DNA from: Chryseobacterium aquifrigidense
Lineage (GTDB): Bacteria > Bacteroidota > Bacteroidia > Flavobacteriales > Weeksellaceae
Length of the DNA: 64,000 bases
NCBI RefSeq assembly: GCF_006716485.1
Contig: NZ_VFPD01000001.1
Coordinates: 2,896,008-2,960,007 of the forward strand
Direction of reading: 5' to 3'
Shown: positions 1 through 64,000 of the stretch, one piece after another
Layout: each line of letters begins with the position of its first letter
How positions within the stretch are numbered: position 1 is the first letter of the stretch
Notes under the pieces: generated by a model
Databases searched by the model: none
What the model was told of the DNA's origin: nothing
Seen by the model: the letters and a program-made list of their open reading frames with translations, nothing else
Translations under genes and position numbers: made by a program

Positions 1-483
1 AATTGTCCCTCCTGTGTTAAAATAAGCCTGATTAGCCAACCTGTCATAGTACAGGATATCTGTTTTTATGGTTTGTTTAGGATCAGTTAAAACCACATTT
101 TTCCGGGCAACACCTTTCTGGGTATTGGCATCATATTCCATTTCACCTGCTGTGATGACAGATCCGTCGGTGTTCTGAAGTCTTGTATTGCCTATTGCTT
201 TTACAAAGTTTTCTTCATTATACAATACTACTTCATCTGCTGTAAGGATGGAGCCTTGGTGTTCTATCTGAACATTTCCGGTAAAATATTGATTTCCGTC
301 GTATTTTTCAGGGTTTTTCTTGATCTCGTCCGCATGGATGATCTTTACTTTATCTTCAGGTCTCACCTGTTTGGGCTGAGCCGGTGAAGGAGCCTGCAAA
401 TAAGGATCTCTCTTCACAGGAGTTTTATCCTGCGCAAAGCTTAGCGTAGAAATAAAGAGTAACAGAAAAAGGGCTATTCTCAT
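1..483 (-). CDS. OstA-like (LptA family) protein, 3' part cut off by the window edge
   Basis: The reading frame starts at the ATG on the minus strand at 483 and stays open to base 1, so the C-terminal part is missing. It begins with a hydrophobic signal peptide ending in SFAQ (about residue 21). It then shows the pattern of the OstA/LptA beta-jellyroll family: GNVQIEHQGS, LTADEVVLYNEEN, AIGNTRLQ and YDANTQKGVARKNVVL. Family members carry lipopolysaccharide across the periplasm; that role is inferred from family. It starts 3 bases after the Fur-like gene, so the two are probably co-transcribed. Confidence 0.8.
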   Translation of the reverse strand, partial: MRIALFLLLFISTLSFAQDKTPVKRDPYLQAPSPAQPKQVRPEDKVKIIHADEIKKNPEKYDGNQYFTGNVQIEHQGSILTADEVVLYNEENFVKAIGNTRLQNTDGSVITAGEMEYDANTQKGVARKNVVLTDPKQTIKTDILYYDRLANQAYFNTGGTI

Positions 484-486
484 TAA

Positions 487-960
487 TTAGTCATTCTTAG
501 TGCCATAGAAATATAGCGAATGAGAATCAATTTTTACGCCAAAAGCTTCTTCAATGGCTTCTTTGATTCCTTGGATTCTTGGGTCACAGAATTCAATAAT
601 TTCTTCAATTTCTTTATCAGAGTCTTTTTTGTAGATCACCAGGTGGTCATGCTGTTTGTCAAAATAAGACTTTTCATAAGATGAAGAAGTCAATGTCTTT
701 TCTCCGAACTGATGCTTACGGATTAAGCCAGCATCAAGGAAGATTTCAATAGTGTTGTAAATGGTTGCTTTGGAAACATGATATTTTTTCTGCATCATCA
801 GAAGATACAGATCATCAACGTTAAAGTGATGATCCATATTATAAATCTCTTCCAATATCGTATATCTTTCAGGTGTGTTTCGGAACCCCTTTTCTAATAA
901 GTAGTTTCTCAAAACATCCTTGATCAAAGCTATATTTTTTTCTTTTTGTATTGTATCCAT
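487..960 (-). CDS. Fur family transcriptional regulator
   Basis: A 157-residue protein with the Fur layout: an N-terminal winged helix (residues about 15-90, with RNTPERYTILEEIY and VSKATIYNTIEIFLDAGLI, the recognition helix) and a C-terminal dimerisation and metal domain containing HDHLV. The usual CxxC structural zinc pairs are absent, as in several flavobacterial Fur-like proteins, so the metal sensed (iron, zinc, manganese or peroxide) cannot be told. It probably forms an operon with the OstA-like gene 3 bases downstream. Confidence 0.88.
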   Translation of the reverse strand: MDTIQKEKNIALIKDVLRNYLLEKGFRNTPERYTILEEIYNMDHHFNVDDLYLLMMQKKYHVSKATIYNTIEIFLDAGLIRKHQFGEKTLTSSSYEKSYFDKQHDHLVIYKKDSDKEIEEIIEFCDPRIQGIKEAIEEAFGVKIDSHSLYFYGTKND

Positions 961-975
961 TAAAAAAATTATCTA

Positions 976-983
976 CAAATTTA
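976..983 (-). promoter_or_regulatory. Putative -7 box (TAAATTTG) of the Fur-like gene
   Basis: On the minus strand TAAATTTG matches the Bacteroidota primary sigma -7 consensus TAnnTTTG and lies 15 bases before the ATG at 960. No clear TTTG -33 element is seen at the right distance. Confidence 0.45.
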
Positions 984-1025
984 TTGAATTTTATTTAAAT
1001 AGATAGTATGGTTAAATACGGGTGG

Positions 1026-3020
1026 CTACGAGTTGTGGCGGAAATACCCGGACTGCTCGATCTTATTATCATAAACTGTTAATTCTGTGATCGGTGCAGA
1101 TTCTACTTCTACGTTATGCGAAGATACTCCCCAGGCCTTAAAGTCGTCACTTCCGATATACTTTACAAAGTTATAAATGTTAAGAGTAATCTTCTGTTTA
1201 ACAGTTAAAAGGATATCGTTGATATAGGTGTTATCTATGATCACATATTTAAGATCCGGTGGTATATCATGAGCTCTTAAAGATGGATGGCTGCTTCTTG
1301 ACGGAATGGTTCCGTCTGCCATTAAATCTTTAAGAACCATATTGAAATAATCATTGATTCTTCGGTCCACTTTAAATCCTAACAGGAAGTTGATTTTATA
1401 AACGGTTCCCGGAAGAATTTCATCTACGGTATATCTGAAAGTGTAGGGATCTTCCTGATTCACGATGCTCAGGATGAAGTAATGATCTGCTCTTTTGGGT
1501 TGTTTTTTGATAATGGAATAGATAATTTTTGATTCTACTTCATCATTTCTTTTTGCTCTGCTCAGATAAGCCAGATTGGTAGCGTACTTCGGAATAGTTT
1601 CGTCCAGTTTCATGTCTTTGAGAATAGACACATATTTTTCTATTTTCACAAACTGGATAAATCTTGTTTTGATCAGTCTTCCGTTATACCATGCATACAT
1701 AGAAACTCCGATAGAGCCAGCCAATACAACGGTGATCCATCCACCTTCCATGAATTTGATAATGTTGGCACTGAAGAAACCTAATTCAATTGCCATATAA
1801 ACCATTGCGAAAACCAGAATCAGGACCTTGCTTACTCTGTGTTTCAGCAGCCAGAAGACCAACAGAACTGTGGTCATCAACATCGTCACAGTAATGGAAA
1901 GTCCATAAGCAGCTTCCATTTTTCCTGACTCTCTGAAGTGAAGAACAACAATGATACACAGGATAAGAAGTCCCCAATTGATTCTTGGAATATACATCTG
2001 TCCTTTTACTCCGGAAGGGTAATCAATTTTCTGATTCGGCCAAAGGTTAAGAGACATTGCTTCTGAGAATATGGTGAAGGAACCTGTAATCAATGCCTGG
2101 CTGGCAATAATTGCAGCGGCTGTTGCTAAAATTACTCCCGGAATAATCATCCATTCTTCCATAATTCCAAAGAACGGGTTGACTACAGAGAACCCTGGTT
2201 TGCTGTAATTGGTCAAAAGCCATGCTCCCTGTCCAAGATAATTAAGAATAAGCATAATCTTAACAAATGCCCAGCTTATTCTGATGTTTTTAGCACCACA
2301 GTGTCCTAAGTCCGAATACAATGCTTCTGCTCCGGTTGTACAAAGGAAAACAGCTCCTAAAATAACAATGGCACTCGGAGAGTTGACAATAAGTTTATAA
2401 GCGTAATAAGGGTTAAAAGATCTTAAAATCTCAAAGTTTTCACTTAAATGCATTACTCCCAGACCTCCCAATACTAAGAACCAAACTACCATTACCGGAC
2501 CAAAAAATTTTCCGATAAAGCTTGTTCCAAACTGCTGTACCACAAAAATGGCAATAAGAATTCCGATGGTAATAGGCACAACGGGGGTGTGCGGATTATA
2601 AATTTCAAGACCTTCAATAGCTGACATTACCGTTAGTGACGGTGTAATGACTCCGTCTGCAATAAGGGCTGCAGCTCCAATGATTGCAATGAGGTACAAC
2701 CATCCTTTCTTAAGGTTTCTTACCAGTGAAAACAAAGCAAGAATACCACCTTCACCTTTGTTATCTGCTCTCAAAGCAATGATCACATATTTTATTGTGG
2801 TTTGCAGGGTAAGAGTCCAGATAATACAGGAAAGAGCTCCTTCTATGTATTCATTGAAAGGCATATTGCTCCCCTGGGACCTTGCATTCACAATTGCTTT
2901 CATTACGTAAAGCGGAGAGGTACCAATATCTCCAAAAACAATTCCTAGAGACACTAAAACTCCCATAAAGGAAAGCTTCTTTATATCGAAGTGGTAGCCA
3001 TCTTCTGTAACTTCTGCCAT
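1026..3020 (-). CDS. kup: KUP/Trk family low-affinity potassium transporter
   Basis: A 664-residue membrane protein, near the usual KUP length. Residues 15-450 hold about 12 hydrophobic segments. The signature GIVFGDIGTSPLYVMKAI is near the N-terminus, followed by ADNKGEGGILALFSLVR and TTGAEALYSDLGHCG, all hallmarks of KUP potassium/proton symporters. The remaining ~200 residues form the cytosolic C-terminal domain. The start MAEVTEDGYHF fits the family. It lies upstream of the Fur-like gene with a 65-base gap, so a separate promoter is likely there. Confidence 0.95.
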   Translation of the reverse strand: MAEVTEDGYHFDIKKLSFMGVLVSLGIVFGDIGTSPLYVMKAIVNARSQGSNMPFNEYIEGALSCIIWTLTLQTTIKYVIIALRADNKGEGGILALFSLVRNLKKGWLYLIAIIGAAALIADGVITPSLTVMSAIEGLEIYNPHTPVVPITIGILIAIFVVQQFGTSFIGKFFGPVMVVWFLVLGGLGVMHLSENFEILRSFNPYYAYKLIVNSPSAIVILGAVFLCTTGAEALYSDLGHCGAKNIRISWAFVKIMLILNYLGQGAWLLTNYSKPGFSVVNPFFGIMEEWMIIPGVILATAAAIIASQALITGSFTIFSEAMSLNLWPNQKIDYPSGVKGQMYIPRINWGLLILCIIVVLHFRESGKMEAAYGLSITVTMLMTTVLLVFWLLKHRVSKVLILVFAMVYMAIELGFFSANIIKFMEGGWITVVLAGSIGVSMYAWYNGRLIKTRFIQFVKIEKYVSILKDMKLDETIPKYATNLAYLSRAKRNDEVESKIIYSIIKKQPKRADHYFILSIVNQEDPYTFRYTVDEILPGTVYKINFLLGFKVDRRINDYFNMVLKDLMADGTIPSRSSHPSLRAHDIPPDLKYVIIDNTYINDILLTVKQKITLNIYNFVKYIGSDDFKAWGVSSHNVEVESAPITELTVYDNKIEQSGYFRHNS

Positions 3021-3101
3021 ATCAGCTTAATTTATTTTAAAGGCGCAAATTTATACTAATTTTATGACGTCAAGAATTTTTCTTCATGAATATAATAAAT
3101 G

Positions 3102-3128
3102 AAAAAACTTCCTTTCGGAAGTTTTTTT
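3102..3128 (-). terminator. Rho-independent terminator after pyruvate dehydrogenase E1 beta
   Basis: Hairpin with arms AAAACTTCC and GGAAGTTTT and loop TTTC, followed by a T run on the minus strand. It sits directly downstream of the minus-strand E1 beta stop codon. Confidence 0.75.
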
Positions 3129-3134
3129 CTATAA

Positions 3135-4115
3135 CTATTTTACGTACATCGCTTTTTTGATTTCCTCTTTTACTTTTTCAAGTTTAGGGAACCATTCTGC
3201 AAACAATGCTGCAGAGTAAGGTGCAGGTGCATCAGGAGTAGTGATTCTCTTGATAGGAGCATCTAAATAATCAAATGCTTTTTGCTGTACCATATAAGTA
3301 ATTTCAGAAGATATAGAAGCAAATGGCCAAGCTTCTTCTAAAATAACCAGTCTGTTTGTTTTCTTTACTGATGCCAGAATAGTATCAAAATCAAGAGGAC
3401 GAACTGTTCTAAGGTCAATAACCTCTACAGAGATTCCTTCTTTAGCCATATCTTCAGCAGCCTGTAAAGCAAGCTTCATGATTTTTCCAAAAGAAACCAA
3501 AGTAACATCTGTACCTTCTCTCTTGATATCTGCTTTTCCTAGTGGTAAATAATATTCTTCTTCAGGAATTTCCATTTTATCTCCATACATCTGCTCAGAT
3601 TCCATGAAAATAACAGGGTCATTATCCTGAATTGCGGTTTTCAGCAATCCTTTTGCATCATAAGGATTTGAAGGAACCACTACTTTAAGGCCAGGGATGT
3701 TTGCAAACCAGTTTTCAAAAGCCTGAGAATGGGTAGCTCCCAATTGTCCTGCAGAAGCTGTAGGTCCACGGAAAACGATTGGACAGTTCCATTGTCCACC
3801 ACTCATCTGACGGATTTTCGCTGCATTATTGATAATCTGATCAATTCCTACCAATGAGAAATTGAATGTCATATACTCTACAATTGGTCTGTTACCATTC
3901 ATTGCAGCACCCACAGCAATTCCTGTAAATCCAAGTTCTGCAATTGGGGTATCAATTACTCTTTTAGGACCAAACTCATCCAGCATTCCTTTTGAAGCTT
4001 TATAAGCACCATTGTATTCTGCAACTTCCTCCCCCATTAAAAAGATGGATTCGTCTTTACGCATTTCCTCGCTCATTGCCTGTGCAATTACCTCACGAAA
4101 AGTATATTCTGCCAT
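3135..4115 (-). CDS. pdhB: Pyruvate dehydrogenase E1 component, subunit beta
   Basis: A 326-residue protein matching the E1 beta chain of pyruvate/branched-chain 2-oxo acid dehydrogenases. It begins MAEYTFREVIAQAMSEEM, with the pyrimidine-binding motif FLMGEEVAEYNGAYKASKG, the region DTPIAELGFTGIAVGAAMNG, and the transketolase C-terminal domain with EGTDVTLVSFGKIMKLALQAAE. It works with an E1 alpha subunit, which is not in this window, to decarboxylate pyruvate using thiamine diphosphate. A single-gene transcript is suggested by the terminator just after it. The 2-oxo acid specificity is taken from family resemblance. Confidence 0.93.
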   Translation of the reverse strand: MAEYTFREVIAQAMSEEMRKDESIFLMGEEVAEYNGAYKASKGMLDEFGPKRVIDTPIAELGFTGIAVGAAMNGNRPIVEYMTFNFSLVGIDQIINNAAKIRQMSGGQWNCPIVFRGPTASAGQLGATHSQAFENWFANIPGLKVVVPSNPYDAKGLLKTAIQDNDPVIFMESEQMYGDKMEIPEEEYYLPLGKADIKREGTDVTLVSFGKIMKLALQAAEDMAKEGISVEVIDLRTVRPLDFDTILASVKKTNRLVILEEAWPFASISSEITYMVQQKAFDYLDAPIKRITTPDAPAPYSAALFAEWFPKLEKVKEEIKKAMYVK

Positions 4116-4169
4116 ATTTATTCGAAAAATTTAGACTACAAAAATAGTGATTTTTTATTATACACATCA

Positions 4170-4204
4170 TAAAAAGACGTCTCATTTGACCGAGAAGTCT
4201 TTTA
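4170..4204. terminator. Hairpin with T-rich flank in the pdhB-DUF2147 gap
   Basis: Arms AAAAGAC-g-TCTC and GAGA-a-GTCTTTT form a stem with one mismatch, flanked by A/T runs on both sides. It lies in the 238-base gap upstream of pdhB and downstream of the DUF2147 gene. It may be a second terminator for the latter or a bidirectional one. Confidence 0.45.
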
Positions 4205-4302
4205 TTAATTTTATTTAAAACTGATTTTTCTCCTGTAGACTGAGCCCTTTGTAATTTTTCATAAGATCCTGAATACATTCTATACATTCTTTTATCTACA
4301 AA

Positions 4303-4332
4303 AAATGACATCTCATTTCTGAAATGTCATTT
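4303..4332 (-). terminator. Hairpin downstream of the DUF2147 gene
   Basis: AAATGACAT pairs with ATGTCATTT, with an inner CATTTC/GAAATG pairing. It lies 22 bases after the minus-strand stop at 4354; the T run after it is weak. Confidence 0.45.
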
Positions 4333-4353
4333 AAAATTCTATTTAAACTTATA

Positions 4354-4773
4354 TTAATTAGCTTTCTCCCAAACCTGGGTTCTTCCTAATAAAGATAATC
4401 CTAAGTACCCTCTTACGTTCAGTTTATCACCGCTTCTTGTAATGGTACATTTGTATGTTTTTCCTGTTTTAGGATCCGTTATGGTTCCGCCTGTGAATTC
4501 ATCACCATCTTTTTTCAATCCTCTGATGATTTCCAATCCTAAAAGCGGCTTTCCTTTTCTGTCATCTTTACAAAGTGTACAGTTAGGATCAGTTGGTTTT
4601 ATTAACAGCTGAGAAACTTTTCCATAATATTTCCCATCTGATTTTTTGTACACTTCAACAATAGATTTTGCCTGTTTTGTCTCATCATCTATCGTTTTCC
4701 ACTTACCTTCGATCTGTGCAAATGTAAGTACACCACATAAAGAAAGTGCGAACGTTAACAATATTTTTTTCAT
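4354..4773 (-). CDS. DUF2147 family secreted protein
   Basis: A 139-residue protein with an N-terminal signal peptide (MKKILLTFALSLCGVLTFAQ) and the DUF2147 pattern: IEGKWKTIDDETKQAKSIVEVYKKSDGKYYGKV, a CTLCKDDRKGKPLLGLEII segment and NVRGYLGLSLLGRTQVW at the C-terminus. Members are small periplasmic or outer-membrane-associated beta proteins of unknown function. Two cysteines (CTLC) may form a disulfide. The gene stands alone between E1 beta and the sulfatase. Confidence 0.88.
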   Translation of the reverse strand: MKKILLTFALSLCGVLTFAQIEGKWKTIDDETKQAKSIVEVYKKSDGKYYGKVSQLLIKPTDPNCTLCKDDRKGKPLLGLEIIRGLKKDGDEFTGGTITDPKTGKTYKCTITRSGDKLNVRGYLGLSLLGRTQVWEKAN

Positions 4774-4969
4774 ATTTCTTATAGTTTTAATTTTAATACA
4801 ATATTCTTATCTACGTATTGATAAAAATATAAATTAATTTTCAACGAACAAAAACTTTTATTATACAAAGCATAAAGAGGCGAAGAAAAGTAAAATCAAT
4901 AAATACTAAAACAATTAATTTGCCAATCAGCATATTGACTATTTCGCCATTCTATTTTTTGTCTTCTGC

Positions 4970-6898
4970 CTAATACAGCTTCCTGTTAATCACTCTATCC
5001 ATATAATCCTGATACCAGGCCTTTGCTATTTTCTTTCCTCGTTCTATTTCAGGATTTTTAACTTCATTCATGATATTTTTTTCAAGGCTCAGATCAGATT
5101 TATCATATACTCCGATAATTTCTTTTCCGTCAAAGCGATAAATATAATTTCCGATCATGAACTGATCTGTACTTCCATCCGAGTTGACTACGATGAAAGG
5201 ATATTTTTTGTCACTCACCAGACTTCTCCCCCAGCTTCGGATTGGTTTATTGTACCCGATAAGGTCTGCCAGTGTAGGATAAATATCCGCCTGCTGTGCT
5301 ATTTCCTGACTGACTCCTTTTAACTGATACGCAGGATTCGGAGAATAGAAAACCAATGGAACGGCATAACGGTTCATGGCTCTTTCATATTCCGGATAAT
5401 ATACCTGGTTGGTATGATCTCCTGTGAAAACAAAGATCGTATTATTGTACCAAGGCTGTTTTTTAGCGGTCTCAAAATATTGTTTGATCGCATAATCCGT
5501 ATACTGCATCGGCTCATGGATTTCAATTTTTCCTTTTTTAAATTTCCCGTTGTATTTTTCAGGAATTTTAAAAGGGTGATGTGATGATGCCGTAAATACG
5601 GTAGTCATAAAAGGTTGTTTCTTTCCTACATTCTTTGCGAAATACTGAAGGAAAGGTTCATCCCATATGGCCCACATCCCATCAAAATCTTCATCATGAT
5701 TGTATTCTGTTTTCCCGAAATAATGTTTAAATCCTAAAATATTTCCGAATCCAAGGAATCCCATAGAACCATTCGGTGCTCCATGATAAAAAGAAGTATC
5801 ATATCCAAGATCATTACAGACAGAAACGATAGACTGAATTTTCTGATTGGAATACGGAGATCCTGTAAATGCATCCGTAAGACTCGGAATTCCGGCCAAC
5901 ACACTGCTCATCCCATGAATAGACTGTCTTCCGTTTGCAAAAGTATTGGGGAAAATAAGACTTTGGGTAGCTAAACTATCCATAAAGGGAGTATAAGAAA
6001 CGTAGTCTTTAATATTTTTGTCTTTATTGAATGCGCCTGAATATTCTCTCCCGAAAGATTCTACAATGAAAATAACAATATTGGGACGGTTCTCCACTTT
6101 TCTGTCATATACTTTATAGGGCTGAACATTGTCTTCGATAAACTTTTCGTCTACAAAGTGAACTTCCTTGAAATTGTTGGTATTTAAAGTCCTGAAAAAG
6201 GAAAACGTACTGTTGAGTACCATATTTCCCTGAAGCGGATTTGTCACAAAACGGGTTGCATCCACCATATTGATAGGTCTTGTACTGTGTTTAAAATCTC
6301 CTCTTATTCCTCCCACAACCAGCACCGCTGTAATACACAGTGTAAGAATGGAAGTAATAAAGTAAGGAAGTAGTTTCAAAGGTTTCACCTCTTGTACTTT
6401 TATCCTTTTATAAAGGAAAACCCATAAGGCCATCAACACAACATACCAAATCAGGACAAAAGGATGTTCTCCCACAGAGATCATCAATGTTTTGGAAACA
6501 TTAGATTCATGTTCTGCTACCTGAAATACTGCTGAAGTAAGCCTTGCCTGCGAAAATTTATAGTAAATAAAATCCCCGAAATTCATAGCATAAGCAATCC
6601 CGTTGGTAATGAAATACAGCCAGAAAAGAATCTTCTGAAAAACTTTCTTTGTATTAATAACCAATGGCAATAAACTAAGGAGTATAAATAGTGCATTGAC
6701 ATATAAAATAGCTGTTGTATCGAAAGCTGTACCATGGAAGGCCAGCTTTATATATTCTGAAACAGAGTCAACTTTAATCAGATCTTTATTAAAGTACCAG
6801 AATAAAAGTCTGGCAATCTGATAGAAAAAATAGGCTAAAAAAATCCTGTAAACCAATGCCAGAACTTCCTGTTTTCTAAATCCTTTTAAAAATTTCAT
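4970..6898 (-). CDS. LtaS-type membrane sulfatase/phosphoglycerol transferase family protein
   Basis: A 642-residue protein with about five N-terminal membrane helices (residues 10-210) followed by an extracytoplasmic alkaline-phosphatase-fold sulfatase domain (about 260-620). Visible active-site elements are VIFIVESFGREY (metal glutamate), FANGRQSIHGMSS (nucleophile region, with Ser where lipoteichoic acid synthase has Thr), SSHHPF and FVFTGDHTN (metal Asp/His). Gram-negative members modify membrane glycolipids or surface glycans; the substrate here is unknown. The gene is divergent from pssA, which fits a role in envelope lipid metabolism but does not prove it. Confidence 0.87.
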   Translation of the reverse strand: MKFLKGFRKQEVLALVYRIFLAYFFYQIARLLFWYFNKDLIKVDSVSEYIKLAFHGTAFDTTAILYVNALFILLSLLPLVINTKKVFQKILFWLYFITNGIAYAMNFGDFIYYKFSQARLTSAVFQVAEHESNVSKTLMISVGEHPFVLIWYVVLMALWVFLYKRIKVQEVKPLKLLPYFITSILTLCITAVLVVGGIRGDFKHSTRPINMVDATRFVTNPLQGNMVLNSTFSFFRTLNTNNFKEVHFVDEKFIEDNVQPYKVYDRKVENRPNIVIFIVESFGREYSGAFNKDKNIKDYVSYTPFMDSLATQSLIFPNTFANGRQSIHGMSSVLAGIPSLTDAFTGSPYSNQKIQSIVSVCNDLGYDTSFYHGAPNGSMGFLGFGNILGFKHYFGKTEYNHDEDFDGMWAIWDEPFLQYFAKNVGKKQPFMTTVFTASSHHPFKIPEKYNGKFKKGKIEIHEPMQYTDYAIKQYFETAKKQPWYNNTIFVFTGDHTNQVYYPEYERAMNRYAVPLVFYSPNPAYQLKGVSQEIAQQADIYPTLADLIGYNKPIRSWGRSLVSDKKYPFIVVNSDGSTDQFMIGNYIYRFDGKEIIGVYDKSDLSLEKNIMNEVKNPEIERGKKIAKAWYQDYMDRVINRKLY

Positions 6899-6949
6899 GG
6901 AGCAAATTTACATCAAAATCACTGTAATGCATTTTTTAGTTCATATTAT

Positions 6950-6982
6950 TTTGAGTTAGAATTTTTAAAAACTGTAATTTTG
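6950..6982 (+). promoter_or_regulatory. Putative pssA promoter (TTTG-N21-TAATTTTG)
   Basis: TTTG at 6950-6953 and TAATTTTG at 6975-6982 match the Bacteroidota -33/-7 elements with 21 bases between. The -7 box ends only 5 bases before the ATG at 6988, so the transcript would be leaderless or nearly so. Confidence 0.6.
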
Positions 6983-6987
6983 TGCTT

Positions 6988-7701
6988 ATGGATTTTATAA
7001 AGAATAATCTGGCCAATGCCTTAACCCTGGCCAACTTATTTGCAGGTTGTGTAGGGGCAATACATTTAATTTTAGGAGATTATCAGACAACGGCAATCTG
7101 TCTTATCCTCTCTTCAATTTTCGATTTTTTCGATGGCTTTGTAGCCAGAGCTGTAAAATCAAACTCCAATCTTGGGCTTCAGCTGGACTCGCTTGCGGAT
7201 ATGGTAAGTTTTGGAGTTATTCCCGGACTTACTATGTACAAAGCTCTTGAACCGTTTGGTGCAGAACTGCTTGGAATGCATTTTCCGTTTGAAATCAAGT
7301 ATCTGGGACTCATTGTCACTGTATTTTCCTGCCTTAGACTTGCCATCTTCAATCTTGATGAAGAGCAGCGTTATTATTTCAAAGGATTGAACACGCCAAC
7401 CAACACCGTTTTGCTGTTCGGTCTTTATTATGCCTTTAAAGAAACCGGATCTTTCAGCTTTTTGTTTGATAATGAACTGCTACTGGTTATGCTTACTCTT
7501 CTTACTTCATGGCTTCTGATCAGCCCGATCAAAATGATGGCCATGAAATTCAAATCAAAACAACTAAAAGACAACTATCCTAAAGTTGTATTGTTGGTAG
7601 GAGGAATTGCCATTCTTGCGATATTCCAGATTGTTGGAATTCCAATGCTTGTTATTTATTATATGTTAGTGTCACTCATTTTTCAGGCACAGTTAAAATA
7701 G
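6988..7701 (+). CDS. pssA: CDP-diacylglycerol--serine O-phosphatidyltransferase
   Basis: An integral membrane CDP-alcohol phosphatidyltransferase. The motif D-G-x2-A-R-x8-G-x3-D-x3-D is read from SIFDFFDGFVARAVKSN to LGLQLDSLADMVSFG, with the three catalytic aspartates present. It makes phosphatidylserine, the precursor of phosphatidylethanolamine. An in-frame GTG lies two codons upstream (6982), but the promoter -7 box overlaps it, so the ATG at 6988 (237 residues) is preferred. Several membrane helices fill the rest. Confidence 0.92.
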   Translation: MDFIKNNLANALTLANLFAGCVGAIHLILGDYQTTAICLILSSIFDFFDGFVARAVKSNSNLGLQLDSLADMVSFGVIPGLTMYKALEPFGAELLGMHFPFEIKYLGLIVTVFSCLRLAIFNLDEEQRYYFKGLNTPTNTVLLFGLYYAFKETGSFSFLFDNELLLVMLTLLTSWLLISPIKMMAMKFKSKQLKDNYPKVVLLVGGIAILAIFQIVGIPMLVIYYMLVSLIFQAQLK

Positions 7702-7742
7702 ACTCACTTAAATAAAACACATTCAAATTATTAATAATCGAC

Positions 7743-8507
7743 ATGAATTTAAAACTCCATAAACCGCTTTGTATTTTTGACCTGGAAACTACAGGAACCA
7801 ACATCGGAAAAGACAGAATTGTTGAAATCTGTATTTTAAAAGTAAATCCTGATGCTTCCAGAGAAAGCAAAACATGGCGTGTCAATCCGGAAATGCTTAT
7901 TCCAAAAGAAAGCAGTGAGATCCACGGGATTTATGATGAAGATGTAAAAGATGCTCCTACTTTCAGAGATATTGCTTCTAAAATTATGGAAATGATTACC
8001 GGAAGTGATTTGGGAGGATTTAATTCCAACCGGTTTGATGTTCCGCTTTTGGCTGAAGAGCTTTTAAGAGTAGGAATGGATTTTGATCTGAGTAAATTCA
8101 GACTGGTAGATGCACAGACTATTTTTCATAAAAAAGAACCTAGAAATTTAGGAGCAGCTTATCAGTTCTACTGTGGAAAAACATTGGAAAATGCCCATTC
8201 TGCAGAGGCTGATGTAATGGCAACGTTTGAAGTTCTGGACGCTCAGGTGGGAAAATATGACGATATTCCGAATGAAATAGCACCGTTAAGCGAGTTTACA
8301 TTCCATAATAAGAATGCAGATCTTGCCGGATTTATCGGTTATAATGAAAAAATGGAAGAGGTTTTCAACTTTGGAAAATATAAAGGCCAGGGGGTAAAAG
8401 CGGTATTCCAAAAAGACTTAGGATATTTCGGATGGCTTCAAAACGCTGATTTTCCTTTGTATACAAAGAAAATTTTCACAAAAATTCAACTCTCAAGCAG
8501 GTTTTAA
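7743..8507 (+). CDS. DnaQ-like 3'-5' exonuclease (DEDDh)
   Basis: A 254-residue protein. Exo I motif PLCIFDLETTGTNIGKDRIVEI carries the D and E; Exo II GFNSNRFDVPLLAEEL and Exo III NAHSAEADVMATFEVL (His-x4-Asp) complete the DEDDh site of DNA polymerase III epsilon-like exonucleases. The extra C-terminal ~80 residues include FGKYKGQGVKAVFQKDLGYFGWL, a small domain often seen on such flavobacterial exonucleases. It could be a repair or proofreading nuclease. The next gene starts 2 bases after its stop, so an operon is likely. Confidence 0.9.
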   Translation: MNLKLHKPLCIFDLETTGTNIGKDRIVEICILKVNPDASRESKTWRVNPEMLIPKESSEIHGIYDEDVKDAPTFRDIASKIMEMITGSDLGGFNSNRFDVPLLAEELLRVGMDFDLSKFRLVDAQTIFHKKEPRNLGAAYQFYCGKTLENAHSAEADVMATFEVLDAQVGKYDDIPNEIAPLSEFTFHNKNADLAGFIGYNEKMEEVFNFGKYKGQGVKAVFQKDLGYFGWLQNADFPLYTKKIFTKIQLSSRF

Positions 8508-8509
8508 AA

Positions 8510-8908
8510 ATGTCTGATCTGGTTCGTTTTAAATTTTATGAAACTGCCCTTGAAGCTAACAGGGACAAGCAGATACTGAGTGAAAACGGTATCAATAGTT
8601 TCATTGCGAATGAGCAGCTGATCCAGTCGGATTGGCTTTTATCACAGGCGGTAGGAGGAATACAGCTTCAGGTGTTTGAAGAAGATGTGGAAAAAGCACA
8701 GCAACTCCTGCAAGACTATAAAGACAACGAGCAATATTCGCTGGAAGTAGAACATACCATTGAAGATCCTGAGTTTGATTTTGTCTGCCCGAAATGTGGT
8801 TCCAATCACATCTACAGGGATGACAGTGCTACCAGTTTCTTTGGTATTTCTTTCCTGACGAGTCACAAATTCAAATGTTATTATTGCGGGAATGAGTTTA
8901 CGCATTAA
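8510..8908 (+). CDS. DUF2007 domain protein with C-terminal zinc ribbon
   Basis: A 132-residue protein. Residues 1-70 fit the DUF2007 (putative signal-transducing) fold: LVRFKFYETALEANRDKQILSENGI and QLQVFEEDVEKAQQLL. Residues 93-130 hold two Cys pairs, VCPKCGSNHI and KCYYCGNEF, a zinc ribbon. Function is unknown. It is tightly packed between the exonuclease and a small hypothetical gene. Confidence 0.85.
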   Translation: MSDLVRFKFYETALEANRDKQILSENGINSFIANEQLIQSDWLLSQAVGGIQLQVFEEDVEKAQQLLQDYKDNEQYSLEVEHTIEDPEFDFVCPKCGSNHIYRDDSATSFFGISFLTSHKFKCYYCGNEFTH

Positions 8909-8916
8909 AGCTTTAT

Positions 8917-9477
8917 ATGATCAAAAAGATTGGAAAAATTTTACTCATCATCATTCTTGGCTCTCTTGTTTTCATAACGGGAAAGTTCTTATTAGTATGG
9001 AACAGCGTAGAAGTTGATCATAGTTTAAGCCAGAAACCTCTTTTTAAATCTTTTGATCAACAAAAACAAACAAGTATTTGGGGTTCAGAGAGTGAAGATA
9101 TTAAAACCAATGATTTTAAGACAAAATCAGACAGTATAAGTCCAGCATATTACAGGTGTTCTATTAATGAAAATCCAATGCTAAACGTTACATTTTCTGT
9201 TGGAGATGGTTTCAGCGGTGGTGGTTTTCAGATAGATATTTTTCAAAATAGATATAAAATCTCTCCCTATTCTTATACTGACAATGTAAAACTTTTTGAC
9301 TTTTTGGACACAGGAGAATATTATAAAATTTTGGACAGTAAAGTTATTCTGGATAAAGAATCTTATCAAAAAGGAGATAGCCTCTTCGGATATACTGAAC
9401 TTAAAGTTCAAAGAAGATATGGTCCTGAAAAATATATAGAAGAAGGTAAAGGATATTTTAAAGGTAAAGTAAATTAA
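8917..9477 (+). CDS. Hypothetical membrane-anchored protein
   Basis: A 186-residue protein with one N-terminal hydrophobic segment (IGKILLIIILGSLVFITGKFLLV minus its ends) and a polar remainder rich in Ser, Lys and Tyr. This suggests a membrane-anchored or secreted protein. I do not recognise the family. It lies 8 bases after the DUF2007 gene and 7 bases before the FAH-family gene, so it belongs to the same plus-strand run. Confidence 0.7.
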   Translation: MIKKIGKILLIIILGSLVFITGKFLLVWNSVEVDHSLSQKPLFKSFDQQKQTSIWGSESEDIKTNDFKTKSDSISPAYYRCSINENPMLNVTFSVGDGFSGGGFQIDIFQNRYKISPYSYTDNVKLFDFLDTGEYYKILDSKVILDKESYQKGDSLFGYTELKVQRRYGPEKYIEEGKGYFKGKVN

Positions 9478-9484
9478 TTAAGTT

Positions 9485-10090
9485 ATGAAAATAATCTGCA
9501 TAGGAAGAAACTACAGTGAGCATGCAAAAGAATTAGGAAATGAAATTCCTGAAAATCCTGTTATTTTTATGAAACCGGATACCGCTGTTTTAAAGGGAAA
9601 TGATTTTTATATTCCTGAATTCTCCAATGATATTCACTACGAACTTGAAGTAGTAATAAAAATTTCAAAAGGAGGAAAATATATTCAGAAAGAAACAGCA
9701 CACAAACATTATGAGGAAATTGGCCTTGGGATAGATTTCACAGCGAGGGATCTTCAGAGTGAACTGAAATCAAAAGGGCTTCCATGGGAGCTTGCCAAAG
9801 GTTTTGACGGTTCTGCAGTGGTAAGCAGTTTCTTCAAAAAAGAGAACTTCAGTCTTGAGAATCTTCAGTTTTCATTATTAAAAAACAAAGAGAAGGTACA
9901 GGATGGCAATACGAAAGATATGATGTTCAATTTTGATGACATTGTAGCTTTTGCATCCAAGTATTTTACATTACGAGTAGGTGACCTTATTTTCACGGGA
10001 ACTCCAAAAGGGGTTGGAAAAGTAGAAGAAAATGATATCCTGGAAGCTTATCTTGAAGAGGAAAAAATCCTTGATATCCGAATATTATAA
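9485..10090 (+). CDS. Fumarylacetoacetate hydrolase family protein
   Basis: A 201-residue single-domain FAH-family protein. It shows CIGRNYSEHAKELGNEIP, the metal-binding acidic residues around HYELEVVIKISKGG (E-x-E pattern), GLGIDFTARDLQ and LIFTGTPKGVG. Small members hydrolyse or decarboxylate 2-oxo acids such as acylpyruvates or oxaloacetate; the exact substrate cannot be read from sequence. It follows the hypothetical gene by 7 bases and precedes a universal stress gene. Confidence 0.9.
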   Translation: MKIICIGRNYSEHAKELGNEIPENPVIFMKPDTAVLKGNDFYIPEFSNDIHYELEVVIKISKGGKYIQKETAHKHYEEIGLGIDFTARDLQSELKSKGLPWELAKGFDGSAVVSSFFKKENFSLENLQFSLLKNKEKVQDGNTKDMMFNFDDIVAFASKYFTLRVGDLIFTGTPKGVGKVEENDILEAYLEEEKILDIRIL

Positions 10091-10149
10091 GTATTTAACA
10101 TCACAGTCTGACAAATTTTCCCTATCTTTAGGTAACAAAACTAGAGGTT

Positions 10150-10587
10150 ATGATAAATATTGTATTACCCGTAGATTTTGGGGACAAGACAGACCAATTG
10201 GTAGAAGGTGCCATAAAATTTGCAAAACAGCTTAACGGCAGAATTTACCTGATCCACGTAGCGCCATCAGATATCGGCTTTGCCATTGGTGATATGGGAT
10301 TTCAATATTTTCCTGAAGTGGAAGCCAATGAAATCAGAGAAGAGCTGGTGCAGCTTAATAAAATTGAGCAAAGAATCATCAGTCATGATATTGATTGCGA
10401 GCACCTTTTAAAACAAGGACTTGCCAAAGATATTATTCTGGAACATGCAAAGGCAAAAAATGCAGATTATATTGTGATGGGATCACATGGCAGAAGCGGA
10501 ATCTATGATGTATTCGTGGGAAGCTTAACGAAAGGAATTACGAAAAGTTCAAGTATTCCTGTTTTAGTACTTCCAATTCACGACTAA
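10150..10587 (+). CDS. Universal stress protein (UspA family)
   Basis: A 145-residue single Usp domain: MINIVLPVDFGDKTDQLVEGAIKFAKQL at the N-terminus and the ATP-binding signature VMGSHGRSGIYDVFVGSLTKGITKSSSIPVLVLP (the G-2x-G-9x-G(S/T) type) at the C-terminus. ATP binding is therefore likely. The 59-base gap before it suggests its own promoter. A strong terminator follows. Confidence 0.92.
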   Translation: MINIVLPVDFGDKTDQLVEGAIKFAKQLNGRIYLIHVAPSDIGFAIGDMGFQYFPEVEANEIREELVQLNKIEQRIISHDIDCEHLLKQGLAKDIILEHAKAKNADYIVMGSHGRSGIYDVFVGSLTKGITKSSSIPVLVLPIHD

Positions 10588-10616
10588 AGAAAAAGAAAAT
10601 TTTAATCGTTAGTAAT

Positions 10617-10656
10617 AAAAAAACCGATCAGAGCATATTGTCTGATCGGTTTTTTA
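10617..10656 (+). terminator. Rho-independent terminator after the universal stress gene
   Basis: A 12-bp perfect stem, AAACCGATCAGA with TCTGATCGGTTT, loop of 8, followed by TTTT. A-rich on the other side, so it may also serve the minus-strand gene that ends at 10673. Confidence 0.85.
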
Positions 10657-10672
10657 CTATATAACCAATTAA

Positions 10673-10906
10673 TTAACCTTCTTTTTTGTAGATATTCGGA
10701 TCGTAGTAAGGATGCTTACCTTCCGTTGGAGAATAATAGTCTTTATCTTTGTCACCACCTAGTGTAACCACCAGTACATAGCACCAATAAGTAAATAGTA
10801 CACAGCAAACTATAAATAGAATCCAGTTTAAAACATTTCCAAACGCATCAAAGAAACCGAAAGTCCATTTGAAAACTTTGCTTAAGAATAGAAAGAAAGA
10901 CGTCAT
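10673..10906 (-). CDS. DUF6341-like small membrane protein
   Basis: A 77-residue protein with a hydrophobic segment at residues 25-48 (NWILFIVCCVLFTYWCYVLV) and a polar tail ending in tyrosine-rich YYSPTEGKHPYYDPNIY. It resembles the flavobacterial DUF6341 family, whose genes sit next to DUF6427 genes. Here the two are divergent and appear to share a promoter core. Function is unknown. Confidence 0.7.
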   Translation of the reverse strand: MTSFFLFLSKVFKWTFGFFDAFGNVLNWILFIVCCVLFTYWCYVLVVTLGGDKDKDYYSPTEGKHPYYDPNIYKKEG

Positions 10907-10924
10907 TATTTTCCTTTTTTAAAT

Positions 10925-10942
10925 TAACTTTGTACAAATTTA
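10925..10942. promoter_or_regulatory. Near-palindromic bidirectional promoter core
   Basis: TAACTTTG on the plus strand (10925-10932) and TAAATTTG on the minus strand (10935-10942) are two -7 boxes facing each other across two bases. They lie between the divergent DUF6341 and DUF6427 genes. A minus-strand TTTG lies 22 bases upstream of its box. Confidence 0.55.
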
Positions 10943-10948
10943 TAAAAA

Positions 10949-11854
10949 ATGTTTAAATTACTTTCAAAAGAAAGCAATATTTTTTCAATTCCTGTTTATA
11001 TTGGTTTTCTTCTTTTAGTAGTCGTAATATTTAACATATTGAATTTCAATACTTACGAAGCTATAGTTGCCGGAATAACTTTTCTGGGAATTGCTTTGGG
11101 ATATTTTTGTTTTCACAGTATTGCCCTTAATTATCAGACCCATCTGCCATTATTTTTATATACTTTTTTTATTTTTGGGCTGTATCCCGGAAATCTGGAT
11201 ATAGGAATTGCGGTTTCTCTGCTTACCAATTCCTTTCTTATCCTGCTACTGACCAGTGCAGATGAAGATATCAGGAAGAAGTCTTATGTTTTGGTGGGAT
11301 CTATTGTAGCCCTGAACTTTATTTTTCTTCCTACAACATGGCCGATGGCTGTTTTTGTAATTATTCACGTGATTGCAACCTCTGCCAAAATCGGGTTGAA
11401 TCTTTTCAGATTCCTTTTGGGAATTGTTCTGATCACATTCAGTTATTTTTCTGTAATGTATTTCTGTCAGTTCACCTCATGGAATATTGATTATTTTCCG
11501 TTTGGAAGAATGAAACCGGTAACAGATTACACGGAACTTTTACCATTGATTCCTGTGGTTCTGATGCTTATTTATGCCGTATATGACCATTTTAAAAATT
11601 ATAATAAGAAAAGTCCGATAAGCAGGTATAAATATACTTTCTTACTTGTTTTTTCTGTGGCACAGCTTGTTTCCATCATTTTATATATGAATAAAAGCTA
11701 CGAATATCTGCTTCTTCTGGCATTTCCTTCAAGCATTATTCTTAGTAGAATGATGAGATTTTTACCCAAATACTGGATGCGTGAAGCCAGTGTATGGCTT
11801 ATTATTATTAGTTTACTGACCTTTAAAGCAGGTACAGTTTTTGATTTATTTTAG
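10949..11854 (+). CDS. DUF6427-like integral membrane protein
   Basis: A 301-residue protein made almost wholly of hydrophobic segments (about 8-10 helices) with short charged loops. It begins MFKLLSKESNIFSIPVYIGF and matches the flavobacterial DUF6427 pattern (SNIFSIPV... near the start, GLYPGNLDIGI). Function is unknown. It is followed after 6 bases by the DUF3109 gene, so the two are co-transcribed. Confidence 0.75.
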   Translation: MFKLLSKESNIFSIPVYIGFLLLVVVIFNILNFNTYEAIVAGITFLGIALGYFCFHSIALNYQTHLPLFLYTFFIFGLYPGNLDIGIAVSLLTNSFLILLLTSADEDIRKKSYVLVGSIVALNFIFLPTTWPMAVFVIIHVIATSAKIGLNLFRFLLGIVLITFSYFSVMYFCQFTSWNIDYFPFGRMKPVTDYTELLPLIPVVLMLIYAVYDHFKNYNKKSPISRYKYTFLLVFSVAQLVSIILYMNKSYEYLLLLAFPSSIILSRMMRFLPKYWMREASVWLIIISLLTFKAGTVFDLF

Positions 11855-11860
11855 AAAATT

Positions 11861-12445
11861 ATGATTCAGATAGACGATAAATTAATTTCAGAGGAAATTT
11901 TTTCCGAAGAATTTGTTTGCAACCTTACAAAATGTAAAGGTGCATGTTGTGTGGAAGGAGATGTGGGAGCTCCGTTGGATAAAAACGAGCTTGAGATATT
12001 GGACAGTATTTTTGATAAAATAAAACCTTACCTTACTCAGGAAGGAATTAAAGCCCTTGAAGAACAGGGAACATGGACTACTGATCCGCACGACGGAATG
12101 TATGTTACTCCAATGGTGGAGAACCGCGAATGTGCTTATGTAACCTTCGATGAAAAAGGAATTACAAAATGTGGAATTGAAAAAGCATACGAGGATGGTA
12201 CTGTAGACTGGCAGAAACCTATTTCATGCCACCTTTACCCAATCCGTGTTACAGAATATTCTGCATTTACTGCATTGAATTATCATGAGTGGAATGTATG
12301 CAGCGATGCCTGTACTCTTGGAAAGGAGCTTCAGGTTCCTGTCTATAAGTTTTTAAAAACTCCACTGACGAGAAAGTATGGTGAAGAATTTTATACTGTT
12401 CTGAGCGAAGCTGCTGAAGAATGGAAAAAAGAGTATGGCTCTTAA
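11861..12445 (+). CDS. DUF3109 family cysteine-rich protein
   Basis: A 194-residue protein. The first part has CNLTKCKGACCVEGDVGAPL, then ECAYVTFDEKGITKCGIEKAYEDG, SCHLYPIRV and NVCSDACTLGKEL. This spacing of about nine cysteines is that of DUF3109 (YkgJ-like, CxxCxxCC zinc or iron-cluster binding). The role is unknown; family members are soluble. It ends the short DUF6427 operon, before a terminator. Confidence 0.88.
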   Translation: MIQIDDKLISEEIFSEEFVCNLTKCKGACCVEGDVGAPLDKNELEILDSIFDKIKPYLTQEGIKALEEQGTWTTDPHDGMYVTPMVENRECAYVTFDEKGITKCGIEKAYEDGTVDWQKPISCHLYPIRVTEYSAFTALNYHEWNVCSDACTLGKELQVPVYKFLKTPLTRKYGEEFYTVLSEAAEEWKKEYGS

Positions 12446-12468
12446 CTGATAAGGATTTGAATTAAATA

Positions 12469-12500
12469 ACAAAAACCGCAGATTTCTCTGCGGTTTTCTT
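12469..12500. terminator. Convergent bidirectional terminator
   Basis: AAAACCGCAGA pairs with TCTGCGGTTTT around a 4-base loop, with A/T runs on both sides. It lies between the plus-strand DUF3109 gene and the minus-strand M16 peptidase, so it can serve both. Confidence 0.85.
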
Positions 12501-12520
12501 ATTGTAAGTAAAAAGTATGA

Positions 12521-15385
12521 CTAGTTAGCAGCTCCTGCTTTTACAGTAGTTACTTCTATTTTTTTAGTTTCCTCTTTTTTAGCATTTTCCCAACCGTCTT
12601 CCGGCATCAAAGTGGCTACAATTCTACCTTTTGTAAGATATTTTTTTGCAACATTCTGAAGATCCTTTACTGTAAGTGCTTTTACTTTATCCTGATAATT
12701 TAAGATATCATATTTGTCACTTCCGTCTAACTGGTTCTTAGCAATGGCATTCATCCAAAACATATTATCTTTCAGTTCTGTTTTGTTGTCATTATATTCA
12801 CCTTCTTTGTATTTATCCAGGTCTTTTTGTTCAGGGCCGTTATCTATAAGCTTCTGAAGCTCTGCAATAGCACTTTTAGTCAGTTTATCTGCATTTTCCG
12901 GACCACAAGGGAAATTAATACCGAAACTATAAGTTCCGTACGGTATTTTATTCATTCCTCCTCTTGCACCTCCTCCATAGATACCGCTTTCATCTTCTCT
13001 TAATTTTTCGATAACTTTAATAGTAGCTACTTCTCCAAGTGCGGATAATGCTAAAGCTTCTTTCTCATTATACGGAGCCTCTCCGCTGTAAGAGATAGAA
13101 ACCATACTCTTAGGATCTTTTCCTTTTTTATACACTTTGCTGTAATCTCCGGTCATCGTTCTGTATCCTGTATCTTTATACATTGTTGTTTTTCCTGATG
13201 ACGGCAGGCTTGCAATATACTGCAGCACTTCTTCTTTAAATTTAGCTTCGTCTATATTTCCTACAAAATAAAACTGGAAGTTTCCGGCATTGGCAAATTT
13301 ATCTTTATAAATATCATATGCTTTTTTATAGTCCGTATTAGCCCAGTCTTTCTCCATTGGGAAAACTCCGATAAATCTAGGATTCTTCTGATTCATGAAT
13401 TTTGCATGCTCATTAGAGAAATATGCCTGAGGATTAGACAGCAGGTTATTCAGCATCGCAGATTGCTTTTCCTTATAAGCATTAAAGGAAGCAGGATTAT
13501 AATTTAAGCTTGTAAAATAAGCATACATCAGCTCCATAGCAGTTCCTAAATCTTTTTGTGTGGTTCTTCCGGAAACCCCTTCAAAAAGAGAAGTTACCAT
13601 AGGATTCACGTTCACTTGTTTACCGGCAAGATAGTTGGTAAGATCAGCTTTTGAGAATCCTCCTACTCCGGCTTCTGTTAATGCTGAGAATGCAAACTGT
13701 GTCTTATTGTAGTCTGCATCGGGGATAAGAGAACTTCCTCCTAAACTTCTTGCTGTAAACACAATTTCATCATCTTTGAAATCTGTTTTCTTGAAAGTAA
13801 CTTTCGCTCCGTTGCTTAAGGTCCAGGTTGTTGTTCCTAACTTGGCATCTGTTTCGGTTTTAGCAATTTTTCCTTCAGATTTGAAAGGCTTCACCAGATT
13901 TTTGATGGCTGCTTTTTCTTCGTAAGGCTTAAGATCAGCCATTTTTACAGCATCAAATGTATTCAGCACCATTGCTTCTGTAGGCATGGTTACATTATCT
14001 TTTTTAGGTCCTGTAATTACAATTACCCTGCTGTCATCTTTCACCATTTTTTTGATGATTTCATTGGTTTGCGCAAGGGTAACAGATGGTAAGAAAGATT
14101 TGGTATCTTCATATTCCCATGCTATTCCGGGAATTGGTTCCTGCTCCAGGAAGTTTCTCACATACTCATCTATCAGAATTTCACTCTCTGTTTTATCTTT
14201 GTTGTTATAAGATCTTTCAAGATTGGAAAGCACCTGAGATTTTGCTCTGTCTAGTTCAGACTGTGTAAATCCGAATCTTTTTGCTCTTTCAACCTCTTCC
14301 AATAAGACTTTTAATGCGCTCAGCTGGTTTCCCTCTTTCACCATAGCAAATCCCTGGAACGCTTCTTTACTTCTTGCATATGTTCCCCCATGGTACACAG
14401 ATCCGAAAGTAAATGGTGGGTTTGTAGAATTGATCAGTTCTCTCAATCTGTTATTTAACATGGTAGTTGAAAGGTTTTCAACAATACTTTGATTGTACTG
14501 TTCTACAGTTACGTCAGGCTTATAGGCATCAGCATCTTTCATGATAAACTGTACCATAGAATTAGTAGCATCAGGGTCTGTTTCAATAGCTACCAGAGTT
14601 TCTTTGTGATTCGGAAGATCAAAAGATTTTCTTTCTCTGGGCTTTGAAGGGTTTTTATATTTACTGAAATTATCCTTGATTTTTTTTTCAATTTCATCTA
14701 CATTAATATCTCCTACTACAATGATTGCCATCAGATCCGGTCTGTACCAGTCCTGGTGGAATTTTCGGATAACATCTGGTTTGAAATTTTCCAGCACTTC
14801 TTTTTTACCAATTGGAAGCCTCTCTGCATACTGAGATTTATATAAAAATTTAGGAAGATATTTATCCATCATTCTTTTATCAGCTCCAAGTCCCAGTCTC
14901 AGTTCTTCCAATACAACTCCTCTTTCTTTGTTGATCTGCTCATCGGAAAGTGTTGCATTAAATGCCCAGTCTTCCATTACTTTCAGCCCTGCATCAAGAT
15001 TTCCCGGCTTATCCAACGGGACAGGAAGCATATAAACAGTTTCGTCAAAGCTTGTATACGCATTAAGGTGTTGTCCGAATTTCACTCCGATAGACTGTAG
15101 AAAGTCTACTAATTTATTATCCGGAAAATTTTTGGTTCCGTTGAAATTCATGTGCTCCATAAAATGGGCCAATCCTCTTTGATTTTCGTCTTCAAGAATA
15201 GATCCGGCATTGATTGCCAGACGGAAATCTACTTTTTTCTCAGGTAACGTGTTTTTTTTGATGTAGTACTTCATTCCGTTGGAAAGAGTACCAATTCGTA
15301 CAGATGGATCCACTGGAATATTCTGTCCAAAGGCATTCGCAGACATCAGGAAAATGACTGCAAATGAAGATAATACTTTTTTCAT
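12521..15385 (-). CDS. M16 family zinc metallopeptidase (two-repeat)
   Basis: A 954-residue secreted protein with a signal peptide ending SANAFGQ. The N-terminal M16 repeat has the zinc motif HFMEHMNFNG (HxxEH, about residue 80) and the distal glutamate in ERGVVLEELR. The second, inactive repeat covers residues 520-930. Length and layout match Bacteroidota pitrilysin/PqqL-like peptidases, which cut peptides in the periplasm or at the surface. The next gene downstream in position, a small LolA-like protein, is often linked to M16 genes in this group. Confidence 0.92.
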   Translation of the reverse strand: MKKVLSSFAVIFLMSANAFGQNIPVDPSVRIGTLSNGMKYYIKKNTLPEKKVDFRLAINAGSILEDENQRGLAHFMEHMNFNGTKNFPDNKLVDFLQSIGVKFGQHLNAYTSFDETVYMLPVPLDKPGNLDAGLKVMEDWAFNATLSDEQINKERGVVLEELRLGLGADKRMMDKYLPKFLYKSQYAERLPIGKKEVLENFKPDVIRKFHQDWYRPDLMAIIVVGDINVDEIEKKIKDNFSKYKNPSKPRERKSFDLPNHKETLVAIETDPDATNSMVQFIMKDADAYKPDVTVEQYNQSIVENLSTTMLNNRLRELINSTNPPFTFGSVYHGGTYARSKEAFQGFAMVKEGNQLSALKVLLEEVERAKRFGFTQSELDRAKSQVLSNLERSYNNKDKTESEILIDEYVRNFLEQEPIPGIAWEYEDTKSFLPSVTLAQTNEIIKKMVKDDSRVIVITGPKKDNVTMPTEAMVLNTFDAVKMADLKPYEEKAAIKNLVKPFKSEGKIAKTETDAKLGTTTWTLSNGAKVTFKKTDFKDDEIVFTARSLGGSSLIPDADYNKTQFAFSALTEAGVGGFSKADLTNYLAGKQVNVNPMVTSLFEGVSGRTTQKDLGTAMELMYAYFTSLNYNPASFNAYKEKQSAMLNNLLSNPQAYFSNEHAKFMNQKNPRFIGVFPMEKDWANTDYKKAYDIYKDKFANAGNFQFYFVGNIDEAKFKEEVLQYIASLPSSGKTTMYKDTGYRTMTGDYSKVYKKGKDPKSMVSISYSGEAPYNEKEALALSALGEVATIKVIEKLREDESGIYGGGARGGMNKIPYGTYSFGINFPCGPENADKLTKSAIAELQKLIDNGPEQKDLDKYKEGEYNDNKTELKDNMFWMNAIAKNQLDGSDKYDILNYQDKVKALTVKDLQNVAKKYLTKGRIVATLMPEDGWENAKKEETKKIEVTTVKAGAAN

Positions 15386-15491
15386 GGTTATTTGATTTTA
15401 TTTACGGCTTAAAACTAATATTTATTCACAAGGTGAAGAAATCATTAAATCTATTTTATAGTTAAATTTGAGTTAAAATTATTTATATACT

Positions 15492-15521
15492 AAAAAAACC
15501 GGGAAATTCCCGGTTTTTTTA
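15492..15521 (-). terminator. Terminator after the small secreted protein
   Basis: AAAACCGGGAA and TTCCCGGTTTT form a compact perfect stem flanked by A and T runs. It lies 20 bases after the minus-strand stop at 15541. Confidence 0.8.
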
Positions 15522-15540
15522 TCTTTTAAAAAGCAATTTT

Positions 15541-16227
15541 TTATTTGAAATCAGCATCCGAAACTCCGGAATTGATTACCACTTTGCTCGTTTTGATTGT
15601 CATTTTCTGACCTCCACCTTCAGCTTCTACTTCAGCAGGGAACTGTATTCCATCTACAGCCATATAGCTTTTAATGGTTGCTTTACCTTCTCCTGCATCC
15701 GTCTTATACAAAAGTCCCGTTCCGGCATCGAAATAGAATTTTCCTTTGTCTGAAGACAGTACATTATAGTCTTTTCCATCCAGTTTTTCTGTAGATACAG
15801 TCTTGAAATTAGAAGCATCAAATGCTAAAGCATCCATAGGTTTTCCTTTTTTAAGGTCTGCAATTTTGTCAGCAGGAATATCTGTTTTAGTTCCCATCTG
15901 ATCAAAATATCCTTTCTCACCGTCAAAAAGCTGCACCATTTCTTTCCCCATGAAAGATTGTACAGATTTGAATTTATTCCCTAATTTCTTAGTTGTCATT
16001 TGGATTTCCATTCCCTGCACAGCAACTGTGTTATCAGTAATGGTAGATTTTACAGCGTCCAGTTTATCTTTTCCACCTAGTGCTTTGAAATAATTATCAA
16101 CAACTTCTTTAGGTGTAAGTTTTGATTGTACGGCTTCTGTTTTAGCAGATGCAGCCCCTTTTTTCTGAGCTGCTGCAGGCACTGAGAAAAGTACAGCGCA
16201 GAAAAACGGAATGATGATCTTTTTCAT
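15541..16227 (-). CDS. Secreted LolA/LolB-fold-like protein of unknown function
   Basis: The protein starting at 16227 is 228 residues with a clear signal peptide (MKKIIIPFFCAVLFSVPAAAQ). The frame is open further upstream, but the extra 58 residues have no sense as a signal. The mature part (KEVVDNYFKALGGKDKLDAVKS, DGEKGYFDQMGTKTDIPADKI, FDAGTGLLYKTD) resembles the lipoprotein-carrier-like domain that many Bacteroidota carry on or near M16 peptidases. It lies directly upstream of the M16 gene, with a terminator between them. Confidence 0.75.
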   Translation of the reverse strand: MKKIIIPFFCAVLFSVPAAAQKKGAASAKTEAVQSKLTPKEVVDNYFKALGGKDKLDAVKSTITDNTVAVQGMEIQMTTKKLGNKFKSVQSFMGKEMVQLFDGEKGYFDQMGTKTDIPADKIADLKKGKPMDALAFDASNFKTVSTEKLDGKDYNVLSSDKGKFYFDAGTGLLYKTDAGEGKATIKSYMAVDGIQFPAEVEAEGGGQKMTIKTSKVVINSGVSDADFK

Positions 16228-16282
16228 ATTTATAATAAAGTTTAAAAAGTAAATATAGGAATATTGGCGGACATACAAATAA

Positions 16283-16345
16283 ATAATGAGTAATGAGTAA
16301 TGAATGAGGAATGATAATTGATAAATGATGGGTGGTGATGGTTGA
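16283..16345. repeat. Low-complexity ATGAGTA-type repeat
   Basis: Degenerate tandem units of 7-10 bases built on AATGAGTAATGA, drifting to GATAAATGATGGG. It is intergenic, between trigger factor and the LolA-like gene. Confidence 0.6.
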
Positions 16346-16367
16346 ATAATCTTAGATTGGAGGTGAA

Positions 16368-16398
16368 ATAAAAAAACCGCCAAAAAATTGACGGTTTT
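16368..16398 (-). terminator. Terminator of trigger factor
   Basis: AAAACCGCCAA pairs with TTGACGGTTTT with one mismatch, followed on the minus strand by a T8 run. It is 24 bases after the tig stop. Confidence 0.75.
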
Positions 16399-16421
16399 CA
16401 AATATTTATATCTGGGTATAA

Positions 16422-17756
16422 TTATTTCTTAAGCTCTTCTAAAAATTCGTCGTGAGAAATTTTAGTTTCTTTTTTTGTAGCTTTTTCAAGAATTACATCT
16501 TTCAGTTTAGCCATTGCTACTTCAGAAGAAATTTGTCTTACCTGCTCCTGGTCTTTCAACATTTCAACAGCATATTTCTGGATTTCTTCATCCCCTAAGT
16601 GGTGGATTCCGTAGATAGCCAATTGGTTTTTCACCAACTGCTCAGCCTGAGCTAATACATCAGCATAGTCAAGGTTGATTTCGTTCTCAGTCATCAATTT
16701 ACCTTCGATGATCTGATATTTCAACTGGTTTTTCTCAGCTTCAAGAATTTCTTTAGCCTGATCTTCAGACTGGATATTCTGGTTAGAGAATAATAACCAC
16801 TTCACAAGGAAAGATTCAGGAAGTTTTACTTCTTCTTTCTCTGTTACTTGTTCTAATACTTTATTCACAAAGTGAACATCAGCATTCTGTTGGAAATACT
16901 CGTCTAATTCAGTTTTCACTTTATCTTTAAGCTCTTCTTCAGACTTGATGTTTCCTTCTCCGTATACTTTGTCGAAAAGATCCTGGTTAAGTTCAGCTAA
17001 GTTTAATGAATAGAAATCTTTTACTTTAACTTCTACCTCATTGTGGTGTAAGTGCTCAACTTCTTCTTTGCTGAATCCTAATTCTTTAGCTAATTCTTCG
17101 TCACCTGCAAGAGTTTCTTTAGTCACTTTTACAGATTCCTCCATTTTCAACCCTTTTACCAACTTGAAAGCTTCTTTGTTTTCAGCTGTAATCGTAAGGT
17201 TTTTTGGGTGGTGGTGGTGCTCACCTTCAGCATCTTCTTCCACAACCTGAGAAACTTCTAAAGCAATGTAAGAATCTTTAGTGATTTTATCTTGAGGAAC
17301 CTGCTCAGCGAAACGCTTCTGCATGTTTTCAATACTCTTACCGATTTCTTTGTCAGAAGCCTCTACTTTGTAGTGAGGAGCTTCATATTTAGCTAAATCT
17401 ATAGTGAATTCAGGCTCAAATCCTACTTCGAAAGCAACTTCTAATTGATCAGCATTGTAATCGAATTCGTTTACTGGCTGAGGAACAGGCTGACCAACTA
17501 ATCTTAGTTTGTTGTCATTAACATAGTTGTTTAAAGCATCAGAAACTTGTCTGTTGATTTCTTCAAATGCAATACCTGCTTCATATTGTTTTTTAACCAT
17601 ACTCAAAGGCACTTTCCCTTTTCTGAATCCAGGAACTTGCGCATTTTTAGCATAATTAATCAACTGCTTCTCTACTTTTTCTTTGTAGTCAGATTTTTCC
17701 AATGTTACTGTAAGCAATGCACTTACATCATCATGGTTTTGTGCGGTAACCTTCAT
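16422..17756 (-). CDS. tig: Trigger factor (ribosome-associated chaperone)
   Basis: A 444-residue protein. The N-terminal ribosome-binding domain has VPGFRKGKVPLSMVKKQY (the GFRxGKxP signature). The middle is a diverged PPIase domain with a histidine-rich stretch EGEHHHHPK, and the C-terminal domain is helical and acidic. It binds nascent chains at the ribosome exit tunnel. The PPIase part appears degenerate, as is common in Bacteroidota. A -7 box TATTTTTG lies at 17779-17786. Confidence 0.94.
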   Translation of the reverse strand: MKVTAQNHDDVSALLTVTLEKSDYKEKVEKQLINYAKNAQVPGFRKGKVPLSMVKKQYEAGIAFEEINRQVSDALNNYVNDNKLRLVGQPVPQPVNEFDYNADQLEVAFEVGFEPEFTIDLAKYEAPHYKVEASDKEIGKSIENMQKRFAEQVPQDKITKDSYIALEVSQVVEEDAEGEHHHHPKNLTITAENKEAFKLVKGLKMEESVKVTKETLAGDEELAKELGFSKEEVEHLHHNEVEVKVKDFYSLNLAELNQDLFDKVYGEGNIKSEEELKDKVKTELDEYFQQNADVHFVNKVLEQVTEKEEVKLPESFLVKWLLFSNQNIQSEDQAKEILEAEKNQLKYQIIEGKLMTENEINLDYADVLAQAEQLVKNQLAIYGIHHLGDEEIQKYAVEMLKDQEQVRQISSEVAMAKLKDVILEKATKKETKISHDEFLEELKK

Positions 17757-17778
17757 TATTGATTAAAATTTTAGGTTG

Positions 17779-17786
17779 CAAAAATA
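17779..17786 (-). promoter_or_regulatory. Putative -7 box of tig (TATTTTTG)
   Basis: TATTTTTG on the minus strand, 22 bases before the start codon, matches TAnnTTTG. No clear -33 element was found. Confidence 0.45.
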
Positions 17787-17847
17787 GGAATTTTTTATGA
17801 AAAAAACCCATTTAAAATCAACTTATAAAGCCAAATATTGTTAAATA

Positions 17848-17874
17848 AAAAACCACCGGAGAATTCCGGTGGTC
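17848..17874 (-). terminator. Terminator of the TonB receptor/lipoprotein operon
   Basis: Perfect 9-bp stem ACCACCGGA/TCCGGTGGT with loop GAAT, then a T-rich run on the minus strand. It is 20 bases after the lipoprotein stop. Confidence 0.85.
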
Positions 17875-17892
17875 CAAACAAGATTAATTGTC

Positions 17893-18465
17893 CTAATTAC
17901 TTAGGTTGTATTTTGCCTCAGCATCTGTTTCTCCTCCTACTACGCTTCCCCAGGCAGTTCCTGATTTGGCATCATTTACGCTTTGTGGAGAGTGAATTAG
18001 AGTTAATTTTAAGAATGGTTCTGTTCCATCAACAGCTTTTACGACAGTCCATTTTGTTCTTAGTCCTACTCTTTTTCCATCGCTTCTAAGGTCACTACCA
18101 TCTACTCTTTCTACAGTAATATTAGATTTTGGAAAATCAAAAATTAAAAAATGTTCATTTTTAGCATCAATAATTTCCTGAGTAGCATCTTCATTTCCGT
18201 TTTTGAATTTTGCCTGAACAGTATAGGTTTTTCCATTTGTAAGCGGTATTGTAGGTGTTCCCCCTGCCCCGATACTATAGTCATAAGTCTGAGTAGTTCC
18301 AGCTGCATCATCTGTCACCAACAAAAGGATGTTGGTAAGTTCTTCCTGAGGAAGATCGTCTTCTTCCGCAGAACCGTTTCTCTGACAAGAAGTAACGGCA
18401 GTAACAGTGATGAATAAAACAGCTAATAATTTGATAATATTTTTAGTATTGAATAGATTTTTCAT
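17893..18465 (-). CDS. Lipoprotein linked to a TonB receptor
   Basis: A 190-residue protein with a lipoprotein signal (KLLAVLFITVTAVTSCQRNG, lipobox Cys at about 27). The mature part has a beta-rich pattern (TNILLLVTDDAAGTTQTYDYS, TYTVQAKFKNGNEDATQEI). Proteins of this kind follow outer-membrane TonB receptors in flavobacteria and are thought to help capture the ligand. It lies 54 bases downstream of the receptor gene in the same orientation. The ligand is unknown. Confidence 0.78.
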   Translation of the reverse strand: MKNLFNTKNIIKLLAVLFITVTAVTSCQRNGSAEEDDLPQEELTNILLLVTDDAAGTTQTYDYSIGAGGTPTIPLTNGKTYTVQAKFKNGNEDATQEIIDAKNEHFLIFDFPKSNITVERVDGSDLRSDGKRVGLRTKWTVVKAVDGTEPFLKLTLIHSPQSVNDAKSGTAWGSVVGGETDAEAKYNLSN

Positions 18466-18518
18466 TTTTTAAGAATTTTAAAATTGTAAAATTTTGATTG
18501 AATAGTTTTTTGAAATCT

Positions 18519-20903
18519 TTAGAATCTGTATCTAAAGTTTAAAATAAAGTTTCTTCCCGCCTCATCTGCAAAGAACCTCAAACGGTTCAGATACTCTCTG
18601 TATGAGGTATTGAAAAGATTGTTTACGATAAGTCCCGCAGAAAGATTTTTGCTGATGTTGATTCCGGTTTGGATATTCCAAAGTGAATATCCGTTTGGCG
18701 GAGTACTGAAATCTATTTCCTTATCCACCAATTCACCATTCACATAAAGTTCTAATGGTGCATTTCGGATCGGGAATCTGGTTTGTTTTAAAAACGTCTG
18801 ATTTTCAACAGTGAAATAAAAATTATTCCATTTCGGTTTTTTGAACTGCAATGCATTGGAAAAATTTGGTGGCATCATTAAGATCAACGGTTCGTTGTGG
18901 GTATCGTCCTGCCCATATACATAACTTCCTTTTCCTACATAGGTAAGATCTTCTGTAAGTTTCCAGTTGATATCCAGATCCACGCCGTACATTTTCGTAT
19001 CAATCTGCTGATACACCCATTCCGGGAATACCCCTCTGATTGTTCCCTTAATTCCTACCGGAATTTCGTTAATGAAATTTTTAGTGATGAAAAAATATGG
19101 GTTTACTGAAACATTTAACCCTTTCAGAACATTAAACTTCGAGTCAACATTCAAATTAAACTGATGTCCCTGTTCATTTTTCAATCCCATGTACCCGGTT
19201 TCAATGATACCTGCAGAATGGTGCAGCCCGTCTGAGAATAATTCTGCAACATTAGGAGATCTTCCTACTTTTGCATAATTAAATTTCAGATCAAAATTAG
19301 CATTGGGACGATATTCCAGACCAGCATTGAAAGAAACATTATTATAATTAAGTTGAGGGCGTGTTAAAACTCTGTTCTGATCTGTTTTCACATAAAATTG
19401 TGGATAAGCATCTGCATATAATTTTTCCCAGTCACTTTTATCATACCATTTGGTTACATCATAACGGGTGAAATCATATCTCGCTCCTGCTTCAAAATTG
19501 AATTCAGGAGAAATTTTATATTTGAAAACTGAATAAGCTCCTGCAGAATATTTATCATAATTTGGAATCAGACGTCTTGCTTTGGTTGCCGGATCTGAAT
19601 AATTGTTTTGAAAGGCAGCATCAATTCCTGTTTCTAAAGACCATTTTTCCCTCTCTAATAAATCATTAAGATTAAACTGATGCGTCATCAGTTCCAGATC
19701 CAGTGAAGGTGTATCACTCAACTCACCTCTTCTAATATCATATTCCTGCCTGTGGTTGTATTGATAGCTATATGTTGCAGATATTTTTCCTATATTTTCA
19801 AACCTTTTGAAAGCTGAAACTTTTGCAATATGATGTTCAATCACCTGTCTTGGATTATCAATATCATAGCTGAATTTACCTGAATATATTGGAGGGTTGG
19901 CCTTCATTGCCCTGTCGTAATCTTCAGAAGTCGAAACGTGTGAATCTCTTAATATCCCAATATTCTGATTTGTCAGGTAATAATCAAAAGAGATTCCTCT
20001 TTCATAAGTATTATTCTGAACTGTAAAATTGAAGGAAGAAAAATCCATTCCCGTATTTTTCAAATTATAGTTGGGAGCACTCTGATCACCAAGTTTCTTG
20101 ATGTTTCCGCCAGATTTGACCGCCCATCCGTTCTTCCAGACTTTAGCTACATCAACATCTAATCCAAGACCTCTTCCGTTGGAAATTCCAGTAAGCCCGA
20201 CTGAACCTTTGATGGTATCCTTTTTAGGGAAAATTTCCGGTTCCATTACAACTACTCCACCAATGGCATCACTTCCGTATTTCAAAGCGGACGCTCCTTT
20301 GATGACATCGATATGTTGAAAATTATTAATATCAACATTAGGAGCATGCTCTACTCCCCATTCCTGCTCAGCAAGACGTACTCCATTATTCAGAATACTG
20401 ATACGGCTTCCATAAAGCCCATGAATAACAGGTTTTGAAATATTATTTCCGGTTTTCAAAGCAGTTACCCCTGAAATTTTAGATAATAAGTTTCCAAGAT
20501 TATCTGTAGAATTTTTCTCAATTTCAGATTTATTAAGGGTTTTGACTACCAATGAACCATTGTTCTTATGACTACCATGAATCGTCACAGTTTCGATGTC
20601 TTTAATGTGGTGTTCCAGTGTAATCACCAGCTGAACATCCTTATCAACTCCTATATTTTCAGTATAATCATTGCAATCAGGATGCTGTGCGATGAGGGTA
20701 TACTTTCCTGCAGGAATTTTATCAAAAGAAAATTGACCTTTCTTATTGGTTTTGGCTGTAAAGTTCCCGATTTTAATCACTGCATTTTCCAGCAATGTTT
20801 TATCGTGGAAATCGTGAACGGTTCCCTCTACAGTATATGTTTTTTGTGCACTTGTAAATACTGATCCACAAAAGATCAGCAGCAGGCAATATATCAATTT
20901 CAT
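18519..20903 (-). CDS. TonB-dependent outer membrane receptor with CarboxypepD_reg-like domain
   Basis: A 794-residue protein. A signal peptide (LLLIFCGSVFTSAQ) is followed by a carboxypeptidase-regulatory-like domain (YTVEGTVHDFHDKTLLENAVIKIG), a plug domain (ISKPVIHGLYGSRISILNNGVRLAEQEWG, DVIKGASALKYGSDAIGGVV) and a beta-barrel ending in ...RNFILNFRYRF with a terminal Phe. It imports a ligand across the outer membrane using TonB energy. The plug pattern resembles haem, cobalamin or zinc receptors; the His-rich small protein upstream hints at a metal, which is inference. Confidence 0.93.
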   Translation of the reverse strand: MKLIYCLLLIFCGSVFTSAQKTYTVEGTVHDFHDKTLLENAVIKIGNFTAKTNKKGQFSFDKIPAGKYTLIAQHPDCNDYTENIGVDKDVQLVITLEHHIKDIETVTIHGSHKNNGSLVVKTLNKSEIEKNSTDNLGNLLSKISGVTALKTGNNISKPVIHGLYGSRISILNNGVRLAEQEWGVEHAPNVDINNFQHIDVIKGASALKYGSDAIGGVVVMEPEIFPKKDTIKGSVGLTGISNGRGLGLDVDVAKVWKNGWAVKSGGNIKKLGDQSAPNYNLKNTGMDFSSFNFTVQNNTYERGISFDYYLTNQNIGILRDSHVSTSEDYDRAMKANPPIYSGKFSYDIDNPRQVIEHHIAKVSAFKRFENIGKISATYSYQYNHRQEYDIRRGELSDTPSLDLELMTHQFNLNDLLEREKWSLETGIDAAFQNNYSDPATKARRLIPNYDKYSAGAYSVFKYKISPEFNFEAGARYDFTRYDVTKWYDKSDWEKLYADAYPQFYVKTDQNRVLTRPQLNYNNVSFNAGLEYRPNANFDLKFNYAKVGRSPNVAELFSDGLHHSAGIIETGYMGLKNEQGHQFNLNVDSKFNVLKGLNVSVNPYFFITKNFINEIPVGIKGTIRGVFPEWVYQQIDTKMYGVDLDINWKLTEDLTYVGKGSYVYGQDDTHNEPLILMMPPNFSNALQFKKPKWNNFYFTVENQTFLKQTRFPIRNAPLELYVNGELVDKEIDFSTPPNGYSLWNIQTGINISKNLSAGLIVNNLFNTSYREYLNRLRFFADEAGRNFILNFRYRF

Positions 20904-21061
20904 TGTAAATAGATTGATTGCGCACCCTTTTCAACAGGGTACATTTTTCGTTAAAATTTGTGGGAAGGGTTAGTTTGATTGTACAGTGTATTCGTGGTAA
21001 GAAGTTAGAGGTTGGAAATTAGTAATTGAACATTATTAAATATCAATTACGGATTATCTGC

Positions 21062-21148
21062 TGTTTTCCAACAACCTTAAACCTTAAACCCTAAACTTTA
21101 AATATTGAATTTGAAACATTGAACTTTAAAGTACAAAACTTTAAACCC
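21062..21148. repeat. Low-complexity CCTTAAA/ACTTTAAA repeat
   Basis: Degenerate tandem units such as AACCTTAAACCTTAAACCC and ACTTTAAA, drifting along the intergenic gap between the TonB receptor and the small His/Cys protein. Confidence 0.6.
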
Positions 21149-21163
21149 TGTAGAATCTATGAA

Positions 21164-21520
21164 TTATGCAATTGCGGGCGGTCCCCGAAGCTGGAAAGTG
21201 AATTTGGTCTGTGACCAGATTTTCTCCTGGATGGCGATGATTTGTTTTACTTCATGGCTGTAATGCTCAAAAGTAAAACTGAATTCTTCAGGAGCTAATG
21301 TATGTCCGGTAACCAAAAAGTGGCAGGCCAGACAGTCGCCAGCTTTCTCTTTAGTAACGGCTTTCGTCATCATATTTTCTGCTTTTTTAAGATGAAAAAC
21401 CTTAAAATAATCTACAGAATCGTGATGGTGAAAGCTTTGAGAAAGCAGCGCGAGGAAATACACTCCAAACAATAGCTTGGAGATAAAACTCTTTAGGTTT
21501 CTGCTTTCTTTAATAATCAT
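21164..21520 (-). CDS. Small membrane-associated His/Cys protein upstream of the TonB receptor
   Basis: A 118-residue protein with an N-terminal hydrophobic segment, then SFHHHDSVDYF, the pair CLACHFLVTGH and a C-terminal QLRGPPAIA. The short length, His cluster, Cys pair and ending RGPP resemble DUF2946-type small proteins found beside metal or haem TonB receptors. It is on the same strand as the receptor, 260 bases upstream. A metal-related role is inference. Confidence 0.6.
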   Translation of the reverse strand: MIIKESRNLKSFISKLLFGVYFLALLSQSFHHHDSVDYFKVFHLKKAENMMTKAVTKEKAGDCLACHFLVTGHTLAPEEFSFTFEHYSHEVKQIIAIQEKIWSQTKFTFQLRGPPAIA

Positions 21521-21623
21521 GGTCCAAAATTATGAAAATAATTTAATTGTTTCCTTAAACTTTTATTAAATTACTTAATGATTGTTGACAATGGGTAGAA
21601 ATGAATACGATTTTGTTACAAAA

Positions 21624-21660
21624 AAAATGCTTCATAACGTTGCGTTGATGAAGCATTTAT
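21624..21660 (-). terminator. Terminator of the ABC-F gene
   Basis: AAATGCTTCAT and ATGAAGCATTT form an 11-bp stem with a 12-base loop, then T7 on the minus strand. It lies just after the ABC-F stop codon. Confidence 0.75.
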
Positions 21661-21669
21661 ATTTTAAGT

Positions 21670-23598
21670 TTAATCCAGTTGGGTTCCAAGATATTCCCAC
21701 TCCTGTAAAGCTGTATCCAGCTCTTCCTTAGCTTTGTTGTATTGTTCTAAGGTTTCCTCTGAAGGATTCTCTTTGGCAAAAGAAGCTTCCATTTCCTCTA
21801 CTTTAGTTTCAAGCTCAGAAATTTTCTCTTCTACTTTCTTGATTTTATTCTGAATATTTTTCTGTTCTTTACTAACGATATTAGAAGATTGGCTGCTTGT
21901 TACGACAGGTTTTTCTTCTACTTTCTTAGGCTCTACCTTTACTTCACTGTGAAGTTTAGCTTTTTCAGCAGAAATCTCTCTGATGGTTTCTTTCTGTCTG
22001 TACTCCAGGTATTCGTTGATATCTCCCAGGAATTCTTTCATTTTCCCATCACGGAATTCGTAGATCTTATCACAAAGTCCCTGAAGGAATTCCCTGTCGT
22101 GCGAGATGACAATTAAAGTTCCTTCAAAATTCTGCAGTGCCAGCTTGATAATTTCCTTAGACTGGATATCAAGGTGGTTGGTAGGTTCGTCCATGATCAG
22201 CGTATTGAAAGGACGAAGTAACAGTTTACAAAGTGCCAGACGGTTTCTTTCTCCTCCGGAAAGTACTTTTGTCTTTTTAGTAACAGCATCTCCCTGGAAA
22301 AGGAAAGATCCTAATAAGTCTCTTACTCTTGGTCTTGTCTCTTCTGTTGCAGCATCTTCTGCTTCTTCAAGAACCGTTTTATTAGGGGTTAAAACCTCTT
22401 CCTGATTCTGTGCAAAGTATCCGATATTAACGTTATGTCCAAGATTCCATGTTCCTGAATAATCTTTAATATCTCCCGCCAAAATTTTAGCTAAAGTTGT
22501 TTTCCCCTGTCCGTTTTGCCCCAAAAGAGCAATTCTGTCTCCTCGCTGAACGATAAAATCTACATCATCAAAGATCTGCTTCTGTCCGTACGCTTTCCCA
22601 AGATTGATAGCTTCGAAGATTACTTTCCCCGGAACCATAGACTGAACGAAACGGATATTGAATTTTGAAACGTCTTCGTTATCAACTTCGATACGTTCTA
22701 TTTTATCTAATTTCTTAATAAGTGACTGCGCAAAAGATGCTTTGGTAGCACTTGCACGGAACTTATTAATATTATCTTCCATCTGCTTGATCTCCGCATC
22801 CTGATTCTTTTTAGCCTGAATCAGTTTTTCACGGCGGTCTTCTCTCATGACAAGATATTTTGAGTAGTTGGCTTTATAGTCGTCAACTTTTTTATTGTTG
22901 ATATCAAAAGTACGGTTACACACCGCTGTCATAAACTGCTTATCGTGACTTACCAGAACAATTGCTCCCGGGTAGTCTTTCAGGAAGTTCTCCAGCCAGA
23001 TGATGGATTCCATATCCAGGTGGTTGGTAGGCTCATCGAGAAGCATGATATCATTCTTCTGAAGAAGTAATTTTGCCAATTCGATTCTCATTCTCCACCC
23101 TCCGGAAAATTCATCAGTGATTTTTTGGAAATCATCTGCTTTAAATCCTAAACCAAACAATACTTTTTCCATGTCACCTTCAAGATTGTAGGCGTCATGG
23201 TTCATCAAAAGGTCATTCAGTTCCGTCATTTTATTAATCAGATCCGTGTAGGAATCACTTTCGTAGTCCGTTCTAACGGTCATCTGGTGATTCACTTCTT
23301 CAAGCTCTTCTTTCCATGCATTAATCTGCTCAAAGGCCTGCATGGTTTCTGCCCATACCGTTCTTCCTTTTACAAAATCAAGATCCTGCTTCAGGAAACC
23401 AATGGTAACGCTCCCTTCAGTTACCACTTCTCCTTCGTAGAAATTAATTTCTCCGGACAGCATTTTTAATAAAGTGGATTTTCCCGCTCCGTTTTTACCA
23501 ACGAGACCTACTTTATCATCCTTTTTAATGGTGAAATTGACATTTTGAAATAAATAATTTCCTGAATGGTGTAACCCTAAACTTTGAACCGAAAGCAT
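21670..23598 (-). CDS. ABC-F family ATP-binding protein
   Basis: A 642-residue soluble protein with two ABC cassettes and no membrane segments. First cassette: Walker A GKNGAGKST, signature FSGGWRMRIELAKLL, Walker B IMLLDEPTNHLD. Second: GQNGQGKTT, LSGGERNRLALCKLLL, TLIMDEPTNHLD. The linker and a charged C-terminal coiled coil (residues 570-640) are typical of ABC-F proteins that act on the ribosome; which subgroup is not clear. A -7 box TATTTTTG is at 23639-23646. Confidence 0.94.
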   Translation of the reverse strand: MLSVQSLGLHHSGNYLFQNVNFTIKKDDKVGLVGKNGAGKSTLLKMLSGEINFYEGEVVTEGSVTIGFLKQDLDFVKGRTVWAETMQAFEQINAWKEELEEVNHQMTVRTDYESDSYTDLINKMTELNDLLMNHDAYNLEGDMEKVLFGLGFKADDFQKITDEFSGGWRMRIELAKLLLQKNDIMLLDEPTNHLDMESIIWLENFLKDYPGAIVLVSHDKQFMTAVCNRTFDINNKKVDDYKANYSKYLVMREDRREKLIQAKKNQDAEIKQMEDNINKFRASATKASFAQSLIKKLDKIERIEVDNEDVSKFNIRFVQSMVPGKVIFEAINLGKAYGQKQIFDDVDFIVQRGDRIALLGQNGQGKTTLAKILAGDIKDYSGTWNLGHNVNIGYFAQNQEEVLTPNKTVLEEAEDAATEETRPRVRDLLGSFLFQGDAVTKKTKVLSGGERNRLALCKLLLRPFNTLIMDEPTNHLDIQSKEIIKLALQNFEGTLIVISHDREFLQGLCDKIYEFRDGKMKEFLGDINEYLEYRQKETIREISAEKAKLHSEVKVEPKKVEEKPVVTSSQSSNIVSKEQKNIQNKIKKVEEKISELETKVEEMEASFAKENPSEETLEQYNKAKEELDTALQEWEYLGTQLD

Positions 23599-23638
23599 CT
23601 TAATTAATAATTAGTAATGAATAATGAATTTTCGGGTG

Positions 23639-23646
23639 CAAAAATA
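23639..23646 (-). promoter_or_regulatory. Putative -7 box of the ABC-F gene (TATTTTTG)
   Basis: TAnnTTTG match on the minus strand, 40 bases before the start codon at 23598. Confidence 0.45.
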
Positions 23647-23812
23647 CGGAAAAAGAAATGAATAGTCGAGAAATAAAAAAACGGCTTCCGGAGAATAGTT
23701 CTAACATGGATATAAAGCGGTTGAATCTTGGATCTGCAAAATTCCCTTTAGTTGAAAAACAAACAGATCACAATATCTCAAAATCCGGCATTGGTTCCTA
23801 CTCAATGTAAAA

Positions 23813-23840
23813 AAAGGAGACACCATAAGATGTCCCCTAA
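23813..23840 (-). terminator. Terminator of the DUF2235 gene
   Basis: AGGaGACA pairs with TGTCcCCT (one mismatch) and is followed by T7 on the minus strand. It is about 32 bases after the stop codon. Confidence 0.7.
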
Positions 23841-23869
23841 CCTAAATTTAAAACTGAGAAGTTTTTTCA

Positions 23870-25225
23870 CTAATTCTCCCATTCATTCAATACACTAGTT
23901 GTCAGTATTTTTATAATAGAACGAACCCATATATCATTATTGGGAACGTTTGTTCCGTAAAGAAAATCTGCAACAAAGCTGTCTTCCGGCAGATGAAGTT
24001 CTAAAGAAAGTCTTTTTGCCTGGCTTGTTTCATCAACAGAAGTACTGCTTGAAACATTTAATCCGTTATTGATCAGCTCTATATTAATTTCACGCTGGGT
24101 CCTGTACTGAAAACTATCACTATACAATCCGAAGTTCGATGAAATATGAATATAATCTGTAAATTTTCCGAAATCATAGATGGGCTTTTTGTTTGCAGAA
24201 AGATCCTTTACATATTCTTTCATTTTAATATAAAACCGGTTAAGAAAAGCATGTCTATTATAATCTATTCCAAAATAGGCTTCATTCTCGGTACTAAATA
24301 CCGATAATATGGCATTAGTTTCGTCCATCATCAGTTTTCCATATACTTTTGACAGGTCATTGTATACTTTATCACGGCAAACATATGCCTGTGAAAGACC
24401 ATCCGCAGTTTCCACTTTATATTCTGAGAGTAAAGCATCCCATATTTTATTTCCATCCGCATTGGTTGTTGCATTTCTGATATCTGAAACATAGTTATGC
24501 AGATCATCAATATTATTGAAATCTGTAGAAATATAAACAGATTGCGGTCCTTCCAAATATCCTCCTCCAATGTCAGCATGATCTCCAGGGACAAATACTT
24601 CCTTCCACACTGACAATTGATTTTCTGATTTTTGGTCCTGCATTGTTTTCGAATTCTCAAAAAAACCTGTAAGTGGAAAGAAAAACCTGCTCTCATTGAC
24701 CGCACAGAAATGCAAAGCATTCTCTACCTGTGCAGACACTTTCATATTATAGGTATTAAAAGGCCTGGATTCTACCGTATCAAAAAGTCCCAAAAATTTT
24801 ATTCTGCAATTTCCCACAGCGTAATTTGTCAAAAGCTGATTACAGAAAGTTCTTGCCAGCATACCACCTCTTCCGAATCCGTAGAGGTAGAAATGGTATT
24901 CCTTTGTCTCATCATGTGCTGTTTCTTGTACAAAATCAGCAGCTTTCTGAAGTTTATCATCAGATGAATACCCGCTTCCATACGGCGGATTTGCACATGT
25001 TGCCATAGCAAAATTATTATCTTCATGCCCTGTCAAAGTACCAATTCCCTCAATATATATCTTTTCATCTCCAATGAATAAACTGTATAATTTATAGATA
25101 TTGCTGAAAGTGCCGTAGTAGCTTTCATTATTGTTCAGCGGTTTATCCGGTGAAAGAATATTTTCCCCATTATTTCCTGTACCGTCAAAGAAAATCCCGA
25201 CGGAAATCACTCTGTTATCATTCAT
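23870..25225 (-). CDS. DUF2235 (Tle1-like) alpha/beta-hydrolase-fold protein with altered nucleophile motif
   Basis: A 451-residue protein. VGIFFDGTGNN near the N-terminus, FLGLFDTVES in the middle and VPGDHADIGGGYLEG match the DUF2235/Tle1 phospholipase-like hydrolase family. The GxSxG nucleophile elbow, usually GFSRGA, reads YLYGFGRGGMLART, so Gly replaces the catalytic Ser (codon GGA). No signal peptide is seen. Family members include type VI secretion lipase effectors, but no such genes are nearby. It may be a non-catalytic relative, or use another residue. Confidence 0.8.
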   Translation of the reverse strand: MNDNRVISVGIFFDGTGNNGENILSPDKPLNNNESYYGTFSNIYKLYSLFIGDEKIYIEGIGTLTGHEDNNFAMATCANPPYGSGYSSDDKLQKAADFVQETAHDETKEYHFYLYGFGRGGMLARTFCNQLLTNYAVGNCRIKFLGLFDTVESRPFNTYNMKVSAQVENALHFCAVNESRFFFPLTGFFENSKTMQDQKSENQLSVWKEVFVPGDHADIGGGYLEGPQSVYISTDFNNIDDLHNYVSDIRNATTNADGNKIWDALLSEYKVETADGLSQAYVCRDKVYNDLSKVYGKLMMDETNAILSVFSTENEAYFGIDYNRHAFLNRFYIKMKEYVKDLSANKKPIYDFGKFTDYIHISSNFGLYSDSFQYRTQREINIELINNGLNVSSSTSVDETSQAKRLSLELHLPEDSFVADFLYGTNVPNNDIWVRSIIKILTTSVLNEWEN

Positions 25226-25344
25226 GTTTCTACTTTAATTTTTTACTAAAGATCCTGTTTGTGTTTTTTTTCAACTACCATCCCTGAAAGAGACATTTCA
25301 AAATAACAGAAGAAAAACAAGGTTAGCTAGAGTGAAAAGTACCA

Positions 25345-25372
25345 AATAAAAAAATCCGTATTTCTACGGAAT
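25345..25372 (-). terminator. Terminator of the two-component operon
   Basis: ATCCGTA/TACGGAAT hairpin with loop TTTC and a T7 run on the minus strand, just downstream of the response regulator stop. Confidence 0.75.
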
Positions 25373-25376
25373 CAAT

Positions 25377-26054
25377 TTACATTTTTTCTAAAGCGTAAAT
25401 ATTGTTAACAATGGCATAGATCACTATTCCCACGGTATTCCTGGCTCCTATCTTCTCCAGAATACGCTGTCTGTGACTTTCTACGGTTCTTGGGCTGATA
25501 AAGAGTTTTTCTCCGATTTCATTGTTGGTGAATTCCTGACAGATAAGTTTTACCACATCTTTTTCTCTTTCTGAAAGCTCATCTTCTGTTTCAAAAAGAG
25601 AGTTTTTCTTGGCAGAACCATTCATGTAGGTAAACAGCATCTGATGATCTTCAGCGGTAAAAAAGACTCCATTTTTATCCACCATCGTAATTGCATCAAT
25701 AAAGGTTTTCTTATTCGAGTTTTTGGGAAGAAATGCCGATACTCCCAGCTTAACCATGTATCCAAGAATAGAGGTTTTATAATGGGATGACAGGATAATA
25801 ATTTTAAGATCCGGATATTTTTCTTTGAGGATTTCTACCAGCTCAAACCCGTTCATAGGTTTCATCTGAACATCTACGAGAGCGATATCAGGAAATTCAT
25901 CTTTTGAAAGTTTTCCGAGGTCTTCTATAAAATCGGGGCCATTATCAGCGGTAAGGCATACCGATATATTTTTTTCATTGGACAGCAACATTTTTACCCC
26001 TTCGAGGATCAGCTGTTCATCATCAATCAGTGCTAGTTTGATTTGGGAACTCAT
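25377..26054 (-). CDS. LuxR/NarL-type response regulator
   Basis: A 225-residue protein. Receiver domain (residues 5-125): acidic pair in LALIDDEQ, phospho-acceptor Asp in DIALVDVQMKPMNG, conserved Thr/Ser and Lys in IILSSHYKT and FLPKNSNKKT. LuxR helix-turn-helix (about 155-215): LSEREKDVVKLICQEFTNNEIGEKLFISPRTVESHRQRILEKIGARN. It binds DNA when phosphorylated by the histidine kinase encoded directly upstream. The two reading frames overlap by 32 bases, so they are translationally coupled. Confidence 0.93.
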   Translation of the reverse strand: MSSQIKLALIDDEQLILEGVKMLLSNEKNISVCLTADNGPDFIEDLGKLSKDEFPDIALVDVQMKPMNGFELVEILKEKYPDLKIIILSSHYKTSILGYMVKLGVSAFLPKNSNKKTFIDAITMVDKNGVFFTAEDHQMLFTYMNGSAKKNSLFETEDELSEREKDVVKLICQEFTNNEIGEKLFISPRTVESHRQRILEKIGARNTVGIVIYAIVNNIYALEKM

Positions 26055-26694
26055 GATATTTTGGAATTTTTATGATTAAACGACTTCCTTTATTCGAAAA
26101 AGTTTTTTTCCATTTGTGTGTGGCATTCATTGATTTGATGCGGGATTCAATATTTTTGATTCCCATTCCTTTTTTCACTTCTTCATATTCAAATCCCTGT
26201 CCGTTATCAGAAATTACCACGGCCATATTTTCGGGATAATCTTTAATATAAATCCAGATATCCGTTGCGTCTGAATGCTTGATTACATTGGTGGTAAACT
26301 CCTGAATAATCCTATACAGCTGTACTTCCCCGAAAAGATCTTTCTTTTTATATCCCGGCATCACCTGCAGAGAAATATTGATTTTATGGGAAAGGTTCGC
26401 TATTAATTCTTCAACATATAAAACCAGCCCCACCGATTCCAGGTTTACAGGGTACAATGAATGGGAAATACTTCTGGCAGCATCAATCAGGGAAGACATC
26501 TGGCCATAGATATTTTTTTTAATCAGCTCATCTCCCTGAGTATCGAGGTTATTCAGCCATAATGAAAGAATATTCAGGCGGTTTCCGATATCATCATGAA
26601 TCATCACTGCAATTCTTTTTCTTTCTTCTTCCTGGGCTTTGATGTTTTCCAGCACTAATTTTTTCTGATGGAGAACTTCTGCTTCATGCTGCAC
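26023..26694 (-). CDS. Sensor histidine kinase (HisKA_3 type)
   Basis: From the first usual start (GTG at 26694) the protein has 223 residues: a short coiled coil, the dimerisation/phospho-acceptor motif EEERKRIAVMIHDDIGNRLN (His in IHDD), and an HATPase domain with N box EFTTNVIKHSDAT and G box SDNGQGFEYEEVKKGMGIKNI. The frame stays open upstream to 26865. It encodes a convincing membrane helix (residues read from LNINLLILIIVTITVIV) but has no ATG, GTG or TTG there. An ATT at 26815-26817 overlaps the previous gene's end, so the true start may be non-standard. Confidence 0.9.
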   Translation of the reverse strand: MQHEAEVLHQKKLVLENIKAQEEERKRIAVMIHDDIGNRLNILSLWLNNLDTQGDELIKKNIYGQMSSLIDAARSISHSLYPVNLESVGLVLYVEELIANLSHKINISLQVMPGYKKKDLFGEVQLYRIIQEFTTNVIKHSDATDIWIYIKDYPENMAVVISDNGQGFEYEEVKKGMGIKNIESRIKSMNATHKWKKTFSNKGSRLIIKIPKYHEFPNQTSTD

Positions 26695-26804
26695 ATTTTT
26701 TTCCTTAATAATTCTGGTTATAAAAGCTCTGTAAGCTAGAAGAATAAAGGATACTATAACTGTTATGGTAACAATTATAAGGATCAGCAGGTTGATATTT
26801 AGCG

Positions 26805-27428
26805 TTACTTCTTTAATCTGAAAAAAGTATATAAAAGTGAACAGTACAAAATACTCGAAAGAATATTATTGGCACTGAGAATAGTATAGTAATCGTTTTC
26901 CGACAGATTGGCGATCTGATGCTGGATAATAAAAATAAACACCGAAACGGAATAGTAGAAAAAAATACTGGCATCTACCAGAAGAAAGCGGTTCTGGGCG
27001 GAGGTATTCTTAATTTCCCGGATCAGGGTAAATCCGGAAAGGCAGATGATCATAATATTGGAAACTACTTTCGCAATATCAGCATTGGCAGGATAGTCAA
27101 ATCCGTATTTCGAGATCATAAAGCCCGCTGCCATTACACCTACAATCCACAGAGCATATCTTGGCCAGTCCAGTTTCCTGATGAATAAACCTGTCAGCAG
27201 GAAAAACTCTCCTGCGATGTACAAAGGATAAAGGAATGAGGTGTCATTCAATCTGAAGATATAAGGCAGGGCCAGATTCAGCAGCTCAATAAAAAAAAGA
27301 AAAGCAATACAATAAAAATATTGCTTTTCTTTATGATTTAATATGCGGTATTTTGCTGCCCCCAGCAGTATAACGGATAGGAGCAGTGCATAATTCAGGA
27401 ATAAAATTGCCTTATAAAGTTCAGCCAT
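26805..27428 (-). CDS. Multi-pass membrane protein, likely sensor partner of the histidine kinase
   Basis: A 207-residue protein with about 6-7 hydrophobic segments, starting MAELYKAILFLNYALLLSVILL and ending in a basic tail FFRLKK. It has no recognised domain. Its stop codon lies at the point where the upstream-open frame of the histidine kinase begins, so kinase translation is probably coupled to it. It likely senses or anchors for this two-component system (inference from position). Confidence 0.75.
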   Translation of the reverse strand: MAELYKAILFLNYALLLSVILLGAAKYRILNHKEKQYFYCIAFLFFIELLNLALPYIFRLNDTSFLYPLYIAGEFFLLTGLFIRKLDWPRYALWIVGVMAAGFMISKYGFDYPANADIAKVVSNIMIICLSGFTLIREIKNTSAQNRFLLVDASIFFYYSVSVFIFIIQHQIANLSENDYYTILSANNILSSILYCSLLYTFFRLKK

Positions 27429-27444
27429 TCCTCAGTATATCGTT

Positions 27445-28230
27445 TTAAAATTCACCTCCAACTTCTACATCCGGAATACGGCAGATAGGAGGACATGGTT
27501 TTGCCCAGTCGTATGTATTGGAAATTGATTCGGCTCCAAGTTCTGCATTCCTAAGGTTTTCACGGAAAGAGATAAAAATAAGTGTTACCAGCATTTTCCC
27601 ATAAATATCATTGTATCTGATACCAAAGGAACAGGTAATACCTGCCAAACCATCATCAGAAAGGCAAAGGTCTGCTGTAGGGACAAAGAATTTTCTGAAG
27701 ATTCCACTTCCCTGATTTTCTCTGCTCTCTTTATAAAACCAATCCATACCTTGATTTCTCCAGCGTTCAATAGCATCTACAGCTTTATCCTGCTCAAGAA
27801 TTGGGGTATTGGAAATAGGAAATCCCATATTGGCATTCTTCTCCGTGCTCTCAAGATCTTTCGATAGAACAGCATTTCTAATAAGAGTGTATTCCTGAAT
27901 CTCCTGAAGTCTCAGATCTTTTTCCATCTCGGTAAGGAAGCTGTATGGATATTCTTTTACATCTATTTTTACCCCATCGTTATTCATAGGATAAAAGATA
28001 AGGATCAACCGATCTCTGTAAATTCCTACTGCAGCACAAAAGTCTTTATAATCCTTGAACCCTTTCATCCATTCAAGGTGTTCTCTGGAAATATTAAAAA
28101 CATAGTTGGTAGGGATAAGTTTTTGAATTTTGGAAAAGTCAGAAAGGGATGCTTTCCACTGGTTTGATGCTGCTCTGCATTCTTCTACAGGCAGCATATA
28201 GTCCACAATGTTTAATGTTGACATAAGCAT
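27445..28230 (-). CDS. Hypothetical protein
   Basis: A 261-residue soluble-looking protein if started at the ATG at 28230 (MLMSTLNIVDYMLPVEECRAASNQW); the frame continues 15 codons upstream but without support. It has no signal peptide or membrane segment, and I do not recognise the family. Notable parts are DWFYKESRENQGSG, a mixed alpha/beta middle and a Cys-Pro-rich tail (WAKPCPPICRIP). It ends 17 bases before the membrane protein start of the two-component operon and may be co-transcribed with it. Confidence 0.7.
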   Translation of the reverse strand: MLMSTLNIVDYMLPVEECRAASNQWKASLSDFSKIQKLIPTNYVFNISREHLEWMKGFKDYKDFCAAVGIYRDRLILIFYPMNNDGVKIDVKEYPYSFLTEMEKDLRLQEIQEYTLIRNAVLSKDLESTEKNANMGFPISNTPILEQDKAVDAIERWRNQGMDWFYKESRENQGSGIFRKFFVPTADLCLSDDGLAGITCSFGIRYNDIYGKMLVTLIFISFRENLRNAELGAESISNTYDWAKPCPPICRIPDVEVGGEF

Positions 28231-28286
28231 AGTTTTTAGTTCTATAAAAGTATAGAAACAAAACATGCTATGCAAGAGGATTTTAA

Positions 28287-28907
28287 TTAATAATTTTTCA
28301 CAGTAATATGATAACAGCTCTGTTGCTTCTCTTTGATATAATATATTCTACCAGCCTTCTCATAATACTTTAAAACTTTCTCCAGCGCTACTTCCATCTT
28401 CGGATTGTATTTCAGAACATTGTTAAATCTGACATAGGAAATATCAAAAGAATTACCATAATTGTGAGAACTGATCCCTAGTGAGGCATTAGAATTCACT
28501 CTTCTCAGCCTGCATTGGTCTTCAAGCGTTCTGGTAATGGACGAAACAGTAAATGTACCTCCTTTGGTATCCTTACTGAACTTGGACCCTATTTTCTCCA
28601 GAGTGGTTTTTCCCTTTGATACCATATAAGCTCTGCTGTAATCAAGCCTCTGAACGTGATATCCTTTCCCTGATTTTTTTATTTTGTGGAATTTACCGCT
28701 ATTGATGTATTTCTGTACTGTTTTGGAATCTTTCAGTAGCTGTACTCCAAAACTCTTTGATGCATCAAGATGAGATTTATAAAGTGGCGTGGGTTCAACC
28801 TTCAGTACAGTGGCAAGATCGTAGCAGGGAAAAGCTTTTTTAGCTGCCTGCGCATAATGTAAACTATAAATAAAAGGTACAAAGACCACACAAAAAAACT
28901 TTCTCAT
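28287..28907 (-). CDS. DUF5715 family, M15-like peptidase fold protein
   Basis: A 206-residue secreted protein with a signal peptide (VVFVPFIYSLHYAQA). The C-terminal half has SSITRTLEDQCRLRRVNSNA, then SSHNYGNSFDISY, the SxHxxGxxxD zinc motif of M15-type D,D-carboxypeptidases, and a final His in CYHIT. This fits DUF5715, probably acting on peptidoglycan stem peptides in the periplasm. Activity is inferred from the preserved metal ligands. Confidence 0.82.
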   Translation of the reverse strand: MRKFFCVVFVPFIYSLHYAQAAKKAFPCYDLATVLKVEPTPLYKSHLDASKSFGVQLLKDSKTVQKYINSGKFHKIKKSGKGYHVQRLDYSRAYMVSKGKTTLEKIGSKFSKDTKGGTFTVSSITRTLEDQCRLRRVNSNASLGISSHNYGNSFDISYVRFNNVLKYNPKMEVALEKVLKYYEKAGRIYYIKEKQQSCYHITVKNY

Positions 28908-29092
28908 TCACCGTCCTTTTAAATTACAAATGAAAGATAAAACATTTATGTTATATCTTTCAAAACCGACTATAATACTCTCTGAATAAATCCCAAACAA
29001 ACTTTACACCAAATTACAGATTTTGCAATTTTTGTTCACTCTTTTTCGAAATATTTTTTCAGTTTTAACTTTTTACTTTAAGATTTAAATTT

Positions 29093-29100
29093 TACATTTG
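29093..29100 (+). promoter_or_regulatory. Putative -7 box of aqpZ (TACATTTG)
   Basis: TACATTTG matches TAnnTTTG and lies 23 bases before the ATG at 29124. No TTTG -33 box at the right spacing. Confidence 0.45.
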
Positions 29101-29123
29101 AGATACTTTAAACAATAAACAAC

Positions 29124-29843
29124 ATGATAAAAAAACTTTTCGCTGAATTTTTCGGCACATTTTGGCTTGTTTTCGGAGGATGTGGAAGCGCTGTTTTCGC
29201 AGCGGGTGTTCCAGACATCGGCATCGGACTGTTAGGCGTTGCTTTAGCCTTCGGTCTTACTGTTCTTACCATGGCTTACGCCGTAGGCCATATCTCAGGA
29301 GGGCACTTTAACCCGGCAGTTTCTTTTGGACTTTTAGCGGGAGGAAGATTTCCTGCAAAAGACCTTATCCCTTACATTGTAGCCCAATGTCTGGGAGCGA
29401 TTGTAGCAGCAGGATGTCTGTATACGATCCTTAACGGAGCCGGAGCGGTAGAATTCTCAAAACCCGGAGATTTTGCCACGAACTTTTACGGTGAAGCCGT
29501 TTACAATGGAAAAGCTTTCAGTATGGGCGCAGCATTTCTTGCTGAGTTTTTATTAACTGCATTTTTCCTTATTGTAATCATGGGAGCCACAGATAAGTGG
29601 GCTAACGGTAAGTTTGCCGGTCTTGCCATCGGTCTTGCGCTTACTTTGATCCACCTGATCTCTATCCCGATTACGAATACTTCTGTAAACCCTGCAAGAT
29701 CACTTTCTCAGGCAGTCTTTATGGGAGGAATTGCAATGTCACAACTTTGGTTGTTCTGGGTAGCTCCTATTTTAGGGGGAGTTGTAGGAGGGCTAATCTA
29801 CAAGTTCTTACTTCAGAGAGATACTGCTGAAATTGCAGATTAA
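29124..29843 (+). CDS. aqpZ: Aquaporin Z family water channel
   Basis: A 239-residue protein with six membrane helices and both half-helix NPA motifs: [11 protein letters not shown] and [12 protein letters not shown]. The start [23 protein letters not shown] is typical of AqpZ. The small aromatic/Arg selectivity residues (Phe near the start, Arg after the second NPA) favour water over glycerol. It is a single-gene unit with its own terminator. Confidence 0.95.
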
Positions 29844-29865
29844 TTTTACAATAATATTCAATGAT

Positions 29866-29896
29866 AAAATCCTGTCAGGCGGCAGGATTTTTTTAT
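29866..29896 (+). terminator. Terminator of aqpZ
   Basis: AAAATCCTG pairs with CAGGATTTT, loop of 8, followed by a T run. Confidence 0.8.
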
Positions 29897-29918
29897 TTTT
29901 TGGTTCTTGATTTTTTGT

Positions 29919-30087
29919 AAACGCAAAGATTTTATAAGAGAAGCTTTTTATTAAAGAGAGAGCAAAGTGGTTACAACTACGGCGTTGATGAAGTGATAGG
30001 TTTTACAACTGCTTAATAAAAATCAATGAAATTGATTCCTTCTTTGCATCCTTAAGACAAATCAATAAGAAATTAAACTTTGCGTTA
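29919..30087. repeat. Intergenic element bounded by inverted AACGCAAAG ends
   Basis: AAACGCAAAG at 29919-29928 is answered by CTTTGCGTT at 30078-30086 in a gap without genes. Related CGCAAAGTTTT pieces occur near 30683-30705 and 42470. This may be a short non-autonomous repeat; the arms are only 9 bp. Confidence 0.4.
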
Positions 30088-30106
30088 ATAAAGAATTTTT
30101 TTAATC

Positions 30107-30652
30107 TTATTTCAGTTTTTTGATGTCAAAAGGATTTTTAAAGATCAGTTCTTCATGTTTCCCTTTGATTTCCATTTTACGCTGAAGAAGGTTCAAAGCC
30201 ATCTTCCTGATAAAAAAATCTTTATCATTCAATTTCCAGTAAGAATCTTCATGCAGCTTTTTAGGCTGGCGAATCAGATAAAATTCGGTATCCCAGGTAT
30301 CTGCATTGTGATAAAACTCGATGATTCCGCAATGTTCCGGAATTAAAGCAGCATCTACCATTCCCATCGGGAGCAGAAAACTGAAAGAATTACACATATA
30401 ATCCCCACAGGAAATTTTATCGTGTTTCAGAAATTTTTCTCCGGTGTCTTTATTCAGGTATGATTTTTTGAAATCATTTTTAAAATCACTTTTCGAAAGC
30501 TTGATCTCAATTTCGTGACTTCCACCTTCTGAATCAATGATCAGAATGTCCGCTTCCCAATCAGCCTGAAAATAGTTAGTCAGTACAATTTCTTTTTCAA
30601 AATCGCAGTGTGAATGAATATAGGCATGTATAAGTTCTTCTATTTTGATCAT
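30107..30652 (-). CDS. Hypothetical protein with a PD-(D/E)XK-like core
   Basis: A 181-residue protein. EADILIIDSEGGSHEIEIKLSKSDFKND reads like the D-x(n)-E-x-K core of restriction-endonuclease-fold nucleases: strand with Asp, then EIK on the next strand. No signal peptide. Length and pattern resemble MmcB-like or uncharacterised nuclease-fold proteins, but I cannot name the family with certainty. It stands alone between aqpZ and the LuxE-like gene. Confidence 0.65.
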   Translation of the reverse strand: MIKIEELIHAYIHSHCDFEKEIVLTNYFQADWEADILIIDSEGGSHEIEIKLSKSDFKNDFKKSYLNKDTGEKFLKHDKISCGDYMCNSFSFLLPMGMVDAALIPEHCGIIEFYHNADTWDTEFYLIRQPKKLHEDSYWKLNDKDFFIRKMALNLLQRKMEIKGKHEELIFKNPFDIKKLK

Positions 30653-30780
30653 TTTTTATGATGGTAAAAATATTTAATAAAACGCAATGCCCGCAAAGTT
30701 TTTAATATCCAAGTGTTTAAAGGCTCGTAAAGGCGTTTCACTCAGCAAAAGTCAAGCTATTTTATTTATTGTGATTATAC

Positions 30781-30818
30781 AAAAATTGACAAGCGAAGCG
30801 AATTGACCATTCACCATT
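30781..30818 (+). repeat. Dispersed repeat, copy 1 (ACAAGCGAAGCGAATTGAC)
   Basis: AAAAATTgACAAGCGAAGCG-AATTGACcATTCAC is found again, inverted, at 42335-42371 with three differences in about 35 bases. Intergenic, after the LuxE-like stop. Confidence 0.65.
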
Positions 30819-30838
30819 GTTTTCTTCGGCTTAAATCA

Positions 30839-31831
30839 TCAACTCACCAGCAGACTGCAGCCTCTGATATCGGAATGATCTATTCTTCCCAGCACCTGAA
30901 ATTTATCACCTACAATTTTTCCTAGATCCTGTGTTGCAATAAATGCGCAGGAATGGGTATTGGCAAGATCAATGATATTAATAGCTCCTGTACGGCCTTC
31001 TTTTTCGTAAGCCAAAGGATCTTCTGCATTCCGAACCATTATTCTCATCCAGTTGGGACACTCATATTCATTATTTCCAAGGGAATAAGCCTGTGAAAGT
31101 AACTCAGTCATTGAATATTCTGAATATATTCTGTCCGTTTTAAGTCCTTTCTGTAAAATTTTCAACAATTCATCCTTGGTCATTTCTTCCTTTCGTCCTT
31201 TCATACCACCGGTTTCAATTACGATTAAATTTTCAGGGAAGTTCAGAGATTTTTCGCTTTGCTCAGAATGACAGTAATCAAGAAAGTCTAATAAGGCAAA
31301 CGAAACCCCGAAAAGAATAACCTTTTTGCCCTGTAATGTATTTAACAATTCAAAAAGTTCGGCATGATTATAAAGAAAATATCCGTTTTCCGGTTTTGCA
31401 GACTTCTTCATCAGATAATCTACCATATAAATAAGTGATGAATTTTGTCTTTCAAGATAGCTTGGAAGTAATCCCAGAAAAATAAACTCTTCCGGCTTTC
31501 CGATAAATTGTTCAAAACTTTTATAGATACTCTCTTCATACAGCTCAGGATCTGCGATGAAATGCCTGGAAAGGTTCATCTGTGTTGTACCTGAACTTTG
31601 AAAGACAAGATCTGCAGCAACATTTTTATCCAGAATCTGATGGTTTTTAAACATTTCAATAGGAAGAAAGGGAATTTTCACCAGGCGATCGACCTCATCG
31701 GGATTAACCTTCAGAAAATCAACAAATTTCCGGTATATTTCAACATTTTCATATTGATAACGAAATGTTTTCAATGCGGCATTCAGGAAATCCTGTTCAG
31801 TCTGTATGTTGAATATATTTTTCAGTTCCAT
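30839..31831 (-). CDS. LuxE-like acyl-protein synthetase family protein
   Basis: A 330-residue protein of the LuxE/acyl-activating family: IPFLPIEMFKNH, VFQSSGTTQMNLSRHFIADPELYEES (phosphate-binding SSGTT), SLIYMVDYLM, VIETGGMKGRKEEMTKDEL and YSEYSMTELLSQAY. In Bacteroidota such genes lie near lipid or polysaccharide genes and probably activate an acyl group. Residues around 195-206 (CHSEQSEKSLN) are encoded by a widespread palindromic repeat inserted in frame. The neighbours LpxH-like and QueD are on the same strand but not tightly linked. Confidence 0.83.
   Translation of the reverse strand: MELKNIFNIQTEQDFLNAALKTFRYQYENVEIYRKFVDFLKVNPDEVDRLVKIPFLPIEMFKNHQILDKNVAADLVFQSSGTTQMNLSRHFIADPELYEESIYKSFEQFIGKPEEFIFLGLLPSYLERQNSSLIYMVDYLMKKSAKPENGYFLYNHAELFELLNTLQGKKVILFGVSFALLDFLDYCHSEQSEKSLNFPENLIVIETGGMKGRKEEMTKDELLKILQKGLKTDRIYSEYSMTELLSQAYSLGNNEYECPNWMRIMVRNAEDPLAYEKEGRTGAINIIDLANTHSCAFIATQDLGKIVGDKFQVLGRIDHSDIRGCSLLVS
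31244..31272 (-). repeat. In-frame dispersed repeat inside the LuxE-like gene
   Basis: The minus strand reads GTCATTCTGAGCAAAGCG then AAAAATCTCTG. This resembles the CATTCTGA..GAAGCGAAGAATCT repeat scattered in many Bacteroidota genomes, and is translated as CHSEQSEKSL. Confidence 0.6.
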
Positions 31832-31965
31832 AATTTTTTGAGTTTCTTAATCCCCGGCTACAGGGCAATTACAGAGATAGAATATTTTTTTAGTAATTTT
31901 TTTAATGTATAAAACCAATTTTGGTAGACTTCTTGCAATGAGTTACTTGGAATATGGATTAAAAA

Positions 31966-32020
31966 CAAGAGTGGGTTTTTCCACCCGTTCGAAAGTTACC
32001 TCTTTTTAGGGGTAATTTTT
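31966..32020. terminator. Two hairpins between the LpxH-like and LuxE-like genes
   Basis: GTGGG-TTTTT-CCAC and TTACCTCT-TTTT-AGGGGTAA are adjacent. The second is followed by T9 on the plus strand, and the first by TTGTTTTT on the minus strand, where it would end the LpxH-like transcript. Confidence 0.45.
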
Positions 32021-32027
32021 TTTTGCT

Positions 32028-32798
32028 TTATTTTTCAAAAGTTTTCAGTTCAAAATCTTTTTCAAAAACCCCATATGTGAAATAGGAAATCCAGTCTCCA
32101 AGGTTGATATATTTTGCATTCTGTTCCAGATCCAGTACCATTGGCAGGTGTCTGTGTCCATAGATAAAGTAGTCAATCTTCTGAGTTTTCAGTTTTTCCT
32201 TGGAATAAATAATCAGAAATTCTTTATCTTCTCCCAGAAAAGCTTTGTCCTCTTCTCCGGAGATCATTTTATTTTTTTGGGACATGTATAATGCAATTTT
32301 CATCGCAATATCGGGATGAAGCCATTTGAAAAACCATTGCGCCACCGGATTTGTGAATAATTTTTTCATTCTTTTATATCCTTTGTCACCAGGTCCCAGT
32401 CCATCTCCATGAGCCAGCAAAAACTGCTTCCCTCCCATTTCAAAATATTGTTTCTGATAGAATACGGTACAACCAATCTCTTCTTCCAGATAATCCTTCA
32501 TCCAAAGATCATGATTCCCGACAAAGAAATAAATATGAATTCCTCTGTCTTTCAGTTCCGCAATTTTTCCAAGTACCCGAACATATCCTTTGGGAATGAC
32601 GTGCTTCCATTCATGCCAGAAGTCAAAAAGATCACCCATTAAAAACAAAACCTGAGCATCTTCCTTGATCTCATCCATCCAGCGTATAAATCTCTCTTCG
32701 CGCACCTTGCTTTCCTTTGGTGTAGGGGCACCAAAATGCTGATCCGAAGCGAAATACACTTTTTTTCCAGGTTCTAAATTAATTGTTGTTTTTAACAC
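32028..32798 (-). CDS. UDP-2,3-diacylglucosamine diphosphatase-like metallophosphoesterase
   Basis: A 256-residue calcineurin-type phosphoesterase: FASDQHFGAP (D-x-H), LMGDLFDFWHEW (GDxxD), FVGNHDLWM (GNHD), LLAHGDGLGP and FIYGHRHLPM (GHxH). The whole pattern and the DxFDxW segment match the LpxH-type hydrolase of lipid A synthesis, as found in Bacteroidota. It starts 20 bases downstream of queD. The lipid A role is from family resemblance. Confidence 0.87.
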   Translation of the reverse strand: MLKTTINLEPGKKVYFASDQHFGAPTPKESKVREERFIRWMDEIKEDAQVLFLMGDLFDFWHEWKHVIPKGYVRVLGKIAELKDRGIHIYFFVGNHDLWMKDYLEEEIGCTVFYQKQYFEMGGKQFLLAHGDGLGPGDKGYKRMKKLFTNPVAQWFFKWLHPDIAMKIALYMSQKNKMISGEEDKAFLGEDKEFLIIYSKEKLKTQKIDYFIYGHRHLPMVLDLEQNAKYINLGDWISYFTYGVFEKDFELKTFEK

Positions 32799-32818
32799 CT
32801 TCTGAGTTTTGTGAAAAA

Positions 32819-33265
32819 TTATTGATTATCTTCTGCAAACCATTCTCCATAAGAGTTTTCTGTCTCATGAAGTTTAAGATAAGCTAAAGAAATTCCTTCG
32901 GGAAGTCTTGATTTGATTTTAGCAGCAATGGCATACAACATGTTTTCACAGGTTGGCTGGAAGCTGCAGTAGATTACTTTATGTCCTTTCTGCTCAAGGT
33001 CATCTCCCAACTCTTTGTGTGGAGACAGTGCATTAACAAGAACCGCATGGTCCCAAACGTCTACGATCTCAGATTTTACGATACTTTTGATATCTCCGAA
33101 ATCTACCACCATTCCATTTTTAGGGTTTTCAATATCATTAATCGGTTTTCCTTTCACTGTTACAAACAGCTTATAGGAATGTCCATGCATATTTTTACAC
33201 TTCCCATCGTAGTTGTAAAGCACGTGAGCCGTTTCGAATGTAAAAATTTTTGTAATACGTATCAT
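32819..33265 (-). CDS. queD: 6-carboxy-5,6,7,8-tetrahydropterin synthase (QueD)
   Basis: A 148-residue PTPS/QueD family enzyme: FETAHVLYNYDGKCKNMHGHSYKL carries the Cys and the zinc histidines (HGH), followed by VVDFGDIKSIV, DHAVLVN and PTCENMLYAIA, with E in LHETENSYGEW. It converts 7,8-dihydroneopterin triphosphate to carboxytetrahydropterin in queuosine synthesis. The LpxH-like gene follows after 20 bases and may share its transcript. Confidence 0.92.
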   Translation of the reverse strand: MIRITKIFTFETAHVLYNYDGKCKNMHGHSYKLFVTVKGKPINDIENPKNGMVVDFGDIKSIVKSEIVDVWDHAVLVNALSPHKELGDDLEQKGHKVIYCSFQPTCENMLYAIAAKIKSRLPEGISLAYLKLHETENSYGEWFAEDNQ

Positions 33266-33338
33266 AGTACAAAGATAGGATAAAACAGCTTAATACAGAA
33301 AAGACTGTTTCTATTACAACGATTTTAAAATATTCTTT

Positions 33339-34781
33339 TTAATCCATTTTTAAAGTCAGATTATTATCTCTGGTTCCATCCACATTCATTGCTTTGTAAG
33401 GTGCAGAAAGCCAGCCTTTTTTATTCATGACAAATTTGAACTGATAGGTTTTTCCTTTTTCGAAGTGAGATTTTGGCAGTACCAGTTCAAAAGTATTGTT
33501 CTTTTTCAGGCTCATGTAATATGCCTGGTCATCAGGATTCCAGTTATTAAAAGAGCCGGTAACTGACATATTTTTGATATATTCTACACTTTTCTCTTCA
33601 GGAAATTGATAAGAAAAAATGATATTATCCTTTTCAGTTCGATAGCCATAGTTTTCTTTTTTAAGATTGGGATGAACAATAGGTTCAGACTTTGTATATT
33701 CTTCTGCCACCATGTACGGATCGAGCAAACGTTTATCCATCATACCTGCAATCTGATTGATCATAGGGTAAAAAACCGGAAATTCTTTATATCCGTTGTA
33801 CATCACTACAATTGCCATATTCTGATCTGGGAAAATCCTGTAAGCACTTACATTTCCTCCTGAGAAATTATAGGATTTTATTGTATTAAATAGGTCCATA
33901 TCCCAACCATGAGCGAAAGTGATCTCTTTATTTTTGTATTCAAATGGCTTCCACATCAACGCCTGAGTGGCAGGTTTTAGAAAATCATTTTTGCTCAAAT
34001 GAATGCTCCACTGTAAAAAAGCGGGTAATGCAATCGCCAAACCATTCGCTGAATGTGCTCTTCTCCCTTCTACAAATGTAGACTTTTCATACTGGTGTGT
34101 ATTCTTATTGTAGACATACTTTACAATTCGGTTAGGAATTTTCTCAATGGAATTGGATGAAAATACGACCTGATTTTTAGAATCTGAAAACTGATTTTTC
34201 AGGATATAATCTTCAAATTTCTCTCCTGTTATTTTTTCAATGATCATCGCAATCAGCATGTAGTTGGTCTGATTGTACCTGTAATCACTTCCGGTTTCAA
34301 ATTCCATTTTTTCTTTTGACAGGCGGTTGATAACCTCAGCGTTGGGTGCATCTGTTGCAATATCACTGAAATTAATCCAGTTAGGCAACCCTGAAGAATG
34401 AGACAAAAGATTTTTCACCTTAACATTCTGCCATTCTGCCGGTATATTGTCAATATATTTTGAAATTTCATCTTCCAGAGATACTTTCTCCTTCTCAATA
34501 AGCTGAAAAATCCCAATATTGGACATCAGTTTTGTTGTGGAATACACCCTGAACATGGAATTTTGATCTATCTTTTTATCACTTTCCAACGTTTCTGTTC
34601 CGTAATATTTCTGAAAAGTTACTTTATTGTTGGTTACAATTCCTACAGCCATTCCCGGTATCTCATTGATTTGAATAACCTTTTTAATATATTGATCAAT
34701 TGCTTTTGATTGTTCTGCGGTCTGACTGTATGCTGTAAAGAAAAAACCTGATAATACTAGTGTTAAGATAGATGGTTTCAT
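33339..34781 (-). CDS. Secreted serine hydrolase (class C beta-lactamase-like) with C-terminal glycogen-binding-like domain
   Basis: A 480-residue protein. Signal peptide SGFFFTAYS; beta-lactamase/transpeptidase domain about residues 25-370 with FRVYSTTKLMSN (SxxK nucleophile) and YRYNQTNYML (YxN). The C-terminal ~80 residues, SVTGSFNNWNPDDQAYYMSL...TYQFKFVMNKKGWL, look like an AMPK/CBM48-type beta-sandwich. It may be an esterase or D-aminopeptidase-like enzyme; a true beta-lactamase is not implied. Confidence 0.88.
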   Translation of the reverse strand: MKPSILTLVLSGFFFTAYSQTAEQSKAIDQYIKKVIQINEIPGMAVGIVTNNKVTFQKYYGTETLESDKKIDQNSMFRVYSTTKLMSNIGIFQLIEKEKVSLEDEISKYIDNIPAEWQNVKVKNLLSHSSGLPNWINFSDIATDAPNAEVINRLSKEKMEFETGSDYRYNQTNYMLIAMIIEKITGEKFEDYILKNQFSDSKNQVVFSSNSIEKIPNRIVKYVYNKNTHQYEKSTFVEGRRAHSANGLAIALPAFLQWSIHLSKNDFLKPATQALMWKPFEYKNKEITFAHGWDMDLFNTIKSYNFSGGNVSAYRIFPDQNMAIVVMYNGYKEFPVFYPMINQIAGMMDKRLLDPYMVAEEYTKSEPIVHPNLKKENYGYRTEKDNIIFSYQFPEEKSVEYIKNMSVTGSFNNWNPDDQAYYMSLKKNNTFELVLPKSHFEKGKTYQFKFVMNKKGWLSAPYKAMNVDGTRDNNLTLKMD

Positions 34782-34852
34782 GGGGAGGTTTGTTTAATGT
34801 TTCCTTATTAAAAACAGCTGTGAGCCTTATTGTATTACATTAATAGAAAAAA

Positions 34853-35245
34853 TTATCTATTATTTTCTGGTTTTAATTGATCTGTTTCAAAGCCTAATTC
34901 ATTCAAATAATCCAATCCGTTTTGTATTTCCATTGAATTGAATCCTGACCATCCTTTTTTTAATCCCAATACAATGAACTGCCTGATATACTTTGGCCTA
35001 TTAAGATTTACCTCATCTTCTGAACCTGTCATTTTATTCACCAGCTTCACACCTGATTGTAAAGGCTGTCCCATCACATAATCATCAACAGTCAAAGATT
35101 TGATAATTAAAGGAGTTTGCTTTTGTCCGTTTAAAAATACTTTTACAGTCAAAGTATTAGTCTTCGTTTCGGAATGATATTGATTGGAAACTGAATACAA
35201 ATATTCTACAGCATTGATGGTTATTTTTCTTAACTTACTTTTCAT
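34853..35245 (-). CDS. Hypothetical protein
   Basis: A 130-residue basic protein without signal peptide or membrane segment: KLRKITINAVEYLYSVSNQY at the start, a strand-rich middle (TLTVKVFLNGQKQTPLIIKSLTV) and FIVLGLKKGWSGFNSMEIQNGLDYLNELG near the end. I do not recognise a family. It lies 32 bases downstream of the 388-residue protein, and may share its transcript. Confidence 0.6.
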   Translation of the reverse strand: MKSKLRKITINAVEYLYSVSNQYHSETKTNTLTVKVFLNGQKQTPLIIKSLTVDDYVMGQPLQSGVKLVNKMTGSEDEVNLNRPKYIRQFIVLGLKKGWSGFNSMEIQNGLDYLNELGFETDQLKPENNR

Positions 35246-35277
35246 TACCTTATTTTTCTATCAAGCTGTTTCAAACA

Positions 35278-36444
35278 TTATTTCACCGTTTTTTCAAATC
35301 TGTTCGTGATTTTTTGCTCTTTGTCTTTTACAACAATTTCATACTTCCCTTTATCCAGGATTAAAAAATGATGGTCTTTAGAAGTATTGACTTCAATAAT
35401 ATCAGCAGGAATCCCCTGTTTTTCAAACTCTCCTTTCCGGTACGCTAAAACCAATGCCGGATAGCTGGAAACTTTAGAAGCTGGAATTTTATAAAGTGTC
35501 CGGTTTCCACGCAGCATCCAATCTGGTCTGCTTTTAACATATTTTGTAACGGGATGAATGATTTTAATATCGGTATATAACTCCTTGTCTTCCCCATTGT
35601 ATATTTCCTGATTTTCATCTTTTAAAACAACGGGCACTGTATTTTTCACCAGTCTTAAAAGGGGTTCATTAAATTTCAGACTACTTTTTTCTGAAAACTG
35701 AGTCTGGTCAATGGTAAAAGGATTGATCCCCGTAAGGTCTGAAAGCCTTCCTGCCATTGTTTTTTCCCAGGATTTATGAACACCTTCGTATGCATGCTGG
35801 TAACCACAATAAATGAGGTATTTTCCCTCTTTATTTTTCTGCATAAAATCAAAGATATTTTTTGCTTCTCCAATTTCTCTTTCTTTATTATTTCCTTCAG
35901 CTTCGTATGGAAAAAGGGTAAACCCAATTTTCAAAGCATGGTAGATAAAATTTCCGAATTCAGGTTCTTTGGAATAGTAACCGCTGTTGAGGGCTGCAAA
36001 TTTTGTAGTATTTAAAGAATCATTCGCTAATGTTTCCATTCCCAAATATCTGTAGCCTTTGTCATACAATCCCTGAAGTAAAGAAGAAGCAAAAGTTCTG
36101 TGACTGGCGTTATGATGAGCTTCATTCAGGATGACAATCTGTTCATTACCTGCTTTGTCTAAGATATACTCTTTTGCATTAACAGGGATTAATTTTGAAA
36201 ACCTCAGACTATCTGCTGTGCTCAGCTTTTTTACTCTTCCAAAAGTTATATCCCAACTTTCCAATGCCGGTTTGTATTGTCCGCTTATGGAATAATATGT
36301 TGCCGCCATCTGGCTTCTCCAGGATTGACTTTGGGTAGAGTCCGCTACCTTTTTTTTGATATCATCTGTAAACCAGTAAGGGTTTTCCTGGCCATAACCT
36401 GCCATGCTTACCAACTGTAATGCCAGTGAATATAAGAGCTTCAT
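35278..36444 (-). CDS. Secreted protein with an erythromycin-esterase/TIKI-like pattern
   Basis: A 388-residue protein with a signal peptide (LLYSLALQLVSMAGYG). QIVILNEAHHNASHRTFASSLLQGLYDKGYRYLGMETL resembles the GE-x-H core (strand, Glu, two His) of the erythromycin esterase/ChaN/TIKI superfamily, and YLIYCGYQHAYEG gives a later His pair. Such proteins are metal-dependent hydrolases or haem binders. The assignment is tentative. Confidence 0.55.
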   Translation of the reverse strand: MKLLYSLALQLVSMAGYGQENPYWFTDDIKKKVADSTQSQSWRSQMAATYYSISGQYKPALESWDITFGRVKKLSTADSLRFSKLIPVNAKEYILDKAGNEQIVILNEAHHNASHRTFASSLLQGLYDKGYRYLGMETLANDSLNTTKFAALNSGYYSKEPEFGNFIYHALKIGFTLFPYEAEGNNKEREIGEAKNIFDFMQKNKEGKYLIYCGYQHAYEGVHKSWEKTMAGRLSDLTGINPFTIDQTQFSEKSSLKFNEPLLRLVKNTVPVVLKDENQEIYNGEDKELYTDIKIIHPVTKYVKSRPDWMLRGNRTLYKIPASKVSSYPALVLAYRKGEFEKQGIPADIIEVNTSKDHHFLILDKGKYEIVVKDKEQKITNRFEKTVK

Positions 36445-36473
36445 GAATATTTAGTTTTTGATTTAATGGTATG

Positions 36474-36860
36474 CTAAAAAAACTTCTCCAGCCAGTCGTT
36501 TTCCAGACGTTTTATTTTTTTGGTTTCAGGATCAAACAAAATCCAGAGTGTGCTTGAATTTACCACAAGTTCATCATTGCAATAGAATTCAACTTTTCTT
36601 GGCTGTTTGGCTCCTTCGGGAGTCAGGGGATAGGTTCTTACCGTAATGATATCATCCAGATAAACCTGTTTTTTGTATTGAATATGATGATCCAGAAGCA
36701 TCCAGGCATCATTTACATATTCTGTTTTATGTTTCAAAACATCCCAGTGTTCTGCGGCTACTTCTTCCACCCAATGCACATACTGTACATTATTTACATG
36801 GTTGTTCTGATCAATATGATCTTCTGTTACTTTGATCTGTTTTTCGTACATTAAATTCAT
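36474..36860 (-). CDS. Acyl-CoA thioesterase (4HBT hot-dog fold)
   Basis: A 128-residue hot-dog protein: VTEDHIDQNNHVNNVQYVHWVEEVAAEHW matches the 4HBT signature (D-x2-NHV-NN-x-Y), with the rest forming the sheet. A second ATG lies three codons inside (36851). It hydrolyses acyl-CoA or acyl-ACP thioesters; the natural acyl chain is unknown. Confidence 0.87.
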   Translation of the reverse strand: MNLMYEKQIKVTEDHIDQNNHVNNVQYVHWVEEVAAEHWDVLKHKTEYVNDAWMLLDHHIQYKKQVYLDDIITVRTYPLTPEGAKQPRKVEFYCNDELVVNSSTLWILFDPETKKIKRLENDWLEKFF

Positions 36861-36929
36861 TCTCCTGAAAGTTTACTCAAATGTATCATTTTAAAATAAA
36901 ATTTCTTCATTCAGGCACTTACTTTAACG

Positions 36930-36966
36930 CACAAAAAAAACGGAATCATAAATTCTGATTCCGTTG
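36930..36966 (-). terminator. Terminator of the OmpH gene
   Basis: AACGGAATCA pairs with TGATTCCGTT, loop of 7, followed by T8 on the minus strand. Confidence 0.8.
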
Positions 36967-36989
36967 TAATATTCAGTATATTGAAACTT

Positions 36990-37562
36990 TTATTTAGATT
37001 TTCCAGCAGGTTTCGTTGGGGTTGCTGTAGCTCCTAATTTAGTTTTTACAAGAGCTGTGATATCTTCACTTCCATCAGTATAAACCAAATTGTTAGATTC
37101 ATGGAATGATGTATCGAATATAAAATTCAATCCTTTTTCTTTAGCAACAGCAGAAATTACACTCTTTACCTTTTGCTGTAAAGGAGTGTACAATTCACTT
37201 TGCTTAGCTGAAATATCTTTAGCCGCCTGTGCTCTTGAATCTTCTATTTTTTTTCCTAAAGTCTGCAATTCTGTTTGTGCTGCCATCAGTTCTTTAGTTA
37301 CAGCTTCTTTGTTGGCTTCACTAAGAGTCTTTTCTTTAGCCTGTGCTGCTTTTAGTTTAGTCTGATAATCACCGATCATTTTTTCAATTTCAGCCTGCTT
37401 AGCTTTAGTCAGGTTATCAATAGTAGTTCCTATAGTGGTTACTTCAGATAAACTTGCAAAAATATCCTCTGTGTTTACACTTCCAACCTTCTGTTGAGCA
37501 TTTGCAGCATTTGCAGTAAGCGTTAATCCTAATGTAATAAAAAGTACTTTAATTAAATTCAT
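36990..37562 (-). CDS. OmpH/Skp family periplasmic chaperone-like protein
   Basis: The ATG at 37562 gives 190 residues with a signal peptide ending NAANAQQ; the 15 codons further upstream are unlikely. The mature part, KVGSVNTEDIFASLSEV, then a long alanine/lysine-rich coiled coil (residues 55-125) and AVAKEKGLNFIFDTSF, matches OmpH/Skp chaperones, which protect outer membrane proteins in the periplasm. The C-terminal tail ATPTKPAGKSK is Pro/Lys-rich. Confidence 0.9.
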   Translation of the reverse strand: MNLIKVLFITLGLTLTANAANAQQKVGSVNTEDIFASLSEVTTIGTTIDNLTKAKQAEIEKMIGDYQTKLKAAQAKEKTLSEANKEAVTKELMAAQTELQTLGKKIEDSRAQAAKDISAKQSELYTPLQQKVKSVISAVAKEKGLNFIFDTSFHESNNLVYTDGSEDITALVKTKLGATATPTKPAGKSK

Positions 37563-37690
37563 TTTTAATAATATTTTTTTCAGCCCCAAATATAATTCAA
37601 ATTTCAATTACTTATCATGTAGTATTTATTTCTTTATTATTTTGAGATATCAATACGGTAAAAACAGGTTCAACCCCCTTTAAACAAAAG

Positions 37691-37720
37691 AAAAACCTTC
37701 CCACAGACGAGAAGGTTTAA
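37691..37720 (-). terminator. Terminator of the glyoxylate operon
   Basis: AAACCTTC pairs with GAAGGTTT, loop of 10, with a T-rich stretch after it on the minus strand, 26 bases past the aceA stop. Confidence 0.65.
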
Positions 37721-37745
37721 CATCAAAAAATATGGAAAAAAATGA

Positions 37746-39026
37746 CTAATGGAATTGTGCCGTTTCTGTAGAATCTTTCATGGCTACAGTAGCTGAAGCG
37801 CCGCTGGTAACAATATTCTGTATTTCATCAAAATATCCGGTTCCTACAAAAGACTGATGTTTCACTGCCCGGAATCCTTTCTGCTGTAATGCAAACTCAC
37901 GCTCCTGAAGCTCCGAATATCCGGCCATTCCTCTTTCTTTATAAGCTAAAGCCAATTCAAACATGGCGGTGTTCAGGGCATGGAATCCTGCAAGGGTAAT
38001 AAACTGGAATTTGTATCCCATTTTAGCCAGCTCTTCACGGAAAGTGGACATTTCTTCTACACTCAGTCTTGCGGCCCAGTTGAACGAAGGTGAACAATTG
38101 TAAGCAAGCATTTTCCCTGGAAATTTCGCATGAATTCCTTCTGCAAATTTTCTGGCCTGCTCCAGATCGGGATTAGAAGTTTCCATCCAGATCAGATCTG
38201 CGTATGGCGCATATGACAAACCTCTATCGATGCCCTGTTCTACTCCGTTTCTCACCACGTAAAATCCTTCAGAAGTTCTTTCTCCTGTCACGAATTTTTT
38301 ATCCCTGTCATCAATATCAGAAGTCAGTAAATCTGCGGCATCTGCATCTGTTCTTGCAATAATAAGACTTGGAACACCTAATACGTCGGCAGCCAGACGT
38401 GCTGCAATCAGTTTATTCACTGCTTCCTGGGTAGGCACTAATACTTTTCCTCCTAAGTGTCCGCATTTTTTTGCAGAAGAAAGCTGATCTTCAAAATGTA
38501 CGGCAGCAGCTCCTGCTTCGATCATTTGTTTCATCAGTTCAAAAGCATTCAGATTGCCTCCAAAACCAGCTTCAGCGTCGGCAATGATAGGTACAAGATA
38601 TTCTTTATTTCCTGTTCCGCTTACCGATTGTACCTGATCTGCTCTCAATAAAGCATTATTAATTTTCTTTACCACAGAAGGCACTGAATTGGCTGGATAC
38701 AATGACTGATCCGGATACATTTCTCCCGATAAATTGGCATCTGCAGCTACCTGCCATCCTGAAAGATAAATTGCTTCCAGCCCGGCATCCACTTCCTGCA
38801 CCGCCTGATTACCCGTTAATGCACCCAATCCTGCCACATAATCCTGAGTATTCAATTTATCCCAGAATTTTTTGGACATTTCTGTAGCAATAGTATAATC
38901 TATGGTATAAGAACCACGAAGTTTTAAAACTTCTGCTGCTGTATAAGGCCTTTTTACACCGTTCCAACGTGGATTTGTCAACCAATCTTGTTCCAGAGCC
39001 TGGATTTGTTCTTGTCTTGTTTTCAT
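37746..39026 (-). CDS. aceA: Isocitrate lyase
   Basis: Starting at the ATG at 39026 the protein has 426 residues, matching bacterial isocitrate lyase; the frame upstream comes from a low-complexity repeat. The signature [14 protein letters not shown] with catalytic Cys is near residue 187, and ADAEAGFGG and [11 protein letters not shown] bind the metal and substrate. It cleaves isocitrate to glyoxylate and succinate. It lies 120 bases downstream of aceB in one operon of the glyoxylate shunt. Confidence 0.95.
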
Positions 39027-39044
39027 AATATTTGGATTTTGTTT

Positions 39045-39100
39045 GATTAGATTTTGGGTTTCGAGATTCGGGATTCGGGGTACGAGGTTCAGGGTTTGAG
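39045..39100. repeat. Degenerate heptamer repeat (TTCGGGA/TTCGAGA), copy 1
   Basis: TTTCGAGATTCGGGATTCGG followed by drifting units between aceB and aceA. Similar blocks lie at 42373-42405 and 43300-43351. Confidence 0.6.
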
Positions 39101-39146
39101 ATATGATTGTCAAACTTTCAGATACTTGTACTCTCCCACTCTCTAA

Positions 39147-40721
39147 CTAAATAAAAGGATATGCTTTAAGGGTCAGAAATTCTTCAAATTTTTCACAGAA
39201 AATCAATTCATTGAAAAGTTCTTTGGCAAGGTTAAATTTTCCATGTTGGAAACGGGCTTCTCCTACATACTTTTCAATATTATCCATTTCTTCTTTTTCC
39301 CACTGCAATACCATGCTTCGGGTTAATGTTCTGTCATCGCTCAGAACCGCTTCATTTTTCAGCCATTGCCAGATTTGTGTCCTTGAAATCTCGGCAGTTG
39401 CAGCATCTTCCATCAGGTTATAAATGGCGGCAGCGCCAGTTCCCATCAGCCAGCTTTCCAGATAAAGAATTCCTACATTGATATTTTTCCGGACTCCTTT
39501 TTCGGTAATATCACCTTTGGGAATTTCCAGCAGCTGGCTTTCTGTTATATGATATTCAAATTTTTTATCGATCTGATTTCTGGAAGGCATATGCTCGTCA
39601 AAAATTTCTTTTGCCACCGCTACCAATGCCGGATGTGCTACCCACGTTCCGTCATGACCATTTTTCACTTCTCTTTCTTTGTCACTTTTCACTTTTTCAA
39701 AAGCCTTTGTATTGGCTTCGTCATCGTCTTTTACCGGAATTTGGGCTGCCATTCCTCCAATAGCATGTACATTTCTTTTATGGCAGATTTCGATCACTCT
39801 TTTTGAATAAGCACTCATAAAGGGAGAAGTCATGGTTACCTGATCTCTGTCCGGAACGATAAATTCGGGAAGGTTTCTGAATTTTTTAATGTAAGAGAAA
39901 ATATAATCCCATCTCCCACAATTCAATCCTGCGCTGTGTTCTTTTAATTCAAATAAAATTTCATCAATCTGAAATGATGCGGTAATTGTTTCTATTAAAA
40001 CAGTGGCTTTGATAGTTCCCTCCGGAATTCCCAGGTAGTTTTGTGCAAAAACAAAAACCTCATTCCACCATCGGGCTTCTTTATAGTGCTCTAATTTCGG
40101 AAGATAAAAATAAGGACCACTTCCGTTTTCCAGAAGCTGTTTTGCATTTCTGAAAAAGTACATTCCAAAATCGGTCAGCGATCCGGAAGCTTTTTCTCCA
40201 TTAATTTCAATATGTTTCTCAGGAAGATGAAGCCCCCTTGGACGAACCTGTAAAACGGCTGTTTTTTCATTAAGGGTATATGCCTTTCCCTTTTCGTTGA
40301 CAAAATCAATCTTTCGGTTAATGGCATCAGAAAGATTGATCTGCCCCTGGATACAGTTTTCCCACACCGGCGAGCTGCTGTCTTCAAAATCAGCCATAAA
40401 TGTAGAAGCTCCGGAATTCAGGGCATTGATAATCATCTTGCGGTCAACCGGGCCGGTAATTTCTACTCTTCGATCCAACATATCGTCAGGAAGCGGAGCA
40501 CATACCCAATTCCCGTTCCGGATGTCTTCAGTTTCTTTTAAGAACTCCGGAAGGTTTCCCTGGTCAAAATGATGCTGAGTATTTTTTCTTTCTTCTAAAA
40601 GTTCAAGTCTTTTATGATTAAAGTTCTGATGAAGCGAAATCAGAAAATCTGCCAAATCAGGAGTAAATATTTCCTCAAACTGCTTCTGCGACTTTATTTC
40701 TAACTGAGTCTTTGTTTCCAT
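39147..40721 (-). CDS. aceB: Malate synthase A
   Basis: A 524-residue protein of malate synthase A length. FMADFEDSSSPVWENCIQGQ, LHLPEKHIEINGE, ATVLIETITASFQIDEILFEL, GLNCGRWDYIFSYIKKF and NVGILYLESWLMGTGAAAIYNLMEDAATAEISR are diagnostic. The metal Glu/Asp and catalytic acid regions are present. It condenses glyoxylate with acetyl-CoA. First gene of the aceBA operon, divergent from the XRE regulator with palindromic sites between. Confidence 0.95.
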   Translation of the reverse strand: METKTQLEIKSQKQFEEIFTPDLADFLISLHQNFNHKRLELLEERKNTQHHFDQGNLPEFLKETEDIRNGNWVCAPLPDDMLDRRVEITGPVDRKMIINALNSGASTFMADFEDSSSPVWENCIQGQINLSDAINRKIDFVNEKGKAYTLNEKTAVLQVRPRGLHLPEKHIEINGEKASGSLTDFGMYFFRNAKQLLENGSGPYFYLPKLEHYKEARWWNEVFVFAQNYLGIPEGTIKATVLIETITASFQIDEILFELKEHSAGLNCGRWDYIFSYIKKFRNLPEFIVPDRDQVTMTSPFMSAYSKRVIEICHKRNVHAIGGMAAQIPVKDDDEANTKAFEKVKSDKEREVKNGHDGTWVAHPALVAVAKEIFDEHMPSRNQIDKKFEYHITESQLLEIPKGDITEKGVRKNINVGILYLESWLMGTGAAAIYNLMEDAATAEISRTQIWQWLKNEAVLSDDRTLTRSMVLQWEKEEMDNIEKYVGEARFQHGKFNLAKELFNELIFCEKFEEFLTLKAYPFI

Positions 40722-40749
40722 AACTTATTGATTTTGTGATTTGATGTTA

Positions 40750-40757
40750 CAAACATA
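40750..40757 (-). promoter_or_regulatory. Putative -7 box of the aceBA operon (TATGTTTG)
   Basis: TATGTTTG on the minus strand fits TAnnTTTG and lies 28 bases before the aceB ATG. The palindrome at 40777-40790 sits just upstream, at about -35 to -48. Confidence 0.5.
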
Positions 40758-40776
40758 AATAAAAATTTTCACAATC

Positions 40777-40790
40777 AGCGAACGTTCGCT
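40777..40790. promoter_or_regulatory. Palindromic operator candidate 1 (AGCGAACGTTCGCT)
   Basis: A perfect 14-bp palindrome in the divergent gap between aceB and the XRE regulator, near the aceBA promoter -33 region. Confidence 0.6.
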
Positions 40791-40810
40791 AATTTTATTT
40801 AAAAATTATT

Positions 40811-40826
40811 ATGCGAATAATCGCAT
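40811..40826. promoter_or_regulatory. Palindromic operator candidate 2 (ATGCGA-ATAA-TCGCAT)
   Basis: 6-bp arms with a 4-base spacer that share the GCGA/TCGC half-site with candidate 1. It lies just upstream of the regulator's own -7 box. Confidence 0.55.
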
Positions 40827-40835
40827 CTAATTATT

Positions 40836-40843
40836 TATATTTG
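40836..40843 (+). promoter_or_regulatory. Putative -7 box of the XRE regulator (TATATTTG)
   Basis: TATATTTG matches TAnnTTTG and ends 4 bases before the ATG at 40848, so a leaderless transcript is likely. Confidence 0.5.
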
Positions 40844-40847
40844 AGTA

Positions 40848-42326
40848 ATGAATTCAGAAAGTGACTTTATCAAAACAGTTTTCGGACTAAAACTGAAACA
40901 GCAGAGACAAAAGAAAAACTGGTCTCTGCAGGATCTTGCTGTAAAGACAGGATTATCAAAATCTTACCTCAACGAAATTGAGAATGGAAAAAAATATCCC
41001 AAGCACGATAAAATTATCCAGCTTTCTGAAGCACTAAGCTGTACTTTCGATGATCTGGTTTCTACCAAGCTGGATAAAAGCCTTGCTCCTTTCAACGAAA
41101 TTCTTCAGTCTGATTTCTTCAAAGAAGTTCCTCTGGAACTGTTCGGGATCAATAAAAACAACCTTATCAGTATAATCAGTGATGCTCCTAAAAAAGTAAC
41201 CGCTTTTATCAATGCTCTTATTGAAATTTCTCAGAATTATAATCTGGGGAAGGAAAGATTCTATTTTGCGGTATTAAGGTCTTTTCAGGAATTGTATGAT
41301 AACTATTTTCCGGAAATTGAAGAAAAAGTAAGGCTGTTTACCCAGGAAAATCACTTAAAAATCGGGAAAAGCTTAAAGTCTGATATTCTGGAGAAAATTC
41401 TTGGAGAAAAATTCAGCTACACTATTCAGTCAGAAGATTTTGAAAAATATGGAACCCTGGATAACCTTCGTTCTCTTTTCATTCCGGAGAAAAAACTTTT
41501 GCTTCTGAATCAAAAACTGGAAAAGGATCAGAAAACGTTCATCCTTGCCAAAGAAATTGGTTTCAATGTACTGGAATTAAAAAATCGTCCCAATACGTAT
41601 TCATGGCTGGACTTTGGAAGTTTTGAAGAAATACTGAATAATTTTTATGCTTCTTATTTCGCTGGCGCTTTGCTTATTTCAAAAGAACCGGTTATTGAAA
41701 AGACTTCGGAATTTTTTCAGCAAAATACCTGGGAGCCCAAAAATTTCGAAAGCCTGATCAATAGCTTCACCCGTTCACCGGAAACCTTTTATTACCGCCT
41801 TACGAATATTCTTTCGGCTGAGATGGGGATCAGGGATCTTTTTTATTTATGTCTGGTCAAAAAGAAAAATTCGGATAAAATTCAGATTTTAAAGGAGCTG
41901 CATCTTAATCATCAACAGGCGCCTCACGCCAATGCTACCAATGAACATTATTGCAGAAGATGGATTGCTGTGAAAAATCTCGATGATTTAAAAGAAAATG
42001 AGACACAGACAGATGCTCAGATTTCTCATTACAAAGACCAGGGAATAAGCTATCTGGTGATTTCTACCTCACAGAAAAATCCTTTCTCAGATGGAAGTAA
42101 CAGAAGTTATTGTCTGGGGATTTTACTGAATTCTCAAACGATTAAAAAAATAGGTTTTATCAAGTCTCCTTCTTTAAAAACCATCAACGTAGGAGTTACC
42201 TGCGAATCCTGCAGTATTCCTGACTGTGAAGTAAGACAAGCTCCACCGGTAAGACTGGAAAAGGAACATTTTAATCTGAGTATGAAGAGCTCTGTAGAGA
42301 AGATCAGGAAGAGATTTGAGAATTAG
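40848..42326 (+). CDS. XRE family regulator of the glyoxylate/short-chain fatty acid type
   Basis: A 492-residue protein. N-terminal HTH (residues 12-70: LKLKQQRQKKNWSLQDLAVKTGLSKSYLNEIENGKKYP), a middle domain like the IrrE/ImmA-related region but lacking HExxH, and a C-terminal Cys-rich part VTCESCSIPDCEVRQAPP. This is the layout of RamB/ScfR-type regulators that respond to acetyl- or propionyl-CoA. Its divergence from aceBA and the palindromes between them support control of the glyoxylate shunt (inference). Confidence 0.88.
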   Translation: MNSESDFIKTVFGLKLKQQRQKKNWSLQDLAVKTGLSKSYLNEIENGKKYPKHDKIIQLSEALSCTFDDLVSTKLDKSLAPFNEILQSDFFKEVPLELFGINKNNLISIISDAPKKVTAFINALIEISQNYNLGKERFYFAVLRSFQELYDNYFPEIEEKVRLFTQENHLKIGKSLKSDILEKILGEKFSYTIQSEDFEKYGTLDNLRSLFIPEKKLLLLNQKLEKDQKTFILAKEIGFNVLELKNRPNTYSWLDFGSFEEILNNFYASYFAGALLISKEPVIEKTSEFFQQNTWEPKNFESLINSFTRSPETFYYRLTNILSAEMGIRDLFYLCLVKKKNSDKIQILKELHLNHQQAPHANATNEHYCRRWIAVKNLDDLKENETQTDAQISHYKDQGISYLVISTSQKNPFSDGSNRSYCLGILLNSQTIKKIGFIKSPSLKTINVGVTCESCSIPDCEVRQAPPVRLEKEHFNLSMKSSVEKIRKRFEN

Positions 42327-42334
42327 TATGTGAA

Positions 42335-42371
42335 TAGTGAATCGTCAATTCGCTTCGCTTGTGAATTTTTA
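42335..42371 (-). repeat. Dispersed repeat, copy 2 (inverted)
   Basis: The reverse complement (AATTcACAAGCGAAGCGAAT, then TGACgATTCAC) repeats 30781-30818 with three differences. Confidence 0.65.
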
Positions 42372-42372
42372 T

Positions 42373-42405
42373 TCGGGATGCGAGATTCGAGATTCGAGAT
42401 TCGAG
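42373..42405. repeat. 7-bp tandem repeat CGAGATT, copy 2
   Basis: Three and a half perfect CGAGATT units at 42381-42405, preceded by TTCGGGATG. Confidence 0.7.
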
Positions 42406-42639
42406 TTTATTAATAATCAATTTGCTGCTGAAATTTACATGTAACTATATTTATCTAAACGCTGAATTCGCAAAGTTTTCTATTATAATTTTAGAATATT
42501 TGCTCGCGAAGACATACACTCAGCAACAAAAAGGTTTTTCCCTTGCTAAATGAAATGATCTTGTGAACAATACAAATTCACCATTGGCTTTGCAAAGCAA
42601 AATCTGACAATTATTTTCTATCTTAGTAAAAACACATTC

Positions 42640-43293
42640 ATGATATTAGATTTATTGTTTCCGAATCGTTGCATTCACTGCAACAAAATCATTGACCCTG
42701 AACTTTTGGTTTGTGGCCTTTGCTTTAATCAGATTCACTTTACCCATTATGATTATTTCGAAAATAATCCAATCAAAGAAAAATGTAATTTATTTTTCCC
42801 TGTAGAGAACACTTTTGCACTGATACAGTTTGAAGAGGAAGGTTTAAGCCGTAAGATTATTCACGACCTAAAATACAGAAGCAGGGAAAAAGTCGGTAAG
42901 ATTCTCGCAGGCTGGACAACAGAACGTCTGGATTTCAAGAATGAAAAACCTGACTTACTGGCAAGTGTTCCTCTTCATCCCAGGAAACTGAAAGAGCGCG
43001 GATATAATCAACTCCATTTGTTCACTGAAACCTTATCTGCATTTTACAACATTCCTTTCGATCACGGATTAATCAAAAGAAATCATTATTCAAAAGCACA
43101 GGCTTTAAAAGATAAAAAACATAGATTGGAGTCTTCTAATACATTCTCTGTCACACAAGCTGTTACGGGAAAGCATATTCTTTTGATCGACGATGTTTTT
43201 ACCACAGGAAATACTGTTTCATCGATTGCTTGGGAAATTTTAAATGCCGGAAATAACAGAGTGAGTGTAATGGTGATGGCAGTGGATGTTTGA
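42640..43293 (+). CDS. ComF family protein
   Basis: A 217-residue protein. Zinc-finger-like N-terminus CIHCNKIIDPELLVCGLC, then the phosphoribosyltransferase motif HILLIDDVFTTGNTVSSIAWEIL. The pattern matches ComF/GntX amidophosphoribosyltransferase-like proteins, linked to DNA uptake and transformation in some bacteria. The start MILDLLFPNRC fits. No other competence gene is visible. Confidence 0.88.
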   Translation: MILDLLFPNRCIHCNKIIDPELLVCGLCFNQIHFTHYDYFENNPIKEKCNLFFPVENTFALIQFEEEGLSRKIIHDLKYRSREKVGKILAGWTTERLDFKNEKPDLLASVPLHPRKLKERGYNQLHLFTETLSAFYNIPFDHGLIKRNHYSKAQALKDKKHRLESSNTFSVTQAVTGKHILLIDDVFTTGNTVSSIAWEILNAGNNRVSVMVMAVDV

Positions 43294-43299
43294 TATGGA

Positions 43300-43351
43300 A
43301 TTCGGGATACGAGTTTCGAGGTGTGGGGTGCAAGTTTCGGGTTTCGGGATT
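43300..43351. repeat. Degenerate heptamer repeat (TTCGGGA), copy 3
   Basis: Drifting units ATTCGGGATACGAGTTTCGA and TTTCGGGTTTCGGGATT after comF. Confidence 0.55.
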
Positions 43352-43475
43352 TTATGTGCGGAGCCATAATCAAGAATATTTTCAAACCCTACAATTATCA
43401 AACACTCTTACACTTCCACCCCATCTATTTTCACGATTCAATTCTTTTTCCTAATTTTCAGGAAACTATACAACA

Positions 43476-44162
43476 ATGCCCAATCTGATTTTACTGCACG
43501 GAGCTTTAGGCCACAGCGACATTTTTAAGCCTTATCTGAATGTTCTGTCATCCTATTTTACAGTTCATACTCCCCTTTTTTCGGGACATGGAGACCAGGA
43601 ACTTCCTGAAGGCAGCCTTACTATTAAGAAGTATGTTCAGGAATTATCTGAGTATTGTAAGGTGAATAATCTGACAGACGTATCTATTTTTGGACACAGC
43701 ATGGGAGGTTATGTTGCGCTTTGCTACGCCATGGAAAACCCTGACAATGTAAATTCTGTTATAACACTGGGAACAAAGTTTGACTGGACTGAGGAAGAGG
43801 CCATAAAAGAAAGCAAGATGCTTAATCCGGATGTGATTCTTGAAAAAATTCCCCAGTATGCTCAGCTTTTAGAATCTCAGCACGGAACAAAATGGAAACA
43901 GCTTCTTCCAGCTATTGCTGATCTGATGATTGATTTAGGTAAAAATCCTCCGCTGGAAAATAATTTTGCCACGATTACCACTCCGGTTCAAATCATGGTA
44001 GGTGATAAAGATAATATGGTAACTCTGGAAGAGAGTGCGAGGGTTTACAGAAGCCTTCCTAATGCAAAATTGGCCGTACTCCCGGACACCAAGCATCCTA
44101 TGGATAAAGTACGACCCAATTTATTATTGAATTTAATAAAAGATTTCTGGAATCTTTCTTAA
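43476..44162 (+). CDS. Alpha/beta hydrolase
   Basis: A 228-residue alpha/beta-fold hydrolase. LILLHGALGHSDIF gives the oxyanion region, SIFGHSMGGYVALCYA the nucleophile elbow (GxSxG), PVQIMVGDKDNMV the acid and LPDTKHPMDKV the catalytic His. No signal peptide, so cytoplasmic. The substrate is unknown. Its stop is separated by one base from the stop of upp on the other strand. Confidence 0.9.
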   Translation: MPNLILLHGALGHSDIFKPYLNVLSSYFTVHTPLFSGHGDQELPEGSLTIKKYVQELSEYCKVNNLTDVSIFGHSMGGYVALCYAMENPDNVNSVITLGTKFDWTEEEAIKESKMLNPDVILEKIPQYAQLLESQHGTKWKQLLPAIADLMIDLGKNPPLENNFATITTPVQIMVGDKDNMVTLEESARVYRSLPNAKLAVLPDTKHPMDKVRPNLLLNLIKDFWNLS

Positions 44163-44163
44163 T

Positions 44164-44814
44164 TTATCGCTGAAGTTTTTCTCCGTAGCTCAAATCTCCG
44201 GCATCTCCCAATCCTGGTGTGATATACCCTTTTGAAGTTAAATGTTCATCAATAGCTCCTACCCAGATGTGAGCTTCAGGATATGCATTCCGGATAGTTT
44301 CAACTCCTTGTTTCGATGCAATGGCTGCAACAATATGAAGCTGTGTTGGGTTTCCGTTGGTCAGCAAATCTTTGATAGCTTCAATGAGAGATGCTCCTGT
44401 TGCCAGCATGGGATCTGCTACGATTAACGGTCTTCCTTCAATGCTTGGACAGGTAAGATAATCCTGTTTGATTGAGAAATAATCGTTGGCATCATGTTTT
44501 CGGTAAGCAGCTACAAAACCGCAGTCTGCCCTGTCCAGATAGTTCAGAATACCCTCGAATAACGGAACTCCGGCTCTTAAAATAGTTGTAATAACCGGTT
44601 GTACAGCAATTTCCCTGCTTTTTATTGTATCTAAAGGAGTTTGAATTTCTACTTCCCTGTACTCCAGACCTTTACTTATTTCAAAAGCGGCAATCTCCCC
44701 TATTCTTTCCATATTCCTTCTGAATCTCATTCGGTCATGCTGGATCGTAACGTTTCTAAGTTCGTTAATCCATTCGTTGACAAGAGAAAATTGTTGCGAT
44801 AAAATAGTAAGCAT
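44164..44814 (-). CDS. upp: Uracil phosphoribosyltransferase
   Basis: A 216-residue protein of the Upp family: TTILRAGVPLFEGILNYLDRAD, VADPMLATGASLIEAIKDL (PRPP-binding DPMLATG) and YITPGLGDAGDLSYGEKLQR, which binds uracil. It turns uracil and PRPP into UMP in the pyrimidine salvage pathway. The convergent hydrolase gene ends one base away, and no terminator is visible between them. Confidence 0.95.
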   Translation of the reverse strand: MLTILSQQFSLVNEWINELRNVTIQHDRMRFRRNMERIGEIAAFEISKGLEYREVEIQTPLDTIKSREIAVQPVITTILRAGVPLFEGILNYLDRADCGFVAAYRKHDANDYFSIKQDYLTCPSIEGRPLIVADPMLATGASLIEAIKDLLTNGNPTQLHIVAAIASKQGVETIRNAYPEAHIWVGAIDEHLTSKGYITPGLGDAGDLSYGEKLQR

Positions 44815-44920
44815 GAAAATTTAATTTTAATTTCAGTTAATTGATATTAATTGCTGCAAAATTACAACTAAAAAACGAATTGAAAGATTGGGCTTAAGGA
44901 GAAAGTCTGTTCTGATGAAA

Positions 44921-44960
44921 TAAAACCCTCCGGCAAGCTTCGCTTGCCGGAGGGTTTTTG
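44921..44960 (-). terminator. Strong terminator after der
   Basis: A stem of about 16 bp (AAAACCCTCCGGCAAGC with GCTTGCCGGAGGGTTTT), loop TTC, with T-rich flank. It is 19 bases after the der stop. Confidence 0.9.
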
Positions 44961-44978
44961 ATGAACAATTGTTCTTTA

Positions 44979-46289
44979 TTATTTTTGTCTGAAATACACT
45001 TCAATCGGAACTCCGGTAAACCCGAATTGTTTTCTCAACTGATTTTCAGTAAATCTCTTATACGGTTCTTTCACATACTGCGGAAGATTACAGAAGAATA
45101 CAAACTGTGGTGAAGGCGTAGGAAGCTGTACACAATATTTGATTTTGATATATTTTCCTTTCAATGCCGGTGGTGGTGTCTGTTCGAAGATCGGAAGCAT
45201 TACTTCATTCAGTTTTGAAGTTTTAATTTTCTTCTTACGGTCTTCATAAACCTCCATAGCTACTTCTACAGCTTTTAAGATTCTCTGCTTCGTTAAAGCT
45301 GAAACGAATAAGATTGGAATATCCTGGAACTGACCAATTTTATCTTTGATTGATTTTTCAAAATCACGCATTGTATTGGTCTGCTTATCCTCGATCAAAT
45401 CCCACTTATTCACAAGGATTACAATTCCTTTTCTGTTTTTCTGAGCCAATCCGAAGATGTTCATATCCTGAGATTCCCATCCCTGCGTAGCATCTACCAT
45501 GATGATCACGACGTCAGAATATTCGATAGAACGGATCGATCTCATTACAGAGTAGAATTCAAGATCTTCGTTTACCTTAGACTTTCTTCTCATCCCTGCA
45601 GTATCTACCAATACAAACTCATGTCCGAATTTGTTATATAAAGTCTGGATACTGTCTCTTGTAGTTCCAGCAATATCTGTTACGATATTTCTTTCAACAT
45701 CCAATAAAGCATTGGTCATCGTAGATTTTCCTACGTTTGGACGGCCTGCAATGGTGATTTTAGGCAATCCTTCAAACGGATCTTTGTATTCTGTAGTAGG
45801 GAAATCTTTAACGATATCATCTAATAAATCCCCTGTTCCTGAACCTGTAGCAGAAGAAAGTGTATAATATTTATCTATTCCCAGCTGATAGAATTCTGTT
45901 GCAGGAAGTTCTTCCTTTGCAGAATCTACTTTATTGATAACAATATAAATAGGTTTGTTGGATCTTCTAAGAAGTCTGTAGATTTCGTAGTCTGTGTCAG
46001 TAAGTCCTTCTTCTACGTTCATCATAAAGATAATAGAAGTGGCTTCATCCACCGCTAATTGTACCTGCTTACGGATTTCTTCTTCAAAGATATCATCTGT
46101 ACCTACATCATAACCTCCGGTATCAATTACCGTAAAGTCTACTCCGTTCCAGTCTGATTTTCCGTAGTGACGGTCCCTGGTAACACCCGCTGTAGAATCT
46201 ACAATTGCTTCTCTTCTTTCTAATAAACGATTAAAAAGCGTGGATTTTCCTACGTTGGGACGTCCAACGATTGCGACAATATTTGACAT
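44979..46289 (-). CDS. der: Ribosome assembly GTPase Der (EngA)
   Basis: A 436-residue protein with two tandem GTPase domains: GRPNVGKSTLFNRL, DTGGYDV and NKVD in the first, GRPNVGKSTMTNALL, DTAGMRRKS and NKWD in the second, then a KH-like C-terminal domain (about 350-436). It acts in 50S ribosome assembly. A -7 box TATCTTTG is at 46372-46379, with a small hairpin in the leader. Confidence 0.96.
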   Translation of the reverse strand: MSNIVAIVGRPNVGKSTLFNRLLERREAIVDSTAGVTRDRHYGKSDWNGVDFTVIDTGGYDVGTDDIFEEEIRKQVQLAVDEATSIIFMMNVEEGLTDTDYEIYRLLRRSNKPIYIVINKVDSAKEELPATEFYQLGIDKYYTLSSATGSGTGDLLDDIVKDFPTTEYKDPFEGLPKITIAGRPNVGKSTMTNALLDVERNIVTDIAGTTRDSIQTLYNKFGHEFVLVDTAGMRRKSKVNEDLEFYSVMRSIRSIEYSDVVIIMVDATQGWESQDMNIFGLAQKNRKGIVILVNKWDLIEDKQTNTMRDFEKSIKDKIGQFQDIPILFVSALTKQRILKAVEVAMEVYEDRKKKIKTSKLNEVMLPIFEQTPPPALKGKYIKIKYCVQLPTPSPQFVFFCNLPQYVKEPYKRFTENQLRKQFGFTGVPIEVYFRQK

Positions 46290-46595
46290 AAAAAATGTTT
46301 AATAATCCTTTTACTTTGCTCAAGGATATGTTATTAATGGGTTACTCCAACTTTTGGAGCCCAATTTTTTGCAAAGATAAGATTTTATTATTTAACGGAT
46401 CTTTTTAGAATGGAAGCGGGAAGTTATTATTATTCGGATAAATTAATGTAACCCCTGCTCTTCAAATCGAACAGATAATATCCACAAATCTACTGTTTAT
46501 GGGTAGAAGCAGATTTTTTTTAATTTTTCTTGAAAAATAATTATTTGGATATCAATAAGTAAAGCAATTCAAGCTTCTTTTATGTTAATTAATCT
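46290..46595. other. Gap between der and the recombinase
   Basis: Holds the der -7 box (46372-46379), a leader hairpin CTCCAA-CTT-TTGGAG (46344-46358) and a second hairpin AAATCT...AGATTT followed by T8 at 46483-46520. No gene seen. Confidence 0.5.
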
Positions 46596-48254
46596 TTAAT
46601 TTAGATTTTCATATTTAAAATAATTTCTATAATTTCGCGGCATAGAAACAGACCCATGGTGTAGCGGTAACACTACTGATTTTGGTTCAGTCATCTGGGG
46701 TTCGAATCCCTGTGGGTCTACATAGCAGGAGAAATGATTATAATTATCGTTTCTCCTGTTTTTATTTTGTGATAATCCATTGTTAATCTGAAAGATATAG
46801 TGAGCTACAGCATTAATTCTTATGGTTCGATAATGATTTTTGTAAAATTCAAGTTTTTCAGGAAAAATCGAACCGATAATTTGTCGCTTGACTGCAATAT
46901 CTCCTTCTGTATAGACTTTCCAGATATTTGTAAGCGTTTCTAATGCTTTTCCTAGTAGCTTTGGTATATCTACTTTATTTTCTATCGGCTTATCATTTAA
47001 TTGTGTTTCCAGTTTTTCAATCTGCTCTTTATATTCTTTTTTTATTTCAAGATATTCTTCATCGGTGATTACTTCAGAAAGCAGTTTATTTCTCGCCAGA
47101 GAAATCCTTAAATTCAACCTATCTATCTCATCAGATATCTTCTTTCTTTCATCCTGTGGGGCTTTTATAAACTTCTGATAGTTATCCAGAAATACTTTTT
47201 CTATAAGCTTCTTTGCAGGCTCAGTCATTTCCAATTGCTTTAATCCTTCTTCAAAAACCGAATTGACCAATTCTGCTCTATGGCGGAATCCACAGGCTGC
47301 ATTGCAATGATAATAGTAGTATCTGTTATTTCTCCCTTTCGAAGCGCTTGCAGTAATATTTTTTCCACATTTTGGACATACCAAAAAACCCCGTAATGGA
47401 AAATGCTCACCGGAAAGAATTTTAGTATTAGGTCGCTGAAGTCTCCTTTTACCATCCAGTATTTCTTGCACTTTGTTGAATAGCTCCTCACTAATTAAAG
47501 CTTCATGCTGACCCTCTACAAAATGTGCCTCTTCATCTTTGTGTTTTTCTAAAAATACTTTCCCATAGTATATAGGATTTCTTATTGCCACATGAAAAGA
47601 TGTTCTGCTCACCTTTTTAATTGTTAATTCATTGACTCTTTTTCTGATTTGATTAGAGGCCAATACCCCTTTTGCAATCTCATTAAAAGCCCAGTTCATT
47701 GCTGATGCTTCAGGTTCTTGCAGTACAATATACTTTTCACCATTTTCCCTACTTTTATTAGCATAGCCAAATGGTGCTTTTCCCATAACCCTTCCTTCTT
47801 TTTTTGCCCTACGCATTCCATAAAACACGTTAAGCGCCCTTCTGTCATTTTCGACTTCAGGCGCTGCCAAATAAATTGCAAGCATCATTTTATTTTCGGG
47901 GATAGAAAGGTCTAAAGGCTGGTCAACAGCCTGTGGTTCTATTCCCAATTTTGCAAGTGTACTTATCATTTGATATGCATCCCCAGCATTACGGCTGAAA
48001 CGGTCCCATTTAGTAAATAGAATAAGGTTTGTCTTACAACTTTTCTTTTTAAGTGTAGTTAAAAGTCTTATCCAGCCGGGGCGGTTAAATGATTTTGCGG
48101 AATGGTCTTCGTAGATTATTTGTCCAACAGAGATATTGTTAGATGAACAATATTTTTTTAACCGATCCTCCTGATCTCTTTGTGAATATCCTTTGTCTGC
48201 CTGTTCATCAGTAGAAACACGGATGTATAAATCTGCTACCTTCATAATTTTCAT
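46596..48254 (-). CDS. Large serine recombinase (site-specific)
   Basis: A 552-residue serine recombinase. Resolvase domain: DLYIRVSTDEQADKGYSQRDQ with the nucleophile Ser, LILFTKWDRFSRNAGDAYQM and a long helix. Then the recombinase domain (ANKSRENGEKY..., about 170-270), a Cys zinc-ribbon CPKCGKNITAS...CNAACGFRHR and a C-terminal coiled coil. Residues about 512-535 (VDPQGFEPQMTEPKSVVLP..) are the antisense translation of tRNA-Gln. Such integrases insert mobile elements, here probably beside the tRNA. Confidence 0.9.
   Translation of the reverse strand: MKIMKVADLYIRVSTDEQADKGYSQRDQEDRLKKYCSSNNISVGQIIYEDHSAKSFNRPGWIRLLTTLKKKSCKTNLILFTKWDRFSRNAGDAYQMISTLAKLGIEPQAVDQPLDLSIPENKMMLAIYLAAPEVENDRRALNVFYGMRRAKKEGRVMGKAPFGYANKSRENGEKYIVLQEPEASAMNWAFNEIAKGVLASNQIRKRVNELTIKKVSRTSFHVAIRNPIYYGKVFLEKHKDEEAHFVEGQHEALISEELFNKVQEILDGKRRLQRPNTKILSGEHFPLRGFLVCPKCGKNITASASKGRNNRYYYYHCNAACGFRHRAELVNSVFEEGLKQLEMTEPAKKLIEKVFLDNYQKFIKAPQDERKKISDEIDRLNLRISLARNKLLSEVITDEEYLEIKKEYKEQIEKLETQLNDKPIENKVDIPKLLGKALETLTNIWKVYTEGDIAVKRQIIGSIFPEKLEFYKNHYRTIRINAVAHYIFQINNGLSQNKNRRNDNYNHFSCYVDPQGFEPQMTEPKSVVLPLHHGSVSMPRNYRNYFKYENLN
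46650..46720 (+). tRNA. tRNA-Gln (anticodon TTG)
   Basis: 71 bases fold into a cloverleaf: acceptor AGACCCA/TGGGTCT, D stem GTGT/ACAC, anticodon stem ACTGA/TCAGT with loop TTTTGGT (anticodon TTG) and T loop TTCGAAT. CCA is not encoded. It overlaps the 3' part of the recombinase gene on the other strand. Confidence 0.95.
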
Positions 48255-48290
48255 GTTTAGTAAATATTAGAGGATAGCTTTAGAAATAAA

Positions 48291-48425
48291 TTATTCAGAA
48301 CCGAAGTACTGTCTAATAACAGCCGAGGTAAGAGTGTACAGAAACTCCATGATCAATTCTGCCTCTTCCTCAGTTATTTCCACTCCTTCGTTTTGAAAGA
48401 ATTCTATCACCTCCTCAATAGGCAT
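48291..48425 (-). CDS. Small acidic ORF upstream of the recombinase
   Basis: 44 residues from the ATG at 48425, or 53 from an in-frame GTG at 48452. It reads MPIEEVIEFFQNEGVEITE then EEAELIMEFLYTLTSAVIR and QYFGSE. Acidic and helical; it resembles the tiny ORFs beside recombinases in Bacteroidota mobile elements. It is 36 bases upstream of the recombinase start. Confidence 0.5.
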   Translation of the reverse strand: MPIEEVIEFFQNEGVEITEEEAELIMEFLYTLTSAVIRQYFGSE

Positions 48426-48539
48426 TTTTTTTATTTTCTTATCCTCCAACACTCTGTATAAATTTCAAATAAAATTATTAGCGAAATTGAATAATAATTT
48501 TATTCGGCTTTGAAGGAATATCTATGTCTTTTAATGGCT

Positions 48540-48791
48540 TTATTTAAAAGCTAGTATTTTCCGTCCACAAAAGAATCGGAGGTTCCACCTTATGTACATT
48601 TCAATTGGATTATTATCCATCTACAGCCATGAAGAAATTTTAATCAATCTCTTCCTTTATTCTGGTAAAGTAAATTTCTCCTGATTACACTTATCATCTA
48701 ATCAATAGTGGAGTCTCTTGCTTTATTCCCAACATTTCTCTAAAGCGTTTGTTTCTTCTCTTATGTATTTTCTTTCCATATCATACATATA
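48540..48791 (-). pseudogene. Decayed IS66-family transposase remnant
   Basis: One frame reads FYMYDMERKYIREE, later DNNPIEMYIRWNL and CGRKILAF, interrupted by several stops. DNNPIE followed by IR and GRK is the hallmark of the IS66 transposase C-terminus (usual DNN-x-IENAIRP...GRKN-LF). The remnant begins where the guide-RNA-like segment ends. Confidence 0.55.
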
Positions 48792-48883
48792 AAAAGAACC
48801 CACGCCGTTGTATATACAGTAAGTATTTAGTGAGTGTTTCAAGACCTCACCCTGCGGGTGTACAAGCACCCTCTTATTTTTTT
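48787..48883 (-). ncRNA. Candidate single guide RNA of the Cas12f-like protein
   Basis: Immediately after the Cas12f-like stop, the minus strand folds into GGGTG-CTTGTA-CACCC (48856-48871) and GTGAG..CTCAC (48830-48850). Loop bases TTGTA of the first can pair with TACAA (48808-48812), a pseudoknot like those of Cas12f/TnpB guide scaffolds. The scaffold ends ATACAAC, similar to Cas12f repeats ending GCAAC. A possible guide GGCGTGGGTTCTTTT (48792-48806) and a T run follow. Position and folding are seen; function is inference. Confidence 0.6.
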
Positions 48884-49978
48884 CTATCCAATAATTAATT
48901 CAATACCTGCTTTTGCAGCTTTGTATCTTATTTTGGTCTGCAACTCATAATAATTCCAGTTTCGAAGCACAAATTCATTATCTTTTGCAATACCGATTTT
49001 GTCTTCCTGATTTTTAAGAATAAGTGTTCCTGCCTGCTGTTGGATGCAGAAATCTATAAGTTTCCGACTGTACACATGAAGCCTATGACTTACATATCTG
49101 CTTTCCAAATTCTCTGTTTTATACAATGCTTTCTGTTTCCGTTTGGCTCCTTTTCCTGAACGAGCATAGGTTATACCATCTTGAATCCTTTTTTGACTTG
49201 CCTGAATGGCAAGCCTGCGATATAAAAACTCCTCTTTTGTGCCAATACTGATTCGCACATTGCCAGCTTTTGCTACAATAGGATGCTCCAAAGACAGGGA
49301 AGCTTCTGCGATGATTTCAGGTTGTAAAAGGTATTTTCCTTTTTCAAATTCAAATACTGCGAGCCAATAGATTTTCCCGTCTTTAAGTTGGATCTGTGAT
49401 GTACAAAGCTTTATTTCACCCCTTAAAAAACGTTCCATTATCAGGCGTTTATCGGAGAAGTCTCTCCCTAAATACGTTTTAACCGGGATAGCGAACATAT
49501 TGAAGCAAAACGCTTTCTTTTCAGGATCATACTTCATTTTGCTGATGCATTTAACCGGAAGTGGAATGGGAATATCTTTTTTAAAATTCCTCAAAGATTT
49601 TAAGCCCTGCCAATAGTCAGCTTTGTTCTTAGAGAAAACGGATTGAATCGTATTGTTCAGGCTTCCCAGAATATCGGTAGGGATTTCTCCTTTGAACCGG
49701 TCAAAAACCGTGCGTGCCGTTGTGCTTGTTTTCGAACGTGTAAATATTCCCATTTGATCTTTGTTTGCATCAGCCAGCTTGTATTGGATTTCTTCGGTGA
49801 AATAAAAGAAATCTTTAATCATTTCCTGAACATATAGATGGGAAACGATGAAATTAGCCGCCCTGAAACATCGGTTCTGATAACGGTAGAGTTTTTCCCA
49901 CACCTCCTTTTTCTCAATGAGAGGAACATCGATCAACAGCTGAATTTTTCGGGTAAGTGTAATTGTTGATTTTTCCAT
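48884..49978 (-). CDS. Cas12f/TnpB-like protein without RuvC catalytic residues
   Basis: 364 residues from the ATG at 49978, one base after the sigma stop; the frame upstream overlaps the sigma gene and is not used. Recognition/wedge part: KEVWEKLYRYQNRCFRAANF, FAIPVKTYLGRDFSDKRLI, GEIKLCTSQIQL. RuvC part: RISIGTKEEFLYRRLAIQ, SGKGAKRKQKAL, VSHRLHVYSRKLIDFCI, FVLRNWNYYELQTKIRYKAA. The usual GVDLG (RuvC-I) reads VAKAGN and the RuvC-II IEDL reads LKNQ, so Asp and Glu are lost. The protein stops at GIELIIG before the zinc ribbon and RuvC-III. It should bind DNA through RNA without cutting. Confidence 0.85.
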   Translation of the reverse strand: MEKSTITLTRKIQLLIDVPLIEKKEVWEKLYRYQNRCFRAANFIVSHLYVQEMIKDFFYFTEEIQYKLADANKDQMGIFTRSKTSTTARTVFDRFKGEIPTDILGSLNNTIQSVFSKNKADYWQGLKSLRNFKKDIPIPLPVKCISKMKYDPEKKAFCFNMFAIPVKTYLGRDFSDKRLIMERFLRGEIKLCTSQIQLKDGKIYWLAVFEFEKGKYLLQPEIIAEASLSLEHPIVAKAGNVRISIGTKEEFLYRRLAIQASQKRIQDGITYARSGKGAKRKQKALYKTENLESRYVSHRLHVYSRKLIDFCIQQQAGTLILKNQEDKIGIAKDNEFVLRNWNYYELQTKIRYKAAKAGIELIIG

Positions 49979-49979
49979 T

Positions 49980-50795
49980 TCATAGAAGGATTTGAGAGGT
50001 ATTTCGATTTTGTAGATATTGATAAGCATATAGAAACTCCCGATGGACCTGCTTTTCAGAAAGTTTAAGTTCCTTGGCAATTACTATGAAAGAAGATTTT
50101 TGTTCGACCCTTCTTTTCAAAATATCAAGTTGTTGACTACTGAGTTTTTCTGACTGTTCCTTGTTATCGAAAGCTTTTTCCTGTGGCTGTTCAAAAGAAC
50201 TTCTATTAAGAATTTTCCGAAGATCATCTATCGCTCTGTTTACTTCATTACTTATGGCAGTCACACTGCTGCCCATTGCATCCGCAATGGATTTGTACTG
50301 AAATCCATATTCAAGGCAAAGCTTAATCAAGTGTCTTCTTTTGGGACTTATTACATTTAAAACCCTATTAACTTCATCAAAATCTTTTTGATCGGACTCC
50401 TGACGGATAAGATGCTCTTTATCTTGCATGGGATCATAACCGATAAGATAATCCTGATAATTCTCAAAACGTTCAAGGGAATCAACTAAGCGGGTGAATT
50501 TATTTTTTGGAGCATTGAAATAAGATATACAGTCTCTTTTCAAAACAAACCGTAAAAAGCCAAGAATATGATTGGGAGTTTCAATAGAATCACGGTGTAA
50601 CCAGAGTTTAAGGAAAGTATCCTGCACAAGTGTCTCCACTACAAAATCATCCTCAAGCATTTGTTTTCCAATCCAGAAAAGAAGTCTTTTGTAACGTAAA
50701 TAGATATGTTCTAAAGAGGTCGGATTACCTTTTTTCAGTAGTTCATATAGCTGATAATCGTTCAATATCCGGGTTGCAGAGTCTGTTCTTTTCAT
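49980..50795 (-). CDS. ECF-type sigma factor linked to the Cas12f-like gene
   Basis: A 271-residue sigma-70 family protein. Region 2 (residues 15-95): LEHIYLRYKRLLFWIGKQML, VQDTFLKLWLHRDSI. Region 4 (135-196): ISPKRRHLIKLCLEYGFQYK and IADAMGSSVTAISNEVNRAI. A C-terminal extension (200-271) carries a second HTH-like stretch, IVIAKELKLSEKQVHREFLY. It precedes the Cas12f-like start by one base (stop and start read TGAAATG), so the two are translationally coupled. It probably directs RNA polymerase to sites bound by the RNA-guided partner. Confidence 0.9.
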   Translation of the reverse strand: MKRTDSATRILNDYQLYELLKKGNPTSLEHIYLRYKRLLFWIGKQMLEDDFVVETLVQDTFLKLWLHRDSIETPNHILGFLRFVLKRDCISYFNAPKNKFTRLVDSLERFENYQDYLIGYDPMQDKEHLIRQESDQKDFDEVNRVLNVISPKRRHLIKLCLEYGFQYKSIADAMGSSVTAISNEVNRAIDDLRKILNRSSFEQPQEKAFDNKEQSEKLSSQQLDILKRRVEQKSSFIVIAKELKLSEKQVHREFLYAYQYLQNRNTSQILL

Positions 50796-50923
50796 AGCAG
50801 TATATTTTAGCTAAATTATTGCTGGAAGAAACTGCTTAGATCAATAAGATTAATTCACTACATCACCCATAATACTAACTCACCACATTTTGCCCAAAAG
50901 AAAGGCGTGGAACTCAACTTATA

Positions 50924-51031
50924 GCATTAGAGGCACTGGTATACCCGTGTACGATAAGAGAGCCCACGCCGCGGTCGTGAGCAAATTTACTTATCTTCTC
51001 GTACACATAAAAATTACCAGTTTTCTAATGC
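50924..51031. repeat. 108-bp imperfect inverted repeat in the sigma leader
   Basis: Left arm GCATTAGAGGCACTGGTATA then CCCGTGTACGATAAG; the right arm is its imperfect complement ending CCAGTTTTCTAATGC. Matching blocks are GCATTAGA, ACTGGTA, GTGTACGA and ATAAG. The loop holds GCCCACGCCGCGGTCGTGAG. Confidence 0.65.
50956..50970 (-). promoter_or_regulatory. Candidate RNA-guided target site in the sigma leader
   Basis: The minus strand reads GGCGTGGGCTCTCTT. The candidate guide GGCGTGGGTTCTTTT matches 13 of 15, and both differences are guide-U opposite target-strand G, so all 15 can pair. Flanking bases differ from the guide RNA. Oriented toward the sigma gene. Confidence 0.5.
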
Positions 51032-51093
51032 GAGATTCTAAGCAATTGCCTCAATATTTTAATTCTATTGGAATAATTGCATTATATTATCTA

Positions 51094-51125
51094 CAAATAT
51101 ACCAAAATTATTTATGTAATCCAAA
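51094..51125 (-). promoter_or_regulatory. Promoter reading toward the sigma-Cas12f operon (TTTG-N20-TATATTTG)
   Basis: On the minus strand TTTG at 51122-51125 and TATATTTG at 51094-51101 fit the Bacteroidota consensus. It overlaps the palindrome at 51112-51137. Confidence 0.65.
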
Positions 51126-51137
51126 TGGATTACATAA
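51112..51137. promoter_or_regulatory. Perfect 11-bp inverted repeat, operator candidate
   Basis: TTATGTAATCC-aaat-GGATTACATAA lies on the -33 box of the minus-strand promoter and upstream of the XRE gene, a likely site for that regulator. Confidence 0.6.
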
Positions 51138-51151
51138 AAGTTATGATTTTT

Positions 51152-51163
51152 TGCAAAATTGCA
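51152..51163. promoter_or_regulatory. Short palindrome TGCAA-AA-TTGCA before the XRE start
   Basis: Perfect 5-bp arms, 2 bases before the ATG at 51166. Could be an autoregulatory site. Confidence 0.35.
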
Positions 51164-51165
51164 TT

Positions 51166-51408
51166 ATGGCTGGACTCAACGAAGAAGATATATTGCTAAA
51201 AAATAAAATTGCTGATAGAATTAAGTTTCTTCGAGCGAATACTGGTTTGTCTCAATCTGAATTTTCTAAAAAATACGAAATTGACAGGCAAATATTAAAT
51301 CGTTGGGAAAGTAAAAACAATAAAAGGGGGTTGACAATTTATACAATAGCAAAATTTTGTCATCTCATAGGAATTTCTTTAAAAGACTTTTTTGATTTTG
51401 AAGCATAA
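51166..51408 (+). CDS. Small XRE family regulator
   Basis: 80 residues from the ATG at 51166 (MAGLNEEDILLKNKIADRIK). Helix-turn-helix at 14-70: IKFLRANTGLSQSEFSKKYEIDRQILNRWE and TIAKFCHLIGISLKDFF. The frame is open further upstream from 50890, but that part covers the inverted repeat and is not protein-like. Divergent from the sigma-Cas12f operon, so it may repress it through the 51112-51137 palindrome (inference). Confidence 0.8.
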   Translation: MAGLNEEDILLKNKIADRIKFLRANTGLSQSEFSKKYEIDRQILNRWESKNNKRGLTIYTIAKFCHLIGISLKDFFDFEA

Positions 51409-51455
51409 GAGAATAGAAAATTACTCTTGAACATTTTTTTATAAGATGAGAGTAT

Positions 51456-51617
51456 TTGGGATTTAAAGAAATAAGGTCTTTATATGATTCTCAAGGAAAA
51501 AATAATCCTGTGGATGTGTATTTTTCCAAAGAATTTGGAGCTACAAAACTAATTCCTCGACAACTAATTATATTTTCAAAAGAAAAAGGAAAAAAAGAAA
51601 GCCAAAATTCATTATAA
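51456..51617 (+). pseudogene. Short ORF or gene fragment
   Basis: A 53-codon frame (TTG start) reading EIRSLYDSQGKNNPVDVYFS, then KEFGATKLIPRQLIIFSKEK and ending in a stop at 51615. Protein-like but without ATG; probably the remnant of a larger gene. No family recognised. Confidence 0.3.
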
Positions 51618-51640
51618 AAGATTTTAAAAAGCAAGTTTAT

Positions 51641-51678
51641 GATAAAAAATACTACCTGTAAGGTGGAGATTTTTTATC
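51641..51678. terminator. Bidirectional terminator between the ORF fragment and the relaxase
   Basis: GATAAAAAAT..ACCT-GTA-AGGT..GATTTTTTATC forms a long, mostly paired stem, T-rich on both sides. Confidence 0.65.
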
Positions 51679-51758
51679 ATATCCTTTGGACCTGAACTTG
51701 TCTTTTAAAAATCTGAAACAATACCTTTGTTTTCTTTTATGAATTTTTGCAGTCCTTC

Positions 51759-52940
51759 TTATGACCTCTTTATCTTTTTTCTTTTTTGCTGAACCGGGAT
51801 ATCTTCAGTATTATATTGCATTCTATGATCACCAATGCTCAATAAGGAAAAGATTTCTAAGCTGCTGTCAGGATTTTTAAATACCTCTTCCAGTGATGAA
51901 AAAGGAATATTATTTTTTTCAGAAACTTGTTTACAAATAACGTCAAGTATTGTTATAATTTTTCCCTTAGTTGTATCGAATAATTTTGGCTGTTTAAATT
52001 TTTCAAACCGTATGGCTTTTATAATGGTATCCTTCACTGAATTGAAATAAATCTCCTTTTCGTTCGTATATTCGGTAACGTTAGACAAAATAAATGACAG
52101 TTTGTTTTTTAATATTGATACTTCTTTGATTAACTCGATATTCTTTTGTTGAAGCTCAGTAATTATTTTAGTTTTGGATTGAAGAATTTCTTTATTTTTA
52201 AGCAGTTCTGTATTATATGACTTAAAAACTCTCTCGTAGTTTTCAATCGTTTTATCTGTTTTGATCTTAGTAAAGCCTAGAAAGTCATTTTCTTTTACAA
52301 TAAGATCTTTAAACCTTTTAGAATTGAGCGTTGCTTTTATCTCAGTTATTCTATTGTTTAGCAACAAAAGTTCTTCTTCTTTTTTTTGAATTTTAAATTC
52401 TATGGCTTCAAGACGTACTTTAGAACCTGAAACACCTCTGTCCATTTCCAGACATTCAGCCGTAATATCCTGCATTTTTGAATAGTGAAAGGATTGATGC
52501 TTCAATGTTTTTCCAGTTTCTAAATCCTGCCAGTCGGCTACTAAATGAGCGTGATAATTGGGTTTCCATTCTTTAGAATCTTTATCATAATGTCCTTCAT
52601 CTCTATGAATGGCAATTTGAAAAATTCTTATTCTCAGCTCTTCTTCAAGCCTTTTAGAAAGCTTATGCAAATCCTGCATTGTTGTATTTTCTTTAATTAC
52701 GACTACAGCTTCACGAATTGGCAATGCATTTTTCTGTAATTTCCTGCCGGATTTTTCCTTACAGTAGGCTTCTATTGATTTAAGCCTATCTGGAATTTTA
52801 TTTTCTACCCAATACTCATTTTTTCCGGTAAGATCCTTTTTTATATAATCGAAGGTTTTTCTTCTCAAATTGTGCGCTTCGGAACCTGTTTTCACAGCCT
52901 TAAAATTGATAGATGTTTTCACGACAATAAAATAGTTCAC
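51759..52940 (-). CDS. MobV/Pre-type relaxase (plasmid mobilisation protein)
   Basis: A 393-residue protein. Residues 10-190 match MobV/Pre enzymes: KTGSEAHNLRRKTFDYIKKDL near the start and IAIHRDEGHYDKDSKEWKPNYHAHLVAD, the HxDE...H(x)H metal motif. The rest is a long coiled coil (about 185-290) and a basic tail KKIKRS. It nicks oriT to start transfer of a mobilisable element. The gene lies at the right side of the island; no clear oriT is seen upstream. Confidence 0.87.
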   Translation of the reverse strand: MNYFIVVKTSINFKAVKTGSEAHNLRRKTFDYIKKDLTGKNEYWVENKIPDRLKSIEAYCKEKSGRKLQKNALPIREAVVVIKENTTMQDLHKLSKRLEEELRIRIFQIAIHRDEGHYDKDSKEWKPNYHAHLVADWQDLETGKTLKHQSFHYSKMQDITAECLEMDRGVSGSKVRLEAIEFKIQKKEEELLLLNNRITEIKATLNSKRFKDLIVKENDFLGFTKIKTDKTIENYERVFKSYNTELLKNKEILQSKTKIITELQQKNIELIKEVSILKNKLSFILSNVTEYTNEKEIYFNSVKDTIIKAIRFEKFKQPKLFDTTKGKIITILDVICKQVSEKNNIPFSSLEEVFKNPDSSLEIFSLLSIGDHRMQYNTEDIPVQQKRKKIKRS

Positions 52941-53013
52941 TAATCATTATCTTTAGATAATAAGACTTATGGGGCTTCGATTTTCACTCATTGGCTTAAT
53001 AAACAAATTAAAA

Positions 53014-53046
53014 AATAAATCCACATCATGCAGATGTGGATTTATA
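53014..53046 (-). terminator. Terminator of the immunity gene cluster
   Basis: A perfect 12-bp stem TAAATCCACATC/GATGTGGATTTA with loop ATGCA, followed on the minus strand by T6. Confidence 0.8.
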
Positions 53047-53090
53047 GCTGATTTTTCCTACCTAATTGATAAAGTACTGTATAAATATTT

Positions 53091-53111
53091 ATGGTATTGA
53101 ATCAATACCAT
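53091..53111. repeat. Perfect inverted repeat ATGGTATTG-AAT-CAATACCAT
   Basis: 9-bp arms around 3 bases, 35 bases after the SUFU-like stop. No T run; role unknown. Confidence 0.5.
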
Positions 53112-53145
53112 TAATATCATTAGAATTAAACAGAATAGATAATGT

Positions 53146-53721
53146 TTATATAACAGACTTTCTATTGATGTCAAATATGTCAATATCTTTTTCCTGAAAT
53201 ATATCTTCTAATGCAGATGTACCATTTTCCATCTTATATTCGAGTTCTTTATCAGAAATAGGAATACACAAAAGCCAATGTACTGTTTTAGTTTCAAGTT
53301 TTAGTGGTTGTAATTTGTCCTCCCATAAAAATGGTGATGTAAACATAATATGTTTCATTTCAGAAGTCTCAAAATACATTTCAACAATTCTCATAAATAC
53401 TGAACCTGGTTGGCATTCCCACCCATTATTAGTAATATAAAATCCTGCTTTGGATAGAATATTTGACAACATTTTGAATTCTCTGTATCCACCAATTAAA
53501 AGCTCTATTGGAATGTCTTTAAAGCTATTATTATTCATTTCAATTTTATTGGGGTGATCAGATATTCCTATCGTACCGCAAATTTTTATTCTAGGATAAA
53601 GAGGATCATCACAGGTGAAAATATCGATAAAATTCTTTTTTTCTTTGTCATAATGACGATCAATTATTTTATTAATACCAACAATATTTGTAATATAATT
53701 AGCCAAATTTTTGTTTTCCAT
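53146..53721 (-). CDS. SUFU-like (suppressor of fused) immunity protein
   Basis: A 191-residue soluble protein. IPIELLIGGYREFKMLSNILSKAGF and VHWLLCIPISDKELEYKMENGTSALEDI resemble the SUFU family, a widespread immunity protein of polymorphic toxin systems. Position downstream of the Rhs toxin and the other immunity genes fits. The toxin it neutralises is not known. Confidence 0.72.
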   Translation of the reverse strand: MENKNLANYITNIVGINKIIDRHYDKEKKNFIDIFTCDDPLYPRIKICGTIGISDHPNKIEMNNNSFKDIPIELLIGGYREFKMLSNILSKAGFYITNNGWECQPGSVFMRIVEMYFETSEMKHIMFTSPFLWEDKLQPLKLETKTVHWLLCIPISDKELEYKMENGTSALEDIFQEKDIDIFDINRKSVI

Positions 53722-53762
53722 CGGGATTTTCTCAAAAATGAATTTTAGTTTTAAATTGAGAA

Positions 53763-54398
53763 TTATTCTTCTTCATCCTTATGTATTTCAATATTTCCGT
53801 TTTTCATTATAAATCTGTATCCGAAAGGTATTGCCAAGTATTGTAAAATATCAGGACGAGCAAAAGCAACATGATAAAAATGAACCATTTTCAATGATTT
53901 AATATCGTCATTATAGTCGTCTGTGATAAGATACCAACCACTTTCGTCCTGAGGCGAATCATATCTGATTCCTTCAATATCCTTTCCTTCGTAAACACCA
54001 TCTGATATGACAACTGATTGATTGAAGTTTGGAAAGAGAGGAATAAGATTCTGCTGCCAACATGCTTCACTTTGTTGCCTAACAACTGATATTGCCGTAT
54101 CACAACCTTTATTAAAGTTACTACCGTCAGAGTTTGCCTCATATAGATCATAGCAGTTATCTTCATCCCATCTAAATTGTAAAAGCCATGAATAATAGCC
54201 GATATTTTGGTTTTCAGAAATAGCAGGTTTACTATCTACAATATAATCTATAATATATTTACTAACCTCTATATAATTTTCGGGTTGATTTTCACCAATT
54301 ACAACTCTTATTTCTTTATCCAGATAAGTATTTAGCCCTTTAGTTTCAACATAAGTATTATCATTTACGATTATTTCAATTCCTTTGTATCTTATCAT
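53763..54398 (-). CDS. Imm33-like (DUF2185) immunity protein
   Basis: A 211-residue protein. SGWYLITDDYNDDIKSLKMVHFYHVAFARPDILQYLAIPFGYRFIMKNG at residues 155-205 fits the Imm33/DUF2185 pattern; the N-terminal part has another immunity-like region. No signal peptide. One of four immunity-type genes after the Rhs toxin. Confidence 0.7.
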   Translation of the reverse strand: MIRYKGIEIIVNDNTYVETKGLNTYLDKEIRVVIGENQPENYIEVSKYIIDYIVDSKPAISENQNIGYYSWLLQFRWDEDNCYDLYEANSDGSNFNKGCDTAISVVRQQSEACWQQNLIPLFPNFNQSVVISDGVYEGKDIEGIRYDSPQDESGWYLITDDYNDDIKSLKMVHFYHVAFARPDILQYLAIPFGYRFIMKNGNIEIHKDEEE

Positions 54399-54555
54399 AT
54401 TTTTTAATTAACTCTACTTTTTTAAGATAATCTTAAAATGAAAGTGTCTATTCTAAGACACTTTCTTTAATTATTAACTTAATAGTTTAAGTATTTCCAT
54501 AGTTCTGGATATTCAATTATGCTTAAATTTCAGATAGTTAGTATTAATATCTTAC

Positions 54556-54939
54556 TTATCCATAATTCTTCAACTCCTCACTCAAATCCTTAGAGAACTC
54601 TGTTAGATCAACCACGAATCCAGTTTTATCAAAAACTGGAAAGACATTAATTAAATAACCATGATCAGCAATAAAATCAATAATTTCATCTTCAAGATCA
54701 TCCAAGTCCAGCTTTTTAACTTGACAATTTTCCCATCCATTAACCTTACAAAGTTCTGTATATTCCTTCGCACTCCATAAAGGAAATAATTCTTCGTCAT
54801 CAATTTTTGATACTACGTAATCTCCAGTATCGTCTGTGAGAGTATAAAAAATCTCAGAATCAGCTACTTTTTTTATAAAGTACTTATACCTCTCTTTCGG
54901 CTCTAAAGCAATAACACTTTCAATCTCTTGTTGATTCAT
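54556..54939 (-). CDS. DUF2750 immunity-like protein
   Basis: A 127-residue acidic protein: ERYKYFIKKVADSEIFYTLTDDTGDYVVSKIDDEELFPLWSAKEYTELC, then a tail with DLDDLEDEI and LTEFSKDLSEELKNYG. The order of FYTL, LPLW-like FPLWSAKEY and acidic C-terminus is the DUF2750 pattern. It overlaps the DUF4265 gene by one base, so they are co-transcribed. Likely immunity to a toxin. Confidence 0.82.
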   Translation of the reverse strand: MNQQEIESVIALEPKERYKYFIKKVADSEIFYTLTDDTGDYVVSKIDDEELFPLWSAKEYTELCKVNGWENCQVKKLDLDDLEDEIIDFIADHGYLINVFPVFDKTGFVVDLTEFSKDLSEELKNYG

Positions 54940-55379
54940 TAGAGTGTACTTAAATGCGTTTCAGAAAGACATGCTTCTTTATAATCAAGAGTATTTTCAG
55001 CAAGCATTTTCTCAAAAAAAGACTTTATACCGGCATAATCAATAGATGATGGAATATCTACTGCAATGATTTTCTGTTCATCTATTCCTTCCCATGAACA
55101 ACCCATTTCTTCAATAGCCTTTGTTACATTTTTTATTTTTTCCTCATTAAAAAATACAATCTGTATAGTACTATGTTCTGAAGCTTGAATTAGATCCTCA
55201 AAATATAACTCTCCTTCATCATTCTCAACCGAGATAATATCATCATATGCTAAATTCGGTGCAAAAAAGGGTATGTTTTTTATTTGATATTCCAAATCAC
55301 TTTTCTTTTCGACCCACAGCTTTTCTTCAGCTATCTCTTGATTAACATCGTAGTACACAACTGTTACTTTATTTTCCAT
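54939..55379 (-). CDS. DUF4265 immunity-like protein
   Basis: A 146-residue acidic protein: IKNIPFFAPNLAYDDIISVENDEGELYFEDLIQASEHSTIQIVFF resembles DUF4265 (immunity in polymorphic toxin loci). It starts 11 bases after the Rhs toxin stop, the usual place for the cognate immunity gene, so it is the best candidate for neutralising the HNH toxin. Confidence 0.75.
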   Translation of the reverse strand: MENKVTVVYYDVNQEIAEEKLWVEKKSDLEYQIKNIPFFAPNLAYDDIISVENDEGELYFEDLIQASEHSTIQIVFFNEEKIKNVTKAIEEMGCSWEGIDEQKIIAVDIPSSIDYAGIKSFFEKMLAENTLDYKEACLSETHLSTL

Positions 55380-55390
55380 TTTACTAATTT

Positions 55391-58300
55391 TTAATGTTTA
55401 TCTAAATTACAACCTCTACACAATACCTGTCCATTATCTGGGTTTCCTCTTCCTCCTTCTCTTTTTCTTTTTATATGATCTACCTGAGTTTCAGTCTTCT
55501 CAGGAACTACACCTTTTTTAGACTGCTTTGCTGGTGTAGTTTCAATACCACACATTTCACATTTTACTTTTCCATACTTTAATTCAGACTTTTTGATAAC
55601 GACTTGTTTACCTGCCTTTGTGAAATCCTTACCTTCTCTTCCAATCTTATTAAGTCTTGCTGCTCTTGCTTCATTCTTTTGAATTGCTTTAACTGATTCG
55701 AAAGCTCTTAAAGCAGGAACTTTTCCTCCTTGTACTGTCAACATTCCTTCAGGCCCACCTCCAATGGATAGGGCAATAGTACCCCAATCAAGGGCTCCAT
55801 TTGCCACTTTTTCTTTGAAGGATTCCTTAGGAACCCCTGTAAGCAAAGTCAGTCCACCATCTCCATCAACTACATATTTATTCCTTACAGCATCATTCGA
55901 GAAAAAGTTTGCTGTTCTCACCACATTATTGGAAACAGCAGCCCTTAGACTATTAATACCTCCGCCAATCATCTCCGCAAATTCTACAGGATCACTTGGA
56001 AGACTAACCTCATTAACCTTTTTAGCCTCCAAGCCTTCCAGTTCCCTTGCATCAACAACTCTGTTTTCTGAGAAATTATAATGTGATTGATAGTCGTACT
56101 GTTCACTTAATGGATCAGCATTAAAGAACCTCGCCATTCCGGCATCATAGTTCCTCCATCTGTAAGAACTCCATTTAGTGTCAATCTGATTTTCCTGTCC
56201 TTGTGTAGAGTATCTATAGCTTGGGGTTACTGTACCATTAATATTTAGATCTCCCCCAAACTCAAGCCCGAAAGGATAGTAATGATTGGTCCTGTCTATT
56301 TTCAGGCTTCCGGAAGCATCTTTATAATACGCCAGTCTGATGTTTCCTACCTGATCAGTATAGTTGTAAATATACAGATTTTTAACAAAGTCATAATAGC
56401 CTTCTGCAGTAGGAACAAAGCTTAATATGTCATCAGTATATTGAAATCCATCCAGATAATCAGTTTTGCTGACGGCTTCCGTCTGTCCTCTTCCTGTTCC
56501 ATAGGTATAGACTTTTCTCAGTTTGGCTCCGGCAGCATTATACAGGTATTTTGTATTGACATTGTAGGTCTCAAAATCATGTGTATTATATAATTTATTA
56601 AATTTTATATAGTTGGGAAGATTAAGATAATTATAGTCTATCTGGAGCATCCCTCTATCCTCATGGGTAATCATATTTCCGTTGCCATCATAAGGAATTG
56701 CGGTTGATACAGAAGCCGGATAGCCGGCATAGTTACTTGTAGCATCACTTACCGTATTCACCCTGTTTCCGGTATAAGTATAGGTGAGATCGTCAATCTG
56801 CTCTGCTCCAAAATTTTGCAACAATCTATTTCTTTTCAGACTTTGGATATTACCATTTACATCATAGGTAAGACTTTCATTAAAATAGTTATTCTTTGGA
56901 AGGGCTGCATTGGGTTCAGAATAAATTCCATTTTTGAGCCTGTCCAATCCATCGTACTGATAATTATATCTTCTAAGCATCCCACCATCAGCAGCCTGCC
57001 AGTCTATTTCTGCAATATTCCCATTGTATTTTCCGGTAGAAACCTCCGAATAAACAGGATTATGGTATTTAAGCTCATAGGCAAAAAGTTTTCCATTTAG
57101 GTTAGTCGGATCATTCACTTTCGATAGCCAACCTCGGATATTGTAAGTCTGGTCTATAGACTGTAAAGGAGTACCTGTAGTATTTCCTGTTTTTTTATTG
57201 GTAAGCTGTCCCAGATCATTGTATGTGTTTTCTACTAATAGTTCTTCTGTTAGACTGTTCACCTTATGATAGAGCTTCAGCAGTCTTTTCTGGTCATCAT
57301 ATACAAATCTTTCTTTGATAAACACCTCCGCATCTGCACTTCCTTTTTTGTGATAAGTATAGCTTTCATCTACCGCGCCGGAAAAATCAAGTTTAAATTC
57401 CTTTTTAGTATACCCCCCTAAATGATTCCAGCTTTTTTCACTTACTTTTTCCCCTTTAGTGTTGTAGTAGAAATAGGTTTTCGTCCAGTTATCATCTTCA
57501 ATGTTTTTTACATAAGCTGCTGTTGACAAACCTTGGGTATTGGCACCTCCGTTCAGAGCCCTGTCTTCGTTCACTACATATTGATCAAGGATTTTTGCAG
57601 GTGGAAACTCTTTAGTATCCCTTGGGTAAGAGTCATAGTAATTAACCGTTAAAAGCGTCGTAAAGCCGGACAGAAAATTATTGGTGTAATATACAATGAA
57701 GCCATTTTTATCAAACCCATTGGCTGTCTGGCTTTCACTGACCACCTGAGAAGCAAGTGGACTTTGCATTGAAGCTCTTTCTCCACCTGTAATAAGTCCG
57801 GTATAGGCAACGCGACCAAATGCATCATACTTGGTCAGCAGCCACAGCCCTTTATTCTTCAGGTTCACATCCTGGGTAAGCACCGGGCGGTCGGCAGCAT
57901 CGTACACCACAGATTCCCAATCGTCTCTTCCAGGCAGTCTTTTTTCAACCTGCCTGTCCAATCCATCATATCGGTACTGGTAACATAAAGTGTTTACAAT
58001 ATCTGTGGTAACAACATTGCTGTTTTGCTCAATTTTTTTTACCGCCAGAGGGGGAATTACAAATGCTTTTTGTCCGTATTCATTATAGACATAATAGGTA
58101 TCAACGTTTTGTGTTCCGTCCGTCCGACGTACCAGCACCGTTTCACCACGTCCGTTCTGAAACTGGATAACCGGAGTTCCATCTTCATCGGTTACCGAAT
58201 TTTTATATAATGTTCCAGCACCATAAAATTCACTGCCTGGAACTATGTATACAGAGGAAACAGTTTTTTTATCTGTTCCTACCGTTGTAGTTACTGTATT

Positions 58301-58789
58301 GGTGATAAATTTCTTTACTTCTGAGCCTTGATTTACTTCATATTTAAGCTTTTGGGTATGTCCGGATGCCATTTTCCATGGTTCACCCGGCTGAGCTACT
58401 TGTTTTACCCTGTCCAATGGAGAATTTTCAATCTCTTTTTCTGTATACGCATTGGTGACACCGTAATAAGAATTAGCCACAGTTTCATTCATAATCCCGG
58501 TATGAATGGCAGAATTGAGAGTATTGGCAGGAACAGGAAGAATATCTTTAACCTGTCTTCCAAACCCATCATACGTAATAGGAGTCACCAGATCCTTTCC
58601 GGTAGTGGTAGCTTTTACACTAACAATCTGCTTAGGTCGTCCCAAGCCGTCAAAATAGGTAATAGTTTCAGTTTTCTTACTGCAATCACCACTCAGGCAG
58701 GTTTTAGATTGGATGTAATTTTCGGTTGTGCTTTGTGCATAGGTCATCATCGCTGTAAACAGCAGACCTAAAAATTTTATTTTTTTCAT
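55391..58789 (-). CDS. Rhs/DUF6443 toxin with C-terminal HNH nuclease
   Basis: A 1132-residue secreted protein. Signal peptide MKKIKFLGLLFTAMMTYAQ, DUF6443 (about 30-150, ITYFDGLGRPKQIVSVKA), many YD/Rhs repeats, an Rhs core near 860-935 (YYPFGLEFGGD, RWRNYDAGMARFFNADPLSE), and a variable C-terminus ending CEMCGIETTP...QVDHIKRKREGG...NGQVLCRGCNLDKH, an HNH/zinc nuclease (CxxC, D-H, CxxC). Likely a contact-dependent DNA-cutting toxin. Seven bases after the partner gene. Confidence 0.9.
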   Translation of the reverse strand: MKKIKFLGLLFTAMMTYAQSTTENYIQSKTCLSGDCSKKTETITYFDGLGRPKQIVSVKATTTGKDLVTPITYDGFGRQVKDILPVPANTLNSAIHTGIMNETVANSYYGVTNAYTEKEIENSPLDRVKQVAQPGEPWKMASGHTQKLKYEVNQGSEVKKFITNTVTTTVGTDKKTVSSVYIVPGSEFYGAGTLYKNSVTDEDGTPVIQFQNGRGETVLVRRTDGTQNVDTYYVYNEYGQKAFVIPPLAVKKIEQNSNVVTTDIVNTLCYQYRYDGLDRQVEKRLPGRDDWESVVYDAADRPVLTQDVNLKNKGLWLLTKYDAFGRVAYTGLITGGERASMQSPLASQVVSESQTANGFDKNGFIVYYTNNFLSGFTTLLTVNYYDSYPRDTKEFPPAKILDQYVVNEDRALNGGANTQGLSTAAYVKNIEDDNWTKTYFYYNTKGEKVSEKSWNHLGGYTKKEFKLDFSGAVDESYTYHKKGSADAEVFIKERFVYDDQKRLLKLYHKVNSLTEELLVENTYNDLGQLTNKKTGNTTGTPLQSIDQTYNIRGWLSKVNDPTNLNGKLFAYELKYHNPVYSEVSTGKYNGNIAEIDWQAADGGMLRRYNYQYDGLDRLKNGIYSEPNAALPKNNYFNESLTYDVNGNIQSLKRNRLLQNFGAEQIDDLTYTYTGNRVNTVSDATSNYAGYPASVSTAIPYDGNGNMITHEDRGMLQIDYNYLNLPNYIKFNKLYNTHDFETYNVNTKYLYNAAGAKLRKVYTYGTGRGQTEAVSKTDYLDGFQYTDDILSFVPTAEGYYDFVKNLYIYNYTDQVGNIRLAYYKDASGSLKIDRTNHYYPFGLEFGGDLNINGTVTPSYRYSTQGQENQIDTKWSSYRWRNYDAGMARFFNADPLSEQYDYQSHYNFSENRVVDARELEGLEAKKVNEVSLPSDPVEFAEMIGGGINSLRAAVSNNVVRTANFFSNDAVRNKYVVDGDGGLTLLTGVPKESFKEKVANGALDWGTIALSIGGGPEGMLTVQGGKVPALRAFESVKAIQKNEARAARLNKIGREGKDFTKAGKQVVIKKSELKYGKVKCEMCGIETTPAKQSKKGVVPEKTETQVDHIKRKREGGRGNPDNGQVLCRGCNLDKH

Positions 58790-58795
58790 TTGTGT

Positions 58796-61700
58796 TTACT
58801 GCTTATAGTTATACTTGAATTCTTTAACGACCTTATAGCTGTACGTTCCAGCGTTGTCTCTTTCCCTTACCTGAACCTGTTTCAATCGATTAGCAGTATC
58901 ATAAACATAAAGTTCTCTTTTTCCTGATGGGGGTGTTATGGTCGTTACCCCTACCAAAGGATTATAGGTATATTTGGTCGTCATTCCAACGGGCTGAAAA
59001 GCATCCAGAGCCAATAAGAGTTCAGCTTCTTTGGTGGGATCAACAGCATCTTCATTGGATTTGGTTACAATAGTACTGATCATCCCTTCTACCTGGCTAT
59101 ATAGTGCACCTACAATTTTTGCAATCGGTCTGGTTTTGTTATATCCCCAAACTATACTTACCGGAGTACCGTCTTTCTCCCTGTATTGAAGAATATTTCC
59201 TTTTTCATCATATTTTTCATACGTGACATCCTTAGAGGAAACAGTAGGGTTTAAAGTATCATACGAATATTCAGACAGAGGAAGCATTAAGTTTCCGGTA
59301 ACTGCGTGAGGCAGAGCCGTTGGATAAATAGTTTCTTCCCTGGAAGTCACTTTGGTGATGCTGTTTGCCGTCTGCTGTGTCTGGGTTTCCAATGGAATAC
59401 CCACCATGTTTTTACCAATCATCAGCTGGTTGTTTTTCTCATGGGCGTACTGATATGTTTTGCCCGCAGAAGTCAGATCAGGGAAAATCGTTTTCTCACT
59501 GGTCAGTTGATGATGTTTGGGATGGGCGTAGAAATACTGGGTTTCCGTTTTCATGGCAGTCCCGTTCAGGTAATCTATCGCTTTCTGAGATTTCAGGTAC
59601 TCAAAACGGGAAATATTCTTATACTGCATAATGTCAAGATTATCCAGTTGATCAGCATAAGTCATTACTGTTCCTATACCTTGCCCGAAACAAATATCTT
59701 TATAAGTGGCAGTTTGGTTATTAGCTCCGGGATTAATGCAGTTTTTATATCCGTCAAATGCTGTATAGTGATGTGAATGGCTGGCACTACAATAGGTGTA
59801 ATCCATAGTTCTTACAACATCCTCTGCTGTGCAGGTTCTTGTTACATTTTGCGAAACCGGATTATCATAATTTTTTCTGATCGAAAAACCATCTACCTGA
59901 TATTTGCGGCTGTCATCCTCTTCATAGTTCATTTCAACTGTACGAACCAGATTATTTCCGCTGTCCAAATATTTTGTCAGTTTCTCTTTTCCGTTATTCC
60001 ATCCAAAATTGGTCAGCACAGAGTTTCTGATATTGTTTCCATAGATCACTTTACCAAAATCATCCGACTCTGTTGAATAATAATGGATGATATTTGATTT
60101 TCCCTCTACAATTTCCTGTACCGTTTTATAAAATACATTGGGATGGGTCGCAAAGAGCTGATTGATATTGGTTGAAGTGATGGTATAGTATGGGAACCTC
60201 TCTACTCCAGTGGGAAAGCCTCCGCCATTATTCCCCGGATTAGGAGTGGTACTACATGTCCTTGTATAGTACAGCTGTTCTTCAAATTGAGGCTCTCTTA
60301 ATACAGTAGCTTCTGTATTCTGTTCACCCAGATCATGGTAAACAAAATTTCTGGTCGAAGCCACTCCGTTTTCGGTAGTGTCCACAATTTTAGCAATCCT
60401 TAACCCACCAATAGGTACCTCTCTGTCTCCTCTTACTTCAAGCGCTTCAGTATAGCTTGCTGCTGCCTCTGCCTGTACGCAGAGAAAAAGTGTTGTAAGA
60501 TTTAGAGTGAGTACTTCGTTTTTGGAAACCATTGCATAATAGGCATAGGGGGAGGGAAATGTAAGGGAAGTGGTTGGGCTTGTCATCATGCCACTGGATG
60601 TTTTTTGATATAGCGTAACACTTTCTCCATTGGCACGTTTAAGATTAGCAACAGCTCGGTGTTTACCGGCAACCTCCCATTGGGAATCACAAGCATCACT
60701 ATTGAACCATGCTCCTCCACCTATGGTGATCTCCTCATTTTTAACGGGTATAAACGTAGTTGAATTAGTTACCTGCGGACCGCTGCTTCCTTTCTCTGCT
60801 CCAATCTGAACACCCGTTTTCTTTTCAGGAATAAGCACAACATTCTTTTCTACGGATGTATTATTTTCGTAGAAAAATTCTGAATATCCTTTAGTCGGAT
60901 ACGTAATCTTTTGCAGTATTCCGATAGATGTTTTAGAAGGATTAACACTTCTCATAGAAGATTGGTAGCCGCTCCAATTTATGATTTCTATAATTGAAGG
61001 GATCAGATTGGTATTATTTGTAGCGCCATTGAAATACCCCCAGTCATCCCTGCCGAATGAAAGTCTGGGTGGGAATTGGTCAGGCTGGTTATATTGAAAA
61101 CTGTATACACTGCCTGCCACACTATCAGAAACAGAATTCAGAAACAATCGGTTATTAGAGGTTAAGGTATAATTTAAGGTAACATCATTGATAATACTAT
61201 TATTGATCTTTTTGGTGACTTTTTGCAATCGCTTGTAATCCGCACTTCCTCCAGACTGGAAGTAATCAAATATAATTTCGCCATAGGAAGGGTTATTACT
61301 GTATATTCTTTTAATCTGCTTACCATTGACCGTCTGGTTGTGGCTTATCAGTTCGCTGACCTGCGGGTATCTGATAAATGCAGGGTTTCCGCAGGAAGAC
61401 AACATAGGTCCTCCATTAGGGCTCGTATAGGATAAAGTCTGTGACTGGCTCATGGTGGCTGTATATCCGCCATCCACATTTTCAATAAATACAGTTTCTC
61501 CGGTAGAGATATCTTCAATCTTTGTCAGATACCAGGCTGTGGTAGAAATACTGATCAAAGAATGTCCTGCACCAGCAGTACGGTTGGAAGTGGATTCTTT
61601 ATCTGTAAAATAGTATTTGGTTCCATTATCAACAGTTATGGTAAATGAATCTCCACCGCTCACCCCTTCAATAATGACATCTTTTTGAGAATAAATAACA

Positions 61701-62224
61701 GGAATTCCTTTCTTGTCAAACACAAATTTGATTTGCATTCCACCAAAGTTAGCCATATATAAATCCTGCTCTGTATCTACATTATCATTGGAAGCATCCT
61801 GAAAAAATTGCATGGCAATAGGATTATTAGGCCCTATATCATCAAAATTGGTCGGAATAGAAACATTAGATAGATTGTTTTCATCCGGAAGATCACGGAT
61901 GACTCGTGTAATCACTCCTCCTGAAACCATAGTCCAACCGAGTCCAGTAGAACCGTTCATATCATCTACTTTGATTCCATTGGAAAAATAATTAAGTCTG
62001 ATGGGAATAGTAATATTTCCGGCCGCAAAGGACGTTACAGGAATATCTACATTAGCATTTCCTGTAAACAAACTTACCGGAAGGTTTCCAAAGGAGCCCA
62101 GTTTATAGGACTCCGCTGATGGTGGGATGATATTCGGAAGGGTGGATGATTTGCTTCCTGTAGTTTGTGCTAATGCTGTTCCAAGGGACAAGCAAAAAAA
62201 CAAACTGGTTATATTTTTTTTCAT
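58796..62224 (-). CDS. Large Rhs-associated partner protein
   Basis: A 1142-residue secreted protein with a signal peptide (SLFFCLSLGTALAQ). N-terminal IPPSAESYKLGSFGNLPVSLFTGNANVDIPVTSF and GNITIPIRLNYFSNGIKVDD, then YD-repeat-like stretches to the end (GKRELYVYDTANRLKQVQV). This is the usual upstream partner of Bacteroidota Rhs toxins, perhaps building a shared shell. It starts 7 bases before the Rhs gene. Confidence 0.85.
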   Translation of the reverse strand: MKKNITSLFFCLSLGTALAQTTGSKSSTLPNIIPPSAESYKLGSFGNLPVSLFTGNANVDIPVTSFAAGNITIPIRLNYFSNGIKVDDMNGSTGLGWTMVSGGVITRVIRDLPDENNLSNVSIPTNFDDIGPNNPIAMQFFQDASNDNVDTEQDLYMANFGGMQIKFVFDKKGIPVIYSQKDVIIEGVSGGDSFTITVDNGTKYYFTDKESTSNRTAGAGHSLISISTTAWYLTKIEDISTGETVFIENVDGGYTATMSQSQTLSYTSPNGGPMLSSCGNPAFIRYPQVSELISHNQTVNGKQIKRIYSNNPSYGEIIFDYFQSGGSADYKRLQKVTKKINNSIINDVTLNYTLTSNNRLFLNSVSDSVAGSVYSFQYNQPDQFPPRLSFGRDDWGYFNGATNNTNLIPSIIEIINWSGYQSSMRSVNPSKTSIGILQKITYPTKGYSEFFYENNTSVEKNVVLIPEKKTGVQIGAEKGSSGPQVTNSTTFIPVKNEEITIGGGAWFNSDACDSQWEVAGKHRAVANLKRANGESVTLYQKTSSGMMTSPTTSLTFPSPYAYYAMVSKNEVLTLNLTTLFLCVQAEAAASYTEALEVRGDREVPIGGLRIAKIVDTTENGVASTRNFVYHDLGEQNTEATVLREPQFEEQLYYTRTCSTTPNPGNNGGGFPTGVERFPYYTITSTNINQLFATHPNVFYKTVQEIVEGKSNIIHYYSTESDDFGKVIYGNNIRNSVLTNFGWNNGKEKLTKYLDSGNNLVRTVEMNYEEDDSRKYQVDGFSIRKNYDNPVSQNVTRTCTAEDVVRTMDYTYCSASHSHHYTAFDGYKNCINPGANNQTATYKDICFGQGIGTVMTYADQLDNLDIMQYKNISRFEYLKSQKAIDYLNGTAMKTETQYFYAHPKHHQLTSEKTIFPDLTSAGKTYQYAHEKNNQLMIGKNMVGIPLETQTQQTANSITKVTSREETIYPTALPHAVTGNLMLPLSEYSYDTLNPTVSSKDVTYEKYDEKGNILQYREKDGTPVSIVWGYNKTRPIAKIVGALYSQVEGMISTIVTKSNEDAVDPTKEAELLLALDAFQPVGMTTKYTYNPLVGVTTITPPSGKRELYVYDTANRLKQVQVRERDNAGTYSYKVVKEFKYNYKQ

Positions 62225-62231
62225 TGTGTTT

Positions 62232-63833
62232 TTATTTCTTAATTAATTTGGCATTCGCCGTTTTATTGGTATCAGTTTTTATCGTCACCAGATAGGCTCC
62301 CTGCACCAAAGCTTGGGTATTGATCTTCGTGACTCTGTTTTTGGTTTTTATACTTTGAAGTTGTCTTCCGCTCATATCGTACAACAGAATATCAGCATCT
62401 TTGAAGTCAAATCCGATTTCCACGTAAGCATAATCAGACACAGGATTCGGATAGATTTTGATATCGTATTTTTCGATTAACTGGTCTACCTGTTTATCGC
62501 CCAGTTTTACAATTTTCCAGTTTTCTTTACCCAGTTCTTCTGCGCTAGTTCCGGCCAGAATAATTGAACCGTCTCTGTTGAGTTTCAGATCTGAAAGTCT
62601 TTCTTCTTTTTGTCTGGATTCTCCTTTTACATGTTTTCTCCACTGCTCATTTCCATTCTGATCAAGGTAGAGCATCCAGAAGGTTTCATCATCGGTTTGG
62701 ATTCTTCCTTCAGCCTGGGTGTACCCCCCCAACAGAATGCCTTTAGACTTATCGCTTCCATCTTCCAGCCTCCCACTTACCACACTCATTCCCATCAAAA
62801 TATCTCTGTTCTTGAAATTATAGGATTTCTGCCACTGCTCTTCACCTCTTTCATTGAGAGCAATCAGCCAAAGGTCTGTTCCTTCTTCCAATCCAACGGT
62901 TTTATTTCCCGATCTTTCTGATCTGGATTCTCCACCAATGATAAAACCCGTAGAGGTTAGTGCCAGGGTTCTCAAATGATCATCTCCTTTACCTCCGAAG
63001 TTCTTTTCCCATTCTACTTTTCCGTTTTTATCGAGTTTTACGATCCAGTAATCTCCTTCACCGTAATTGTTACTAGCCTTGGAATAAGAGTCGATCTTCA
63101 AACTGCTTCCAGCCTCCAGCTTCCCGCTTCCCGCCTTTACTTCAGAACTCCTTGAATAAATCCCCAGTAATGCTCCTCCATCTCTCGTTGGAATCATCTT
63201 TTCCAATTCATCTAAACCTTTTCCGCCTAAAATTAATTGGGAGAGTTCTTTTCCGTTTTTGTCTAATCGGGTAATTAAAACATCTTTTGAACCGTATCCT
63301 TTGGGTGAGTTCTGTACGTTTCCGACCACAAAGAATCCTAAATCAGTAGCCTGGATAACCGCTCTGGCTTCTTCATCGGAAGAGCTTCCTAACGTTTTCT
63401 GCCATAATTCATCACCGAATTCATTGATCCGGATCAGCCAGATATCTGAACCGCCTTTGGAATCGTCTTTCTTATCCAAACCTTTCCCCGAATACGAAGT
63501 ACCTGCTAACAAACTTCCACCATCCTGTGTAGTAACGGTTGCTGACAGATAATCATGATTCCGCCCGGAAAAATATTTTTCCCACACTTCTTCTCCCTGC
63601 TGGTTTAGTTTTACTAAGTGAAAATCATAACCGTTGTTTTGCTTATTTGCTTGCAGAAGTTTGTCGCTCTGAATTGAGCTTCCCGTGATCACATACTGCT
63701 GATCGATGGTTGTAGTAACCTGGCTTAAAAAATTCTGGGTGGAGGATTTTATATCCTTCTGCCACACCACTTCCTGAGCAGATATTCCCAGGATTGTGCA
63801 TAACATAAATGCACACTGATAAATTTTTCTCAT
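62232..63833 (-). CDS. T9SS type A sorting domain protein with beta-propeller-like repeats
   Basis: A 533-residue secreted protein. Signal peptide YQCAFMLCTILGISAQ; repeated WxxxxGSxxDE or GxxGxDxLxxL units, typical of beta-propeller or WD-like repeats (DIWLIRINEFGDELWQKTLGSSSDEE, DYWIVKLDKNGKVEWEKNFGG). The C-terminal 80 residues (YPNPVSDYAYVEIGFDF, LLYDMSGRQLQSI, QGAYLVTIKTD) are a T9SS sorting domain, so it is exported and surface-attached. First gene of the toxin operon, 7 bases before the partner. Confidence 0.9.
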   Translation of the reverse strand: MRKIYQCAFMLCTILGISAQEVVWQKDIKSSTQNFLSQVTTTIDQQYVITGSSIQSDKLLQANKQNNGYDFHLVKLNQQGEEVWEKYFSGRNHDYLSATVTTQDGGSLLAGTSYSGKGLDKKDDSKGGSDIWLIRINEFGDELWQKTLGSSSDEEARAVIQATDLGFFVVGNVQNSPKGYGSKDVLITRLDKNGKELSQLILGGKGLDELEKMIPTRDGGALLGIYSRSSEVKAGSGKLEAGSSLKIDSYSKASNNYGEGDYWIVKLDKNGKVEWEKNFGGKGDDHLRTLALTSTGFIIGGESRSERSGNKTVGLEEGTDLWLIALNERGEEQWQKSYNFKNRDILMGMSVVSGRLEDGSDKSKGILLGGYTQAEGRIQTDDETFWMLYLDQNGNEQWRKHVKGESRQKEERLSDLKLNRDGSIILAGTSAEELGKENWKIVKLGDKQVDQLIEKYDIKIYPNPVSDYAYVEIGFDFKDADILLYDMSGRQLQSIKTKNRVTKINTQALVQGAYLVTIKTDTNKTANAKLIKK

Positions 63834-64000
63834 TGATTGTGTAATTGACGTGTAAAAATATAGCTAATACTTAATATACGTACTCCGTAAAAAACCCATA
63901 TTTTCATGAATTTTTCTTAACATATATAGTATTGCATAAATAAAATTGGATCATGGTACAAAGCTATATTAGCATGGCGTCAAACTATGTCGCATTAATA

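Follow-up and report, generated by a model that had tools for sequence, protein, structure and literature searches.

In Chryseobacterium aquifrigidense, a mobile island carries an ECF sigma factor, a nuclease-dead Cas12f (dCas12f) and a guide RNA. As judged from the sequence evidence described below, this module probably acts as an RNA-guided transcription activator with four sites in this genome. The window, i.e., the whole stretch of 64,000 nt that was analysed, corresponds to positions 2,896,008-2,960,007 of the forward strand of contig NZ_VFPD01000001.1 (assembly GCF_006716485.1). The locus was compared with 80 related loci from Chryseobacterium, Epilithonimonas, Kaistella, Elizabethkingia, marine Flavobacteriaceae and others. 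Identity to these relatives ranges from 82 to 93% in the first four genera and from 60 to 66% in marine Flavobacteriaceae and others. The features discussed are listed in Table 1.

Table 1. Features of the sigma-dCas12f locus. Positions refer to the window, except for the last row.
Feature	Position	Strand	Basis
Large serine recombinase	46596..48254	-	Pfam Resolvase/Recombinase/Zn_ribbon_recom
tRNA-Gln (TTG), likely attachment gene	46650..46721	+	
Small conserved island ORF, 53 aa	48291..48452	-	83-91% identity, matching place in L002, L003, L006
Guide segment GGCGTGGGTTCTTTTTATAT	48787..48806 (3' end approximate)	-	Directly after conserved scaffold end
Guide-RNA scaffold GAGGGTGCTTGTACACCC...GTATATACAAC	48807..48873	-	Kept in 78/80 related loci; hairpins, some covarying pairs
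Nuclease-dead Cas12f (dCas12f), 364 aa	48884..49978	-	phmmer 9n9c_A; 30-relative alignment; Foldseek
ECF sigma factor, 271 aa	49980..50795	-	Pfam Sigma70_r2/r4; phmmer to 9n9q_C 'RpoE'
T-tract after terminator-like helix	50903-50896	-	
Terminator-like helix, 3' half GAGTTCCACGCC (5' half = target)	50915-50904	-	
Structured leader RNA (model R1), contains target	50896..51053	-	
Own-operon target: G50970 (TAM position) + GCGTGGGCTCTCTTAT (50969-50954)	50954..50970	-	
Divergent XRE/Cro-type HTH regulator	51166..51408	+	Pfam HTH_3 E 1.8e-6; start codon inferred
Mobilisation/relaxase-like protein, 393 aa	51759..52940	-	Pfam Relaxase E 3.6e-4, under curated cut-off
Four leader targets in the genome	C1:826218, 1582641, 2946961 (= window 50954-50969), 3202839		

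A single base (49979) separates the TGA stop of the sigma gene (49982-49980) from the ATG of the dCas12f gene at 49978, the stop codon of which ends at 48884. The sequence-only reading had placed the two genes one base apart, as they are, and had also spoken of a sigma factor fused in operon; the two are separate genes, not one fused gene. The sigma protein features sigma-70 regions 2 and 4 (Pfam, E 6e-7 and 5e-7) and an HTH-like C-terminal extension beyond region 4. Searches of solved structures using phmmer matched residues 14-265 of this protein to 9n9q_C, named 'RpoE' (E 3.8e-80). The same searches matched the full length of dCas12f to 9n9c_A, named 'Nuclease-deactivated Cas12f' (E 1.2e-159, about 65% identity), and also to 9n9m, 9n9o and 9n9q. 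Since both match partners in 9n9q, the sigma factor and dCas12f are orthologues of two partners in one complex. In sequence, the solved dCas12f is that of locus L055 from Flagellimonas (Allomuricauda) taeanensis; the release date of PDB entries 9n9c and 9n9m is December 2025. The sequence-only reading had mentioned reports of sigma-associated dead Cas12f homologues in Bacteroidota, and such systems are indeed known there.

Pfam searches revealed only weak traces in dCas12f (OrfB_IS605, E 0.13; the first 20 of 60 positions of TNB, E 0.056), in keeping with a divergent, C-terminally truncated member. In alignments with the active Cas12f 9nzo, the RuvC-I Asp is replaced by S227 and the RuvC-II Glu by K322. 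S227 is invariant in 30 relatives, none of which (0/30) has a Glu at the RuvC-II position. The dCas12f sequence ends ahead of the zinc finger and the RuvC-III Asp, so that none of the three catalytic residues remains; the first two losses had been noticed from the sequence at the outset, while the third had not been listed. The YYELQ region, which had been described as kept, is indeed retained. The best Foldseek matches are the dCas12f-gRNA-DNA and dCas12f-gRNA structures (9n9m and 9n9c). The AlphaFold model is of low confidence (mean pLDDT 57), and claims on the fold consequently rest on the similarity to solved structures and not on the model. Broken or partial dCas12f copies occur in some relatives (G130:C28, G145:C23 and G144:C1:1470850).

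The folded, guide-like segment initially seen right after the Cas12f-like gene is conserved beyond chance. A scaffold of 66-83 nt, featuring conserved hairpins and some covarying pairs, is located directly 3' of dCas12f in 78 of the 80 loci, and its 3' end is TATACAAC or close to it. The sequence after the scaffold differs among loci, as expected of a guide. Guides start with (G)GCGTGGG in 64 of the 78 relatives; the other 14 carry other spacers, including TTGTGGGATAYACGCTAACA in F. taeanensis and neighbours. Comparison of these other spacers with their own loci gave no convincing self-target, and no guide self-match was found in L055. The match to the target GCGTGGGCTCTCTTAT is 16 nt long in many marine species, while Chryseobacterium guides match the target over about 10-11 nt and continue with T's. 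In the window, 10 bases match (one being a wobble), followed by more wobbles and mismatches; the guide features a C-to-T change at seed position 8, plus a T-run. This limited match counts against the activator reading. The scaffold is single copy, and no second guide-RNA copy was found in this genome.

The exact 16-mer target occurs four times in the 5.13-Mb genome, in all instances within a leader. The TAM G followed by the 10-base seed (GGCGTGGGYTC) identifies six sites in the same 5.13 Mb, and the reversed control none. Four of the six are the conserved leaders, and one falls in the guide gene itself. The sixth (window 28786, + strand) is antisense within gene 28287-28907 and was set aside. 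Besides its own leader, the guide thus has three further leader matches elsewhere in the genome. The site at 50956-50970, singled out in the sequence-only reading, coincides with the conserved own-operon target, which is located in the same orientation some 160-175 bp before the start codon of the sigma gene. The system presumably requires a 5'-G TAM, and a G precedes the target in this genome; SusCD-type genes likewise have an upstream genomic target with a 5'-G.

The four targets are followed by the sigma-dCas12f operon, one operon with a 194-aa ORF and two SusC-SusD-S9 peptidase operons, the last two serving nutrient uptake at the outer membrane. All four have the orientation of the downstream operon, which is the direction of the guide, and a divergent HTH gene is located about 200 bp on the other side of each. 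Pfam confirms the assignment of the downstream genes as SusC, SusD and S9 peptidase, and of the divergent genes as HTH. In the window, the mechanical ORF of the XRE regulator spans 50890-51408. Similar arrangements were found in most of the 24 related genomes searched. In these genomes, leaders lie at +430 to +900 before SusC in most cases, and at +170 to +240 before the sigma-dCas12f operon; some precede other ECF sigma genes, and divergent HTH genes flank many further leader targets. ORFs of 191-194 aa directly follow several leaders (for instance L102:8259-8843 and L101:7836-8411) and recur elsewhere (ORF194); the one member checked has no Pfam match. In several leaders of dCas12f-bearing relatives (L290, L292, L293, L295, L297, L305 and L307), GCGTGAGTTC replaces GCGTGGGCTC, a difference that could set which operons a guide reaches.

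The leaders containing the target share a conserved, RNA-like structure. In an alignment of 49 leader sequences, 99.2% of the cells in helices P1-P4 are paired (35-48% in slid controls), and double changes are numerous. A second pairing partner of the target strand, GGCGTGGGCTC, is GAGTTCCACGCC, which lies about 45 nt downstream; 99.8% of the cells are paired here (34-55% in slid controls). Compensatory changes occur in three pairs of this terminator-like helix, as in GGTGTGG/CCACACC (L179) and GACGTGG/CTACGTC (L172). The terminator-like helix shares this strand with P4, so that only one of the two can form at a time, and mean energies with each state forced are -50.6 and -49.2 kcal/mol. The T-tract holds 6.0 T per 8 nt, compared with 2.5 expected. 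The leader looks like a terminator-type switch. The leader stretch of five leader loci, compared with 4227 Rfam models, gave no match at E values up to 1.

An upstream promoter-like box, TAnnTTTG, is present in 46 of the 49 leaders (3.6 expected), and the target lies about 110 bp downstream of it. By eye, a palindrome similar to AAGTTAC-n6-GTAACTT overlaps the box in many leaders, such as L184 and L182, and is changed symmetrically in L185 (GCTAC..GTAGC). The palindrome is possibly an operator for the divergent XRE protein. A second leader subclass (L244-L283, <107 bits) is not located near SusC. Seven of its loci have response-regulator-like genes after the leader and mostly HTH/excisionase-like ORFs upstream, a setting that looks like that of integrative elements.

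The structure of the leader raises an alternative at the RNA level, in which the guide RNA, alone or together with dCas12f, base-pairs with GAGTTCCACGCC of the nascent leader and causes read-through, DNA binding being secondary. Such pairing is conceivable because the guide mimics the 5' half of the helix: its letters are those of a strand almost invariably paired in the 49 leaders, with compensatory changes; the helix is followed by the T-tract; and the match of Chryseobacterium guides stops near the helix length. We nevertheless consider antitermination unlikely, as the 16-nt match of marine guides includes CTTAT and extends past the segment able to pair with GAGTTCCACGCC, guides of the F. 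taeanensis type do not match the terminator-like helix, and the orthologue has been solved with DNA in a partial R-loop (9n9m).

It is still less likely that dCas12f bound in the leader mainly blocks transcription from the upstream promoter, in a TldR-like manner, with the sigma factor acting elsewhere. The distance between the TAnnTTTG box and the target would indeed place a bound complex in the path of transcription. Yet the unit includes a sigma gene in tight linkage, the orthologue of this sigma factor is found in the same solved complex, and repression of the module's own operon would need no sigma factor.

Leader and module differ in distribution, an observation that argues against the activator reading. 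A covariance model detects the leader in 66 of 120 family genomes, and dCas12f is present in 24 of the 120. SusCD-type leaders keep the target sequence in genomes that lack dCas12f, and genomes with dCas12f show no enrichment of the exact target (15/28 non-self leaders, compared with 17/22 SusCD-type leaders without dCas12f, in small sets with kinship ignored). After later additions, the latter figure is 20/27. Since the exact target is no commoner alongside dCas12f, it is not kept by the guide alone; its retention in the absence of dCas12f indicates that the leader is conserved for reasons of its own, which the guide turns to use. Of the 80 sigma-dCas12f operons, 58 have the leader in front of them, among them the F. 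taeanensis operon and some with other guides. Self-targeting is therefore common but not universal, and the 22 relatives with no leader detected before the operon also weigh against activation.

Activation through the four leader sites remains the reading that we favour. By orthology to the solved complex, we infer guide loading, R-loop formation, polymerase recruitment and activation. dCas12f would bind the RNA made just downstream of its own gene; a 5'-G TAM and a short guide (a 10-base seed, up to about 16 nt) would then direct R-loop formation at GCGTGGGCTCnCTTAT. The partner sigma factor would recruit RNA polymerase, and transcription would start downstream, away from the TAM. The idea put forward from the sequence at the outset, in which a complex bound to DNA through RNA recruits a sigma factor and RNA polymerase, is thus predicted both by the orthology to the 9n9q partners and by the guide matches at four leaders. 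Each of the four sites has a divergent XRE gene on one side and, on the other, an operon read in the direction of the guide. The self site would provide positive autoregulation of the sigma-dCas12f operon, and the others would serve two SusC-SusD-S9 peptidase operons and one further operon.

As the target is positioned inside the leader, we hypothesize that internal initiation bypasses the promoter and the terminator-like helix of the leader. A more comprehensive view, which we put forward tentatively and to which we give somewhat less than an even chance, is that the guide of this island-borne, RNA-guided sigma factor targets the very strand that a widespread switching leader uses in both exclusive helices and that could therefore hardly mutate. 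Internal initiation might thereby bypass the XRE-flanked promoter and the terminator, turning on the module itself and several host SusCD operons together.

The island spans about 6.4 kb. Homology to loci L002, L003 and L006 starts at 46646, at the tRNA-Gln gene, and ends near 53,000. Within these limits are found the serine recombinase, the 53-aa ORF, the sigma-dCas12f module, the XRE regulator and the relaxase-like gene. The recombinase is 95% identical in L002 and L003, and the relaxase-like protein is 67-92% identical in L002, L003, L004 and L006. In L003, L004 and L006, conservation is lost between 50,828 and about 51,350, the segment with the leader. At its 3' end, the recombinase gene overlaps tRNA-Gln in antisense, and part of the C-terminus of the protein is therefore encoded by the tRNA sequence. 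Near the right end of the island, no common stretch of at least 9 bases that could represent an att repeat was found; this is tolerable, because a serine recombinase that uses a short core could do without one. The plasmid records searched gave no match to the module. Next to the island, at 55391-62224, are encoded two large proteins of 1132 and 1142 aa that look RHS/YD-repeat-like by eye.

Least likely of all is that the guide once matched the leader and that the island copy is now non-working, its conservation reflecting horizontal spread: broken copies in some relatives (G130 and G145), self leaders that have drifted from the guide (L015, L016, L021-L026 and L046) and the seed change and T-run of the window guide would fit decay, but both reading frames are intact in the window, invariant residues are retained across 30 relatives, and TAM plus seed single out four leaders with almost no other match.

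Active Cas12f proteins (Al3Cas12f 9nzo, CnCas12f1 8hr5 and AsCas12f 8j12) belong to the same fold family, as indicated by sequence and Foldseek. Unlike them, dCas12f lacks the RuvC catalytic residues and the zinc finger and has a sigma partner, and a single guide unit is found in place of a CRISPR array. Type V-F CRISPR-Cas12f immunity was ruled out, since the catalytic residues are absent and there is a single guide unit. We know of no sigma partner of TldR proteins. These dead TnpB transcription factors (Wiegand et al. 2024, as cited in PMC13418256) resemble the present module in being RNA-guided, nuclease-dead and borne by mobile elements, and in having host surface-protein genes as targets. 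They differ in that TldR is a TnpB homologue described as a flagellin regulator. Terminator-type leader RNAs, such as attenuators and riboswitches, likewise form two exclusive helices of similar energy, one of which is followed by a T-tract. In contrast to these, the switching strand of the leader described here doubles as the DNA target matched by the guide, and the leader matched no Rfam family. To our knowledge, it has no known ligand.

The closest relative is the dCas12f-sigmaE system of F. taeanensis (PDB 9n9c, 9n9m, 9n9o and 9n9q). RNA-guided transcription by dCas12f-sigmaE has reportedly been described by Hoffmann, Sternberg and colleagues (bioRxiv, 2025). As the core mechanism is already known, the locus itself is unsurprising; what may be new is that a conserved guide has a switching leader RNA as its target. 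The locus adds a candidate regulon, in which one natural guide would serve four sites, including its own, through one conserved non-Rfam leader. Should transcription starts map inside the leader, RNA-guided initiation would, in a natural setting, be superimposed on an RNA switch acting in cis, and a mobile element would be reprogramming outer-membrane uptake genes of its host. This leader RNA family would also gain a first functional handle.

Both proteins are orthologous in the two systems (dCas12f 65% identity), the gene order is the same, and the same scaffold RNA lies directly 3' of dCas12f. F. taeanensis likewise features a G before the target, SusCD targets and a leader RNA before the operon. 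The sequence-only reading had set the present locus apart by its island and its leader target; the island and the match to its own leader stand, while the leader is not specific to this locus, as the same leader precedes most sigma-dCas12f operons (see above). At SusCD loci, the F. taeanensis-type guide, which carries TTGTGGGATAYACG in place of GCGTGGGYTC, matches a site lying about 260 bp downstream of the leader target, the spacing in Allomuricauda and F. taeanensis being 259-289 bp. The TTGTGGGATAYACG target (L155:801, L159:1182, L160:1092, L162:978 and L164:819) is apparently half of a hairpin, for instance AATCCCAAGG..TTGTGGGAT. Unlike the F. taeanensis system, the module described here combines one guide, matches at four leaders, including its own, and an island at tRNA-Gln.
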